From positions 1-55,907 of the forward strand of contig JAQXIT010000109.1 of NCBI GenBank assembly GCA_029007925.1: a stretch of 55,907 nt of DNA. The letters are read 5' to 3'. Position 1 is the first letter of the stretch. Every line of letters begins with the position of its first letter. This document shows positions 1-55,907 of this stretch, piece after piece. Source of the stretch: Bacillota bacterium (lineage in GTDB: Bacteria > Bacillota > Clostridia > Oscillospirales > Oscillospiraceae). The notes under the pieces were generated by a model. It saw nothing but the letters and a program-made list of their open reading frames with translations. It had not been told where the DNA came from and did no database searches. The position numbers and the translations under genes are program-made.

Positions 1-432
1 CTCCAGATGGAAGATCCTGGCACTTTCTTCACTGAGTCCCATGCTGTCCCGGAGCATGCCGGTCAGCATCTGAGTCTCGGCGGATTCGGAAGCCTGTGTC
101 TCGCGGGTTCTGTCCCGCATAAACAGCAGCCGGAACAGCTCCGGCTCCTCCTTTGCAAAACCGATGTAGGCCATGCCGCTGGCCTTGTAGGGCGGATAAC
201 GGCCGGCAGCCATCTCCTGCCGGATCCGGGCTTGATAATATGCGTCCGCAGCGTGGATTACTTCCAGCTGCAGCTCCTCCATACTTTCAAACAGCCCGAA
301 CACCACCTTGGATGAGGAATTCAACTCCGCGCCCACGGCTCTGGCGGTAACGGCGCCGATACCCTCCCGCCGGGTCAGGTCCAGAGCGGCCAGAACGATC
401 TGCTCTCTGGTAAATCTGCATTTTGGCGGCAT
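1..432 (-). CDS. TetR/AcrR-family transcriptional regulator, truncated by window start
   Basis: Reverse-strand translation MPPKCRFTREQIVLAALDLTRREGIGAVTARAVGAELNSSSKVVFGLFESMEELQ... has a TetR-type N-terminal HTH; ATG at 430-432, continues off the left edge. Confidence 0.8.
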   Translation of the reverse strand, partial: MPPKCRFTREQIVLAALDLTRREGIGAVTARAVGAELNSSSKVVFGLFESMEELQLEVIHAADAYYQARIRQEMAAGRYPPYKASGMAYIGFAKEEPELFRLLFMRDRTRETQASESAETQMLTGMLRDSMGLSEESARIFHLE

Positions 433-449
433 ATGTGTTTCTCCTTTCC

Positions 450-508
450 GCAACATTTGTTGTGCATCATCTGTTGCCTATTGTAGCGACAGCATTTGCA
501 ATTGTCAA
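450..508 (-). promoter_or_regulatory. sigmaA-type promoter of the TetR gene with downstream inverted repeat
   Basis: Minus strand TTGACA (503-508), 17 nt, TACAAT (480-485); inverted repeat GCAACA-N16-TGTTGC at 450-477 downstream of the -10. Confidence 0.65.
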
Positions 509-559
509 CCCTCAGAAACAAAAAACGAAGCGGTACCTTCGTACCGCTCCGCATTCGTA

Positions 560-1501
560 TTAAAAGGCCGCGACTTCCGGATCCGCTTTCTCTGCCGGTT
601 CCACCCTTCGGGCGGTGAGCACCGGCCCCAGCTCCCCCTGATACAGGGGATGCTTCTCGGCGGACACGGTGGCCTCCACCGTGACCCAGGATCTGGGCTC
701 CAGCTTGCCGGCACCCTCGTAGCGGCAGGGAACGCCGCAAAACTGGATGTCCTCCACGCAGCAGGTCATGACAAACCGGCCGGGGGCGAACATTCCGTTC
801 CGATCCCTGCGCAGCATGGCCACCTGCCCCTTGAACCGCACGGTCTTGTCCTGATACTTCCGGGGCTCCTCCGTCACATCCCGATACCACAATGCGTAGT
901 CCTCGTCCCGGATCTCCACAACGGGAGCGTTGATATCGAAGGGCAGCGGATCCTCCACATCGTCAAAGGCGGTGGTGCCGTCGGTGTAGTCGTATAGAAT
1001 GTCGATGCGCCGGTTGGCGGCTCTGGCAATCTTGTGGAAGGGCATGGTGTCCTCCCCCTTGGTGAGGCGGTTAAAAACCACCATCTGCGCGCCGGTCAGC
1101 TTGTCTATCACCAGATTACGCATATTGGCATTGTAGGCCATAAAGGTGGTGGAGTCCGCGAACATGACCTCCTGGGCAATGACCCACTCCTGGGGGAAAC
1201 GGGTGTAGAGATCTCCCACAAGCTGCATTCCGTTCAGTTCCGCCACAACCCGCTGCGCCCGGCATTTCTTTGCCAGATTCTGCAGTTCCTTGGTGGTAAC
1301 GGTTTGCTGATCCAGCACCGCAAGCTGGACGTTCTGATGGGGATAGGCGGAAAAATCGTATTCTTCCTCCCCTTCCTCAAACACCAGCAGCAGCGTCCGC
1401 TCACCGGCGTTGAAGCGGGGATCCTCCAGGGTCTCCTGAATAAACTTTGTCTTGCCGGAATCCAGAAATCCGGTAAAAGCATACACCGGGATCTGCTGCA
1501 T
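560..1501 (-). CDS. COG0523/CobW-like P-loop GTPase with C-terminal YcgQ/DUF1980-like domain
   Basis: P-loop GFLDSGKTKF at N-terminus, no CxCC motif; C-terminal KYQDKTVRFKGQVAMLRRDRNGMFAPGRFVMTCCVEDIQFCGVPCRYEG...SWVTVEATVSAEK resembles the YcgQ C-terminus. Confidence 0.75.
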   Translation of the reverse strand: MQQIPVYAFTGFLDSGKTKFIQETLEDPRFNAGERTLLLVFEEGEEEYDFSAYPHQNVQLAVLDQQTVTTKELQNLAKKCRAQRVVAELNGMQLVGDLYTRFPQEWVIAQEVMFADSTTFMAYNANMRNLVIDKLTGAQMVVFNRLTKGEDTMPFHKIARAANRRIDILYDYTDGTTAFDDVEDPLPFDINAPVVEIRDEDYALWYRDVTEEPRKYQDKTVRFKGQVAMLRRDRNGMFAPGRFVMTCCVEDIQFCGVPCRYEGAGKLEPRSWVTVEATVSAEKHPLYQGELGPVLTARRVEPAEKADPEVAAF

Positions 1502-1503
1502 AA

Positions 1504-2709
1504 TTACACCCCAAACAGTGCGGCAACCGCCTTCTCATCCAGCTTGGAGCCGATGACGCAGAGCTTGCCGATAACCGCGGCGGAGCCGGTGCGAATGTCG
1601 TGCTCCTCGGGAACATAGTCGAAGTGGATCCAGCTTCCGTCGGCGCCAGGAAGGATGCCCTTGGCGCGCAGGATGGCGCCGTACTTTCCGGAATCCAGTT
1701 CCCGGAGGGCGTGGTTGATCTCATCCCGGGTGAACTTCCGGGTAGTCTCCGTACCCCAGGAGGTGAACACCTCGTCGGCATGATGGTGATGATGGTCATG
1801 GTGGTGACCGTGGCAGCAGTGATGGTCCTCCTCGTCCTCATCGTCGTCATGATGGTGGTGGCCGTGGCAGCAGTGATGGTCCTCCTCGTCCTCATCGTCG
1901 TCATGATGGTGATGACCGTGGCAGCAGTGATGGTCCTCCTCGTCCTCATCGTCGTCATGATGGTGATGGCCGTGGCAGCAGTGATGCTCCTCCTCGTCCT
2001 CATCGTCGTCATGATGGTGATGACCGTGGCAGCAGTGGTGCTCGTCCTCGTCCTCATCGTCATCCTCATGGGCATTCTCCAGCCTTGCCAGCTCGGCGGC
2101 CAGGGAAGCCTTGCCTTCCATGGCTTCCAGAAGCTGCGCGCCGGTAAGCTGCGGCCAGGGTGTGGTGACCAGCGCTGCCTGGGAATTATGCTCCCGGATC
2201 AGCGCAACGGCGGCATCCAGCTTGTCCTGCGGAATGGAATCGGTGCGGGAGAGGATGATGGTTGAGGCCGTCTCGATCTGATTGTTGTAGAACTCACCAA
2301 AGTTCTTCATATAGACCTTGACCTTGCCGGCGTCGGCCACCGCCACGGTGTGCCCCAGCGTCACATCCTCACCGGTGACCTTCTCCACGGCGGCGATGAC
2401 ATCGGACAGCTTGCCCACACCGGAGGGCTCGATCAGAATCCGCTCGGGCGCATACTCCGCGATGACCCGGGTCAGTGCTTTGCCAAAATCTCCCACCAGA
2501 CTGCAGCAGATGCAGCCGGAGTTCATCTCGGTGATGTTGATGCCGGCATCCTGCAGGAAACCGCCGTCGATACCGATCTCACCGAACTCATTTTCGATGA
2601 GCACCAGTTTTTCGCCCGTGTAGGCTTCCTGAATCATCTTCTTGATAAGCGTGGTCTTGCCGGCGCCCAGAAAGCCGGAATAAATGTCGATTTTTGTCAT
2701 GGTATACAC
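1504..2709 (-). CDS. COG0523/CobW-family metallochaperone GTPase with His/Asp/Glu-rich repeat insertion
   Basis: GFLGAGKTTLIKK P-loop, GCICCS motif, long HHCCHGHHHHDDDEDEE repeats. Confidence 0.93.
   Translation of the reverse strand: MYTMTKIDIYSGFLGAGKTTLIKKMIQEAYTGEKLVLIENEFGEIGIDGGFLQDAGINITEMNSGCICCSLVGDFGKALTRVIAEYAPERILIEPSGVGKLSDVIAAVEKVTGEDVTLGHTVAVADAGKVKVYMKNFGEFYNNQIETASTIILSRTDSIPQDKLDAAVALIREHNSQAALVTTPWPQLTGAQLLEAMEGKASLAAELARLENAHEDDDEDEDEHHCCHGHHHHDDDEDEEEHHCCHGHHHHDDDEDEEDHHCCHGHHHHDDDEDEEDHHCCHGHHHHDDDEDEEDHHCCHGHHHDHHHHHADEVFTSWGTETTRKFTRDEINHALRELDSGKYGAILRAKGILPGADGSWIHFDYVPEEHDIRTGSAAVIGKLCVIGSKLDEKAVAALFGV
1780..2078. repeat. In-frame 54-bp tandem repeat (about 5 units) encoding an 18-aa His/Cys/acidic unit
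   Basis: CCGTGGCAGCAG recurs at 1808, 1862, 1916, 1970 and 2024, exactly 54 bp apart. Confidence 0.95.
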
Positions 2710-2731
2710 CTTCTGTATGATTTTTATCTAA

Positions 2732-2763
2732 GGTATTATACCACCATTTTCCCACAATGACAA
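2732..2763 (-). promoter_or_regulatory. Promoter of the COG0523 pair with -10 inside a palindrome
   Basis: Minus strand TTGTCA (2758-2763), 17 nt, TATAAT (2735-2740) within the inverted repeat GGTATAATACC (2732-2742). Confidence 0.6.
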
Positions 2764-2876
2764 GTCAAATTTCCTTTGCCATTCCACGAAAATCAGACAC
2801 GTTCCCCTTGATTCCGTTGGTTGTTTGGGTTACTCTATACATTGGCAGACATTCCCCGGCTGCGACAAGTCTGCCC

Positions 2877-2910
2877 AACCGCCGTCCCGATCTCCCACGG
2901 GACGGCGGTT
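2877..2910. other. Strong GC-rich hairpin downstream of the LysM gene
   Basis: AACCGCCGTCCC...GGGACGGCGGTT; no U-tract on either strand, so not called a terminator. Confidence 0.5.
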
Positions 2911-2915
2911 ATCTG

Positions 2916-4412
2916 TTACAGCACCGGAATCAGCAGAAGTCTCCCCCGCTCCGGCTCCTCCTCCAGGCCGTTGGCTGCCCGGATGGCATCCACTGTGGAG
3001 CCGCACTCTCTGGCGATGTCCCAGAGTCTGCAGTCTCCTGCCCGGCGCAATATCAGCGACGGTCTCGCCGGATCCGGCTCTTTCACCTCCCCAAGCTCCA
3101 GACAGGTCACCATGGGCAGCCCCTGCTCCGAGAAAACCGTCGATTCCAGCAGGCATTCCGCCGTCAGTTCCACCCCCTGAGGGGTCACGGACGCCTGTGG
3201 CTGCCCCGTCGGACGGACATAGGCATCCACCCGGTTCCCGGGATCCGAAGCAAAGGCGCAGCTTTTCTCGCAGCGCGCCGAAAGCCCCTGTATCGTTCCG
3301 GCATCGTCCCGGTAGAGAATCTGGAAATGCCCCGCCAAGGTCACCTCCGCCGTGTCTCCCTCCTGCCGCCGTACCGGCTGATCGGGATAGAAGCACACAT
3401 CCATGATTTTGCCGCCCTGCAGGTCCAAGGTTTGGGAAATGCGCAGCGGATCCTGCCTCTGATCCAGCCTCGCCGGCAGTTTCAGCTCCTGAGTTTCCGG
3501 TTTCACACTGCGCTGTGGACTGTAGGCATCCTCTACAATCTCCACCGCAGCCCGGTCATAGATCACATACTGAGCCGCCACGCCGCATTTGAGCTGCAGG
3601 TGCTGTTCCTCCCGGATCAGTTCCAACCCGGTCAGCATGGGGATGACCCAGGCGGTGGCGTTTGGCCCGTAGTCCCGATCCAGATCGGTATACTGAGAGA
3701 ATGGCACTTCGGTGTCCCAGCCGTGGATGGAGCCGTCGGCGGCGGCGTAAAGGATATGCACCGCGCACTGTCCCCGAAACACCAACCGCCCGGCCATTAC
3801 CTTCTGATCCGCGATCTGAGGCGTGACCTCATACCGCAGGATCTTCTCCATGTTTGGATAAGTACCGGGCAGTGTCAGCTCCTCGTCCACCTGAAACAGC
3901 TTCTCCCCGGCTTCCCGCGGAAGCTCCATGGGATAGCTGGACGAAAGGAGCTGCACATCCTCCGGCGGATTCTGAGCGGAATAGATCTCCGGCTCCACCG
4001 GTTCCAGCGCTTCTCCCAGCAGGCTGACGCAGGCTCGCACCATCAGCTTCCGGGCGGAGGTTCCCCGGGCATCCAGTGCTTTCAGCATCGGTGTGACGCA
4101 GATGAATCCGTCCCGCTGTGTTTCCGGAAAGTCCCATTTCAGTTGGAACGGAATCCAGGTTTCCACGCTCCGGGGCTCCGAACCATCCTCCGGCGCGTAG
4201 AGCGCCCAGGCCATCACCCCGCCGGAAACCGTCATGCCGCCGGTACGCCACTCCTTGCTTCGGATCAGCGTCTGTCCCCAGCAGCCCAGAACCCGGCCGA
4301 TGTCGGGTATTCCCTCCGGCAGGCGCACCTCCTGGGTCTGCTCCTGATTCTGCACCTGACAGGCCGCTTTGCGCAGGCACTGACAGGTGGTATTGCTGAA
4401 TTTGAATTCCAT
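2916..4412 (-). CDS. DUF3794-type / LysM-domain protein
   Basis: MEFKFSNTTCQCLRKAACQVQNQEQTQEVRLPEGIPDIGRVLGCWGQ...; C-terminal LysM-like RRAGDCRLWDIARECGSTVDAIRAANGLEEEPERGRLLLIPVL; RBS AAGGAG before ATG at 4412. Confidence 0.82.
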   Translation of the reverse strand: MEFKFSNTTCQCLRKAACQVQNQEQTQEVRLPEGIPDIGRVLGCWGQTLIRSKEWRTGGMTVSGGVMAWALYAPEDGSEPRSVETWIPFQLKWDFPETQRDGFICVTPMLKALDARGTSARKLMVRACVSLLGEALEPVEPEIYSAQNPPEDVQLLSSSYPMELPREAGEKLFQVDEELTLPGTYPNMEKILRYEVTPQIADQKVMAGRLVFRGQCAVHILYAAADGSIHGWDTEVPFSQYTDLDRDYGPNATAWVIPMLTGLELIREEQHLQLKCGVAAQYVIYDRAAVEIVEDAYSPQRSVKPETQELKLPARLDQRQDPLRISQTLDLQGGKIMDVCFYPDQPVRRQEGDTAEVTLAGHFQILYRDDAGTIQGLSARCEKSCAFASDPGNRVDAYVRPTGQPQASVTPQGVELTAECLLESTVFSEQGLPMVTCLELGEVKEPDPARPSLILRRAGDCRLWDIARECGSTVDAIRAANGLEEEPERGRLLLIPVL

Positions 4413-4476
4413 ACGGATCACTCCTTCTTCCGCTATGCTGGTTTATTCTATTCGGCCGGGGACAAGTTTATGACAA

Positions 4477-4626
4477 CTATTTCTTGCCGGCGCACCAGAT
4501 ACCCAGCGCCATGATCCCGATGCCGATCAGGAAGCTGAAGAAACCCGATTCCAGCCACGTTCCAATCAGAAGCCCCAGGCCGAAGGTGATCAGAGCGCAG
4601 CCGCAAAGCTGATTCTTTCGGCACAT
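4477..4626 (-). CDS. Small (49 aa) membrane protein
   Basis: MCRKNQLCGCALITFGLGLLIGTWLESGFFSFLIGIGIMALGIWCAGKK, two hydrophobic segments; below the ORF-track cutoff. Confidence 0.6.
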   Translation of the reverse strand: MCRKNQLCGCALITFGLGLLIGTWLESGFFSFLIGIGIMALGIWCAGKK

Positions 4627-4664
4627 AAAAAAACACCCCCCGCACAAGTGTATGCGGAGGGCGT
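4627..4664 (-). terminator. Intrinsic terminator after the PBP gene, abutting the ATG of the 49-aa ORF
   Basis: Minus strand ACGCCCTCCGCA-loop-TGCGGGGGGTGT followed by T7, then ATG. Confidence 0.7.
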
Positions 4665-4685
4665 TTGAAATTGAACCGGAGCGGC

Positions 4686-6065
4686 TTATTCGGCGTCCAT
4701 GGCCTCCTTGCAGGCGGCAAGGACTTCCGACAGCACCGGAATGCAGGTCTTGCGGCCGGATTCTCCGTTTTCGATGGCAACGATGAACGCCAGCGGATAT
4801 TGTTCATCCGCCACGAACCCGGCGAACATGGCGTTGGGATTTTTCCCGCCGCCAACCTCAGCCGTGCCGGACTTGGCGCAGACCGTGAGACCGGGGAAAT
4901 TCTCGTCACCGTAATAGGATTCCACATTGTCCCGCATCATATCCCGCAAGGTGGCTGCGGTTTCGCTGGACATCAGCCGCCCTGTGGATACGCTTTGGGC
5001 GGTGTGAGTTTCCCAGCTTCCGCCGGAAATATGGGAGACGACATAGGGCTCCACGCCGGTACCGCCGTTGGCAATGGTACCCACGAAGGTCAGGAACCGG
5101 CAGGGATTGATCAGATCCTTGTGCTGGCCGATGGCGCTCCAGGCCACCATCACGTCCGCCTCCCCTGCTGCCTGAATGTTACCGGAAGCAGTGGTAATGC
5201 CGTCGAAGCTGAGACTTTCGGTGACGCCAAACTGCTGGGCGTACCGCTGCAGCACTTCGCCGCCAAGCTGCCCAGCAATCTGGGCAAATGCGCAGTTGCA
5301 GGAGTGCAGGAAGGCATCCCGGAAGGAGATCTCCCCATGGACGCCAAGGCAGGTCACCTTGTCGCCGGCGGCTTCGTCGTAGATCATTTCTCCCTCACAG
5401 ACAAAGGTCTGCTCCAGAATGTCGGGAATGGTCTCCAGCGCCGCAGCGGCGGTAACGATCTTGAAAATGGATCCCGGCGTATAAGCGGATTTCAGGAAAC
5501 GGTTCACATAGGCGCCGTCCCAGGCACCGGTCGTGTCGCCTGCAATATCCGGCAGGTTATCCGGGTCAAAAGTCGGTGTGGATATGGCGCAGAGGATCTC
5601 GCCGGTGCGGTAGTTGTACACGGCTACGGTACCCTTGTAATCGCCCATGGCCTTCAGTGCCGCCATCTGAACCCTGGCGGATAGGGTCAGCGTAATCTGA
5701 CCGCCGGTTTCGCCGTAGTCATACACGCCGCCGATGACATCGAAACCGGCCATCTGATCGGCATAGTGGGACAGGATGGGGGCACTGATGTTCCCCTGAC
5801 GGTCGCCCAGCCAGTGGATGATGGACTTGCGCAGCACCTCATTTTCGCAGTACACACGGCCGTCGGTGGTATCCAGCAGAAGGATGCCGTTCCGATCCGT
5901 AATCAGACCGGAACCGCTGCCGTCGTTGTACACATGGGGAGAGCCGGGCGACATGACCCATCCCTCCGAACAGACGAAGTATTCGCCCACGAAGAAAAGG
6001 GTGCCTCCCGCCAGGATCAGAATCAGAATCAGCAGGCTGGCCGCCCGCCCAACCACTCTATTCAT
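4686..6065 (-). CDS. Class B penicillin-binding protein / FtsI-PBP2-like transpeptidase
   Basis: ...NRFLKSAYTPGSIFKIVTAAAALE (SxxK), KSGTAEVGGG (KSG) motifs, N-terminal TM; ATGA overlap with upstream FtsW-like gene. Confidence 0.92.
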   Translation of the reverse strand: MNRVVGRAASLLILILILAGGTLFFVGEYFVCSEGWVMSPGSPHVYNDGSGSGLITDRNGILLLDTTDGRVYCENEVLRKSIIHWLGDRQGNISAPILSHYADQMAGFDVIGGVYDYGETGGQITLTLSARVQMAALKAMGDYKGTVAVYNYRTGEILCAISTPTFDPDNLPDIAGDTTGAWDGAYVNRFLKSAYTPGSIFKIVTAAAALETIPDILEQTFVCEGEMIYDEAAGDKVTCLGVHGEISFRDAFLHSCNCAFAQIAGQLGGEVLQRYAQQFGVTESLSFDGITTASGNIQAAGEADVMVAWSAIGQHKDLINPCRFLTFVGTIANGGTGVEPYVVSHISGGSWETHTAQSVSTGRLMSSETAATLRDMMRDNVESYYGDENFPGLTVCAKSGTAEVGGGKNPNAMFAGFVADEQYPLAFIVAIENGESGRKTCIPVLSEVLAACKEAMDAE

Positions 6066-7779
6066 CGTCGGGCCTCCCTTCCTTGGACTGCCGGACGGCA
6101 AAACTGGCATTCTGCCGGGTGTCCGCCGCCTTCACAAAGGCCAGCAGTCCCCAGACACCAATCATGCTGGAGCCGCCGTTGGAAACGAATGGGAAGGTCA
6201 CGCCGGTCAGGGGCAGCACATCCACGGTTCCCAGAGCATTGAAGATCGCCTGTACCAGCAGAATTCCCGCGGCGGTGCATCCGCCGATGGCGAAAAAGCT
6301 GCTGCGCTGCACCGCGGCGGAGCGCAGTGCGAAAATGCCCAACGCAAGGATGCAGACAATCAGCATCAGGCAGATCAGCAGCCCCCACTCCTCCGCCAGT
6401 GTGGCAAACACCACGTCGGAATCCGCGGCAAAGACGTTTTTCATCCAGCCCTTTCCGGCGCCCATGCCAAACAGGCCGCCGGAGGCGATGCACATCAGCG
6501 CCCGGGTCTGCTGATAGCCGGTGGTCAGCGGATTCTCCCAGATATGCCGCCACGAGGTAAAGCGCCGTAGGGCATGGGGTGCGATCTTCAGGGCAATGAC
6601 GCTGGCAAAACCCAGCGAAGTACAGGCCAGGGCGATGGTTCCCACACTGCCGGAGCGCATATAGGCAATCAGCAGAAAGGCTACAAAGAAAATCAGCGCC
6701 GTACCGAAATCATTCATCACCGCAAGGCAGGCGCAGATGGCCAGTGTATACGCGATGAACAAAATCAGATTTCGCTTATTGACCAGCCGTTCCATGGTGG
6801 ACGCGCCCACAAATACGAAGCAGACCTTGCTCAGCTCCGAAGGCTGGAAGGACATTCCTCCGATGATAAGCCAGTTTTTGGCGCCATGGTATTCCTTGCC
6901 GAACAGCAGCGTGAGGATCAGAAAGCCGATGCCCGCCGCTGCGGCGATATAGCGCACTTTTTTCGCCCGTTCCAGATCCCTCAGAGACCAACCAACCGCC
7001 AGAAACAGCGCCAGACCCATGACGATGGCGATGAGCTGCTTCACCGCTTCTCCGGGCTTCACCGCCGAAATGGCTGCCATACCCATGGTACACAGGAAAA
7101 ACGCGATGGCTTCCACCTCAAAGGACGGTTTTCGGATAAACAGATAGAAAATCAGCAGTGCCCACTGGCAAAGCGCAATGCCGCCGAAGCCCGTCAGCAC
7201 AGCGGTGCCGGATTCCGCCGGCGTGGTGAACAGATAGGCGATACAACACAGGCATTGAAACAGCGTCAGCAGCAGGACATTGGCGATACTGTTCAGCGGG
7301 CTGGTTGCCTTGGTGCGAAGCTGCGCCAGCTTGATCTCCTGCCGCCGGGAAATGGGCAGCAGGGTCATTTCCACACCGCCGATATCGATCACATCCTCCG
7401 GCTCCAGCGCGCAGATGGTCACCTTCTCCCCGTTGACCAGCACACCGCCCTTGGAGCCGGCATCGGAAATTGTCCAGCTTCCGTCGTCGTAGCGGGTCAG
7501 GACCGCGTGGTTCCGGGAGACGGTGGGAACATCGATGACCACATCGCTTCGCTTGCTCCGTCCGATAACGCTTTCCCAGTGAGAAATGGGCAGCCTCCGC
7601 CCGTCGGTCAGAACCAACCACGCCCAGATCTCCGGCTCCCTACGGAAAGTCAGCAGGGGCAGAATACAGCGAAACAGCAGCAGCCCCGCCAGAACGGGAG
7701 CGCCAAAGCGCAGGATCTGCCGGAACACGTTCACATAGGCGGGATCCGCCTGAGCGAACATGGCGATCAGCTTCTCCAT
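6058..7779 (-). CDS. SEDS (FtsW/RodA/SpoVE) family protein with N-terminal FHA domain
   Basis: FHA core IGRSKRSDVVIDVPTVSRNHAVLTRYDDGSWTISDAGSKGGVLVNGEKV, then SEDS segments GGMSFQPSELSKV, NDFGTALIFF. Confidence 0.92.
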   Translation of the reverse strand: MEKLIAMFAQADPAYVNVFRQILRFGAPVLAGLLLFRCILPLLTFRREPEIWAWLVLTDGRRLPISHWESVIGRSKRSDVVIDVPTVSRNHAVLTRYDDGSWTISDAGSKGGVLVNGEKVTICALEPEDVIDIGGVEMTLLPISRRQEIKLAQLRTKATSPLNSIANVLLLTLFQCLCCIAYLFTTPAESGTAVLTGFGGIALCQWALLIFYLFIRKPSFEVEAIAFFLCTMGMAAISAVKPGEAVKQLIAIVMGLALFLAVGWSLRDLERAKKVRYIAAAAGIGFLILTLLFGKEYHGAKNWLIIGGMSFQPSELSKVCFVFVGASTMERLVNKRNLILFIAYTLAICACLAVMNDFGTALIFFVAFLLIAYMRSGSVGTIALACTSLGFASVIALKIAPHALRRFTSWRHIWENPLTTGYQQTRALMCIASGGLFGMGAGKGWMKNVFAADSDVVFATLAEEWGLLICLMLIVCILALGIFALRSAAVQRSSFFAIGGCTAAGILLVQAIFNALGTVDVLPLTGVTFPFVSNGGSSMIGVWGLLAFVKAADTRQNASFAVRQSKEGRPDDE

Positions 7780-7799
7780 GGGGTTCCTCCTTCGTACAA

Positions 7800-8627
7800 T
7801 TATACTTCCATACCCCGCAGCAATTCGATCTCCCGGCGGTATCCGGGCAGTTCGTTGGGGGTCTCCAGAATCATGGGCAGTCCGGCCAGCGCCGGGTGGC
7901 GGAGGATATTCCGGAAGGTATCCTCCCCCAGATAGCCGCTGCCGATGCAGGCATGACGATCTTTTCGGCTGCCCATCGGGTTCCTGGAGTCATTCAGATG
8001 CAGGGCGCGGAGCCTTTCCAGACCGATCACCCGGTCAAATTCCGACAGTACGCCCTCCAGATCATGCACAATATCATAGCCGCCGTCCCAGACATGGCAG
8101 GTGTCCAGGCAGACGCCCAGATGGTCGCTGCCCACCGCGTCCAGAATGTCACGCAGCTCCTCAAAGCGTCCGCCGACCTCGCTGCCCTTCCCTGCCATAG
8201 TTTCCAGCAGCACCGTCACGGGGTATTCCGGTGCCAATGCTCTTTTGAGCGCATCGGCAATCTGGGCGATGCCGGTATCCGTTCCCTGACCCACATGGGA
8301 GCCGGGATGAAAATTGTAGAAATTCCCCGGCAGCGCCGCCATCCGGCGCAGATCATCCCGCAGGATCTCCGCCGCGAAAGCCCGGGCTTCCGGGTCGGCG
8401 GTGCAAAGATTCATGGTGTAGCTGCCGTGCGCCACCAGAGCGCCGAAGCCGTTCTCCCGAAGGGCCTCCATGGCGGCTGCGCAGTCCGCCGGATCCTCGG
8501 CTTTTGCCTTGGAGCCTCGGGGATTTCGGGTGAAGAAGGCAAAGGTGTTGGCGCCGATGGACTGAGCGGTTTTCACCATGCTGACATTGCCGCCGGCAGC
8601 GGACAGATGACATCCGATATATCGCAA
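7800..8627 (-). CDS. nfo: Deoxyribonuclease IV (AP endonuclease)
   Basis: GCHLSAAGG, NFHPGSH, LLETMAGKGSEVG, GVCLDTCHVWDGGYD motifs. Confidence 0.95.
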   Translation of the reverse strand: MRYIGCHLSAAGGNVSMVKTAQSIGANTFAFFTRNPRGSKAKAEDPADCAAAMEALRENGFGALVAHGSYTMNLCTADPEARAFAAEILRDDLRRMAALPGNFYNFHPGSHVGQGTDTGIAQIADALKRALAPEYPVTVLLETMAGKGSEVGGRFEELRDILDAVGSDHLGVCLDTCHVWDGGYDIVHDLEGVLSEFDRVIGLERLRALHLNDSRNPMGSRKDRHACIGSGYLGEDTFRNILRHPALAGLPMILETPNELPGYRREIELLRGMEV

Positions 8628-8755
8628 GACGGATCCCTCCTTTCCCTTAGGATATCATATTAGCAGGAAAAATGCAAATTGTGTTTCCAAATCGTGACGA
8701 ATGTGTTATCATAGTCCCGGGATCCGCCGATCTGATCCGTTTTCAGACAGAAAAA

Positions 8756-8779
8756 TCCCACGGAGGCGCCTCCGTGGGA
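8756..8779 (-). terminator. Intrinsic terminator for the lipoprotein gene
   Basis: TCCCACGGAGGCGCCTCCGTGGGA followed on minus strand by TTTTT. Confidence 0.75.
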
Positions 8780-8784
8780 GTGTG

Positions 8785-9270
8785 TCAGTCCTCCAGCGAG
8801 AAGGAATCCAGCAGATGCTGCCAGGTTTCCTGCAGCTTCCCTGCCGAGTTTGCCGGCGCCGTCACCGTCAGGCAGTAGTGATAATCCCCGTCGTCCAGTA
8901 CCACTGCCCGTCCGACCACGTCACCGCCCTCACCGGCGGCCGACCAGACGCATTCGTAGCGATCAATTTCCGCCGTCGCCGTCTCCAGAATGGTCAGCGC
9001 ATCGGACGGAAACCCCGTCAGGCTGCGGACGGTGCCGTTCAGATCTCCCGCGGACATGGTCTCCAGCGTGATCTCGTAGCCGTCACACAGATACAGCCTT
9101 CCGCTTTCGCTTCCGATAACCCGCGCCCCCTCCGGCACCGTCAGCGCCATCTGCCGTGGCTGCGCAGCCGTCATCGGGGCATAAACATCCGACACCGTCT
9201 CAAAGGTCTGCGCCGCCTGGCATCCGCAGAGGCACAGCACGAACATAAGCAACATGCAGATCCTTTTCAT
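8785..9270 (-). CDS. Putative lipoprotein of unknown function
   Basis: MKRICMLLMFVLCLCGCQAAQT lipobox, 161 aa. Confidence 0.75.
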   Translation of the reverse strand: MKRICMLLMFVLCLCGCQAAQTFETVSDVYAPMTAAQPRQMALTVPEGARVIGSESGRLYLCDGYEITLETMSAGDLNGTVRSLTGFPSDALTILETATAEIDRYECVWSAAGEGGDVVGRAVVLDDGDYHYCLTVTAPANSAGKLQETWQHLLDSFSLED

Positions 9271-9298
9271 ACCTTCACCCTCCCGAAAGGAACCGATT

Positions 9299-9565
9299 AT
9301 GGAATTTTTGATCCCTTATCTGATTACAGTAAATGCGCTCGGCCTGCTGCTTATGCTTGCGGACAAGCAAAAAGCCCGGAAGAAGCGCTGGCGGATCCCG
9401 GAGGCCACGCTGATGGGTGTGGCAGCCATTGGGGGCAGCGCCGGTGTATTTCTGGGGATGTACCTGTTCCGCCACAAAACACGGCACCCGAAATTCACCG
9501 TTGGGGTTCCCCTGCTGCTGATTCTCCACTGTGTCCTGCTTTTCCTGATTCTTCGGCAATCCTGA
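9299..9565 (+). CDS. DUF1294-family small membrane protein
   Basis: MEFLIPYLITVNALGLLLMLADKQKARKKRWRIPEATLMGVAAIGGSAGVFLGMYLFRHKTRHPKF; AAAGGAACC upstream of ATG. Confidence 0.85.
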   Translation: MEFLIPYLITVNALGLLLMLADKQKARKKRWRIPEATLMGVAAIGGSAGVFLGMYLFRHKTRHPKFTVGVPLLLILHCVLLFLILRQS

Positions 9566-9566
9566 C

Positions 9567-9595
9567 TTGAAAACCGGGAATTTTCATGCTACAAT
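9567..9595 (+). promoter_or_regulatory. sigmaA-type promoter of the GtrA-like gene
   Basis: TTGAAA (9567-9572), 17 nt, TACAAT (9590-9595). Confidence 0.6.
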
Positions 9596-9615
9596 CCACA
9601 TGAGGTGATCCATCC

Positions 9616-10044
9616 ATGAAAAACAGTGCCACAAAGAAAGAATTTCTGCGCACACTGAAATTCGTCCTGTTCTCCATCAGCGCCGGCTTAATCCAGATCG
9701 TCAGCTTCACCCTGCTCAATGAATTGCTGCATATTTCCTACTGGGTATCCTATCTCATCGCGCTGATTCTGTCCGTTCTGTGGAACTTTACGCTGAACCG
9801 GAAATTTACCTTCAAATCCGCCGCCAACGTTCCCATCGCCATGCTGAAGGTGGCCGGTTTCTACGCGGTGTTCACGCCTCTGTCCACCTGGTGGACGGCC
9901 CTGCTGACGGAGCCCTCCTACGGCATCATGTGGAACGAATATCTGGTTCTGATTCTCACCATGCTGGTAAATTTCGTCACCGAGTACCTGTTCGACCGCT
10001 TTGTGGTGTTCGGCAGCAGTCTGGACACGGCGGAAAAGCATTGA
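9616..10044 (+). CDS. GtrA-like membrane protein
   Basis: LKFVLFSISAGLIQIVSFTLLNELL...SVLWNFTLNRKFTFKS...NFVTEYLFDRFVVF; RBS GAGGTGAT. Confidence 0.85.
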   Translation: MKNSATKKEFLRTLKFVLFSISAGLIQIVSFTLLNELLHISYWVSYLIALILSVLWNFTLNRKFTFKSAANVPIAMLKVAGFYAVFTPLSTWWTALLTEPSYGIMWNEYLVLILTMLVNFVTEYLFDRFVVFGSSLDTAEKH

Positions 10045-10066
10045 TTGATTCCATAAAACGCGAAAC

Positions 10067-10096
10067 GGGCGGCCAAACGGCCGCCCAACATTTTTA
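10067..10096 (+). terminator. Intrinsic terminator after the GtrA-like gene
   Basis: GGGCGGCC-AAAC-GGCCGCCC then AACATTTTT. Confidence 0.7.
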
Positions 10097-10204
10097 TGAT
10101 ACCAGATCCGGTACGGAATGTCAATTCGCAGTTTTATACAAGAAAGCATTGTGAATTTTATATAACTTTCCGTATTGCAAATACCGCTTTCTTGTGTTAT
10201 TGTA

Positions 10205-10565
10205 TAGACACAAAGAGGTGATACCCATGTACCGGTAAAACCCCCGCGGTTCGGATCCGAGGGCCGGCAGCGAGACGTTTCCTGCATAGCAGGCGTCTGA
10301 ACAAAGAGCTGTCGACAGCAGGAAATCGAAACGGGCCGCAAGACGACACCTTTCCGATCGGAATTGGATTTCGACACATAAGAGCCTCCCGCTCATGGGA
10401 TTGAGAAAGATGAAGTGAATCGAAGCGGATATCGGGAAAGGAAAGACGTCGTCCAGACTGCAGAAAGCGAGGTTAACCAATGATGTTAGATACCAAGACA
10501 GAACAGAGATGACCCTTGGCTGATTGTGTTCGGAAGAAACGTCAGTCAAGGGTCATTTCTTTATT
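10205..10565 (+). ncRNA. Candidate structured non-coding RNA (possibly raiA-type; identity not verified)
   Basis: Promoter-like TTGCAA-17-TATTGT (10175-10203); helix GACGAC-A-CCTTTCCGAT (10342-10358) with ATCGGGAAAGG-AAAGAC-GTCGTC (10431-10453); hairpins AGACG-TTT-CCTGC-ATA-GCAGG-CGTCT and GCTGTCGACAGC; terminator at the 3' end; no convincing ORF. Confidence 0.7.
10509..10565 (+). terminator. Intrinsic terminator ending the candidate ncRNA
   Basis: ATGACCCTTGGCTGA...TCAGTCAAGGGTCAT then TTCTTTATT. Confidence 0.75.
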
Positions 10566-10992
10566 CTCTGTTTTCCGGCAGATCCTCATCCTCCAGTACC
10601 CGAATCCCCGCATCTTTCAGCGCCTGAGCAAGAACGCCGGAGCCGTCGATCAACTTCCCGGAAAAGCTGCCGTCATAAACCTGCCGGACGCCGCAGGTGG
10701 GGCTTCTGGCCTTGAGCACCGCGCATTGGATATCCTCGTCTTGAATCTGTTCAAGAATCTCCGCCACCGCCCGGCGGATGACCCCATCCACAACGATTCC
10801 GTTCCGATCGGTCACCACACCGTCCACGATCTCAATGGGCGTTCTCGGCACAGCGAGCCCCGCCAGCACCTCCGGGCAAACCGGGATCACTTCCCTGCCC
10901 CGCAGGAATTCCATGACCGGTTCGCTTTTATTGTTACCGCCGTTATACTTGCAGTTCCTGCCCAGCAGGCAGGCGCTGACCAGTACTTTCAT
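10561..10992 (-). CDS. DUF523-family protein
   Basis: MKVLVSACLLGRNCKYNGGNN...VIPVCPEVLAGL...KARSPTCG. Confidence 0.92.
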   Translation of the reverse strand: MKVLVSACLLGRNCKYNGGNNKSEPVMEFLRGREVIPVCPEVLAGLAVPRTPIEIVDGVVTDRNGIVVDGVIRRAVAEILEQIQDEDIQCAVLKARSPTCGVRQVYDGSFSGKLIDGSGVLAQALKDAGIRVLEDEDLPENRE

Positions 10993-11005
10993 AGCCCTTT
11001 CCTCC

Positions 11006-11848
11006 TTACCGAAGTCCGATTCCCGCCAGCACCTGAGCGGTGGTGATGCCGCCGCAGTGATATGTCAGTTCCTCCACGGTGAACGGCAGCCGCGCTGCGC
11101 CCTCCAGACGGATCAGGCGGAAGTTGTTCCGGATCCTCTCGCAGTGGCTGCGAACGGATTCCCGGATGGAAGGCTTTTCGATGGCATCCGCTCCGGCAAT
11201 CAGGCTCTCCAGATCCCCAAACTGCCGGATCAGCGCAGCGGCAGTTTTTGGCCCTACCTTTTCCACGCCCCGGATATTGTCGGAGGAATCCCCGGTCAGC
11301 GCCTTGAAAGCGGCGTACTGCCCCGGCTCGATCCCCAGCTTTTCCCGCAGATAAGCCCGATCGCAAATCACGGTTTTCTCCCCCCGGTATCGCAGAACCC
11401 GGACATGATCCGAAATAAGCTGGAAAAAATCACTGTCCTGAGAAGCGAGAATGACTTCCCGCTCCCCACCGCACAGCCCCGCGTAACCCGCTGCCCAATC
11501 GTCCGTTTCGCAGTCCGCAGTTTCGGCATGGCGAATACCCAGATAGTCCAGCGCCCGGTAAATATCCCCCAACTGGGAAAACGGCGTCTCCTCATCCGGC
11601 ACCTGAGACAGATCCTCCCGGTTTGCCTTGTAATCCGCGTCCAACTGGGTGCGGATATTTTCATGCTCCCCGTCGAACAGAACCGCCAGGTGGGTCGGTT
11701 CTGTCATCCGGATAATCTTCAGCAGCGCCCCCACAAAGCCCAGGGTGCCCTGAATGGCTTTGCCTTCGGAATTGACGATTCTGGCCGGCATTCCGTAAAA
11801 CATCTGAAACAACAGATTGCTGCCATCCACGATCAAGAGTCTTTCCAT
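11006..11848 (-). CDS. 5'-3' exonuclease (FEN / Pol I N-terminal-like)
   Basis: MERLLIVDGSNLLFQMFYGMP..., ASQDSDFFQL, LTGDSSDNIRGVEKVGPKTAAALI; RBS GGAGGAAATCC before ATG at 11848. Confidence 0.92.
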   Translation of the reverse strand: MERLLIVDGSNLLFQMFYGMPARIVNSEGKAIQGTLGFVGALLKIIRMTEPTHLAVLFDGEHENIRTQLDADYKANREDLSQVPDEETPFSQLGDIYRALDYLGIRHAETADCETDDWAAGYAGLCGGEREVILASQDSDFFQLISDHVRVLRYRGEKTVICDRAYLREKLGIEPGQYAAFKALTGDSSDNIRGVEKVGPKTAAALIRQFGDLESLIAGADAIEKPSIRESVRSHCERIRNNFRLIRLEGAARLPFTVEELTYHCGGITTAQVLAGIGLR

Positions 11849-11969
11849 GGATTTCCTCCGTTTCCGGCAGGTTTTTCGCAAAAAACTATTTGCCAGAAGT
11901 CAGAATGTGTAGTATAATAAAAAGCCGGGCACTTTTCGCCCGGAATACCCAAAGCAAAGAGGTGGAATC

Positions 11970-13169
11970 ATGCCCAACTATGAAACATTATCCGAGTCCC
12001 TCAGCGACCGGATTGAATACGAGCGGCGTACCGGTACCTTTGTCAAAACCGGCTTCAGCAATGATAGCGTCACCCGCCGGCGGGATATTGCCGCCGACAA
12101 GGCCTCCGTTTGGCGTCCGCCTTTTGTGCATGACACCGACAAAATCATGCACTGCCCCTATTATAACCGTTATTCCGACAAGACGCAAGTCTTTTCCCTG
12201 TTGCGGAACGACGATGTCACCCGCCGGAGTCTTCATGTTCAGCTCGTCTCCCGGATCGCCCGTACCATCGGCAGTGCCCTGCATCTGAATCTGGATCTCA
12301 TCGAAGCCATCGCGCTGGGTCACGATATCGGTCATCCGCCCTTCGCCCACACCGGCGAGACCTACCTCAACGAGCTGTACCGTCAGCACGCCGGGAGATT
12401 CTTTTCCCACAATATCCATTCCGTCCGGGTTTTGGATGGAATCTTCCCCTACAACATCAGCCTTCAGACTTTAAGCGGCATTGCCGGCCACAACGGTGAG
12501 ATTGAGCTGGAGGAATATCATCCGGTTCCGCTGGACAGCTTTGAAGAATTCGACCGTCAGATCGAACGGTGCTATGTGGATCGCCCCTTCGCCAACAAGA
12601 TCCAGCCCTCCACGCTGGAGGGTGCCGTGGTGCGGATCTCCGATATCATCGCCTATCTCGGCAAAGACCGTCAGGACGCCGCACGGGTAAAAATTGTGGA
12701 GGAAAACGCCTTTGTCAACGAGGGTATCGGCTCCATCAACGCCGAGATTATCAACAATCTCGTGGTGAACATCATTGAGAACAGCTACGGAAAGCCCTAC
12801 ATCAAGCTGGACACGGCGCATTTCAAGGCGCTTCGCACCTCCAAGCGGGACAACTACTGCATGATCTACGAAAGCACCGCCACCCGCGCAAAGCTGGATC
12901 TTACGGTCAAGCCCATGATGGCGGAAATTTACGATCAGCTTCTGGAGGATCTGCGTCTGGGAAGAACCTACTCCCCCATCTTCACCCACCATATCGACTA
13001 CGTCAACCAGACCTACTACAAGCGGGACACGCCCTACGAAAAGACGGAGCCCAACCAGATGGTTGTTGACTATATTGCCAGCATGACCGACGATTATTTT
13101 GTGGATCTGCACCATTTTCTGTTCCCCGACAGCCGGTATCGGGTCGAGTACAAGGGCTATTTTGACTGA
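11970..13169 (+). CDS. dGTPase-like HD-domain deoxynucleoside triphosphate triphosphohydrolase
   Basis: SVWRPPFVHDTDKIMHCPYYNRYSDKTQVF, GHDIGHPPFAHTGE HD motif; RBS AAAGAGGTGG. Confidence 0.9.
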   Translation: MPNYETLSESLSDRIEYERRTGTFVKTGFSNDSVTRRRDIAADKASVWRPPFVHDTDKIMHCPYYNRYSDKTQVFSLLRNDDVTRRSLHVQLVSRIARTIGSALHLNLDLIEAIALGHDIGHPPFAHTGETYLNELYRQHAGRFFSHNIHSVRVLDGIFPYNISLQTLSGIAGHNGEIELEEYHPVPLDSFEEFDRQIERCYVDRPFANKIQPSTLEGAVVRISDIIAYLGKDRQDAARVKIVEENAFVNEGIGSINAEIINNLVVNIIENSYGKPYIKLDTAHFKALRTSKRDNYCMIYESTATRAKLDLTVKPMMAEIYDQLLEDLRLGRTYSPIFTHHIDYVNQTYYKRDTPYEKTEPNQMVVDYIASMTDDYFVDLHHFLFPDSRYRVEYKGYFD

Positions 13170-13182
13170 GGGAGGCATCCGT

Positions 13183-14124
13183 ATGTTTGAACAGGTTCTG
13201 CAAACCATACGCGGCTACGACCGCGTCATCATCCACCGCCACACCAATCCCGACGGCGACGCTCTGGGCAGTCAGATCGGATTGAAGCACATTCTCCGGG
13301 AGAATTTCCCGGGAAAAGAGATCCTCACCGTGGGCGACGATGCCCGGCGCTACGGATTTATGGACGATTCCGTTATGGATAACGTCCCCGACGAGGCCTA
13401 TTCCGGCGCCCTTGCGATCATACTGGACACTTCCTCCAAGGCACTCATCAGCGACGGACGGTATGTTCTCGCGGCCAAAACCGTCCGCATCGATCACCAC
13501 ATTTTCTGCGAAAAAATCGCGGATGTGGAGGTTACGGACACCGGCTTTGAAAGCTGCTGCGGATTGATCGCCATGTTCGCCATGGAATGCGGCCTGACGG
13601 TTCCTCCGCTGGCTGCCAAGTCCCTGTATACCGGCATGGTCACGGACTCCGGGCGCTTCCGTTACGATTCCACCACGGCGCAAACCTTCCGGCTGGCGGC
13701 CTTCCTGCGGGAGCAGCCCTTCGACACCAACGAGATCTACCGGAATCTCTACGCCTCGGATCTGGAGCAGGTTCAGCTCAAGGCACGGTTCTCCCTGAAA
13801 ATTCAGCTCACCGAGCATCATGTTGCCTATATCTATACGGATCTTGCCGAGATGGAGTCCCTGAATGCGGATACTTTTACCGTCTCCCGGGGTATGGTGG
13901 CCACCATGGCGGACATCCAGGGCGTGGATATCTGGGTTAACTTCACCGAGACCGAAAAGGGTGTTCTCTGTGAGCTTCGCTCCAGCCGGTACAATATCAA
14001 TCCCATCGCCGTCAAATACGGCGGCGGCGGCCACGCCAAAGCCAGCGGCGCCACCGTTGCCTCCCGGGAGGATGCCATGTCCATGCTCCGGGATCTGGAT
14101 CTTCTGGCACAGGAGGCAGTATGA
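13183..14124 (+). CDS. DHH-family phosphoesterase (NrnA/oligoribonuclease-PAP phosphatase-like)
   Basis: HRHTNPDGDALGSQIG, RIDHH, GGGGHAKASGAT (DHHA1) motifs. Confidence 0.9.
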   Translation: MFEQVLQTIRGYDRVIIHRHTNPDGDALGSQIGLKHILRENFPGKEILTVGDDARRYGFMDDSVMDNVPDEAYSGALAIILDTSSKALISDGRYVLAAKTVRIDHHIFCEKIADVEVTDTGFESCCGLIAMFAMECGLTVPPLAAKSLYTGMVTDSGRFRYDSTTAQTFRLAAFLREQPFDTNEIYRNLYASDLEQVQLKARFSLKIQLTEHHVAYIYTDLAEMESLNADTFTVSRGMVATMADIQGVDIWVNFTETEKGVLCELRSSRYNINPIAVKYGGGGHAKASGATVASREDAMSMLRDLDLLAQEAV

Positions 14125-15107
14125 ACGAAGCGAAAAAGGAAATGATCCTGAATAAGATCCGGGAATACCGCCGGATCATGCTCTTTCGGCACATCCGCTG
14201 CGACGGCGACTGCGTCGGCGCCACCAAAGGGCTGAAGGAAATCCTGAAAGCAACCTGGCCGGAGAAGGAAGTCTATCTCATCGACGCTCAGCATTCCGAT
14301 TATCTGGCCTTTCTCGGCGCCGATGACGAGCCGGTTCCCGACGCGCTCTACGCCGACGCTCTGGCCATCGTACTGGACACCGGCACCTCCGACCGGATCT
14401 CCAATCCCAAATACGCCCTGTGCCGGGAGATCGTCAAGATCGACCACCATATCCCAAAGGACGCCTACGGGGACTACGAATGGGTGGAGGAACATCGTTC
14501 CTCCTGCTGTGAGATGATCGTGGACTTTTACTCCACCTTCCGCAGTGAGCTGAAGCTCAACAGCCGGGCGGCAGCCTTTCTCTACACCGGTATGGTCACC
14601 GATTCCGGCCGTTTCCGGTTCCGGGAGGTCTCCGGCGACACCCTGCGCTGCGCTGCCATACTGCTGGATCAGGGCATCGACACCGAGCGGCTCTACGCGC
14701 ACCTTTATCTGGAGGATTTTGACTATCTCAAATTCAAGGCTTATGTCTACAAAGCCATGAAGATCACGGAACACGGCGTCGCCTATCTTTATATCAGCAA
14801 AGCCATGCGGGAGAAATTCGGCCTGACTCTGGAAGCCGCCAGCAGTGCCATTTCCTTCATGGACTCCATTCGGGGCTGCCTGTGCTGGATCGCCTTCATT
14901 GAAAACGACGACGAGCAGCAGTCCATCCGGGTGCGGCTCCGCTCCCGGTTTGTCAGCGTCAACGAAATCGGCGAGCGCTGGCGGGGCGGCGGTCACGCCT
15001 GCGCCTGCGGCGCAACGGTCTACGGACGCAAAGAGGTTCGCGCGCTTCTGAAGGACGCGGACGCACGGATTGCGGAATACAAAAACACCCACGAGGATTG
15101 GTTATGA
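14121..15107 (+). CDS. DHH-family phosphoesterase, divergent paralogue
   Basis: FRHIRCDGDCVGATKG, KIDHH, RGGGHACACGAT; starts within the stop of the preceding gene (ATGA). Confidence 0.88.
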   Translation: MNEAKKEMILNKIREYRRIMLFRHIRCDGDCVGATKGLKEILKATWPEKEVYLIDAQHSDYLAFLGADDEPVPDALYADALAIVLDTGTSDRISNPKYALCREIVKIDHHIPKDAYGDYEWVEEHRSSCCEMIVDFYSTFRSELKLNSRAAAFLYTGMVTDSGRFRFREVSGDTLRCAAILLDQGIDTERLYAHLYLEDFDYLKFKAYVYKAMKITEHGVAYLYISKAMREKFGLTLEAASSAISFMDSIRGCLCWIAFIENDDEQQSIRVRLRSRFVSVNEIGERWRGGGHACACGATVYGRKEVRALLKDADARIAEYKNTHEDWL

Positions 15108-15829
15108 GAATATTGATTACCAACGACGACGGCATCCATGCCGCCCAGTTGATCCCTCTGATACAGTGGGTGCAGAAGCTGGGTGATGTGGTGGTTGTCG
15201 CGCCGAAATTTGAACAAAGCGGAAAAAGCCACGGCATCGAAATCCACAAGCCTTTCGAGGTTAAGAAAACGAATCTGCTCCCGGGCGTCGAGGCTTACGC
15301 CGTGGACTCCACTCCCGCCGACTGCGTGCGTTTTGCCGTACTGGGTCTGGGCGAGCATTTTGACCTTGTGATTTCCGGCATCAACCGGGGACTGAACATC
15401 GGAAGCGATATCATGTACTCCGGGACGGTGGCGGCGGTTTTTGAAGCGGCGGCGCTGGGTATCCCGGCCATGGCCGTGTCCACGGAGCCTCAGTCCTACG
15501 AAAGGGGCATTTCCCATATGGATCAGATCTGGGACTACATGACCCGCAACCGTCTGTTCTCCGTCAACAGCATATACAACATCAACATTCCCGAAAACGC
15601 AGGGCAAATCCGCATCACCCGCCAGGGCGGGCCCTACTATTCCGACGATTTCCTGCCGGAAGAGAATGACCTGTATCACCCCAGGGGAAAAGATGTATTT
15701 CAGGAAAGCGGTACCATGGATCTGGATACCGACGCCACCCTCCGGGGCGGGTACATCTCCATCATGCCCCTGACCGTCCAACGGACGGAGATGGCTGCAT
15801 ACGAAACGCTCCGCAAGCTCAACGGATAA
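15104..15829 (+). CDS. surE: 5'/3'-nucleotidase SurE
   Basis: MRILITNDDGIHAAQLIPL..., VDSTPADCVRF, SGINRGLNIGSDIMYSGTVAAVFEAA. Confidence 0.96.
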   Translation: MRILITNDDGIHAAQLIPLIQWVQKLGDVVVVAPKFEQSGKSHGIEIHKPFEVKKTNLLPGVEAYAVDSTPADCVRFAVLGLGEHFDLVISGINRGLNIGSDIMYSGTVAAVFEAAALGIPAMAVSTEPQSYERGISHMDQIWDYMTRNRLFSVNSIYNINIPENAGQIRITRQGGPYYSDDFLPEENDLYHPRGKDVFQESGTMDLDTDATLRGGYISIMPLTVQRTEMAAYETLRKLNG

Positions 15830-15835
15830 ACAACG

Positions 15836-15868
15836 GCCGCATCCAACCGGATGCGGCTGTTCCGTTTT
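15836..15868 (+). terminator. Intrinsic terminator after surE
   Basis: GCCGCATCC-AACC-GGATGCGGC then TGTTCCGTTTT. Confidence 0.6.
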
Positions 15869-15909
15869 ATAAAAAGGAGGCAAGACCAGAAACGAAGTCT
15901 TGCCTCCTT
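15867..15909 (-). terminator. Intrinsic terminator of the ABC/lipoprotein operon
   Basis: Perfect 13-bp stem AAGGAGGCAAGAC / GTCTTGCCTCCTT; minus strand continues TTTATAAAA. Confidence 0.75.
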
Positions 15910-15944
15910 GCTTATCTTTCAGGTAACCCGATCGTATAGAAGAA

Positions 15945-17891
15945 TCACTTTACGGGGTAGAAATGAACAGGGAACGAACCGTCGATTTTGCTGAGCTGGG
16001 AGCAAGAGATAGTGGTATAAGTGTTGTAGGTACCCATGTAGCACTCAGTGCCGTCAACCACACCGATCAGGGTTTTGTACTCACTGCTCCAAGTGTATAC
16101 GGCAGTCGGTTCTGTGGTAATCCGAAGATTGAAATGGGTGTCATTTTTATACATATCCAGATACTGTTTTGCGCCGTCCTTCAAGAAGTACAGCCGCAGG
16201 CCGCCATCAACAGACTCGACATAAACATCAACAGACTCGGACACATTTTCCGTCGTACCCATATACCAGGGCTTTCCCGTGTCTTCCAGACTGCTGCCTG
16301 TGAAATAAAGCATCGCATTATCCTTATTGCCCTGAACCAGAGCGAGCTTATATGCGGTTCCGGCAGTCACTTCGGAAACATAGCCGGTGCTGGAGCCTTC
16401 TGTGGGCTTGGTCTCAGTGGGAGTGGGCTCCGTGGGCTTCGTCTCAGTGGGAGTAGGATCGGTGGGGGTAGGATCGGTGGGGGTAGGATCGGAGGGGGTA
16501 GGATCAGTGGGGTCAGGATCGACAGGCTTATCGGTACCGTCAGCGGGGATTTCCTCGTTGGGCAGGCCCAGATCATACAGGCCGGCCGGGAACTGGGAGA
16601 CACCGATCTTGCTCACATCCTCAATGTAGGAGGTGGAGGAAGAGCTGATGGTAGTGTAGGTGCTGTAGGTACCCAGATAATAGGTGCCGCCCTCAACCTC
16701 AGCCACAAAGGTGCAGCGCTCGGCGTCCCAGGTGTAGACGCAGGTGGGTTCGGTGCTGATATTCTGGGTATTCTTCTTGGTGCCGTCGTCCTTGACATAG
16801 GTAGTGATGTTGATGTAGTTCTTCACACCATCCTTCAGCAGGATCAGGTGATAGCCGCCCTCGGCTTCAACTACATACACCCGAACGGCTTCGCTGAGCT
16901 TTTCGGTGGTAGCCAGATAGTTGCCGCTCATTTCGCCGGTCAGATACAGGGTCGCACCGACTTCGTTCTGCTGCAGGCCGAACAGATATGCCTTATTGAC
17001 CTCGGGCTTCTCCACGACGGTAGCCGTAATGGTGCAGAAGCCGGCGGGGAACTGAGACACACCGATCTTGCTCACATCCTCGATGTAGGAGGTGGAGGAA
17101 GCGCTGATGGTGGCATAGGTGTTGTAGGTGCCCAGGTAGTAGGAGTTGCCCTCAACCTCCGTCACCATGGTGCCGCGCTCGGCATCCCAGGTGTAGACAC
17201 ACTTAGGCTCGGTGCTGATCTCCTGGGTCTTCTTGACGGTGCCGTCATCGGCAACGTAGGTGGTAATGTTGATGAAGGTCTTGGTCTCGCCATCCATGAA
17301 GTACACATGGTAGCCGCCCTCCACCTCTTCCAGATACACATCCACGGCATCCAGAGGATTCTCGGAAGTAGCCAGATAGTAGCCGCTCATCTGGCCGTTG
17401 AAGTACAGGGTCTTTTCCAGGGAAGCCTGAACCAGCGCGAACTTGTAGGCGACGCCGGGCACGGGATTCTCCACGAAGATGGTGCCGGTCGTAGCGGCGG
17501 CAGCCACGAAGTAGGTGAAGGAAACGGAGTCACTGTTGCCCTTGTCGTCCTTAACGGTAGCGGTCAGGGTGAAAGTCACATCCTCAGCGGGCTTCTCGTT
17601 GATGTCGATGGTCGTGGTGGTCTCGCCGGGGACGATGGTCACATTCTCGGCGGCGGCGTCGGTTGTCCAGGTAACATTGTAGCGAACGTTATCGATGGTG
17701 ACAACGCTGACAACGGTGAAATCCCGGTAAACCGTGCCGGCAGTATCCTTGTACATGGCGTACAGGTACTCCTTGGCATCGGCAACACCGGTGGTGGCGG
17801 GGCCGGTGGTCTCGTCACCGCCCTTGGTGCAGCCCGCAAACAGGCCAACGCACAGGGTCAGCATCAGAAGCAGAGCAATAAACTTTTTCAT
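15945..17891 (-). CDS. Lipoprotein with bacterial Ig-like segment, three ~140-aa repeats and a Pro/Thr linker
   Basis: Lipobox LFAGCTKGG; repeated blocks AYKFALVQ...GGYHVYFMDG...CVYTWDAERG...YYLGTYNTYATIS; linker PTDPTPTDPTPTETKPTEPT. Confidence 0.88.
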   Translation of the reverse strand: MKKFIALLLMLTLCVGLFAGCTKGGDETTGPATTGVADAKEYLYAMYKDTAGTVYRDFTVVSVVTIDNVRYNVTWTTDAAAENVTIVPGETTTTIDINEKPAEDVTFTLTATVKDDKGNSDSVSFTYFVAAAATTGTIFVENPVPGVAYKFALVQASLEKTLYFNGQMSGYYLATSENPLDAVDVYLEEVEGGYHVYFMDGETKTFINITTYVADDGTVKKTQEISTEPKCVYTWDAERGTMVTEVEGNSYYLGTYNTYATISASSTSYIEDVSKIGVSQFPAGFCTITATVVEKPEVNKAYLFGLQQNEVGATLYLTGEMSGNYLATTEKLSEAVRVYVVEAEGGYHLILLKDGVKNYINITTYVKDDGTKKNTQNISTEPTCVYTWDAERCTFVAEVEGGTYYLGTYSTYTTISSSSTSYIEDVSKIGVSQFPAGLYDLGLPNEEIPADGTDKPVDPDPTDPTPSDPTPTDPTPTDPTPTETKPTEPTPTETKPTEGSSTGYVSEVTAGTAYKLALVQGNKDNAMLYFTGSSLEDTGKPWYMGTTENVSESVDVYVESVDGGLRLYFLKDGAKQYLDMYKNDTHFNLRITTEPTAVYTWSSEYKTLIGVVDGTECYMGTYNTYTTISCSQLSKIDGSFPVHFYPVK

Positions 17892-17911
17892 ACGAAACTC
17901 CTTCTAAAACG

Positions 17912-19264
17912 TTAATTATGAATCGTAATATCGTTTGCGGAGAATACTTTGATCTGATAAGTACCGTCGTAGTAGTCCACGATACCCTTGACATCGATCA
18001 CCTTGCCCTGATAGGCCTCGGCAGTGATCAGATTGCCGCCGGAGTCCCGCAGGACGACGGTACGGACGGAGATGGTTTTGCCATCCACCTCGCAGGTCAG
18101 CGTCATGGCACCGTTGGAGGAGCTTTCCTCGTTATCGGTGGTGTAGACGCTGACGACCTTGAGATCCTTCATCTCGATGGAGGTGCTCAAAGCCAGTGCG
18201 GCATAGTGGTATTCCTTACTCCCCTCTTCGGACTCGATGCTCACCTTACCGTTGTTAAAGGTATCGGCATCGGTCAGGACATAAGCGGGGGCATGGCCAT
18301 CACTGAGCTTTTGAATGTTGCCGGGATCATCGGGCTTCATGGCGCGGTAGGTCAGGCCGGAAACCTGCCAGGTTCCGCCGGTTTCGTAATACTGAACCGT
18401 ACCGACAATGCGCACCTCGTTGCCCACGGTGAGGATCTGCAGACCGTCGCCGCTGAGGCCGAAGCCATAGTAGACGCTCATGCCGTAGTACATATCCGTT
18501 TCGGAGTCGTAGGCCTCCACATAGACGCTGTTGTTGCTGTCGGTGGTGACCACGCCGTTGAACGCCACCTTGGTGCCGTTGTAGGCCTCCGTATTGGTGC
18601 GCAGCTCCTTCAGATCCAGCTCAACGGCTTCGCCGTAGTAGAAATCCGGATCCTTCTGGCCGGAGAAAATGTTCAGCTTCTGAGCTTTCGCCTGAGCCAG
18701 CGCCGCCAGAGCCACATCGCCGTAGATATTGCCGCCGGAATTGGAGGCAATGGCCAGACCGTTCTGGAGAATCTCAATGTTCAGATTGCGGTAGTCCGTC
18801 ATATCGGCGGTTTTGTACCACACCCAAACCAGATAGCGGCTGCCGGTGGAGTCGGCGTTCCAAGTGCCGTTGTCCGATTCCACGATGATGGACTCCGCCT
18901 TCATCAGGGTCTGTTTGGTAAAGTTGGAAGCAGCCTTGCCGTATTCCTCAATTTTGCCTGTGGATTCCGGGGTGTTGATGGCCAGGAATCTGGCCTTCAG
19001 AACGCCGCCGGGGATCACGCTGCCGGGAACGTTGAAATGAACCGTATCGCCGTCCACATAGGTCTTGACAGTGACCTCCTGCTTCAGCGTAGAGGTGCTC
19101 ATATCCAGCTTCAGATTACCGGCGTAATCCACCGTCTCCACCGGGTTGGTGGAGGCGGTGGTATTATCGGTGTTCGCGGGCTTGCAGCCGGACAGGGTTC
19201 CCAGCAACAGGCAGAGAATCAGGGCAACGGAAAGGATTCTGATAGCCGCCCTCATCTGTTGCAC
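17912..19264 (-). CDS. Lipoprotein with staphylococcal-nuclease-like domain and OB-fold-like C-terminal regions
   Basis: Lipobox GTLSGCKPAN; SNase-like VKTYVDGDTVHF...LKARFLAINTPES...YGKAASNFTKQ...SRYLVWVWY; later KVAFNGVVTTDSNN and GKVIDVKGIVDYYDGTYQI. Start may be the ATG at 19255. Confidence 0.85.
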   Translation of the reverse strand: MQQMRAAIRILSVALILCLLLGTLSGCKPANTDNTTASTNPVETVDYAGNLKLDMSTSTLKQEVTVKTYVDGDTVHFNVPGSVIPGGVLKARFLAINTPESTGKIEEYGKAASNFTKQTLMKAESIIVESDNGTWNADSTGSRYLVWVWYKTADMTDYRNLNIEILQNGLAIASNSGGNIYGDVALAALAQAKAQKLNIFSGQKDPDFYYGEAVELDLKELRTNTEAYNGTKVAFNGVVTTDSNNSVYVEAYDSETDMYYGMSVYYGFGLSGDGLQILTVGNEVRIVGTVQYYETGGTWQVSGLTYRAMKPDDPGNIQKLSDGHAPAYVLTDADTFNNGKVSIESEEGSKEYHYAALALSTSIEMKDLKVVSVYTTDNEESSSNGAMTLTCEVDGKTISVRTVVLRDSGGNLITAEAYQGKVIDVKGIVDYYDGTYQIKVFSANDITIHN

Positions 19265-20673
19265 TCGTCGATGGCGTTCTTGAACAGCTGATCGATCATC
19301 GCGTCCAGATTGCCGCCATCATCGGTGGTGAAGGCGGACTGCATCAGCAGACCCACCTGGTCACGGGCGGTGGAGGAGCCGTTGAAAGCGGGAGAAGTGT
19401 AGTAGGCGCTCTCCTGCTCCAGGCAGATCTTGGCGGACAGAGCGGAGATATAGTCGCCGCCGTCAGCTTTGTTCAGGAAGTCAGCGTAAGCGGGGTTCTC
19501 GGAAACGGACTTTAGAACAGGAACATAGCCGGAAGCCATGGAGAACTCAGCCTGGAAGTCCACATTGGTGGTCAGGAACTTGACGAACAGCCAGGAAGCG
19601 ACCACTTCCTGCGGATTGGCATCCTTAAAGATGCACAGGCTGGGGCCCTGAGAAATGACCTTGGGCTTGGAAGGATCCACCTGAGGAATGGTGGCGATGC
19701 CCACCTCGAAAGGATAGCCGTCGGAGGTCTTGGTGGGTCTCTGGTGGGTCGCGCCGGCGGAGGAGCCGATGGACATATAGCTGCGGGTGCCGGTGTCGGC
19801 AACAAACAGGCCGGAGGTGTAGGCACCGTAGATCTCCTGAGTGGTCACATAGCCCTTCTGATACCACTCGCGGAATTCCTTCACGAAGGCCTTATTGCCG
19901 TCGTTGTCGAACAGGAAATGGTTATCGCCGGAGGCGGTGGTATATTCGTTGCCGTACTGCTCGGTCATGGTGATGAACCAGTTGTTCTCGGAGTCATAGC
20001 CCAGGGGGATACAGTCGGGGTCAATGGTCAGAATCTTGGCGCACAGAGCTTCCATCTCATCCCAGGTCTTGGGAACTTCCAAGTTGTTAGCCTCGAAGAA
20101 GGTCTTATTGTAGTACAGAACCTCGGTGGACTTGGACATAGGCATGGTGTACATCAGGCCGTCGCCGAACTGCTTGCCTTCGTTGTAGTAGCCTTCGATG
20201 AAGTCGGCGACCTGCTCATCGGTCAGGCCCAGGATTTCCTTGGTGCCGTCGGCGCGGGTGATCTCAATGTCGCTGGCAATCAGGTTGTCCAGAGTAACAA
20301 CGGCCCGGGCGATGTTGTACAGAGCCACATGGTCGGGATAGCAGTAGGCGATGTTGGGCTGGTTGCCCACGGTCAGCTCGGTCTTGATCTGATCGCGGAC
20401 ATCGTCGTAGCCGCCGACCTGCTCATGGTTGATGTGGATGTTGGGATACAGCTTGTTGAACTCCTCGATGTACAGATTCAGAACATCGGACAGGTTGGAG
20501 CCCATGGTGTGGTAGAAGGTGATGGTCACTTCGCTGCCATCATAGCCACCCTCCGGGATCTCGAAGTTACCGGCGAGGACGCCGGTGCCGGAGCCCTTCT
20601 GGCAGCCCGTCAGGGCTACGACGCCCAGGAGCATGCAGGCAATCAGAAGAATGCTTACAAATTTCTTTTTCAT
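19252..20673 (-). CDS. ABC transporter extracellular solute-binding protein (family 1, carbohydrate-type)
   Basis: Lipobox VALTGCQKG; VTITFYHTMGSNLSDVLNLYIEEFNKLYPNI..., PKTWDEMEALCAKI. Confidence 0.93.
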   Translation of the reverse strand: MKKKFVSILLIACMLLGVVALTGCQKGSGTGVLAGNFEIPEGGYDGSEVTITFYHTMGSNLSDVLNLYIEEFNKLYPNIHINHEQVGGYDDVRDQIKTELTVGNQPNIAYCYPDHVALYNIARAVVTLDNLIASDIEITRADGTKEILGLTDEQVADFIEGYYNEGKQFGDGLMYTMPMSKSTEVLYYNKTFFEANNLEVPKTWDEMEALCAKILTIDPDCIPLGYDSENNWFITMTEQYGNEYTTASGDNHFLFDNDGNKAFVKEFREWYQKGYVTTQEIYGAYTSGLFVADTGTRSYMSIGSSAGATHQRPTKTSDGYPFEVGIATIPQVDPSKPKVISQGPSLCIFKDANPQEVVASWLFVKFLTTNVDFQAEFSMASGYVPVLKSVSENPAYADFLNKADGGDYISALSAKICLEQESAYYTSPAFNGSSTARDQVGLLMQSAFTTDDGGNLDAMIDQLFKNAIDECNR

Positions 20674-20746
20674 GGTTTGTTCTTACTTCCTTCCTCAAAA
20701 GTAAAAGATATGTTACTGCCCAAGCGGGCCGATAACCGGGGGAAGA

Positions 20747-21640
20747 TCATCCCTTGATACCGCTGCGGCTGACGCCCTTCATGATATACTTTCTCAGGAA
20801 AATAAACACAAGGAACAGCGGAGCGGACACGATGGCCACGGCGGCCATCTGAACGGGATAGTTGACGTCGCCGGTGGTGGCGGTGAAAGCGTTGCGCAGG
20901 CCGTTGGTGATGAGCCGGTGCGCGTCGTCGTTGGCGACCAGACGGGGCCAGACATAGGAGTTCCATGCGCCCATCATCTTCAGGATGGTGATAGAGATCA
21001 GGGTGGGCAGCGCCAGAGGCACCATAACCTTCCACAAATACTTCAGGTCGGAGGTGCCGTCCACCTTGGCGGCCAGATACAGCTCGTTGGGGATCTGCAT
21101 AAAGTTTTGCCGCAGCAGGTAAATGTAGAACACGCTGACGAGGAACGGCACGATCAGCACGGTGTAGGTTTTCATCCAGCCAAGCTGATTGATGGTGGCG
21201 TAGTTGGTGATGGTGAACAGCTCACCGGGGATCATCATGGTGGCCAGCAGCGCGGCGAACATGAGGTTCTTGCCCTTGAACTCCAGCCGGGCAAAGGCGA
21301 ATGCGGACAGAACCGTGATAATCAGGGAGAGGAACGTGGAGACGATGCCGACATAGGCGGTGTTCAGGAACAGCCGTCCCAGATTGGCCTGCGTAAAGGC
21401 TTCGGCGTAGTTGCTCCAGACGATTACCTTGGGCCAGAAGGTGGGGATGTTCAGCCGGTATTCCTCCAGGCTCTTCAGGGAGGAGATAATCATCCAGTAG
21501 AAGGGGAACAAAACGATGAGCGCCATGACGATCAGGAACAGGTAGACGCCACCAAGAACGACACCCTTAACGATCCGCTGTTGGACGGATACCCTGCGCA
21601 GATCCTGCGCGTGCATGGTATTGCTGTCTTGTTTGGACAT
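20747..21640 (-). CDS. Carbohydrate-type ABC transporter permease (MalG/UgpE-like)
   Basis: MIPGELFTITNYATINQLG..., EAA-loop ELYLAAKVDGTSDLKYLWKVMVPLALPTL. Confidence 0.93.
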   Translation of the reverse strand: MSKQDSNTMHAQDLRRVSVQQRIVKGVVLGGVYLFLIVMALIVLFPFYWMIISSLKSLEEYRLNIPTFWPKVIVWSNYAEAFTQANLGRLFLNTAYVGIVSTFLSLIITVLSAFAFARLEFKGKNLMFAALLATMMIPGELFTITNYATINQLGWMKTYTVLIVPFLVSVFYIYLLRQNFMQIPNELYLAAKVDGTSDLKYLWKVMVPLALPTLISITILKMMGAWNSYVWPRLVANDDAHRLITNGLRNAFTATTGDVNYPVQMAAVAIVSAPLFLVFIFLRKYIMKGVSRSGIKG

Positions 21641-21654
21641 ACGGCACCTCCCTC

Positions 21655-22593
21655 TCAGAAATGGACGCGCTTCTTGCTGACCTGCATATTGATCAGGGTT
21701 ACCACCAGAATGATGGCAAACAGGATCAGAGCGGCAGCGCTCGCGACGCCGTAGTTGGTTTCAGGCAGAACCTGATAGATATAGCCGACCATGGTGTTGA
21801 GTCTGTAAGGCGCACCGACGGGGCCCATTTTCTCACCGAAAATACCGACGATGCTGGTATATTCCTTGAAGCCGCCGATAAAACCGGTGATGATAACATA
21901 GGCCAGCATGGGTGACAGCAGCGGCACCGTGATGCGGGTGAACACTCTTCTGCGGGGAGTGCCATCCACCCGGGCAGCCTCGTAGTACTGCTTGTTGATG
22001 CCCTGCAGACCGCCCAGCAGAACCAGAATCTTGAAAGGCAGTGCGTTCCAGACGATATACACCGTCATAACCGCCATGTTAGCGGCATAGCTGGACTGGG
22101 CATTGATCCAGTTGATGGGATCGCCGCCGAAGAACTTGATAACATTGTTGATGATGCCCCAGGAATCGGCTTCCAGTCCGGAGGGACGCAGGCCGATGAT
22201 GTTGAACATAGCCGCGAACACCATGCCGATGGCGATGGAGTTGGTCACATAGGGCAGGAAGAAAATGGTCTGCAGGAATCTCTGCAGAGGCTTGATGGAG
22301 TTCAGCGCCACGGCAATCAGCAGCGCCAGCAGGGTGGAAATAGGGACGGTCAGAACCGTCAGCAGCAGGGTGTTCCGCAGGCAGGTGGTAAAGTTGCTGT
22401 AGCTGACGACCTTGACAAAGTTGCCGATACCGACCTTAAAAGTCTGACCCCAGGTAGCCGCCAGAGCGTTGTAGTCCTCCAGAAAAGCCAGACGAACGGT
22501 GTTGATGATGGGCCATACGGTGAACACAAGCAGCAAAACGATTGCCGGCGCCAGGTACAGCCAGGCTTTCCACTGATGTTTGCTTTCAACCAT
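21655..22593 (-). CDS. Carbohydrate-type ABC transporter permease (MalF/UgpA-like)
   Basis: WKAWLYLAPAIVLLLVFTVWPII..., EAA-loop KQYYEAARVDGTPRRRVFTRITVPLLSPML. Confidence 0.93.
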   Translation of the reverse strand: MVESKHQWKAWLYLAPAIVLLLVFTVWPIINTVRLAFLEDYNALAATWGQTFKVGIGNFVKVVSYSNFTTCLRNTLLLTVLTVPISTLLALLIAVALNSIKPLQRFLQTIFFLPYVTNSIAIGMVFAAMFNIIGLRPSGLEADSWGIINNVIKFFGGDPINWINAQSSYAANMAVMTVYIVWNALPFKILVLLGGLQGINKQYYEAARVDGTPRRRVFTRITVPLLSPMLAYVIITGFIGGFKEYTSIVGIFGEKMGPVGAPYRLNTMVGYIYQVLPETNYGVASAAALILFAIILVVTLINMQVSKKRVHF

Positions 22594-22594
22594 A

Positions 22595-23698
22595 TTACTT
22601 CACCTCAAAAAAGATTCTCTCCTCGGTCTCCTTGTTGAAGAGGAACAGCTTATGGGGCTTCAGGGAGTATCTGACATTCTCCTGGGTGGCATCCACCTTA
22701 TTATCGGCGTTGATAATGGAGCGGATAATGGGATTCAGGGAAGCGGGATTGGTGGACACGATGCTGACGTCACGTCCCATGACTTCCACGTTGTTCAGAC
22801 GGCAGGTCAGAGGGCCGTTGGGATCCAGCACGAAGCCCTCGGGACGAATGCCCACATAAACCTCCTGATCCGCCACGCCGCCGACCTCCAGCACGGCTTC
22901 CTGGCCGAGAAACAGCCGGCCGCCGCTGATCTTGCCCTCAAACACATTAATGGGAGGTGTACCCAGGAACTTGGCCACGAACAGATTGGCGGGGCTGTCG
23001 TAAACATCCTGAGGCGCGCCGATCTGCTGCACCACACCCAGCTTCATAACCACAATCATGTCGGAGATGCTCATGGCCTCCTCCTGGTCGTGGGTAACGA
23101 ACACGGTGGTGATGCCGGTTTCCTTCTGAATTCTGCGGATTTCCTCACGGGTCTGGAGTCTCAGGCGGGCATCCAGGTTGCTGAGGGGCTCGTCCAGCAG
23201 CAGAACGCGGGGCATTTTGACCAGAGCCCGGGCGATGGCAACACGCTGCTGCTGACCGCCGGACAGCTCACTGGGCTTGCGATCCATCAGCTCGTCGATC
23301 TGAACCAGCTTGGCGGCGTTGTAGGCTCTTTCCTGCATTTCCGCTTTGGAGAGCTTGTCGGCGCCCTTCAGGTTCTGCAGGGGGAACAGAATATTCTGCT
23401 TGACCGTCATGTGGGGGTACAGCGCGTAGTTCTGGAACACAAGGCCCACGCCTCTGTTCTCCGTGGCCAGCTCGGTCACATCGTCGTCGCCGAAGAAGAT
23501 TTTGCCGCTGGTGGGTTTTTGCAGGCCGCTGATCATGTACAAAGTGGTACTCTTGCCGCAGCCGGAAGGGCCCAGAAGGCCAATCAGCTTGCCGTCCGGG
23601 ATTTCAAAGGTGAAATCGTTGACGGCGATCACCTCTTCATTGGATTTTTTGTTGCGGCTGGGGAAAATCTTAGTCAGATTCTGCAAAACTACTTTCAT
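22595..23698 (-). CDS. ABC transporter ATP-binding protein (MsmK/UgpC-like)
   Basis: GPSGCGKSTT Walker A, LSGGQQQRVAIARAL signature, LLLDEPLSNLDA, C-terminal TOBE-like region. Confidence 0.95.
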   Translation of the reverse strand: MKVVLQNLTKIFPSRNKKSNEEVIAVNDFTFEIPDGKLIGLLGPSGCGKSTTLYMISGLQKPTSGKIFFGDDDVTELATENRGVGLVFQNYALYPHMTVKQNILFPLQNLKGADKLSKAEMQERAYNAAKLVQIDELMDRKPSELSGGQQQRVAIARALVKMPRVLLLDEPLSNLDARLRLQTREEIRRIQKETGITTVFVTHDQEEAMSISDMIVVMKLGVVQQIGAPQDVYDSPANLFVAKFLGTPPINVFEGKISGGRLFLGQEAVLEVGGVADQEVYVGIRPEGFVLDPNGPLTCRLNNVEVMGRDVSIVSTNPASLNPIIRSIINADNKVDATQENVRYSLKPHKLFLFNKETEERIFFEVK

Positions 23699-23748
23699 AC
23701 AATTCCCTTTCCTTATATTAAATATTTTGCCACGAATTCAGAGCCGTC

Positions 23749-24513
23749 TCAGTAGTCCTGACGGCTGGCCATCTGCGCATGCACCTGCTTTTTGTACTCG
23801 ATCATGGCATCCGCCGAATCGAAGATCATCTGACTGGCGTAATCCACGGTGACGGTGCCGGCCAGCATATCATGAATCGCCGAATTGGTGCTGGTAGCGA
23901 TCATCATTATAACCTGCAGCAGCAGGATGAGCCCAAGAATGGCGATTCCCACCACGCCGATGGTTCCGAAGAAGATCATCGTGAGGATCAGGACGGGAAT
24001 CATGGTTTCAATGGTATACTTTCCAAGGAAAGTGCGTACAAACATCTGCAGTACGCTGACTTTGACGCCGTCGGTTCGCATAACGGCCACGCCGAAGATC
24101 TTTTTGCCCAGAGTCTGCCCGTTCTTAAACAGCAGCGGCACAACGAACTCCAGGATCAGGAACCCCGATAGCATGGAAAGCGACGCGATGACCAGCGTCA
24201 GGCGGATAATCATATTGAACACATACACTGCCTCCGGATCCGCGTTCAGTGCATCGTAGGCTTCCTGATATTTCCGGGCTTCCTCCTCGGACATCTTTTC
24301 GAATTCCTCCTGAGAGATTCCCAGGTCAACGCCATACTGCTCCTCCACCCTGGTGTAGCAGTCGTTCATTCTCTGAACATAGCCATCGTAGCCCAGGGCC
24401 ATGGACAGCAGGCAGGCCACACCCACCACCAGGATCACCAGCAGGATCATATCGAAGAGCCATGCGGAAATGCGCTTCCACATACTCGCTTTCTGTAAAT
24501 CGTAAATCATCAA
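23749..24513 (-). CDS. RDD-family membrane protein
   Basis: SMWKRISAWLFDMILLVILVVGVACLL..., GQTLGKKIFGVAVMRTDG. Confidence 0.85.
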   Translation of the reverse strand: MMIYDLQKASMWKRISAWLFDMILLVILVVGVACLLSMALGYDGYVQRMNDCYTRVEEQYGVDLGISQEEFEKMSEEEARKYQEAYDALNADPEAVYVFNMIIRLTLVIASLSMLSGFLILEFVVPLLFKNGQTLGKKIFGVAVMRTDGVKVSVLQMFVRTFLGKYTIETMIPVLILTMIFFGTIGVVGIAILGLILLLQVIMMIATSTNSAIHDMLAGTVTVDYASQMIFDSADAMIEYKKQVHAQMASRQDY

Positions 24514-24719
24514 TCAAAATCCTTCCGCGGAGCAATTTGTATCGGCGCACAACCCCCTACGCTACATACTATATCACAATCTCCAACAAAAAACTACACA
24601 AATTTTTTATTTTTCTGTTTTTTATTTCCCGCCCCGGCAGCAGAATGCCACTCCCCTGCTTTCTCCAAATGATTATATTGTGTTTCAGAAAATTGAGCAA
24701 GTGTTTTTTTAAAAAGCAG

Positions 24720-24748
24720 TTGCGTTTGCATCTAATTTCTGATACAAT
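24720..24748 (+). promoter_or_regulatory. sigmaA-type promoter of the first MATE gene
   Basis: TTGCGT (24720-24725), 17 nt, TACAAT (24743-24748). Confidence 0.6.
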
Positions 24749-24783
24749 AGCCAAAGCATACAGAAAGACAGGTGTTTGCAGCC

Positions 24784-26178
24784 ATGCCAATCAAACTCGC
24801 CGCCCGCTCCGGCGGCGACCCAGCGTCCTGGAAGCGGCGAAGGGATGTGGATATGACCCAGGGTGACATCACCCGCCACATTATCCGTTTTGCGCTGCCT
24901 CTGCTGCTGGGCAATCTCTTTCAGCAGCTATACAATACCGTGGATACATGGGTGCTTGGCAATTACGTCAGCAATGAGGCCTACTCCGCCGTAGGTGCCG
25001 TCGGCCCTATCGTCAACACGCTTATCGGCTTTTTCATGGGTCTGTCCTCCGGCGCCGGTGTGGTCATCAGCCAGTATTACGGTGCCCATCGGGAGGAGGA
25101 CGTCGGCAAGACCGTCCATACCGCCATTGCCATGACGCTGGCGCTGGCGGTGCTGTTCACCGTGGTGGGTCTTGGCTTCACGCCCTTCATGCTGAAGCTG
25201 ATGAATATGCCGATTGAAGTCATGCCCGAAGCCACGCTCTACCTTTCCATCTACTTTTCCGGCGTTATCGGGCTGATGCTCTACAATATCGGCTCCGGGA
25301 TTCTCCGGGCGGTGGGCGATTCTACCCGGCCGTTTTACTATCTGGTGGTCTGCGCCGTGATGAATACGGTGCTGGATCTGGTATTTGTTCTGGTGCTTCC
25401 CATGGGTGTCGCCGGTGTGGCCCTGGCCACGGTGCTGTCCCAGTGTGTCTCCGCTGTTCTGGTGATCCTCACGCTGCTGAGAACGGAAGGCGGCATTCGC
25501 CTTCACATCCGGCGGATCCGGATTCATTGGCAGATTCTGAAGAAAATCTTCTCCGTCGGCATCCCGGCGGCGCTTCAGATGGCCGTCACCGCCTTCTCCA
25601 ATGTGTTCGTCCAGTCCTACATCAACTACTTCGGCCCGGACTGTATGTCCGGCTGGACGACCTACTCCCGGGTGGATCAGCTTCTGTTCCTGCCCATGCA
25701 GTCCATCGCGCTGGCTGCCACCACTTTTGTCGGGCAGAATCTGGGCAGCGGTCAGGTGCAGCGGGCCCGGCAGGGCGTCCGCCATTCCATTCTGATTGCC
25801 CTGGTGTCCACCGTTATTCTCTCGGTCCCCGTAATTGTCTTCGCGCCCGGCATCGTGGCGTTTTTCAATGATAAGGCGGAGGTCATCACCTACGGTTCCC
25901 TGCTCCTGCGGTGGCTGTCGCCGTTTTATGTGCTGTGCTGCTTCAATCAGGTCTATTCCGGCGCCCTGCGGGGCGCGGGCAATTCCCAGGCGCCTATGAT
26001 TATCATGCTGTCATCCTTTGTGGTGTTCCGGCAAATCTATCTGTTTATCATGTCCCGGGTGTGCAATGAGATTCTCCCCATTGCCATGAGCTATCCCGCA
26101 GGCTGGCTGCTGTGCAGCGTCCTGACGGTGCTGTACTATCATAAGGTTCAGTTGGGCAAAAATAAGCTGGTGGATTGA
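24784..26178 (+). CDS. MATE-family efflux transporter
   Basis: MTQGDITRHIIRFALPLLLGNLFQQLYNTVDTWVLGNYV...GFFMGLSSGAGVVISQYYG. Start uncertain (24784 or 24853). Confidence 0.93.
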   Translation: MPIKLAARSGGDPASWKRRRDVDMTQGDITRHIIRFALPLLLGNLFQQLYNTVDTWVLGNYVSNEAYSAVGAVGPIVNTLIGFFMGLSSGAGVVISQYYGAHREEDVGKTVHTAIAMTLALAVLFTVVGLGFTPFMLKLMNMPIEVMPEATLYLSIYFSGVIGLMLYNIGSGILRAVGDSTRPFYYLVVCAVMNTVLDLVFVLVLPMGVAGVALATVLSQCVSAVLVILTLLRTEGGIRLHIRRIRIHWQILKKIFSVGIPAALQMAVTAFSNVFVQSYINYFGPDCMSGWTTYSRVDQLLFLPMQSIALAATTFVGQNLGSGQVQRARQGVRHSILIALVSTVILSVPVIVFAPGIVAFFNDKAEVITYGSLLLRWLSPFYVLCCFNQVYSGALRGAGNSQAPMIIMLSSFVVFRQIYLFIMSRVCNEILPIAMSYPAGWLLCSVLTVLYYHKVQLGKNKLVD

Positions 26179-26190
26179 ATGTGAAAACGC

Positions 26191-26220
26191 GGCGGCTGCA
26201 AAAGCAGCTGCCGTTTTTTC
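26191..26220 (+). terminator. Intrinsic terminator after MATE gene
   Basis: GGCGGCTGC-AAAA-GCAGCTGCC-GTTTTTT. Confidence 0.8.
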
Positions 26221-26224
26221 CCTG

Positions 26225-26629
26225 TTAAGGCCCCATAGGATCCTGCAGATTGTCCAACACCACATGGCACCAACCGCCGCCGATGTGGTGAATATCGCAG
26301 CCGCAGGTTTCATTGGGGCCGTTTACAAATGTCGGCTTACCATCAGGTGAATAAACCAGAGAGTAATACCCCATCTCCATACTGAAGTAGACCCGATTTC
26401 CGAATATCCGAATGATATTCAATCCCTGCTTATGCCCAAGCATAATCTGCAGCGCCTCCGTGATATCCGACGGGCAATCCAGATATGTCTTTGTATCCAC
26501 TTTGTTTGATTTTACCTGTGTGATACCACATTTCAGGTTTTCTGTCAATGGAAGCAACTGGAAGCAGCAATTCCCGCGTTCCGTGCGCGAAAAAGCCGCC
26601 CGAAGCATTGGCTTCGGGCGGTACTGCAT
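26225..26629 (-). CDS. Hypothetical ORF of unknown function; true start uncertain
   Basis: Open frame ...TKTYLDCPSDITEALQIMLGHKQGLNIIRIFGNRVYFSMEMGYYSLVYSPDGKPTF...; the N-terminal part overlaps the barstar terminator, so a downstream start (e.g. GTG near 26500) is more likely. Confidence 0.35.
   Translation of the reverse strand: MQYRPKPMLRAAFSRTERGNCCFQLLPLTENLKCGITQVKSNKVDTKTYLDCPSDITEALQIMLGHKQGLNIIRIFGNRVYFSMEMGYYSLVYSPDGKPTFVNGPNETCGCDIHHIGGGWCHVVLDNLQDPMGP
26590..26622 (-). terminator. Intrinsic terminator of the barnase-barstar pair
   Basis: Minus strand ACCGCCCGAAGC-CAAT-GCTTCGGGCGGC then TTTTTC. Confidence 0.8.
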
Positions 26630-26649
26630 TGTTCACTTTTCTTTGTATG

Positions 26650-26910
26650 CTATTCCGTGAAACGCACGGAGAAGTGGGGGTTCTCCCCTGCCGCTTCCAC
26701 AATGGTTTCCCGGAAGCCATTGCCGAAGTCTCCCAGCGTGTCAAAGCCCTTCAGCGTCAGGCAGGTATTCTCCCGCAGATCCGTCAGGCAGTCGTACAGG
26801 GCGTCCAGATTGCCGCCGTACCATTCCGGGAAACCCAGCTTCTCCGCCAGCACCCGGTGAAACTGCTTCGCGCACCTGACGGTTGTGCAGTCAACGATAA
26901 TCTCTTTCAT
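26650..26910 (-). CDS. Barstar-family ribonuclease inhibitor
   Basis: MKEIIVDCTTVRCAKQFHRVLAEKLGFPEWYGGNLDALYDCLTDL...; starts directly after the barnase stop (TAAATG). Confidence 0.93.
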   Translation of the reverse strand: MKEIIVDCTTVRCAKQFHRVLAEKLGFPEWYGGNLDALYDCLTDLRENTCLTLKGFDTLGDFGNGFRETIVEAAGENPHFSVRFTE

Positions 26911-27630
26911 TTACGGCTCCCCATACAGCAGTTCAAAGGTCTGATAATGATCCTCGGTGTAATAGACCAAACCGTCGTTGGAAAACACAATCCGCTTTGT
27001 GCCGCGGGCACTGGCTCCGATGGTGTCGATATCGCATTCCATATAATAGCGGCCGGACTTTTTCGGCAGCCTTCCCTCCCGATTGCCGAACCGGTCACCG
27101 CCGATGCACATACCCGGCGCCACACGATCCAGAGATCCGCCCGTCCAGCCGTAACGCTGTTCCGCCTCATTCTTGGTGATGAAGTTCTGAGGCAGCCGGC
27201 CGTACAGATGGATGTAAAGCGCCACGTCCTCCTTGCTGTCATAGACGCCGTCGGGATCCAAATCGGGCTCCGGAGCTTCGGTCGCCGTGGGCTGAGTGGC
27301 CGGGGGCTGAGTGGCCGGAGGCTGTGTAGCGGGAGGCTGTGTGGCCGGAGGCTGTGTAGCGGGAGGCTGTGTGGCCGGAGGCTCCGTGACCGGGGGTTCC
27401 GTGGCAGGCGGAAGGGTTTCCGGCGGCAGTGTGGCTGGCGGTTCCGTAACGGAAGGCTCCGTAACCATCGGATCGGCGGCGGAGGGATCGGTAGCCGTGG
27501 TACCGGCAGTGGATGCGGAGTGCAGCGTCGTATCCGGTACCTCCGGCTGTTCCAGCCATTTGGGCAGTCCAAAGGCCGCAGCAAGGATCAGCAACGCCAG
27601 CAGCAAAAGAATCGGTAATCTCTTTTTCAT
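26911..27630 (-). CDS. Barnase-family secreted or membrane-anchored ribonuclease with Pro/Thr-rich stalk
   Basis: N-terminal TM MKKRLPILLLLALLILAAAFG, PPATQ repeats, barnase core YGRLPQNFITKNEAEQRYGW...APGMCIGGDRFGNREGRLPKKSGRYYMECDI...RIVFSNDGLVYYTEDHYQTF. Confidence 0.94.
   Translation of the reverse strand: MKKRLPILLLLALLILAAAFGLPKWLEQPEVPDTTLHSASTAGTTATDPSAADPMVTEPSVTEPPATLPPETLPPATEPPVTEPPATQPPATQPPATQPPATQPPATQPPATQPTATEAPEPDLDPDGVYDSKEDVALYIHLYGRLPQNFITKNEAEQRYGWTGGSLDRVAPGMCIGGDRFGNREGRLPKKSGRYYMECDIDTIGASARGTKRIVFSNDGLVYYTEDHYQTFELLYGEP
27290..27470. repeat. Short tandem repeats encoding PPATQ/PPxTEP stalk
   Basis: Recurring GGCTG(A/T)GTGGCCGGAGGCTGTGTAGCGGGA 15-bp units, in-frame. 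Confidence 0.85.
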
Positions 27631-27785
27631 AGAGCCTCCTTGTTCATAGGTAGTATCCATATTATACCGTGTATTTTGTCGGAATGCAAGAGCATTCTGT
27701 CCATCCGTTCCGGGTGTTTGCTCCCTTGCGTTAATTGGAATTCTGTGCTATACTGAAGCCAGAATTGGTGAAAGGATGCGTCATT

Positions 27786-29276
27786 ATGGCAAAATATATC
27801 ATGGCTTTGGATTCCGGCACCACCAGCAACCGCTGCATTCTCTTTGACCAGGCAGGCGGCATCTGCTCCGTGGCCCAGAAGGAGTTTACCCAATTCTTCC
27901 CCCGTCCGGGTTGGGTGGAACACGACGCCGACGAGATCTACGTCTCCCAGCTGGAGGTGGCCCGGCAGGCCATGGCCAACGTGGGCGCCGTCGCCGGAGA
28001 CATTGCCGCCATTGGCATCACCAACCAGCGGGAAACCACCGTGGTCTGGAACCGCTTTACCGGTCGGCCGGTATGCCCCGCCATCGTATGGCAGTGCCGC
28101 CGCACCGCCGACTACTGCGATGAGCTGAAAGCCCGGGGTTTGACGGATGCAATCCGGGCGAAAACCGGTCTGGTCATCGATCCCTATTTTTCCGGCACCA
28201 AAATCCGCTGGATTCTGGAGAACGTCCCCGGCGCCCGGCAGCAGGCCGAAAACGGTGAGCTGCTCTTCGGAACCGTGGAAACCTGGCTCATCTGGAAGCT
28301 CACCGGCGGCAAAATCCATGTCACGGACTACAGCAACGCCTCCCGCACCATGCTCTTCAATATCAACACGCTGACTTGGGACCAGGAAATACTCTCGAAG
28401 CTGGGCATTCCCGCCGCCATGCTTCCGGAGGTCAAACCCAGCAGCTGCGTCTACGGTGAAACTGCCGCCGAATTCTTCGGCGCTCCCATCGTCATTGCCG
28501 GCGCCGCCGGAGATCAGCAGTCGGCCCTGTTCGGGCAGACCTGCTTTGCCCCCGGTGACTCCAAATGCACCTACGGAACCGGTGCTTTCCTGCTGATGAA
28601 CACCGGAGATAAGCCCATTTTCTCCCAAAACGGCCTTGTCACCACCATTGCCTGGGGACTGGGCGGGAAGATCACCTACGCATTGGAGGGTTCCATCTTT
28701 GTGGCCGGAGCCGCCATTCAGTGGCTCCGGGACGAGCTTCGGTTCATCGAATCCGCCTCCGATTCCGAGTACATGGCGAAAAAGGTTCCGGATACCAACG
28801 GCTGCTATGTGGTACCTGCCTTCACGGGTCTGGGCGCGCCCCATTGGGACGCGTACGCCCGGGGCAGCATCATGGGTCTGACCCGGGGTGTCAACAAGTA
28901 CCACATCATCCGCGCCACGCTGGATTCCATCGCCTACCAGACAAATGACGTGCTGGCAGCCATGGAAGCGGATGCCGGGCTGAAGCTGTCCGGACTGAAG
29001 ATTGACGGCGGTGCCGCCGCCAACAATTACCTTGCCCAGGCCCAGGCCGACATCAGCGCCGCGCCGGTACACCGCCCCCGCTGCGTGGAAACCACCGCCA
29101 TGGGCGCGGCATTTCTGGCCGGTCTGGCGGTGGGCTGCTGGGAAAGTCCCGACGAGCTGGCCGGGATCTGGACAGCGGATCGAACCTTCCTCCCCCAGCT
29201 CAGCGAAGGCGACCGCTCCGCCCGCATTCAGGGCTGGCAGAAGGCCGTATCCCGGGCCGCGGGCTGGGATCGGTAA
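27786..29276 (+). CDS. glpK: Glycerol kinase
   Basis: [63 protein letters not shown]. Confidence 0.97.
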
Positions 29277-29339
29277 ACCTTCACATTTTCGCACAAAACT
29301 CCGGCGTTCTTCCGGGCGGAAATTCTCGCAAATGCGCAT

Positions 29340-29368
29340 TTGCCATTTCCTCCGGAAAATGCTAAAAT
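29340..29368 (+). promoter_or_regulatory. sigmaA-type promoter upstream of second MATE gene
   Basis: TTGCCA (29340-29345), 17 nt, TAAAAT (29363-29368). Confidence 0.55.
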
Positions 29369-29385
29369 GAAAGCATCGAGCAGCT

Positions 29386-29435
29386 GAAAACGCGTAAGTC
29401 CGGATGACCGGGCTTACGCGTTTTCTGCGTTTTTA
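29386..29435 (+). terminator. Terminator-like hairpin with U-tract in the 5' leader of the second MATE gene
   Basis: GAAAACGCGTAAG-T-CCGG-ATGA-CCGG-G-CTTACGCGTTTTC followed by TGCGTTTTT. Confidence 0.65.
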
Positions 29436-29450
29436 TGTAAGGAGGACACT

Positions 29451-30845
29451 ATGGATCAAAACTATCTTGCCGCCGAAAAACCGGCCAAACTCATGATGCG
29501 GTATTCCGTACCCTGCATCATATCCCTTCTGGTCGGTGCGCTGTACAACATTGTCGACCAGATTTTCATCGCCAACGCAGCTTATCTGGGCTCCTACGGC
29601 AATGCCGCCAACACGGTGGTATTTCCCCTGACGGTGATCGCTCTGGCTGTGGCCGTGATGATCGGGGACGGCGCCTGTGCCTATGTCAGTCTGAGTCTGG
29701 GCAGAAACAATCCCTCCGACGCTAACCGCAGCGTGGGCAACGCCATTTCCATGACGGTTACTGCCAGTCTGGTGCTGACCGCCGTATATCTTCTCTTTCA
29801 GGAGCCCATCATCGCCATGTTCGGCGGCACCGTCAACGGGGAGACCTTCCGGCACTCCAAGGAGTATTTCTTCTGGATCACCCTCGGCATTCCCTTCTAT
29901 ATGTTCGGGCAGGCCATGAATCCCGTGATCCGCGCCGACGGAAACCCGAAATTCGCCATGGCCGCCACCCTGTCCGGCGCGGTGGTCAATATCATTCTGG
30001 ATCCCATCTTCATTTTTGTATGCCGCTGGGGCATGATGGTCGCCGCCGTGGCAACGGTACTGGGTCAGATCGTCACCGCCGTCCTTTCCGTCGGGTATCT
30101 GCTGCGTCCCAAAACCATAACGCTCAGCCGGAAAGCGTTCGGCATTTGCCGCCGTGTGGCCGGAAGGACACTGGTTCTGGGCATCTGCAGCTTTCTGTCC
30201 CAGATCTCTCTGGTGGCGGCCATGGCAGCCATCAATAACATGATCCACAAATACGGCGCTCTGGATGCCATTTTCAGTCAGGAGCAATACGCCCAGATCC
30301 CCATGGCCGTGGTTGGTATCGTAATGAAATTTTTTCAGATTGTCATCTCCATCGTGGTAGGCATGGCTGCCGGCTGCATTCCCATTGTCGGCTTCAACAT
30401 GGGTGCCGGACACAGGCACCGGGTCAGGGATCTGTTCACCCGCCTTCTGATCTGCGAAGCGTTGGTAGGCGCAGCGGCGCTGTTGATTGTGGAGTTTTTC
30501 CCGAGGCAGCTCATCGGCATTTTCGGCGCAGGAAATGAGAGCGTGTACTATACGGATTTTGCCGTCAAAGCCTTCCGCATCTACCTTTGCATGATGGTCT
30601 TCGCCTGCGTCAACAAAGCATCCTTCATCTTCCTGCAGGCCATGGGCAAAGCCGCGGCATCCACGGCGCTGTCCATGGTGCGGGAAATTCTGTTCGGCGT
30701 AGGCTTAGCGCTGCTGCTGCCCCGGTTCTACGGCCTGGACGGCGTTCTGTACTCCATGCCCTGCTCGGATATTCTCACTGCCACATTGTCCGCCGTGGTC
30801 ATTGCTCTGACCTACCGGGAGCTTTCAGGCAAAACGGAGTCATAA
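29451..30845 (+). CDS. MATE-family efflux transporter (MepA-like)
   Basis: MRYSVPCIISLLVGALYNIVDQIFIANAAYLGSYGNAANTVVFPLTVIALAVAVMIGDGACAYVSLSLG; RBS AAGGAGGACACT. Confidence 0.94.
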   Translation: MDQNYLAAEKPAKLMMRYSVPCIISLLVGALYNIVDQIFIANAAYLGSYGNAANTVVFPLTVIALAVAVMIGDGACAYVSLSLGRNNPSDANRSVGNAISMTVTASLVLTAVYLLFQEPIIAMFGGTVNGETFRHSKEYFFWITLGIPFYMFGQAMNPVIRADGNPKFAMAATLSGAVVNIILDPIFIFVCRWGMMVAAVATVLGQIVTAVLSVGYLLRPKTITLSRKAFGICRRVAGRTLVLGICSFLSQISLVAAMAAINNMIHKYGALDAIFSQEQYAQIPMAVVGIVMKFFQIVISIVVGMAAGCIPIVGFNMGAGHRHRVRDLFTRLLICEALVGAAALLIVEFFPRQLIGIFGAGNESVYYTDFAVKAFRIYLCMMVFACVNKASFIFLQAMGKAAASTALSMVREILFGVGLALLLPRFYGLDGVLYSMPCSDILTATLSAVVIALTYRELSGKTES

Positions 30846-30873
30846 AAAAGAGGGATTCTTTCGAATCCCTCTC
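30846..30873. terminator. Bidirectional-looking terminator between MATE and folA
   Basis: AGAGGGATTC-TTTC-GAATCCCTCT with A/T-rich flanks. Confidence 0.6.
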
Positions 30874-30875
30874 AA

Positions 30876-31355
30876 TCATTTTCGCCGGTAGCGGCACATT
30901 TCATAGGCGATGCCGTTTTCCTCACCGGATTGCAGGATCTCCGCAAGCTCCCAATCCGGTGCCTCATCCAGATTGGGGAAAAAGGTATCCGACTCCGGGC
31001 AGGCGTGAACCTTGGACACATAGGCAGTGTCGCACAGAGGCAGCATCTGCCGGTAGACGCTGCCGCCGCCGATGACCATGGCTCTTTCGACGGTTTTCGC
31101 CAGCTCCGCCGCTTCCTCCACTCCGGCGCAGACCGTATAGCCGGGGAAATCACCGCCGCTCTTGGTCAGCAGCACGTTGACTCTGCCGGGCAGCGGCTTC
31201 CCTCCGGGAAAATCCGCCGCCGTCCGCCGCCCCAGGATCACCATGGCTCCCCGGGTGGTATCCCGGAAAAATTTCCGGTCGGCGCTGAGAGCCAGGGGCT
31301 GGGTTCCGTTCCTGCCGATGCCCCAGTCGTCATAGACCGCAACAATCAGTTCCAT
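30876..31355 (-). CDS. folA: Dihydrofolate reductase
   Basis: MELIVAVYDDWGIGRNGTQPLALSADRKFFRDTTRGAMVILGRRTAADFP...VIGGGSVYRQML. Confidence 0.94.
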   Translation of the reverse strand: MELIVAVYDDWGIGRNGTQPLALSADRKFFRDTTRGAMVILGRRTAADFPGGKPLPGRVNVLLTKSGGDFPGYTVCAGVEEAAELAKTVERAMVIGGGSVYRQMLPLCDTAYVSKVHACPESDTFFPNLDEAPDWELAEILQSGEENGIAYEMCRYRRK

Positions 31356-31364
31356 ACCGTCACC

Positions 31365-32195
31365 TCAGATCGCCATGGGGATCTCAAAATCGAAGGGATG
31401 ATAGCGGTAATCCTCCATCCGGAAGGAGTCCTTGGTGAAGGCATAGAAATCGGTGATGCTCTCATCCATGGAGAACTTCGGCGCGTCGAAGCCCTCCTTT
31501 TCCAGCATGGCCTTCACCGCCGGGATGTGCCGGTCGTAGATGTGGCAGTCGGCAATGACGTGAACCAGCTCGCCTGCCTTCAGGCCGGAGACCTGCGCCA
31601 TCATATGGGTCAGCACCGCGTACTGCACCACGTTCCAGTTGTTCGCCGTCAGCATATCCTGAGATCGCTGGTTGAGGATGGCGTTGAGGGTATTGCCGGT
31701 GACATTGAAGGTCATGGAATAGGCGCAGGGGTACAGGTTCATCTCGTGCAGATCCTCGAAATTATAGATATTCGTCAGAATCCGGCGGGAGGCGGGGTTG
31801 TGCTTCAGATCGTAGAGAACCCGATCCACCTGATCGAACATTCCCTCCCGGTACCGGTGCTTGATGCCGAGCTGATAGCCGTAAGCCTTGCCGATGGTGC
31901 CGTCGGACCCCGCCCACTCATCCCAGACGTGGCTGCCCAGATCCGCGATCCGGTTGGATTTCTTCTGCCAGATCCACAGCAGCTCGTCCACGGCGCTTTT
32001 CCAGTATGTCCGCCGCAGGGTCATGATGGGAAATTCTTCCGCCAGATTGTACCGGTTCACCACGCCGAATTTCTTGATGGTGTGGGCAGGCGTACCGTCG
32101 GCCCAGTGAGGACGCACCTCCAGGCCTTCATCGGAAAACCCATTTTCCAGAATATCCAGACAAGTTGCGCGATAAATTTCGTCTGCCTTGCTCAT
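31365..32195 (-). CDS. thyA: Thymidylate synthase
   Basis: LRRTYWKSAVDELLWIWQKKSN...LNQRSQDMLTANNWNVVQYAVLTHMMAQVSG...VIADCHIYDRHI. Confidence 0.96.
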   Translation of the reverse strand: MSKADEIYRATCLDILENGFSDEGLEVRPHWADGTPAHTIKKFGVVNRYNLAEEFPIMTLRRTYWKSAVDELLWIWQKKSNRIADLGSHVWDEWAGSDGTIGKAYGYQLGIKHRYREGMFDQVDRVLYDLKHNPASRRILTNIYNFEDLHEMNLYPCAYSMTFNVTGNTLNAILNQRSQDMLTANNWNVVQYAVLTHMMAQVSGLKAGELVHVIADCHIYDRHIPAVKAMLEKEGFDAPKFSMDESITDFYAFTKDSFRMEDYRYHPFDFEIPMAI

Positions 32196-32230
32196 ATTTT
32201 GACCACCTTTGTAAATATTTCGGGAACCGA

Positions 32231-32281
32231 TTGACAGATTATGACAAATCTGATAAAATGCAGTTGCGCATGGATTGCGCA
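32231..32281 (+). promoter_or_regulatory. Promoter of LacI-family gene with TTGCGCA repeats at the start site
   Basis: TTGACA (32231-32236), 17 nt with TGN extension, TAAAAT (32254-32259); TTGCGCA at 32264 and 32275. Confidence 0.65.
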
Positions 32282-32340
32282 GCCCAATATGAGAATTATA
32301 TCATATCCTGCGACATTTTTCCAGAGGAAGTTGGCGAATT

Positions 32341-33354
32341 ATGATACAAAAGCAGAATCTCACCATCGACGACATTGCCCGGGAGCTGGGTGTATCCAAA
32401 ACCACGGTTTCCCGTGCCATTTCCGGCAAGGGACGCATCAGCGAGGCCACCCGGACGAAAGTCATGGAATACATCAAGCAGTGCAACTACCGTCCCAGCG
32501 CCGCCGCCAAGGGTCTGGCCGAGAGCAAGACCTACAATCTGGCGTTGGTGCTTCCCAAATCCTTCATTCAGATGGATCTGCCCTACACCCGCCAGAGCAT
32601 GAACGCCATCTGTGAGGAAGCCTTCATCTGGGACTACAATATCCTGATCTGCCTGTCCACAGAGGCATTCCCCGAATCTCTGCTGCGGACGCTGGACAAC
32701 CGGAAAGTGGACGGCGTCATCCTGTCCCGCACGGTGGAGAACGACGCGCTGGTGGATGTGCTGCGGGATCGGGGCATTCCCTTCGCCACCATTGGCTCCC
32801 TGCCGCCCAAAGTCCGGGGCTGGGCCACCGTGGAAGCGGATCACGATCAGGTCGGCGGCTGCCGCGCCTTCACCAAAGCCATCCTCCAGGGTTCCACGGA
32901 CAAAATCGCCCTGCTGGGCAATGATATGCGCTATATCGTCAATCAGAGCCGGCTTTCCGGCTTCCATCAGGCTGTGGAGGCCGTTCGGTTTCCGAAGGAA
33001 AACGTCTATCTGCGCACCGACCTGGGCAAGCCCTCCCTCTGCAGCGCCGCTGTGCTGGAACTTCTGGAAAAGGGCGTGCGGCGGTTCCTGTGCATGGACG
33101 ATGAAATCTGCCTGAGCGCCCTGACCACACTGATGGAACAGGGGCTGAAAATCCCGGAGGATGCTCAGATTGCCTCCCTGTTCGACAGCGACAAGCTGGC
33201 CTCCTGCCCCATTCCCATTTCCGCGCTTCGTTTCGACGCCGCCGAGCTGGGCAAGACTGCCTGCCGGGAGCTTCTGCGCTGCCTGCGGGACGAAACCTAC
33301 GATCCCAAGCCCATCCTCGGCTACCGGATCATCACAAGAGGAAGTACCTTATAA
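32341..33354 (+). CDS. LacI-family transcriptional regulator
   Basis: LTIDDIARELGVSKTTVSRAISGKGRISEATRTKVMEYIKQCNYRPSAAAKGLAES plus periplasmic-binding-like C-terminal domain. Confidence 0.95.
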   Translation: MIQKQNLTIDDIARELGVSKTTVSRAISGKGRISEATRTKVMEYIKQCNYRPSAAAKGLAESKTYNLALVLPKSFIQMDLPYTRQSMNAICEEAFIWDYNILICLSTEAFPESLLRTLDNRKVDGVILSRTVENDALVDVLRDRGIPFATIGSLPPKVRGWATVEADHDQVGGCRAFTKAILQGSTDKIALLGNDMRYIVNQSRLSGFHQAVEAVRFPKENVYLRTDLGKPSLCSAAVLELLEKGVRRFLCMDDEICLSALTTLMEQGLKIPEDAQIASLFDSDKLASCPIPISALRFDAAELGKTACRELLRCLRDETYDPKPILGYRIITRGSTL

Positions 33355-33360
33355 GGCAAA

Positions 33361-33392
33361 GAGGGCGTGCCGCCGGCACGCCCTCTTTTTAT
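33361..33392 (+). terminator. Intrinsic terminator after LacI-family gene (converges on glmS)
   Basis: GAGGGCGTGCCG/CCGGCACGCCCTC then TTTTTATT. Confidence 0.8.
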
Positions 33393-35230
33393 TCTACGGT
33401 AACGGATTTTGCCAGGTTTCTGGGTTTATCCACATCGCAGCCCCGGTTCAGCGCCACATAGTAGGCAAAAATCTGCAGCGGAATCAGGGTCAGACTGGGC
33501 TGGAACATGGGCAGCACCGTCGGCACGCAGATGATCCCGTTGGACTGATTCCGGGCTTCCTGCTCCATTTCCTTCAGGGTCACGCACAGAACATCCGCGC
33601 CTCTGGCCCGAACCTCCCGGACGTTTGCCATCATTTTATCGAACAGAGGCTTTACGGTTGCCAGCGCCACCACCAGCGTCCCCTCCTCGATCAGGGAGAT
33701 GGGCCCGTGCTTCAGCTCGCCGGCGGGATAGGCCTCGCTGTGGAGATAAGCGACCTCCTTCAGTTTCAGACTGCCCTCCAGGCAGACCGCGCTGTCCATG
33801 TTGCGGCCGATGTAGAAGGCATCATGGTGCCCATAGTACCGGCTGGCATAATACTGGATCTTTTGTATATTCTCCTCGGACAGCACCTCCGAAACGGCAT
33901 CGGGAAGCCGCTGCAGCGCCGCAACATGATCGGCATAATCCTTCTCCGAAATGGTTTTCAGCGCATAGCCCATCTGCAGCGCCAGAAGATACACTACCGC
34001 CAGCTGGGTGGTGAAGGCCTTGGTGGTGGCCACGGCGATTTCCGGCCCAGCCCAGGTATAGATGGTCTGATCCGCGGTTTTGGCAATGGCGGAGCCAACC
34101 ACATTGACAATGGCCAGGGTCTTGGCGCCCAGCCGCTTGGCCTCCCGCAGCGCCGCCAGCGTATCGGCAGTCTCACCGGACTGGCTGATGATGATGACCA
34201 GATTGCTTTCGTCGATGACGGGATCGCTGTACCGGAATTCCGACGCCATGACGGCCTCGGTGGGAATCCGGCAGGCTTTCTCGATGGTATATTTTGCCAG
34301 AACAGAAACATAGTAGGCCGAACCGCAAGCCACCAGATAGATCTTGCGCAGTCCCTTCAGATACTCCGCCGACAGATCGATGCCCTCCAGCACCACCCTG
34401 CCGTCCCGGATCCGGGGGCTGACGGTGTCCCGCAGCGCCTTGGGCTGCTCATAGATCTCCTTGAGCATGAAGTGGTCAAAGCCGCCCCGCTCCGCGGCGG
34501 ACAGCTCCCAAGAGATATGCTCCTTCTTCTTCTCGATGGGTTCGCCGGTTTGGTCGTAGAACGCAACGTCGTGGGCGTTGAACACAACCATCTCACCGTC
34601 GTCCAGATAGGCCACAGTCTGGGTATATTTCAGAATGGCCGGCACGTCGGAGGCAATGTAGTTCTCCCCCTCGCCGAAGCCGAAAATCAGCGGGGAATCC
34701 TTCTTCACCGCCACAATGGTATCCGGCTGATCCGCGCAGAGAATTCCCAGCGCGTAGCTGCCCTCGATGCGGGACATGGCTTTGCGCACCGCCCCAAGGA
34801 AATCGGCGTGTTTGGCATAGTAATAGCCCACCAGATTAGCCACTACTTCCGTGTCCGTCTCGGAATGGAAGTGAACACCTTTTCCCTCCAGCCAGCCGCG
34901 CAGCCGGGTCTCGTTCTCGATGATGCCGTTATGCACCACCGCGATCTTGCCGGAGTCCGAAAGATGGGGATGGCTGTTGATATCCGAGGGGGCGCCATGG
35001 GTGGCCCAGCGCGTATGACCAATGCCCACCACACCCTTCATATTGCTTCCGTTTTGGGTCTGATCGATCAGGACCTGCAGTCTGCCCTTGGCTTTCGCGA
35101 TCTGAAGTCCCATTTCACCATGGACGCAGATGCCCGCCGAGTCATAACCCCGATATTCCAGCTTGGACAGACCGTCCAGCAGTACGGGAGCCGCCTGCTT
35201 GGCGCCTGCGTATCCAACAATTCCACACAT
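33389..35230 (-). CDS. glmS: Glutamine-fructose-6-phosphate aminotransferase
   Basis: MCGIVGYAGAKQAAPVLLDGLSKLEYRGYDSAGI..., two SIS domains, C-terminal DKPRNLAKSVTVE. Confidence 0.97.
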   Translation of the reverse strand: MCGIVGYAGAKQAAPVLLDGLSKLEYRGYDSAGICVHGEMGLQIAKAKGRLQVLIDQTQNGSNMKGVVGIGHTRWATHGAPSDINSHPHLSDSGKIAVVHNGIIENETRLRGWLEGKGVHFHSETDTEVVANLVGYYYAKHADFLGAVRKAMSRIEGSYALGILCADQPDTIVAVKKDSPLIFGFGEGENYIASDVPAILKYTQTVAYLDDGEMVVFNAHDVAFYDQTGEPIEKKKEHISWELSAAERGGFDHFMLKEIYEQPKALRDTVSPRIRDGRVVLEGIDLSAEYLKGLRKIYLVACGSAYYVSVLAKYTIEKACRIPTEAVMASEFRYSDPVIDESNLVIIISQSGETADTLAALREAKRLGAKTLAIVNVVGSAIAKTADQTIYTWAGPEIAVATTKAFTTQLAVVYLLALQMGYALKTISEKDYADHVAALQRLPDAVSEVLSEENIQKIQYYASRYYGHHDAFYIGRNMDSAVCLEGSLKLKEVAYLHSEAYPAGELKHGPISLIEEGTLVVALATVKPLFDKMMANVREVRARGADVLCVTLKEMEQEARNQSNGIICVPTVLPMFQPSLTLIPLQIFAYYVALNRGCDVDKPRNLAKSVTVE

Positions 35231-35333
35231 GGATAAAATCCTCCTGTTGAGTATGTGTTTTGCATTTTACACTATTTTTGTACCAATATCAACTCTTGGG
35301 CGCAATATTTTTTGACCAACGAGCTTTTTGTTG

Positions 35334-36227
35334 TCATTGGTCAAAAAAATTGAAGTTTTCCGGATGCAAACTGTACAAATCCTTCAAATCCGATTGATTT
35401 ACCGGGGTCGCTCCCAGCCGGCACAGCAGTTCGCAGGCCGGACTTTCGTCCCGAAAACAGAAAACGCCGCTCCAGCCGAAGCGCAGATTCTTCACGGTGC
35501 CGTCCCAGGTACCGCCGGTCTGATAGCTGCACTGCGCCACCAGTGTCTTTTCTCCCAGTGCGTGGATCACCCGGTTCCGGCTCAGCGCCCGCTGGGCGGA
35601 AAAGGGCTGGTCAAAATCCTCCTCGCTGAGATACAGCACATCGGGACGCTCCGGCTGCTTTGCCAGTTCATCCGCCACCACACAGATCACCCGGCCGCCT
35701 TCGGCAAGACAGGCCTCCTGCGCCGTCCGGTCGGCGCCCCGGGCATTCCCGGATACCAGTGCAAAGCCCTGCCGGGCAGCTTGTCGGCCAACCTCCGCGG
35801 CAAAGCCACGGTTGGCAGGATTCAGATCCCGGCTGCCCACCAGCGCGATTTTCGGCAGCGTCAGCAGCCCGATGTTCCCTTTCGCCCACAGTACGCCGGG
35901 ACTGTCCAGCCCCAGGCGCTTGCGCACCGCCAACGGATAGCTCTCACTGATCCGGGTCAGCGGAACGCATCCGGCCCGCTTCCCTCTGCGCAGATAATGT
36001 TCCAGAACATCCTCCTCCGACAGAAGCGCCAGAATCCGGTTTGCCATCTCCCTGCCGTAGCCGAGACCGGTGAGATCCGCAACGGTGAGATCCCGCTCCG
36101 GCTCCGATACGGAAAGCTGCCAGGCCCGATCCGCCAAAGTGCGAAGCTGGGCCGTGGTCAGCGGATGCCGTTCCGGGTTTCCAAGACTGCTGCTCAGCAG
36201 GAGAAAGCCTCTCTCCGGCCCTCTCAA
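35334..36227 (-). CDS. Divergent DprA/Smf-like DNA-processing protein
   Basis: YPLAVRKRLGLDSPGVLWAKGN...IALVGSRDLNPANRGFAAEVGRQAARQGFALVSGNARGADRTAQEACLAEGGRVI. Confidence 0.8.
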   Translation of the reverse strand: MRGPERGFLLLSSSLGNPERHPLTTAQLRTLADRAWQLSVSEPERDLTVADLTGLGYGREMANRILALLSEEDVLEHYLRRGKRAGCVPLTRISESYPLAVRKRLGLDSPGVLWAKGNIGLLTLPKIALVGSRDLNPANRGFAAEVGRQAARQGFALVSGNARGADRTAQEACLAEGGRVICVVADELAKQPERPDVLYLSEEDFDQPFSAQRALSRNRVIHALGEKTLVAQCSYQTGGTWDGTVKNLRFGWSGVFCFRDESPACELLCRLGATPVNQSDLKDLYSLHPENFNFFDQ

Positions 36228-37414
36228 CGCAGCCGCCTCTTGACGGGAGCAGGGGCCTTGATTTCCTCCTTCGTCAGGGTGCCGTCGGCTCCCAGCACCA
36301 TGGGCTGAATGGTATAGTGGGAGAATTTGGCAATCTCGTCCAGCTTCGCCTTTTCCGGGAAATTGCCGATGACGGAATAGGCAACGCCCTTGCGCTTTGC
36401 CCGGCCGGTTCTGCCGATGCGGTGGACGTAGTATTCATTCTCCTCGGGAACGTCGAAATTGATGACGCATTCCACATCGTCCACGTCAATGCCCCGGGAG
36501 GCCACATCGGTGGCGATCAGCACCGGCAGCTTGCCGTCCCGGTAGCGCTGCATGGTTTTCTCCCGCTGGCTCTGGCGGATGTCGCCGTGGATGCACTCGC
36601 AGTCCAGTCCCGCCAGCTGGAATTCGTCGCACAGGCGCTGGCACATATGCTTGGTGTTGCAGAAGATCATCACCCGCCCGAAGCCCTGACTGCGGATCAG
36701 CCGCAGAGTGGTCTCCGCCTTCTCCAGCGGGGAAACCGTCAGACAGTACTGGTCGATGTCCGGACGATCCTCCTGCTTGGGCTCCACGGTGATTTCCAAC
36801 TCGTCCCGCTGGTACATCCAGGACACCGTCATGACCTCCTGAGAAATGGTGGCGGAAAACAATCCCAGATTCTTCCGGTTCTTCACCTTCTCAATGATCC
36901 GGGTCACATCCTTGAAAAAGCCCATATCCAGCATCCGGTCGGCCTCATCCAGCACCACGGTCTGGATTTTATCCAGCCGTACCGTTTTCCGGTTGTAATG
37001 ATCCATCAGCCGTCCCGGCGTGGCCACCACGATCTGGGGTTTTTTCTCCAGCGCCTTGATCTGTCCGCCGATGCCGGCGCCGCCGTAGAGCACCGCCACC
37101 CGGATGCCGCTGTAATAAGTCAGCAGTCCCCGCAGCTCGTCGCCGATCTGAATGGCCAGCTCCCGGGTGGGAGCCAGGATCAGTCCCTGCACATCGGAGC
37201 ACTGGGGGTCGATATGCTCGATCATGGGGATGCCGAAGGCAAAGGTCTTGCCGGTACCGGTGGGCGCCTTGGCGATCACGTCCTTCCACTGCATGAAAGG
37301 CGGGATGGCCTCCGCCTGAATGGTGGTGGGATAGCCGTAGCCCTTCTGCTCCAGGGCCTTCAGCATGGCCTCGCTGAGCCCCAGATCCTGAAATGTCAGA
37401 TTTTGATTCTCCAT
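36224..37414 (-). CDS. DEAD-box RNA helicase
   Basis: APTGTGKT, PTRELAIQ, ATPGRL, VLDEADRMLD, FSAT, HGDIRQSQRE, HRIGRTGRA motifs. Confidence 0.96.
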   Translation of the reverse strand: MENQNLTFQDLGLSEAMLKALEQKGYGYPTTIQAEAIPPFMQWKDVIAKAPTGTGKTFAFGIPMIEHIDPQCSDVQGLILAPTRELAIQIGDELRGLLTYYSGIRVAVLYGGAGIGGQIKALEKKPQIVVATPGRLMDHYNRKTVRLDKIQTVVLDEADRMLDMGFFKDVTRIIEKVKNRKNLGLFSATISQEVMTVSWMYQRDELEITVEPKQEDRPDIDQYCLTVSPLEKAETTLRLIRSQGFGRVMIFCNTKHMCQRLCDEFQLAGLDCECIHGDIRQSQREKTMQRYRDGKLPVLIATDVASRGIDVDDVECVINFDVPEENEYYVHRIGRTGRAKRKGVAYSVIGNFPEKAKLDEIAKFSHYTIQPMVLGADGTLTKEEIKAPAPVKRRLR

Positions 37415-37489
37415 GGTAAATTCGTCCTTTTCGCTCTAACGTACTCATTTTGCTTATTGTAGCATTTTTTTCTTCAATATGCAACCTTT

Positions 37490-39256
37490 TTATCCCAGCA
37501 GCAGCTTCACCATCATGCACAGCAAGATTCCCATGGCCGTGGGAAGCACAAATGCCGCTGCCGTCTGCTTCAGACTGCCGGTTTCCCGGCGAATGGTCAG
37601 CAGCGTGGTGGCGCAGGGCCAATGAAATACGGTAAACAGCATGGTGCAAACCGCCGTCCGCCATGTCCAGCCCGCCGCCATCAGAAGTTCACCGCCGGCG
37701 TCCCCGATTCCCTGAAGGCTAATCGCTCCCGTCAGCGCCATAAGGATCACCGGAATCAGGAGTTCGTTGGCAGGCAGCGACAGCAGAAACGCCAGCAGAA
37801 TCACGCCGTTCATTCCCATAGCCTTTCCGAAGGGATCCAGCGCCGCCGCGGCGCTTCCCAGCAGAGAGCATTTTGCCAAAAGCCACAGCAGCGCTCCCGC
37901 CGGTGCCGCCACCTTCAGAGCTCTTCCCGCAATGTGCAGGGTTCTGTCCAAAAGGGATCGCACAAGAATCTGTCCGATCCGGGGGCGACGCAATGGCGGC
38001 ATCTCCATCAGAAATGTACTCTGTTCATGCTTCAGAGCCGTCCGGCTCAGCACGCCTGAAGCAGCCATGGCCCCCAGAACCCCCAGCACGGTAAACCCAG
38101 CCACCGCCAGCGCGCCGCCCGCGCCGCCGAAAAACAGACTTCCCAGCAGAATCAGGGTGGGAAAGCGGCCGTTGCAGGGCACCATGGCATTGGTCAGGAC
38201 GGCCAGGAGACGCTCCCGGGGCGAGTCGATGATCCGGCAGCCGGTGACCCCCACCGCGTTGCAGCCCAGCCCCATGCACAGCGTCAGCGCCTGCTTGCCG
38301 CAGCCGCCGCAGCGGCACATTTTTCCGTCCAGCAGGAAGGCCATTCTCGGCAGATATCCGATGTCCTCCAACACGGTAAACAGGGGGAAGAAAATCGCCA
38401 TCGGCGGCAGCATCACGGAGATCACCCGGGCAGAAGTGGCATACATACCGTCCAGAATCACCCCGGACAGCCACCCGGGCGCCGCCGACAGCCAACGCTT
38501 CAGGAGAAAATAACCGCTGTCCAGCAGTTTCCCAAGCAGTTCCGAAGGATAGTTGGCACCCCACACCGTAATCCAGAGTATGAGAAGCAGCAGCAAAAGC
38601 ATTATGGGAATCCCGAAGCGCCTGCTCACCAGAATTTCGTCCACCCGGCTGCGCCACCGGGCGGAGGTATCCTCCGTCCTGCGGATGCAGCTCCGGGCAA
38701 TCTCCTGGGCGGCGGCCACGGGATCCGGCCAGCTTCGCGGAAGTGTGACAGGCACCGCGGCGGCGATCCGCTCCAGCAGTTCCTCCAATCCCCGCTTCTT
38801 TCCCGCCGCCGTCAGCACCACCGGCGCGCCCAGCAGCCGGGACAGTTCGCCGGCATCGATATGGATTCCCCTGCGTCGGGCTTCATCTATCAGATTCACG
38901 CAGACGACCACCTTCTCCGTCCGTTCCAGAATCTGCAGCGCCAGAATCAGGGAGCGTTCCAGACAGCTTCCGTCGCAGACCACCACGGTACAGTCCGCTT
39001 CTCCGGAGGAGATGTACTCCGCCGCGATCCGTTCATCCTCGCTGCCGCCGCTGAGGGAATATGTACCCGGCAGATCCACGAACCGGAACACTCCACCCTT
39101 TGCCCGGCATTTTCCCTCGGCGATGCCCACGGTTTTTCCCGGCCAGTTACCGGTGTGCTGCCGAAGCCCGGTAAGGGCGTTGAACAGTGTGCTTTTGCCC
39201 ACATTGGGATTCCCCGCCAGTGCCACGGTCATCCTCGGTACCGGCTGCCCCCTCAT
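37490..39256 (-). CDS. feoB: Ferrous iron transporter FeoB (short clostridial form)
   Basis: GNPNVGKSTLFNALTG, VDLPGTYSL, Gate regions, CGKQALTLCMGLGCNAVGVTGCRIIDSPRERLLA. Confidence 0.94.
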   Translation of the reverse strand: MRGQPVPRMTVALAGNPNVGKSTLFNALTGLRQHTGNWPGKTVGIAEGKCRAKGGVFRFVDLPGTYSLSGGSEDERIAAEYISSGEADCTVVVCDGSCLERSLILALQILERTEKVVVCVNLIDEARRRGIHIDAGELSRLLGAPVVLTAAGKKRGLEELLERIAAAVPVTLPRSWPDPVAAAQEIARSCIRRTEDTSARWRSRVDEILVSRRFGIPIMLLLLLLILWITVWGANYPSELLGKLLDSGYFLLKRWLSAAPGWLSGVILDGMYATSARVISVMLPPMAIFFPLFTVLEDIGYLPRMAFLLDGKMCRCGGCGKQALTLCMGLGCNAVGVTGCRIIDSPRERLLAVLTNAMVPCNGRFPTLILLGSLFFGGAGGALAVAGFTVLGVLGAMAASGVLSRTALKHEQSTFLMEMPPLRRPRIGQILVRSLLDRTLHIAGRALKVAAPAGALLWLLAKCSLLGSAAAALDPFGKAMGMNGVILLAFLLSLPANELLIPVILMALTGAISLQGIGDAGGELLMAAGWTWRTAVCTMLFTVFHWPCATTLLTIRRETGSLKQTAAAFVLPTAMGILLCMMVKLLLG

Positions 39257-39483
39257 GGACGCGTGACCCGGATATCCCGCAGATCCCGGGTGCGGAGCGC
39301 GACGACGGTACCCCGAAATTCCACCGCCGTTACGGTGCCGTCACAGCTTCGATACCGGGGGACAACCCGGGTACCCGGTACCATTCCAAATCTCTCCAGC
39401 CTATTTTTCAGCGCCGGCGCCGTATTCACCGCCGTAACCGTTGCCCCGCTGCCCATGGGCAGACGCTCCAGTCCCATCTCCAT
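39253..39483 (-). CDS. feoA: FeoA-family protein
   Basis: Small SH3-like ORF LERLPMGSGATVTAVNTAPALKNRLERFGMVPGTRVVPRY; overlaps feoB start. Confidence 0.85.
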   Translation of the reverse strand: MEMGLERLPMGSGATVTAVNTAPALKNRLERFGMVPGTRVVPRYRSCDGTVTAVEFRGTVVALRTRDLRDIRVTRP

Positions 39484-39602
39484 ACCTATCCCTCCAGAGA
39501 TTCGTTATGCCATTGTATCCCGCCGGGGAAGGTTTTGTGCGGAAATTACGTCTTTTCTTTTGTCGGATTTTGTGATATGATTCTGAAAAAGGAGGCCATG
39601 CA

Positions 39603-40232
39603 ATGGAGGAAAAGGTTCGCGCCATCATTGAGATTCTGAAGGAAAAATACCCGGACGCCCTGTGCGCCCTGCATTACGGGAAGGATTACGAGCTGATGAT
39701 TGCCGTCCGGCTTTCGGCACAATGCACCGATGCCCGGGTGAATCTGGTCACCCCCGGTCTGTTCGCCGCTTATCCCACCCTGGAAAGTCTGGCCAACGCC
39801 GACATTGCCGACATTGAAAATCACGTCCGATCCTGCGGCTTCTATAAGCACAAGGCCCGGGACATTGTTCTGTCCTGTCAGATGCTGCTGTCGGACTACG
39901 GCGGCAAGGTGCCCGGCACCATGGAGGAGCTGCTGCGCATCCCCGGCGTGGGACGAAAAACCGCCAATCTTCTGCTGGGGGATCTGTACGACGTTCCCGG
40001 CAGCGTGGTCTGCGACACCCACTGTATGCGCATCTGTGAGCGGCTGGGGCTGTCCAAGGGCCGGGAGCCGGAAAAGGTGGAGCGGCAGCTTCGGGAGATT
40101 CTGCCCCCCGGGGAGAGCAGCGGTTTTTGCCACCGGATCGTCCTTTTCGGTCGGGAGGTCTGCACCTCCCAGCGCCCCAAATGCGCCGAATGCCCCCTGG
40201 CCATGTGGTGTCAGGAGATCAACCGGGGCTGA
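39603..40232 (+). CDS. nth: Endonuclease III
   Basis: RLSAQCTDARVN, IPGVGRKTANLLLGD, VCDTHCMRICERLGL, Fe-S C-x6-C-x2-C-x5-C (CTSQRPKCAECPLAMWC). Confidence 0.96.
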   Translation: MEEKVRAIIEILKEKYPDALCALHYGKDYELMIAVRLSAQCTDARVNLVTPGLFAAYPTLESLANADIADIENHVRSCGFYKHKARDIVLSCQMLLSDYGGKVPGTMEELLRIPGVGRKTANLLLGDLYDVPGSVVCDTHCMRICERLGLSKGREPEKVERQLREILPPGESSGFCHRIVLFGREVCTSQRPKCAECPLAMWCQEINRG

Positions 40233-40254
40233 CCCGCAGAAAATCATTCTACTT

Positions 40255-40289
40255 CCCCCCTTGTCCGCATAGGATTCGGACAAGGGGGG
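40255..40289 (+). promoter_or_regulatory. 13-bp hairpin sequestering the putative SD of the flippase gene
   Basis: CCCCCCTTGTCCG-CATAGGATT-CGGACAAGGGGGG, then GATCCTTTTG start region. Confidence 0.55.
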
Positions 40290-40296
40290 GATCCTT

Positions 40297-41781
40297 TTGC
40301 CCAGAAAGCTGCCTATATTCTACAGTGCCCTGATGCTTACCGGCGTGAACCTTCTGCTGCGGCTGGCGGGCACCACCTTTCAGGTGTATCTGTCCTCCCG
40401 GATCGGTGCGGAAGGTATCGGGCTGCTGCAGCTTGTGATGAGCGTCGGTTCCATGGCTCTGGTGGCCGGTATGGCCGGCATCCGCACCGCCACCATGTAT
40501 CTCACCGCCGAAGACCTGGGTCGAAAAAAGCCGGGCAGCGTGGTTTGGGTGCTGTCCGGCTGCGTGGCATACAGCGTTCTGTGCAGTTCCGCCGTCGCCG
40601 CCGGCATCTATGTGTACGCGCCGGTTCTGGCGAGCCGCTGGATCGGCAGCCCGGATACCGTGGATAGTCTGCGGCTGTTCGCCGCGTTTCTTCCGGTTAA
40701 CTGTCTGGCCGGCGTCATGGCGGGCTATTTCACCGGAGCCAACCGCATCGGTACCCTTGCCGCGGTGGAGGTGGCGGAGCAAATCTGCTCCATGATCTGT
40801 ACGGTATCCCTGCTGACTCTGTGGGCAGGTCATGATGCAGGACGTTCCTGTCAGGCTGTGGTTCTGGGCAGTGGACTGGGCACCTGCCTGACCCTTTCCT
40901 GTCTGGTGATTCTGCGTCTTCTGGAGCGAAACAAAGCCTCCCGTCCTCTTCCCGTAGCCAGGCGGCTCCTGCAAACGGTGGTGCCGCTGGCACTGGCGGA
41001 CGATCTGCGCACCGGAATCACCACGCTGGAAAACCTGATGGTTCCCAAGCGCCTTGCCCTGTATGGCGGTGTTTTGTCGCCGCTGGCGGCCTTCGGAACG
41101 GTCTGCGGCATGGTGTTTCCTATTCTGATGTTCCCGGTGGCCATACTCTACGGTCTGACGGAGCTGCTGATTCCCGAATTGGCCCGGTGCCGGGCTGCGG
41201 GAAGCGGACAGCGGGTGTCCCATCTGGTGCAGAAAAGCCTGCGGGTGGCGCTGCTTTACGGCACCGTCTGCGGCGGGCTGCTGTTCCTTAACGCCGACGC
41301 TCTCTGCCGGGCGCTGTACAAAAGCGACGAGGCAGGTACCTATCTGCGCTGGTTTTCCCTGCTGGCGGTTATGCTCTACTGCGACACGGTAACGGATGCC
41401 ATGATTAAGGGACTGGGACAGCAGAAGCACAGCGTGTGCTACAACATCCTCACCAACACCATGGATGTGGCTTTTCTGTACATTCTGCTTCCCAGATACG
41501 GCATTCGGGGCTATTTTGCCAGCTTTCTCGTCACCCATGTCATCAATTTCCGGCTCAGCATCGGCCGTCTGCTGAAGATCACCGGAGAGCGAATCCCGCC
41601 GCGGGTGCCTGTCCTGACCCTGACGGCGGCGGTGTTCGCCCTGTGGGTCTCCGGATTTTTATCCGCCCCTCTTTTGCGCACCGGCGCCTTCCTCACCGTC
41701 CTGACCTGTCTGCTGTTCCTTCTGAAGATTCTCAGCCGGGAGGATCTGATCTGGCTGAAAGGTCTGATATGCAAGAAATGA
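40297..41781 (+). CDS. SpoVB/MurJ-type polysaccharide flippase (MOP superfamily), TTG start proposed
   Basis: LPIFYSALMLTGVNLLLRLAGTTFQVYLSSRIGAEGIGLLQLVMSVGSMALVAGMAGIRTATMYL...; start could instead be ATG near 40333. Confidence 0.88.
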   Translation: MPRKLPIFYSALMLTGVNLLLRLAGTTFQVYLSSRIGAEGIGLLQLVMSVGSMALVAGMAGIRTATMYLTAEDLGRKKPGSVVWVLSGCVAYSVLCSSAVAAGIYVYAPVLASRWIGSPDTVDSLRLFAAFLPVNCLAGVMAGYFTGANRIGTLAAVEVAEQICSMICTVSLLTLWAGHDAGRSCQAVVLGSGLGTCLTLSCLVILRLLERNKASRPLPVARRLLQTVVPLALADDLRTGITTLENLMVPKRLALYGGVLSPLAAFGTVCGMVFPILMFPVAILYGLTELLIPELARCRAAGSGQRVSHLVQKSLRVALLYGTVCGGLLFLNADALCRALYKSDEAGTYLRWFSLLAVMLYCDTVTDAMIKGLGQQKHSVCYNILTNTMDVAFLYILLPRYGIRGYFASFLVTHVINFRLSIGRLLKITGERIPPRVPVLTLTAAVFALWVSGFLSAPLLRTGAFLTVLTCLLFLLKILSREDLIWLKGLICKK

Positions 41782-41805
41782 CCCGCCGCCGGCGGGTCAT
41801 TTCAA
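41778..41805 (+). terminator. Terminator hairpin overlapping the flippase stop codon
   Basis: ATGACCCGCC-GCC-GGCGGGTCAT then TTTC. Confidence 0.5.
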
Positions 41806-41815
41806 ATATTACCGC

Positions 41816-43258
41816 TTACAGCGCCTTCAGCACTTCCAGCAGGAATTCCCAGGTTCTGCGGGTGGATTCGATTTCCAGCTTTTCCCGGCTGGTGTGGATG
41901 TCGTGCATATCCGGGCCGATGGAAACGCAGTCCAGCCCCGGCAGCTTCTCGCTGAGCAATCCGCACTCCAGACCCGCGTGGATGGCCACCACCTGCGGTT
42001 CCTTCCCGAACATCTCCCGGAAAATGCGAACCATGGCGTCCCGCAGGACGGAATCCTTTTTGTACTCCCAGGCAGGGTACTCCCCTGTCTCACTGCAGCT
42101 TCCGCCGTGGAACTGCGCCAGCTCCGCCAGTTTATCCAGCAGCTCCCGCTTCTCCCTGTTCACGGAACTGCGGACGGAGAAGGTCAGCTTCAGCTCCTCT
42201 CCCAGCTTTGCCACGCCCAGATTCAGGCTGGTCTGCACAAGGCCGGGAATATCCTGGCTCCACGCCTGCACCCCGTTGGGAACCGCGTTCAGCAGGGCGA
42301 TAACCTTGGCGGAATCCTCGGTACTCAGGGCGTTGGCGCCCAGCGCGTCCGCGTCGTCTCCCCAGATTTTCACATCCGGCTCATCGTACTCCCGGACGAT
42401 TTCCGCCCGGAGGGTCTCGCAGATCTCATTGATCCGCTCCGGGTGCATCCCCAGCGCAACGATGGCTGCCGTGCAGGAGCGGGGAATGGCGTTGTCCTTG
42501 GCGCCGCCCTGCAAAGCGGCGATGCACAGTGGCATTTCCTGCCGGATCCGGCCCAGAAGCTGACCCATGACCTTGTTGGCGTTGGCGCGGTTTTTGTGAA
42601 TCTCCACGCCGGAGTGACCGCCCCGGAGTCCGTCCACCGTCAGCTTGACGCAGGGGCCGCAAACCGCCCGGCGCGGAGCGGGCATTGTGATGGTGGCTCT
42701 GGCGCCGCCGGCGCAGGATACGGTGAAGATTCCCTCGTCCTCGGAGTCCAGATTGATGAGGGTGCGTCCCCGGAGACCGGACAGATCGACACCCACAGCA
42801 CCGTACATTCCGGTTTCCTCATCCACGGTGATGATGACCTCCAGCGGCGGATGAGGGATGCTCCGATCCGCCAGCAGCGCCAGCGCGTAGGCCACGGCGA
42901 TGCCGTCGTCACCGCCCAGCGTGGTGCCTCTGGCAAACACGCAGGTGCCGTCGTGGGTCACATCCAGAGCGTCGGTCTCCATATTGATGGGACTTTCGGG
43001 ATCCTTCTCACAGACCATGTCCATATGACCCTGCAGGATCACAGGCTCATGATCCTCCATGCCGCAGGTACCCTCCTGGAACAGCAGCACGTTGTTGAGC
43101 TCGTCCTGCGCCCAGCGAATCCCCTGCTCCCGGGCAAAGGAAACCAGGTAATCGCTGATGGCTTTGGTATTCCCGCTGCCGTGGGGAATGGAACAGATTT
43201 TTTCAAAATAAGCAAATACGGACGCCGGCTCCAGGCCGGCCAGCTTTTCGGCTTTCAT
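41816..43258 (-). CDS. pepD: Aminoacyl-histidine dipeptidase (M20 family)
   Basis: MKAEKLAGLEPASVFAYFEKICSIPHGSGNTKAISDYLVSFA..., ILQGHMDMVCEKDP, TTLGGDDGIAVAYALALL. Confidence 0.95.
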   Translation of the reverse strand: MKAEKLAGLEPASVFAYFEKICSIPHGSGNTKAISDYLVSFAREQGIRWAQDELNNVLLFQEGTCGMEDHEPVILQGHMDMVCEKDPESPINMETDALDVTHDGTCVFARGTTLGGDDGIAVAYALALLADRSIPHPPLEVIITVDEETGMYGAVGVDLSGLRGRTLINLDSEDEGIFTVSCAGGARATITMPAPRRAVCGPCVKLTVDGLRGGHSGVEIHKNRANANKVMGQLLGRIRQEMPLCIAALQGGAKDNAIPRSCTAAIVALGMHPERINEICETLRAEIVREYDEPDVKIWGDDADALGANALSTEDSAKVIALLNAVPNGVQAWSQDIPGLVQTSLNLGVAKLGEELKLTFSVRSSVNREKRELLDKLAELAQFHGGSCSETGEYPAWEYKKDSVLRDAMVRIFREMFGKEPQVVAIHAGLECGLLSEKLPGLDCVSIGPDMHDIHTSREKLEIESTRRTWEFLLEVLKAL

Positions 43259-43318
43259 TTGGCATTCTCCTTTACCAAAGGTTTTTGCATATTCTACCAC
43301 ATTCCAAACGGAATGTCC

Positions 43319-43353
43319 ACAAAAAATAACCACAGGGCGAACCCTGTGGTTAT
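43319..43353 (-). terminator. Intrinsic terminator after secG
   Basis: Minus strand ATAACCACAGGG-TTCG-CCCTGTGGTTAT then TTTTTT. Confidence 0.8.
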
Positions 43354-43366
43354 CTTCCATATCAAA

Positions 43367-43600
43367 TCAGAACAGGCTCAGAGACAGCGTCAGCAGACCC
43401 CAAACAAGGGCGATCCACTTGGTAGCGGAGGCCAGCACCTTGTCCAGGCTGCCGCTTTTGCTCTTGCTCAGGTAGGAATCGTTGTTGCCGCTGAGAACGC
43501 CCAGACCGGACTCCTTGCCGGACTGCAGCAGGACAACCACGATCAGCGCCACGCTGGCGAGAACCTCAAAACCGATCAGAACATACCGCAAAACATTCAT
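43367..43600 (-). CDS. secG: Preprotein translocase subunit SecG
   Basis: MNVLRYVLIGFEVLASVALIVVVLLQSGKESGLGVLSGNNDSYLSKSKSGSLDKVLASATKWIALVWGLLTL. Confidence 0.93.
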   Translation of the reverse strand: MNVLRYVLIGFEVLASVALIVVVLLQSGKESGLGVLSGNNDSYLSKSKSGSLDKVLASATKWIALVWGLLTLSLSLF

Positions 43601-43690
43601 TTTTCTAACCTCCCTCCGCGGGTATATGGCATACATCTTGTACATAATAGCACATGGTTTTGAAAAATGCAAGTGCTAATCGATATTTTT

Positions 43691-44824
43691 TTACTTTGTG
43701 ACCCAATTCCCGGTGGCAAGGCAATTCAGATAGCTTTCGATGAAGGGATCCAGCGCTCCGTCCATGACGCCGTTGACGTTGGCGGTCTCGCAGCCGGTGC
43801 GGGTGTCCTTCACCAGCGTGTAGGGCATGAATACATAGTTGCGGATCTGGCTGCCCCACTCGATCTTCTGCTGGACGCCCTTGATGTCGGAAATCTTGTC
43901 CAGATGCTCCCGCTCCTTGATCTCCACCAGCTTGCTGCGCAGCATCCGCAGACAGGTCTCCTTGTTCTGGAACTGGCTCCGCTCGGTCTGGCAGGACACC
44001 ACGATGCCGGTGGCCTTGTGGATCAAACGGACGGCGGAGGAGGTCTTGTTGATATGCTGACCGCCGGCGCCGGAGGAACGGTATACCTGCATTTCGTAGT
44101 CCTCGGGCTTGATCTCCACATCCTGGCTGTCGTCCTGGATATCGGGAATCACTTCCACGGCGGCGAAGGAGGTCTGCCGCCGGGCGTTGGCGTCGAAGGG
44201 CGACACCCGCACCAGACGGTGGACGCCGTTCTCCCCCTTCAGGAAGCCGTAGGCGTTGACGCCCTCGATGAGGATATCCGCGGACTTGAGGCCGGCCTCG
44301 TCGCCCTCCAGATAATCCAGAATTTTGTAGGTAAAGCCGTGGCGCTCCGCCCAGCGGGTATACATCCGGTAGAGCATCTGGCACCAGTCCTGCGCCTCGG
44401 TGCCGCCGGCACCGGCATGGAAGCTCATCAGGGCGTTGTTGCCGTCGTAGTGGCCGGTGAGCAGGGTTTCCAGCCGGCAGGATTCCATCTCGGCGGTCAG
44501 GGTCTCGAAGCCCTCCTTCAGCTCCGGCAGCATGGAGTCGTCGTCCTCCTCGGCGGCCATTTCGCAGATGGTCATCAGGTCATCCCATGTGGACACCATC
44601 TTCTCGTACATTTCGATCTTGGATTCGGTCTGCCGGCACTTGACCACGATCTTCTGGCTCTTTTCGGGATCGTCCCAGAAGCCGGGCGCCTCCTGCATGG
44701 CATGGTAGCGCTCCAGCTCGCTGCGGAGCCCCTCCAGATTCAGAGAATCCGCCAGACCGTCCAGCGCCGGCCGGCAGTCGTTGAGTTTCTGCTTGTAGCT
44801 GTCAAATTCGATATTCATGGGCAT
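43691..44824 (-). CDS. prfB: Peptide chain release factor 2
   Basis: GGQ motif SSGAGGQHINKTSSAVR; SPF anticodon-like motif RVSPFDANARRQTSF; uninterrupted single frame. Confidence 0.95.
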   Translation of the reverse strand: MPMNIEFDSYKQKLNDCRPALDGLADSLNLEGLRSELERYHAMQEAPGFWDDPEKSQKIVVKCRQTESKIEMYEKMVSTWDDLMTICEMAAEEDDDSMLPELKEGFETLTAEMESCRLETLLTGHYDGNNALMSFHAGAGGTEAQDWCQMLYRMYTRWAERHGFTYKILDYLEGDEAGLKSADILIEGVNAYGFLKGENGVHRLVRVSPFDANARRQTSFAAVEVIPDIQDDSQDVEIKPEDYEMQVYRSSGAGGQHINKTSSAVRLIHKATGIVVSCQTERSQFQNKETCLRMLRSKLVEIKEREHLDKISDIKGVQQKIEWGSQIRNYVFMPYTLVKDTRTGCETANVNGVMDGALDPFIESYLNCLATGNWVTK

Positions 44825-45000
44825 GATCTCTCATTTCGTTGAAATTTGCACATACGGTATGTATTATAGCCGAAATTTCCCATTCTGTAAAGAGGATTCC
44901 GAAAAAAACACGCCCATTCCGGCACGGCAGAAGAACGGCGGCCGCCCGAAGGCCGCCGCCGTGTTTCCTGTTTCCTTGGAACCGCTGTGTGGGAGGTGCG

Positions 45001-45246
45001 TCAGCCGCCTTTGCCGCCCCGTTCGATAAAGCATCCGACAGCGATCCCGCTTTCATCAAACCGGACGGAGAAAAGCCATGGCGGTTCCGCCCCAGAAATC
45101 CGACATAAGATTCCGTGAGAGAATAGGAGCTGGTAACATTCCGATAGATGCCATTCTCATCCGAAGTTTTCCCGGCAAACCAGCTAACCTGTGACCATAC
45201 GCACAGGAAGCCAATGCACAGCGCGAGCAGGATGAAATAATAACAT
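45001..45246 (-). pseudogene. Probable frameshifted remnant of a small membrane-anchored protein
   Basis: RBS GGGAGG then ATG TTA TTA at 45246; coherent segments YFILLALCIGFLCVWSQVSWFAGKTSDENGIYRNVTSSYSLTESYVGF and FSVRFDESGIAVGCFIERGGKGG* lie in different frames. Confidence 0.35.
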
Positions 45247-45290
45247 CAAGATACCTCCCTATACGCTTTCGAAAAAAACACGGGAATTTG

Positions 45291-45319
45291 TTGACAGATG
45301 CCGTTTTTTTCGTTACAAT
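45291..45319 (+). promoter_or_regulatory. Consensus sigmaA promoter of tRNA-Arg
   Basis: TTGACA (45291-45296), 17 nt, TACAAT (45314-45319). Confidence 0.85.
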
Positions 45320-45333
45320 ACGATGGTACATAT

Positions 45334-45410
45334 GCCCCAGTAGCTCAGTTGTATAGAGCGTCCGCCTCCTAAGCGGAAGGTCGGAGGTTAGAGTCCTCTC
45401 TGGGGTGCCA
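45334..45410 (+). tRNA. tRNA-Arg(CCT) with encoded CCA
   Basis: GCCCCAG TA GCTC AGTTGTATA GAGC G TCCGC CTCCTAA GCGGA AGGTC GGAGG TTAGAGT CCTCT CTGGGGT GCCA; anticodon CCT. Confidence 0.95.
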
Positions 45411-45414
45411 TAAG

Positions 45415-45446
45415 CCTGGATCCCTCGGGATCCAGCTTCTGTTTTT
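45415..45446 (+). terminator. Intrinsic terminator after the tRNA
   Basis: CTGGATCC-CTCG-GGATCCAG-CTTCTGTTTTT. Confidence 0.7.
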
Positions 45447-45467
45447 ACAAACAGGGAGGTTATGTTT

Positions 45468-46457
45468 ATGAACAAGACCTTTTACCTGGAGACCGGCTCC
45501 GACGACCCCGCCTACAATCTGGCCTTCGAGGAATATGTGCAGGCCCACCGCCGGGAGGGCAATTATCTGATTCTCTGGCAGAACCGGAACGCTATCATCA
45601 TCGGCCGGAACCAGAACACCCGGGAGGAAATCAACCGGGAGTTTGTGGAAGCCCACGGTATCCGCGTTATCCGCCGCAACACCGGCGGCGGAGCCGTGTA
45701 CCACGACATGGGAAATCTCAACTACTCCTTCATCACCGACGCCGGAGATCTGACCCAGCGAACCGGAACCCTGTTCACCTCCCCTGTGGTCAAAGCTCTG
45801 CGGGGTCTGGGGCTGGACGCGGAAACCTCCGGGCGCAATGATATTCTCGTCTCCGGCCACAAGGTCTCCGGCATTGCCGAGCATCTGATGCAGGGACGAA
45901 TCCTCCACCATGGCACATTGCTGTTCGATTCCGACCCGGCCATGATCGCCGGTGCTCTGAACCCGGATCCCACCAAGTTCCAGTCCAAGAGCGTCAAGTC
46001 CGTCCGCAGCCGGGTGGGCAACATCCGCAGCTTCCTGCCCTCTGACATGGATATGCAGAGCTTCTGGAACTACCTGAAGGTGGCGCTGGCGGAGGACGGC
46101 ATCATCCCCACCTCCCTGACCGACGAGGAGTTGGAAGGCGTCCGGGCGCTGAAAGCGGCAAAATACGACACCTGGGAGTGGAACTACGGCAAATCTCCCA
46201 AGTACCAGACCGAGTGCCGCCGCCGTTTCCCCGGCGGACTGCTGGAACTGCATCTGTCCGTAGCCGGCGGCAAGATCAGCGAGCTGGAGATTCTGGGCGA
46301 TTTCATGTCCCTGACCAGCGTGGAGCCTCTGAAGCTGGCGCTGCTGAACTGCCCCTATCAGGAGGCGGACATCGCCGGAGTTCTGGATCAGTTCCCCCTG
46401 CAGCGGATTCTGGGTGGCATTACCAAAGAAGAATTCCTGGAAACCATTCTTTCCTGA
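45468..46457 (+). CDS. lplA: Lipoate-protein ligase A
   Basis: NLAFEEYVQ...LWQNRNAIIIGRNQNTREEIN...VIRRNTGGGAVYHDMGNLNYSFI...SGHKVSGIAEH. Confidence 0.95.
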   Translation: MNKTFYLETGSDDPAYNLAFEEYVQAHRREGNYLILWQNRNAIIIGRNQNTREEINREFVEAHGIRVIRRNTGGGAVYHDMGNLNYSFITDAGDLTQRTGTLFTSPVVKALRGLGLDAETSGRNDILVSGHKVSGIAEHLMQGRILHHGTLLFDSDPAMIAGALNPDPTKFQSKSVKSVRSRVGNIRSFLPSDMDMQSFWNYLKVALAEDGIIPTSLTDEELEGVRALKAAKYDTWEWNYGKSPKYQTECRRRFPGGLLELHLSVAGGKISELEILGDFMSLTSVEPLKLALLNCPYQEADIAGVLDQFPLQRILGGITKEEFLETILS

Positions 46458-46467
46458 ATACCAAAAA

Positions 46468-46496
46468 ACGCGGATGTGATTATTTCACATCCGCGA
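46468..46496. terminator. Bidirectional terminator between lplA and MBL gene
   Basis: CGCGGATGTGA-TTAT-TTCACATCCGCG with A/T-rich flanks. Confidence 0.65.
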
Positions 46497-47214
46497 TTTT
46501 GATTTCCTCCGTCTGCAGCGGCTCCCAAAGAAGCCGGATATCCGTCTCCTTCGCCAGCGCTTCCGCATTCCTCCGGGCGGATTCCCGGTAACCGGACACG
46601 TCGTCCTCCCGGAAAGGCAGATGATACGCCAGAATATGCTCCGGAGCCAGCTTCCGCAGGAACGCCCGCCCCCGCGCCAGCGTGATCCACGGGAAATTCA
46701 GAAGCGCCAGATCGATCTTTGCGACACCCACAGCCTTAAGCAGAACCTCTCCGTCCACGGCGCAGTCCCCGGGGATCAGCATACGGCATTCCCCCATCCG
46801 CAGCAGGATGCCGTAATGCCGCACGTCGGCATATTGGGCGCCCTCATGGGGCAGCCGCAGGAACCGCAGGGAAAAACCATCCCCAATATAGTCAAAGGCA
46901 TCCCCCGTGACCGGTGTCTGGCCGGGAAAAACCTGCTCCGGCAGAAACAGGCCGGCATCGGGCCACATTTCCTTCGCCGCGAGGGTGAGCCTTTGGGAAT
47001 AGTGGTCGGGATGGCAGTGGGTAAAGCAGATGCACGCCGGGTTGGAAAAAGCCTCATTCTCCGCCATTTTCCGCAGCAACTCCGGCGTCAGCGCCGAAAA
47101 GCCCGGCTGCCGGGTCTCGTGCAGCGCGTCCACCCAGATCCTGTGTCCGCCCGCTTCGATGGCCACCCCCGCGTTGGCGCTGAGGGTTACCCGGATCCGT
47201 TCCATATTGCTCAC
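46480..47214 (-). CDS. Metallo-beta-lactamase-fold hydrolase
   Basis: CICFTHCHPDHYSQRL (HxHxDH-like), MLIPGDCAVDGE. Confidence 0.85.
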   Translation of the reverse strand: MSNMERIRVTLSANAGVAIEAGGHRIWVDALHETRQPGFSALTPELLRKMAENEAFSNPACICFTHCHPDHYSQRLTLAAKEMWPDAGLFLPEQVFPGQTPVTGDAFDYIGDGFSLRFLRLPHEGAQYADVRHYGILLRMGECRMLIPGDCAVDGEVLLKAVGVAKIDLALLNFPWITLARGRAFLRKLAPEHILAYHLPFREDDVSGYRESARRNAEALAKETDIRLLWEPLQTEEIKIADVK

Positions 47215-47366
47215 CTCCCGTTTCTGTCATTATAGTGCGGGAGTTTTCTTTTTGCAATCAGATTGTTCATATTATTTGATAGTAAATTTACGGAAAGTTT
47301 ATAAATCCCGCCTCCGTTCGGCGTAGAATGTAGGATATATTGCAGTCAAAGGATGGAAGGTATCCT

Positions 47367-50300
47367 ATGGAAAAATTGAGCGTCAAAAAACCCTTTACCA
47401 TCTTGGTCGCCGTCATTATGGTACTGGTGCTGGGCGTGGTGTCCGTGACCCGAATGACCACCGACCTGCTGCCGGACATGAGTATGCCCTATCTGATGGT
47501 GGTTGCCCCTTATCCCGGCGCCAGCCCGGAGCGGGTGGAAAACGACGTCGTCCGTCCTCTGGAAAGCGCGCTGGGAACGGTCAGCGGCGTGGAAAACGTC
47601 TACTCCACCTCCGCTGAGAATTTCGGCATGATTCAGCTGGAATTTGCCGAAGGCACCGACATGGATTCCACGCTGGTGAAGGTCTCCGGAGCGGTACAGG
47701 AGGCCTCCGCTTCCCTGCCGGACACCTGCGGCACTCCCTCCATCAGTGAGCTGAGCATGGATATGATGGCCACCATGTATGTCTCCGTCAGCCGGGATGG
47801 TTATGATATCTACCAGCTTTCCTCCTTCGTCAAGGATACGGTGCAGCCCTATCTGGAGCGGCAGAACGGCGTAGCCAGCGTTTCGGCTCTGGGTCTGGTG
47901 GAGCAAAGCGTCCATGTGGAGCTGGATCCCGACAAGATCGCCGCTCTGAACGACAAGCTCCTTTCCGCCGTCAATGAACAGCTTTCCGCCGCTCTGGAGG
48001 AGCTGGACAAAGCGCAGCAGGAGGTGGAAACCGGCAGAGCCGAGCTGGAAAAGGCGCAGTCCGGCTTTGGTCAGACCATGGCCGGCACCATTTTCGGCAG
48101 TCTGGAGGACAGCGTATCCGATGCCGCCGCCCGGATGAAAGCGGAGGTGGATGATCTTCTGGCCCAGGTGGAAGCCCTTCGCGCCGAGATTACCGATGGA
48201 GAAACCGGCAGCTCACTGGACACCATTGCGGAGAATCTGCGAAAAATCTCCGAAAAGCTGGGCAGCGGAAACCTGTCCGTGGAAGATCTGCTGGAGATCT
48301 CCGGCAGTCTGCGGGTGATTCTGGACAATCTGGCATCTCTGGTGGAAAAGCTGGAAGCGGAAGCCCGCGGGAGGATCGACGGGGATTCCCTGTCCCGGCT
48401 CCGGGAAACGCTGAAGGAGATCACCGGCACCCTGGGGACTCTCTCCGGCATTCTGGATTCCGTTCCCGAAATCCTTGCCGGTCTGGAGGAAGCCTACGCC
48501 GGTATGACCCAGGCACAGTTGGAAGCCGCCGTGGGCTTCGCCACTGCCAGCACCCAGCTCACCGCCGCCGAAACTCAGCTTGCCGCCGCCCGGACACAGT
48601 ATGAAACCGCGCGGGAGCAGGCGCTGGCCGGTGCCAATCTGGACAGTCTGCTGGACGTCAAGACCCTTTCCCAGCTGATTTACGCCCAAAACTTCTCCAT
48701 GCCGGCCGGCTACATCGACGATGCCCAGGACAACAGCTGGCTGCTGAAGGTGGGCGAGGAATACTCCTCCGTGGAGGACATCGCCGGAGCACTGCTGGTG
48801 AGCATGGACGGCATCGGTGATGTGCGGATTTCCGATGTGGCTGCCGTGACCGTCATCGACAACGCCGGCGTCGGCTTCACCCGCCTCAACGGCCATGAGG
48901 CCGTCATTCTGAGCATCTTCAAAAGCAGCACCGCCGGAACCAACAAAACCGCTAAGAACTGTCAGGCGGCCTTTCGGGAGCTGGAGGAAAAGTACGACGG
49001 CACCAAAATGCTGACGCTGATGAATCAGGGCAGCTATATTGACCTGATTATTCAGTCCGTCCTGTCCAGCATGGTCACCGGCGCCCTTCTGGCCATCGTC
49101 ATTCTTGCCCTGTTCCTGAAGGACGTGAAGCCCACTCTGGTGGTTGGTATCAGCATTCCCCTGTCGGTCATGCTTTCGCTGGTTCTGATGTATTTCACCG
49201 GCATCTCCCTGAACATGATGACCCTGTCCGGGCTGTCTCTGGGCATCGGTATGCTGGTGGATAACTCCGTGGTGGTCATGGAGAATATCTACCGGCTCCG
49301 AGGCCGGGGCGTCAGCGCCGCACGGGCTGCCGTACAGGGTACCAGGCAGGTTTCCGGTGCCATCATCGCCTCCACCCTCACCACCGTCTGCGTTTTTCTC
49401 CCGCTGGTGTTCACCGAGGGCATGGTCAAGGAGCTTCTGCTGCCGCTGGGGCTTTGCATCGGCTTCTGCCTGATGTCCTCACTGCTGGTGGCTCTGACCG
49501 TGGTTCCCGCCGCGGCCTCCACCATGCTGCGCCGTTCCCGGCCCAAGCCCCATCCGCTTTTCGATAAGATTCTGGACGTCTACGGACGGTTCCTGAACTG
49601 GTGTCTGGATCATAAGGCCATTCCCATCACCGTGGCCATGGGACTGTTGGCTGTGTGCGTATGGGCGGTTATCCACATGGGCATCGTTCTGCTGCCGGAA
49701 ATGAACGGCGACCAAATCCAGATCAGCGTCACCACACCCGAGGGCATCACCAGGGAGGAATCCTATGCCATGGCCGATGATGTCATCGACAAGCTTCTGA
49801 CCATTGATGGCGTGGAAAACGTCGGCGTCATGGACAGCGGCTCTGCCGTGAGTATGATAAGCGGTATGTCCGGTCTCAGCGGCTCCTACGGCAGCTATTC
49901 CTTCTATGTGCTGGTACCGGAGGGCACCCCCTCCAGCCAAATCCGGAAAATTACGGAAAAGATCAACGATGCCTGCGCCGATATGCCCTGCCAGGTCAGT
50001 GCTTCCTCCGGCGGGATGGACGACATGACCGCGCTGCTGGGCAGCGGACTGAGTGTCCACATCTACGGCGATAATTTGGATACCATGCGGGAGCTGTCCG
50101 ATCAGGTTGCGGAGCTTGTAGCCACCGTACCGGGCTACACGGACATCACCACCAGCTTCACCGACGGTGACCCCACCATCCGCTTGATGATTGACAAGGA
50201 CAAAGCCATGTCCAAGGGTTTAACCGTTGCCCAGATCTATATGAGCATTTCCCAACGGCTCACCACCTCCGCCACCTCTGCCTCGATCACGCTGGACGGC

Positions 50301-51272
50301 GTCACCATGGATGTGACCGTGGAGGACAATTCCAACCCGCTGACACTGGAGAATCTGCTGGAGCTGGAGCTGGAGACCACCACCATGGACGCCTCCGGCG
50401 GTACCGTGAAGGAAACCCACAAGCTCTCCGAGTTTGCCTCCATGGAGGAGACCACCTCGGTGGGCTCCATCGGCCGGGAAAACCAGACCCGCTACGTCAC
50501 CGTATCCGCCGACATCGCCGAAGGCTATAACGCCACCCTTCTTTCCCGGGAGCTGAGCAAAAAGCTGGCGGATTTCTCCGAAACCCGGGTTCCCTATGGT
50601 TTTTCCGTCCGGCTGGACGGAGAAAGCTCCACGGTTAAGGAAATGCTGACACAGATGCTGCTGCTCATCGGATTGGGCTTCCTGTTTATCTATCTGGTCA
50701 TGGTCGCACAATTCCAGAGTCTGCTGAGCCCCTTCATCGTACTGTTCACCGTGCCGCTGGCCTTCACCGGCGGTATGCTGGGACTGCTGGTCAGCGGTCA
50801 GCAGCTCAGTCTGCTGTCGCTGATGGGTTTCGCGGTGCTGATGGGTACCGTGGTCAACAACGGCATTGTCTTTGTGGACTATGTGAATCAGCTTCGCATC
50901 GGCGGCATGGATCGCCGCGCCGCCCTCATCGCCACCGGCAAAACCCGGATGCGCCCCATTCTGATGACGGCGCTGACCACCATTCTGGCCATGTTCCAGA
51001 TGGTATTCAGCGACGACATGGCCGGTCAGCTTGGCGGCGGCATGGCCATCGTCATCATCGGCGGTATGCTCTACGCCACCGTCATGACGCTCATCATCGT
51101 GCCGGTGATCTACGACATTCTCTTCCGGCGCAAGCCTATGAACGTGGACATCGGCAGTGAGAATCTGGACGACGTACCGGATGATGCCGCGGAATTCATC
51201 GCGGAAGCAGCGGCTCAGGAGGCAGCCGGGAAAGCGGAAGAAGCCCTGGACGCGCCCGCTGCGGCCGAATAA
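47367..51272 (+). CDS. RND-superfamily efflux transporter with large coiled-coil insertion
   Basis: MEKLSVKKPFTILVAVIMVLVLGVVSVTRMTTDLLPDMSMPYLMVVAPYPGASPERVENDVVRPLE..., SGLSLGIGMLVDNSVVVMENIYR, GFAVLMGTVVNNGIVFVDYVNQL; RBS GGAAGG. Confidence 0.94.
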   Translation: MEKLSVKKPFTILVAVIMVLVLGVVSVTRMTTDLLPDMSMPYLMVVAPYPGASPERVENDVVRPLESALGTVSGVENVYSTSAENFGMIQLEFAEGTDMDSTLVKVSGAVQEASASLPDTCGTPSISELSMDMMATMYVSVSRDGYDIYQLSSFVKDTVQPYLERQNGVASVSALGLVEQSVHVELDPDKIAALNDKLLSAVNEQLSAALEELDKAQQEVETGRAELEKAQSGFGQTMAGTIFGSLEDSVSDAAARMKAEVDDLLAQVEALRAEITDGETGSSLDTIAENLRKISEKLGSGNLSVEDLLEISGSLRVILDNLASLVEKLEAEARGRIDGDSLSRLRETLKEITGTLGTLSGILDSVPEILAGLEEAYAGMTQAQLEAAVGFATASTQLTAAETQLAAARTQYETAREQALAGANLDSLLDVKTLSQLIYAQNFSMPAGYIDDAQDNSWLLKVGEEYSSVEDIAGALLVSMDGIGDVRISDVAAVTVIDNAGVGFTRLNGHEAVILSIFKSSTAGTNKTAKNCQAAFRELEEKYDGTKMLTLMNQGSYIDLIIQSVLSSMVTGALLAIVILALFLKDVKPTLVVGISIPLSVMLSLVLMYFTGISLNMMTLSGLSLGIGMLVDNSVVVMENIYRLRGRGVSAARAAVQGTRQVSGAIIASTLTTVCVFLPLVFTEGMVKELLLPLGLCIGFCLMSSLLVALTVVPAAASTMLRRSRPKPHPLFDKILDVYGRFLNWCLDHKAIPITVAMGLLAVCVWAVIHMGIVLLPEMNGDQIQISVTTPEGITREESYAMADDVIDKLLTIDGVENVGVMDSGSAVSMISGMSGLSGSYGSYSFYVLVPEGTPSSQIRKITEKINDACADMPCQVSASSGGMDDMTALLGSGLSVHIYGDNLDTMRELSDQVAELVATVPGYTDITTSFTDGDPTIRLMIDKDKAMSKGLTVAQIYMSISQRLTTSATSASITLDGVTMDVTVEDNSNPLTLENLLELELETTTMDASGGTVKETHKLSEFASMEETTSVGSIGRENQTRYVTVSADIAEGYNATLLSRELSKKLADFSETRVPYGFSVRLDGESSTVKEMLTQMLLLIGLGFLFIYLVMVAQFQSLLSPFIVLFTVPLAFTGGMLGLLVSGQQLSLLSLMGFAVLMGTVVNNGIVFVDYVNQLRIGGMDRRAALIATGKTRMRPILMTALTTILAMFQMVFSDDMAGQLGGGMAIVIIGGMLYATVMTLIIVPVIYDILFRRKPMNVDIGSENLDDVPDDAAEFIAEAAAQEAAGKAEEALDAPAAAE

Positions 51273-51278
51273 ACGAGC

Positions 51279-51306
51279 AAACCGGAGGGCTTCCCGCCCT
51301 CCGGTT
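51279..51306 (+). terminator. Hairpin terminator after RND gene
   Basis: AACCGGAGGGC-TTCC-CGCCCTCCGGTT. Confidence 0.5.
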
Positions 51307-51384
51307 GTGAACAATCTGTGAATTCTGTCCAAATTCCGACGCAAATTGCAGGCAGATTTCGGCGGGAATCGGAACAATTTTCTC

Positions 51385-51413
51385 TTGCAATTTTCGCCAA
51401 AAAACGGTATTCT
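51385..51413 (+). promoter_or_regulatory. Promoter of the uraA leader
   Basis: TTGCAA (51385-51390), 17 nt, TATTCT (51408-51413). Confidence 0.55.
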
Positions 51414-51454
51414 TGTTAAGAACAAAATATCTTGTTCGAAAGGAGGACTTGACT

Positions 51455-51529
51455 ATGCAGAAACAAACCGTCATGCGTATGTCTGGGTTCTCCTATTTTT
51501 CTGACCGTTTTTCGGCTGCCGAAGAATAA
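51455..51529 (+). CDS. 24-aa leader peptide upstream of uracil permease
   Basis: RBS AAAGGAGGACTTGACT-ATG; MQKQTVMRMSGFSYFSDRFSAAEE*. Confidence 0.65.
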   Translation: MQKQTVMRMSGFSYFSDRFSAAEE

Positions 51530-51552
51530 GGATAGTCCCTCTGTCCCCTTTT

Positions 51553-51603
51553 CATCCTTTCTCCCGGTGCCGGTATCGGCAGAGGCAGAAAGGATGTTTT
51601 TTT
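51553..51603 (+). terminator. Attenuator-type terminator directly preceding the uraA ATG
   Basis: CATCCTTTCT...AGAAAGGATG followed by T7 then ATG at 51604. Confidence 0.75.
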
Positions 51604-52971
51604 ATGGCAAACAACGAGAAAAACACGGAAGCCGTCTACGACGCCAAGTCGCTGGGTACTCCCCGGGTGTTGGTACTGGGCCTGCAGCATCTGTTCGCCA
51701 TGTTCGGCGCCACAGTGCTCGTCCCCGCTCTCACCGGTCTGAACGTATCCACCACGCTGCTGTTCGCCGGCTTGGGAACCCTGCTGTTCCACCTGATTAC
51801 CGGGCGGAAGGTTCCCGCGTTCCTGGGCTCCTCCTTCGCGTTCCTGGGTGCCTACGGTCTGGTCACCGCTTCCGGACAGGCAATCCCCCTGACCTACTCC
51901 AGCTTCGGTGTGGCCGTGGCCGGTCTGATGTATCTGGTGCTGGCGCTGCTGTTCAAGCTCTTCGGTGCCAAAAAGGTCATGCGCTTCTTCCCGCCCATCG
52001 TCACCGGCCCCGTCATCATCTGCATCGGCCTGACCCTGTCCGGCACTGCCATTGGCAGCTGCTCCGCCAACTGGCTGGTTGCCGTTGTAGCCATTCTGGT
52101 GGTTGTGATCTGCAACATCTGGGGCAAGGGCATGGTGAAGATCGTACCCATTCTGCTGGGTGTGGTTGCTTCCTACGCCGTTGCCATGATCGTGGATCCC
52201 GCTGCCCGGCTGAAGGTTGCCCAGACCGTTGCCGAAGCCAAGTGGATCGGTCTGCCCGTGGTCTGGAAGGAAACCGGACTGTCCATCTTCGGAGAAGGCT
52301 TTGACGGCGGTATGCTCCTGACCGCCATTATCACCATCCTGCCCATTTCGCTGGCCACCATCGTCGAGCATATCGGCGATATGTGTGCCATCTCCTCCAC
52401 CGTCGGCAAGAATTTCGTGGCCGATCCCGGCCTGCACCGCACCCTGATGGGCGACGGCATTGCCACCACCATGGCTGCCCTCTTCGGCGCCCCCGCCAAC
52501 ACCACCTATGGTGAAAATACCGGCGTTCTGGCGCTGTCCAAGGTCTACGATCCCAAGGTCATCCGTCTGGCGGCTGTCTTCGCCATTGTCCTGTCCTTCT
52601 GCCCCAAGTTCGCCGCGCTGATCGTGGCTATGCCTGCCGCCACCATGGGCGGTGTCAGCCTGGTGCTCTACGGTATGATTTCCGCCGTTGGCGTGCGCAA
52701 CGTGGTGGAAAATCAGGTTGACTTCACCAAGAGCCGCAACGTGCTGATCGCCGCTGTGATTATGGTTCTGGCCATCGGCCTGAAGTACGGCACCGGCGAT
52801 GTGGGCGGCATTGTCTTCAGCATTGGCAGTGTCCATATCACCCTGACCGGTCTGGCTGTGGGCGCTCTGGTGGGCATCTTCATGAACGCCGTGCTTCCCG
52901 GCAAGGACTACGAGTTCGGTACCAATGAGCAGGGTGACACCTCCGTCAATTTCGGTACCCGGGCAAAATAA
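51604..52971 (+). CDS. uraA: Uracil permease / nucleobase:cation symporter-2 family
   Basis: LGLQHLFAMFGATVLVPALTGLNVSTTLLFAGLGTLLFHLITGRKVPAFLGSSFAF..., VEHIGDMCAISSTVGKNF, NTTYGENTGVLALS. Confidence 0.95.
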   Translation: MANNEKNTEAVYDAKSLGTPRVLVLGLQHLFAMFGATVLVPALTGLNVSTTLLFAGLGTLLFHLITGRKVPAFLGSSFAFLGAYGLVTASGQAIPLTYSSFGVAVAGLMYLVLALLFKLFGAKKVMRFFPPIVTGPVIICIGLTLSGTAIGSCSANWLVAVVAILVVVICNIWGKGMVKIVPILLGVVASYAVAMIVDPAARLKVAQTVAEAKWIGLPVVWKETGLSIFGEGFDGGMLLTAIITILPISLATIVEHIGDMCAISSTVGKNFVADPGLHRTLMGDGIATTMAALFGAPANTTYGENTGVLALSKVYDPKVIRLAAVFAIVLSFCPKFAALIVAMPAATMGGVSLVLYGMISAVGVRNVVENQVDFTKSRNVLIAAVIMVLAIGLKYGTGDVGGIVFSIGSVHITLTGLAVGALVGIFMNAVLPGKDYEFGTNEQGDTSVNFGTRAK

Positions 52972-52985
52972 CCCCCCATACACAA

Positions 52986-53017
52986 AACGCCGCCGGAAGG
53001 ATCCGGCGGCGTTGTTT
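52986..53017 (+). terminator. Intrinsic terminator after uraA
   Basis: ACGCCGCCGGA-AGGA-TCCGGCGGCGT-TGTTTTATTT. Confidence 0.8.
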
Positions 53018-54243
53018 TATTTCTTGTCCCGTTTGCGGGTCAGATAGATGTCCAGCTTTTCCTTCATGTTCTCCGGTATCTCCCGGGCTACAGGGCAGCG
53101 AACCGCGTTGGCCATCCGCTCCGTAAAGGCCACAATAAAGCCGATATCCGCCGCCATCTGCTCGCCCTTCACCAGCGCCATGGTGTCGTAGCTGTTATGG
53201 ATGGTTGCCGTGTTGTGAGGCGCGATCCGGGCGAAGGAAACCGCCGGAACCCCCTTGTCGGCAAAGGGCGTGGAATCGCTGGAATACACGTCCTGCTGCA
53301 CTTCAATGCCCCAGCCCCGCTCCATGGCCATGTAGCGGATGTAGTGGGTCAGCGGTTCCTCCGAGGTGCAGCAGGCAATGAATTTGCCCATAACCGATCC
53401 GATCATGTCCAGATTGATGTTCAGAACCGTTTTCTTCAGCGCCTCTTCATTGGTTTCGCAGTAGGCCTTGGAGCCCAGAAGGCCCCGCTCCTCGCTGCCG
53501 CACCACAGGAAACGCAGTCCATAGCGGTGGGGATGGGCGGCAAAATACTCCGCCGCCGCCAGAATTCCCACGGAACCGGACATATTGTCGTAGGCGCCCT
53601 GAGAAAGGGAGGTGGAATCGTAGTGCGCCGTCAGGGTGATGTACTCATCGGTTTCGCCGGGCAGCTCCAGCATCACATTGTGGGACTGTCCCCGGTACTC
53701 CTCCTGCTCCAACACGATTTTCGCGGTGACGGTGCCCCGCCGGATCAGTTCGATGGCGGACTTGGCGTTGATATTGACGCCCGGCAGCTTTCTGCCCTTG
53801 CTGACAAAGCTCCGCAGTTCCCGCTGGTCGATGTCCCAGTCGGTGTAATTGGCGTTGCCGTCGTAGGTCACAAAACCCACGGCACCGTTCTCCAGAATAT
53901 CCTGATACCGCCAGTAACCCAGATAGCCGTCAATCATCACGATTTTCCCACGGCATTGGGACAGGCTGAGGGGATCCGTTCCCCGCAGATAGTACAGCGG
54001 TGCCTCCACCTCTCCGGAGCCGGCGCAGAGATATCCCTTGCAGGGGATCTCCGCCCCATCGGCATAAAACTCCGCCCGCTTCATAGTGGCCATATCCACA
54101 TCGAAGGGAAGAATTTCAGCCTTCAGCCCTATTTCGGCGCATTTGCTCCGCAGATACTCCGCGCAGCGAAGCTCCTCACTGCTGCCGCCGGTGCGGACAT
54201 AGGCCGTTTCCTCAAAGATTTTCATGATTTGTTTGGCATCCAT
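53017..54243 (-). CDS. M28-family aminopeptidase with PA-like domain
   Basis: YITLTAHYDSTSLSQGAYDNMSGSVGILAAAEYFA..., LRFLWCGSEERGLLGSKAY, NLDMIGS, GVPAVSFARIAPHNTATIHN. Confidence 0.92.
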   Translation of the reverse strand: MDAKQIMKIFEETAYVRTGGSSEELRCAEYLRSKCAEIGLKAEILPFDVDMATMKRAEFYADGAEIPCKGYLCAGSGEVEAPLYYLRGTDPLSLSQCRGKIVMIDGYLGYWRYQDILENGAVGFVTYDGNANYTDWDIDQRELRSFVSKGRKLPGVNINAKSAIELIRRGTVTAKIVLEQEEYRGQSHNVMLELPGETDEYITLTAHYDSTSLSQGAYDNMSGSVGILAAAEYFAAHPHRYGLRFLWCGSEERGLLGSKAYCETNEEALKKTVLNINLDMIGSVMGKFIACCTSEEPLTHYIRYMAMERGWGIEVQQDVYSSDSTPFADKGVPAVSFARIAPHNTATIHNSYDTMALVKGEQMAADIGFIVAFTERMANAVRCPVAREIPENMKEKLDIYLTRKRDKK

Positions 54244-54381
54244 AGGAAAACCTCCTTTTCCCCTATTCTACTCCGCTTCCGTGAATTTGCAACAGTTTTC
54301 TTTCTCTGTTTTTTTGCATGAAGTACCTTGGCAGGCGAGGTATTATGTGATACAATACCGCCACGAAAGGGGGAAACGGCC

Positions 54382-54720
54382 ATGTCCATTGCCGGTGATC
54401 TGATCCGGGGCCACACAGATGCCATCATTCTGGCCCGGCTTCTGCAGTCCGACAGCTACGGCTACGAGATCAACAAAATCATCTCCACCCTCTCCTCGGG
54501 CCGCTTCGAACTGAAGGAAGCCACGCTCTACACCGCCTTCAAGCGGCTGGAGGAATCCGGCTTCATCGCCTCCTACTGGGGCGACAGCGGTGCCGGAGCC
54601 CGGCGGCGATACTACACCATCACCCCCGCAGGGCGGGAAGCCTGCCTTCGCCTTCTGGCGGAATGGGAGGAAACTAAGGAGATCATGGATCAACTATTGA
54701 AAACGGAGGAAAGAACATGA
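54382..54720 (+). CDS. PadR-family transcriptional regulator
   Basis: MSIAGDLIRGHTDAIILARLLQSDSYGYEINKIISTLSSGRFELKEATLYTAFKRLEESGFI...RRRYYTITPAG. Confidence 0.93.
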   Translation: MSIAGDLIRGHTDAIILARLLQSDSYGYEINKIISTLSSGRFELKEATLYTAFKRLEESGFIASYWGDSGAGARRRYYTITPAGREACLRLLAEWEETKEIMDQLLKTEERT

Positions 54721-55364
54721 GAGATCAACTGATTCGCTATGTGGATCTTCTCTTTGCCGGCGCCCACGATGCCGGCGATATCAGGCAGGAGATCCTTCAG
54801 AACACACTGGATCGCTACGACGATCTGGTCGCACAGGGTAAAACGCCGGAGGCCGCCTACAGCCTGGCCATTTCCGGCATCGGGGACATCAGCGAAATCC
54901 TCAGCGGCGGCGCGGTGCCTCCGGAGATCCCCACTCCCGCCGCTGCGGTTACGGAGCGCACGGAGCCGCAGGAAACCCCGGTATGGAAAAAGGTGCTTCG
55001 GGCCATCGGCATATGCCTGTACATTTTGTGTCCCGTGCCGCTGTTCGTCCTGCAGAATGAAATCGGTCTATGCGGCTTGCTGACCATTGTGGCCGTGGCC
55101 ACCGCTCTGATGGTGATTGCCGGCGGAAAAAGCGGCAATGATGCTCCCCGAAAGGAAGAACCCATTCCCACCTCTCCCCGTTCCGAGCTGCACAAGGCCG
55201 TGAACGCCATCATCTGGGCGGTGGGTCTGTGTGTTTACTTCCTTCTGAGTTTTTCCACCGGCGCTTGGTATATCACATGGATCCTGTTTCTCATCATCCC
55301 GGCGGTTAACGGGCTTGTCAAGGCCTGCATGGATCTGAAGGAGGCGAGCCGAAATGAAAACTAA
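54717..55364 (+). CDS. Permease-prefix/HAAS (DUF1700-like) membrane protein
   Basis: N-terminal amphipathic domain MRDQLIRYVDLLFAGAHDAGDIRQEILQNTLDRYDDLVAQGKTPEAAYSLAISGIGDISEIL plus TM helices; overlaps padR stop. Confidence 0.8.
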   Translation: MRDQLIRYVDLLFAGAHDAGDIRQEILQNTLDRYDDLVAQGKTPEAAYSLAISGIGDISEILSGGAVPPEIPTPAAAVTERTEPQETPVWKKVLRAIGICLYILCPVPLFVLQNEIGLCGLLTIVAVATALMVIAGGKSGNDAPRKEEPIPTSPRSELHKAVNAIIWAVGLCVYFLLSFSTGAWYITWILFLIIPAVNGLVKACMDLKEASRNEN

Positions 55365-55907
55365 CGCCATCGTCCGCATCGTGATTTACCTTCTCGTGAT
55401 CCTGCTTCTGGCGGGGCTTCTGGTAGCGGGATTGGGCTTCGGTCAATTTGCGTTCCACTTCGGCATTCCCTCCGGCAGTTATATCACCGGCTCCGGCTCC
55501 GCGAACGCATCGGAGATCCGGAACCTGAAGATCGAATGGGCAGCCGGTTCCATCAAAATCGTTCCCTCGGACACGGATCAGATCACCTTCTCGGAAGAAG
55601 GCAACGCCGGCGAGGACGGCCGGATGGTCTACGATATTGACGGCTCCACCCTGACCATCCGCTGCACGAAGCCCGGTTTCCGGTTTGGCTCCTTTTCCAA
55701 TCCCGTGAAAAATCTCACCGTCTGCGTCCCGTCGGATTGGCAGTGCAGCCGTCTGGAGGTCAACGCCGCCTCCGCGGATCTGGATGTGGAAAACCTGACC
55801 ACCGACGAGATGAAGATCAACACCGCTTCCGGTGAGTGCGACTTTCAGAGCTGCACCGTCGGGGACTTAAATATCAGCACCGCCTCCGGCAGCATCCGCT
55901 ACACCGG
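55354..55907 (+). CDS. DUF4097-family (beta-helical, LiaX-like C-terminal) protein, truncated by window end
   Basis: MKTNAIVRIVIYLLVILLLAGLLVAGLGFG TM; IRNLKIEWAAGSIKIVPSDTDQITF...LEVNAASADLDVENLTTDEMKINTASGECDFQSCTVGDLNISTASGSI repeats. Confidence 0.85.
   Translation, partial: MKTNAIVRIVIYLLVILLLAGLLVAGLGFGQFAFHFGIPSGSYITGSGSANASEIRNLKIEWAAGSIKIVPSDTDQITFSEEGNAGEDGRMVYDIDGSTLTIRCTKPGFRFGSFSNPVKNLTVCVPSDWQCSRLEVNAASADLDVENLTTDEMKINTASGECDFQSCTVGDLNISTASGSIRYT

Follow-up and report, generated by a model that had tools for sequence, protein, structure and literature searches.

The tertiary pair G19-C56 of the tRNA elbow is usually taught as near-invariant. A natural tRNA with altered elbow bases is the staphylococcal cell-wall tRNA-Gly, in which the elbow pairs are lost and which is redundant for translation. 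Tycheposons are integrative elements with a complete tRNA at one end. The canonical elbow pair is contacted by the ribosome and by processing enzymes (Zhang and Ferre-D'Amare, 2016; PMC4810234). Among the systems that use tRNA genes as integration sites, tRNA-dependent lysogeny was described for actinobacteriophages (Guerrero-Bustamante and Hatfull, 2024; PMC10865867), and for the tRNA-targeting islands of Islander a 5′ fragment was found to be left by only 159 out of 3,919 (PMC4383910). A search of the open literature found no mention of natural U19-A56 tRNAs, which may nevertheless have been noticed before.

The tRNA-Arg(CCT) Gene and Its Elbow

The analyzed stretch of DNA (the window, 55,907 nucleotides in length) contains one tRNA gene, a tRNA-Arg(CCT) in the neighborhood of prfB. 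The following features were identified:

45334-45410, + strand: tRNA-Arg(CCT), the sole tRNA gene in the window (ARAGORN; Rfam RF00005, 65 bits, full model)
45368-45370, + strand: anticodon CCT of tRNA-Arg(CCT)
45408-45410, + strand: encoded CCA of tRNA-Arg(CCT)
45352, + strand: U19 in the D-loop, a G in most tRNAs (sequence; congener alignment)
45390, + strand: A56 in the T-loop, a C in most tRNAs (sequence; congener alignment)
45353, + strand: A20, the main arginine identity determinant, which is kept (sequence; role according to PMC9976931)
45366-45373, + strand: anticodon loop CTCCTAAG, in congeners the short core where integrative elements split the gene
45291-45319, + strand: sigma-70-type promoter TTGACA-17-TACAAT with 11 of 12 matches (upstream sequence conserved at congeneric copies)
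45416-45435, + strand: hairpin resembling an intrinsic terminator (sequence)
43691-44824, − strand: prfB (release factor 2), the conserved neighbor of tRNA-Arg(CCT) in the genus (Pfam PCRF, RF-1)

With its cloverleaf, CCT anticodon, identity elements A20 and C35, and CCA end, the gene is a tRNA (RF00005) of isotype Arg(CCU). The D-loop was determined to be A14 G15 U16 U17 G18 U19 A20 U20a A21 and the T-loop U54 U55 A56 G57 A58 G59 U60, and the unmatched elbow letters of the RF00005 alignment fall at the sites 19 and 56. Since both loops have the same lengths as those of the canonical congeners, an alignment shift is excluded and U19 and A56 are truly located at the 19-56 tertiary position. The swap had been proposed in a sequence-only reading of this DNA and is real according to ARAGORN, RF00005, the alignment with related genomes and the loop lengths. 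Compared to the canonical elbow (PMC4810234), the position, the pairing partners and the expected stacking are the same and G18, U55, R57 and A58 are kept, whereas the pair itself is U-A in the window tRNA and G-C in the canonical form.

The arginine tRNA determinants for ArgRS, which include A20 (PMC9976931), are intact in the window tRNA (A20, C35, U36 and G73). The promoter, the terminator-like hairpin and the encoded CCA that the earlier reading had listed are all present. The tRNA-Arg(CCT) is probably expressed and functional. When the RNA was folded without tertiary pairs, the cloverleaf was not the minimum.

Directly 3′ of the tRNA, lplA (lipoate-protein ligase, Pfam LplA-B_cat) is located at 45462-46457 on the + strand. 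This gene was not found adjoining tRNA-Arg(CCT) in the flanks of the first-compared relatives.

Covariation of Positions 19 and 56 in the Genus

Using a strict pattern, a U19-A56 tRNA-Arg(CCT) was detected in 20 out of 136 genomes of the genus, and a pair common to 20 genomes excludes a sequencing error. The identical 77-base gene was also found in an independent named record (L118). A generic U19-A56 pattern, open to any tRNA of the same D-arm type, matched only Arg(CCT) in the genus.

For the analysis of covariation, 58 congeneric Arg(CCT) genes were matched by a pattern that allows any base at positions 19 and 56. G-C was found in 37 and U-A in 20 of these genes, followed by a single C-G (G097) and no mismatched combination, which gives three Watson-Crick pairs at one locus in the genus. 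Random re-pairing of the 58 genes resulted in a maximum of 46 paired in 100,000 shuffles, a contrast that is inflated by relatedness. The two positions are thus complementary and covary, and the claim of the sequence-only reading that Watson-Crick pairing is kept was borne out here as well as in the phage tRNAs analyzed below. The same counts agree with its view that the double change is compensated and maintained, and is due neither to decay nor to sequencing error.

A near-identical allele with C15 and A48, where the usual Levitt pair is G15-C48, recurs next to prfB in scattered species (G084, G145, G071, G027, G010, G096 and others), and some of the copies have C55 for U55. Such variation elsewhere in the tertiary core fits weak constraint with the 19-56 pairing kept.

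Copy Number and Codon Demand

In the source assembly, which is 81% complete, one Arg(CCT) copy was found by search, and Arg(TCT) and Arg(ACG) have a canonical elbow. A second, canonical Arg(CCT) was not found in this assembly, and given its completeness of 81% a missing second copy is possible. The window tRNA resembles the staphylococcal cell-wall tRNA-Gly as a natural tRNA with altered elbow bases. In contrast to the latter, the 19-56 pair is kept and no redundant canonical isoacceptor was found in the 81% complete assembly.

In nine genes of the window, 11 out of 193 Arg codons are AGG, which Arg(TCT) is probably able to read by wobble. The rarity of this codon together with the wobble reading implies a low demand on tRNA-Arg(CCT).

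Distribution of U19-A56 in Bacteria and Phages

A scan of one genome per species resulted in at least 116 stretches with U19-A56. Among the matches listed, 81 of 116 are tRNA-Gly(GCC) of Saccharibacteria, and outside this group the pair is found almost only in tRNA-Arg, namely Arg(CCT) in Oscillospiraceae, Acidobacteria, Mollicutes and some Proteobacteria, Arg(CCG) in Bacteroidales and Arg(TCT) in Pseudanabaena. The exceptions among these matches are two tRNA-Ala (Saccharibacteria) and three tRNA-Met (Pacearchaeota). In the 11 Saccharibacteria genomes examined, the U-A tRNA-Gly(GCC) was the only GCC match within the reach of the pattern, which speaks for normal decoding by tRNAs with this pair. 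Other Saccharibacteria tRNAs were found to have G19-C56 or A19-U56.

The U19-A56 pattern was also identified in 58 viral contigs. tRNA-Arg makes up 33 of the 44 distinct viral U19-A56 tRNAs (75%) compared to 34 of 141 canonical-pattern tRNAs (24%), which corresponds to an odds ratio of 9.4 (p = 2e-9) in phage samples that share lineages. A19-U56 is commoner than U19-A56 and was found in at least 120 viral contigs, followed by C19-G56 in 21. The mismatched forms are rarer, with 14 for U-C and 19 for G-A, the latter representing only 5 distinct tRNAs. Among the matches listed, nearly half of the distinct viral A19-U56 tRNAs are tRNA-Arg. One prophage-type tRNA-Arg(TCT), mismatched with G19 and A56, recurs in many isolate contigs and may represent an intermediate or a different elbow solution.

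The 907 other tRNAs on the same contigs, from which the pattern-selected tRNAs had been removed, served as a sample free of selection by the pattern. As these contigs were chosen for holding an unusual tRNA, percentages do not equal population frequencies for the 857 G-C, 30 A-U, 6 U-A and 4 C-G pairs and the 10 combinations that are not complementary. Non-canonical Watson-Crick pairs were thus present in 40 out of 907 phage tRNAs, compared to at most 7 in 5,000 shuffles.

Displaced tRNA Halves and Integrases Beside prfB

The prfB regions of 118 relatives were compared. tRNA-Arg(CCT) adjoins prfB in both U-A and canonical congeners, and by this shared adjacency the two kinds of allele occupy one locus. 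In about 20 relatives, the intact tRNA is preceded by displaced 5′ halves that derive from other alleles of Arg(CCT). All of them stop at the anticodon loop (CCTCCTAAG, CTCCTAA(G)) and continue into one of a few recurrent sequences, and the intact tRNA-Arg(CCT) follows the displaced half at a distance of 42 to about 90 bases. A displaced 3′ half of the A56 type was identified in G008. In G017, two contigs contain the parts of one split tRNA, GCCCCAG...TCCGC as 5′ half and GCGGA...CTGGGGT as 3′ half, whose acceptor and anticodon strands are complementary. Since G017 keeps both halves of one tRNA, the intact gene there is not a repaired host gene. A displaced 3′ half at the far end of the element was not found before the contig ends in G089, G106, G081 and G122.

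A tyrosine integrase (PF00589, PF14659) is encoded directly downstream of the intact tRNA and convergent to it in G077, G081, G089, G105 and G106. In these genomes the integrase is followed by a small HTH_17 gene, which looks like an excisionase. The same arrangement of tRNA and integrase was found in L119, which is a Pseudoflavonifractor, and in G044 and G052 from other families of the order. In such relatives a complete Arg(CCT) lies between the displaced 5′ half and the integrase.

Two tandem displaced 5′ halves precede the intact tRNA-Arg(CCT) in G044, G052 and G006 (L664, L666 and L659, respectively), pointing to repeated insertions of elements into one anticodon loop. The genome of G044, from another family, consists of a single contig.

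The U-A allele was brought in over a displaced G19 half in G089 (with integrase), over a displaced C15-type half in G090, and in the Pseudoflavonifractor L119 (displaced half and integrase). It was replaced in G087 and G147, in which a displaced U19 half is located beside a canonical intact allele. A displaced U19 half was also found in G006, and the C19-G56 allele of G097 likewise lies behind a displaced half. An enrichment of U-A beside visible displaced halves was not supported, with only 2 out of about 21 in the genus. The host promoter in G089 precedes the displaced half, and no promoter was seen by eye in the gap of 60-odd bases before the new tRNA, which is thus probably read from the promoter of the replaced gene.

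The congener elements share the complete carried tRNA with Tycheposons, a likeness by description and not by sequence comparison. As in tRNA-dependent lysogeny (PMC10865867), the resident tRNA is split by the element, which contributes an entire tRNA in its place. Judged by the arrangement of the locus, the mode of integration is that of tRNA-dependent lysogeny, a likeness that rests on the adjacent tyrosine integrase in the eight genomes named above, the short core in the anticodon loop and the carried tRNA, with the host tRNA not rebuilt (both halves in G017). The differences to the described system are the host group and target (Oscillospirales and tRNA-Arg(CCT)), the position of the replacement tRNA, which follows the displaced 5′ half and directly adjoins attL, and the tandem displaced halves left by repeated rounds. 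In addition, phage Fionnbharth has its own tRNA promoter (PMC10865867), whereas none is evident in the inspected gap. Similar to the islands of Islander (PMC4383910), in which anticodon-centered sites are common, displaced tRNA fragments and an integrase mark the ends. In classical islands, however, the split gene is made complete again by a half copy, whereas a complete tRNA is supplied here.

Exchange and Descent at the prfB Locus

The identity of the tRNA and the identity of the adjacent prfB were found to be uncorrelated (r = 0.05, n = 65 genomes). The window tRNA-Arg(CCT) is identical to that of G121, with prfB genes that are 76.5% identical, and is only 77% identical to that of G144, though the prfB of this genome is the closest (87%). 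On a prfB tree, which is a quickly built tree of one gene beside an integration hotspot, the U-A state requires 15 changes compared to a shuffled mean of 19.

The window contains one copy of CTCCTAAG; no displaced half, no tRNA fragment and no integrase match was found in it, and it thus lacks the marks of an element of the tRNA-dependent-lysogeny type. Most U-A alleles of the genus are located in the same clean setting, without a half or an integrase. Comparison of the genome sequences shows exchange of the tRNA at the prfB locus for the genus only; as the window holds no remnant of an element, we infer for the source genome that its allele was acquired in the same way. Element-borne exchange at the locus explains the patchy distribution of U-A.

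Origin and Role of the U19-A56 Allele

The window gene is likely a functional and ordinary tRNA-Arg(CCU) with a U-A elbow, which represents one allele of an element-exchanged pool at the prfB locus. In the genus, integrative elements recombine at the anticodon-loop core and cut the resident tRNA in two. Next to a convergent integrase and HTH gene, and downstream of the displaced 5′ half, they supply a complete new tRNA-Arg(CCT), which may depend for its transcription on the promoter of the gene that was split. Since the tRNA is exchanged as a whole, the compensated double change could enter a recipient genome without a G-A or U-C mismatched intermediate there. A low decoding demand for AGG may make the gene tolerant of such alleles, and the allele of the window would belong to this exchanged pool. 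Most likely, the double change first appeared in tRNAs that are little needed or carried by elements, in which the constraint would be weaker, and it may have been kept because U-A is isosteric with G-C.

Alternatively, the pair could go back to two successive mutations in the genus ancestor, in a weakly constrained minor tRNA that elements target by coincidence. This vertical origin is unlikely. U-A and G-C species do share the locus beside prfB, AGG is rare, and the variation at other tertiary positions (C15 with A48, C55) fits relaxed constraint, but entire alleles with both of their acceptor strands were swapped, in both directions, and displaced halves stayed in place. Moreover, sister species differ (U-A in G121; G-C with a displaced U19 half in G087), and the identities of tRNA and prfB are uncorrelated. 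As the sole explanation, vertical evolution is contradicted by the displaced halves and the discordance of tRNA and prfB. An artefact of sequencing, assembly or alignment has practically no probability: although the source is a metagenome assembly of 164 contigs, the pair is carried by 20 genomes, the identical gene of L118 and the loop lengths agree, and the independent assemblies refute it. Decay to a pseudogene was rejected on the basis of the 20 genomes and the 0 mismatches among 58 genes.

Exchange alone does not account for the over-representation of tRNA-Arg. Another conceivable origin is a switch of positions 19 and 56 in element or phage tRNAs-Arg that evades a host nuclease, a modification enzyme or another reader of the elbow, with the chromosomal copies descending from them. 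The tRNA-Arg excess among phage U19-A56 tRNAs and the occurrence of all three alternative Watson-Crick pairs point in this direction, but the phage samples share lineages, and Saccharibacteria have the swap in a chromosomal tRNA-Gly(GCC), while Acidobacteria, Bacteroidales and Pseudanabaena have it in tRNA-Arg, so that this origin is rather improbable. Equally speculative is the wider idea that phage and element tRNAs, above all tRNA-Arg, systematically adopt other 19-56 Watson-Crick pairs and thereby escape recognition of G19-C56 by a host factor such as a defence nuclease or an enzyme of modification or quality control; if true, chromosomal U19-A56 alleles such as that of the window would be captured counter-defence tRNAs. 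The sequence-only reading had suggested a possible specialized or translation-attenuated isoacceptor, comparable to the staphylococcal cell-wall tRNA-Gly, which is very unlikely in view of the present results. The contacts of the ribosome and processing enzymes to G19-C56 (PMC4810234) and the need of at least one enzyme that modifies the T-loop for C56 as a determinant (PMC7912444) would be in line with attenuation. Against it stand the kept pair, the intact ArgRS determinants, the single Arg(CCT) found in the 81% complete assembly, the Saccharibacteria with U-A in the only tRNA-Gly(GCC) seen, and the replacement of canonical and U-A alleles by each other at one locus.

The U19-A56 swap is a fully compensated and recurrent variant, and all four Watson-Crick combinations of positions 19 and 56 occur naturally. 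They represent a natural experiment on the elbow contacts (ribosome, RNase P, TruB, ArgRS), some of which may recognize the bases themselves and others only their pairing. Elements that destroy the tRNA of a host and deliver a complete new copy provide a concrete path by which compensated tRNA alleles can cross between species.
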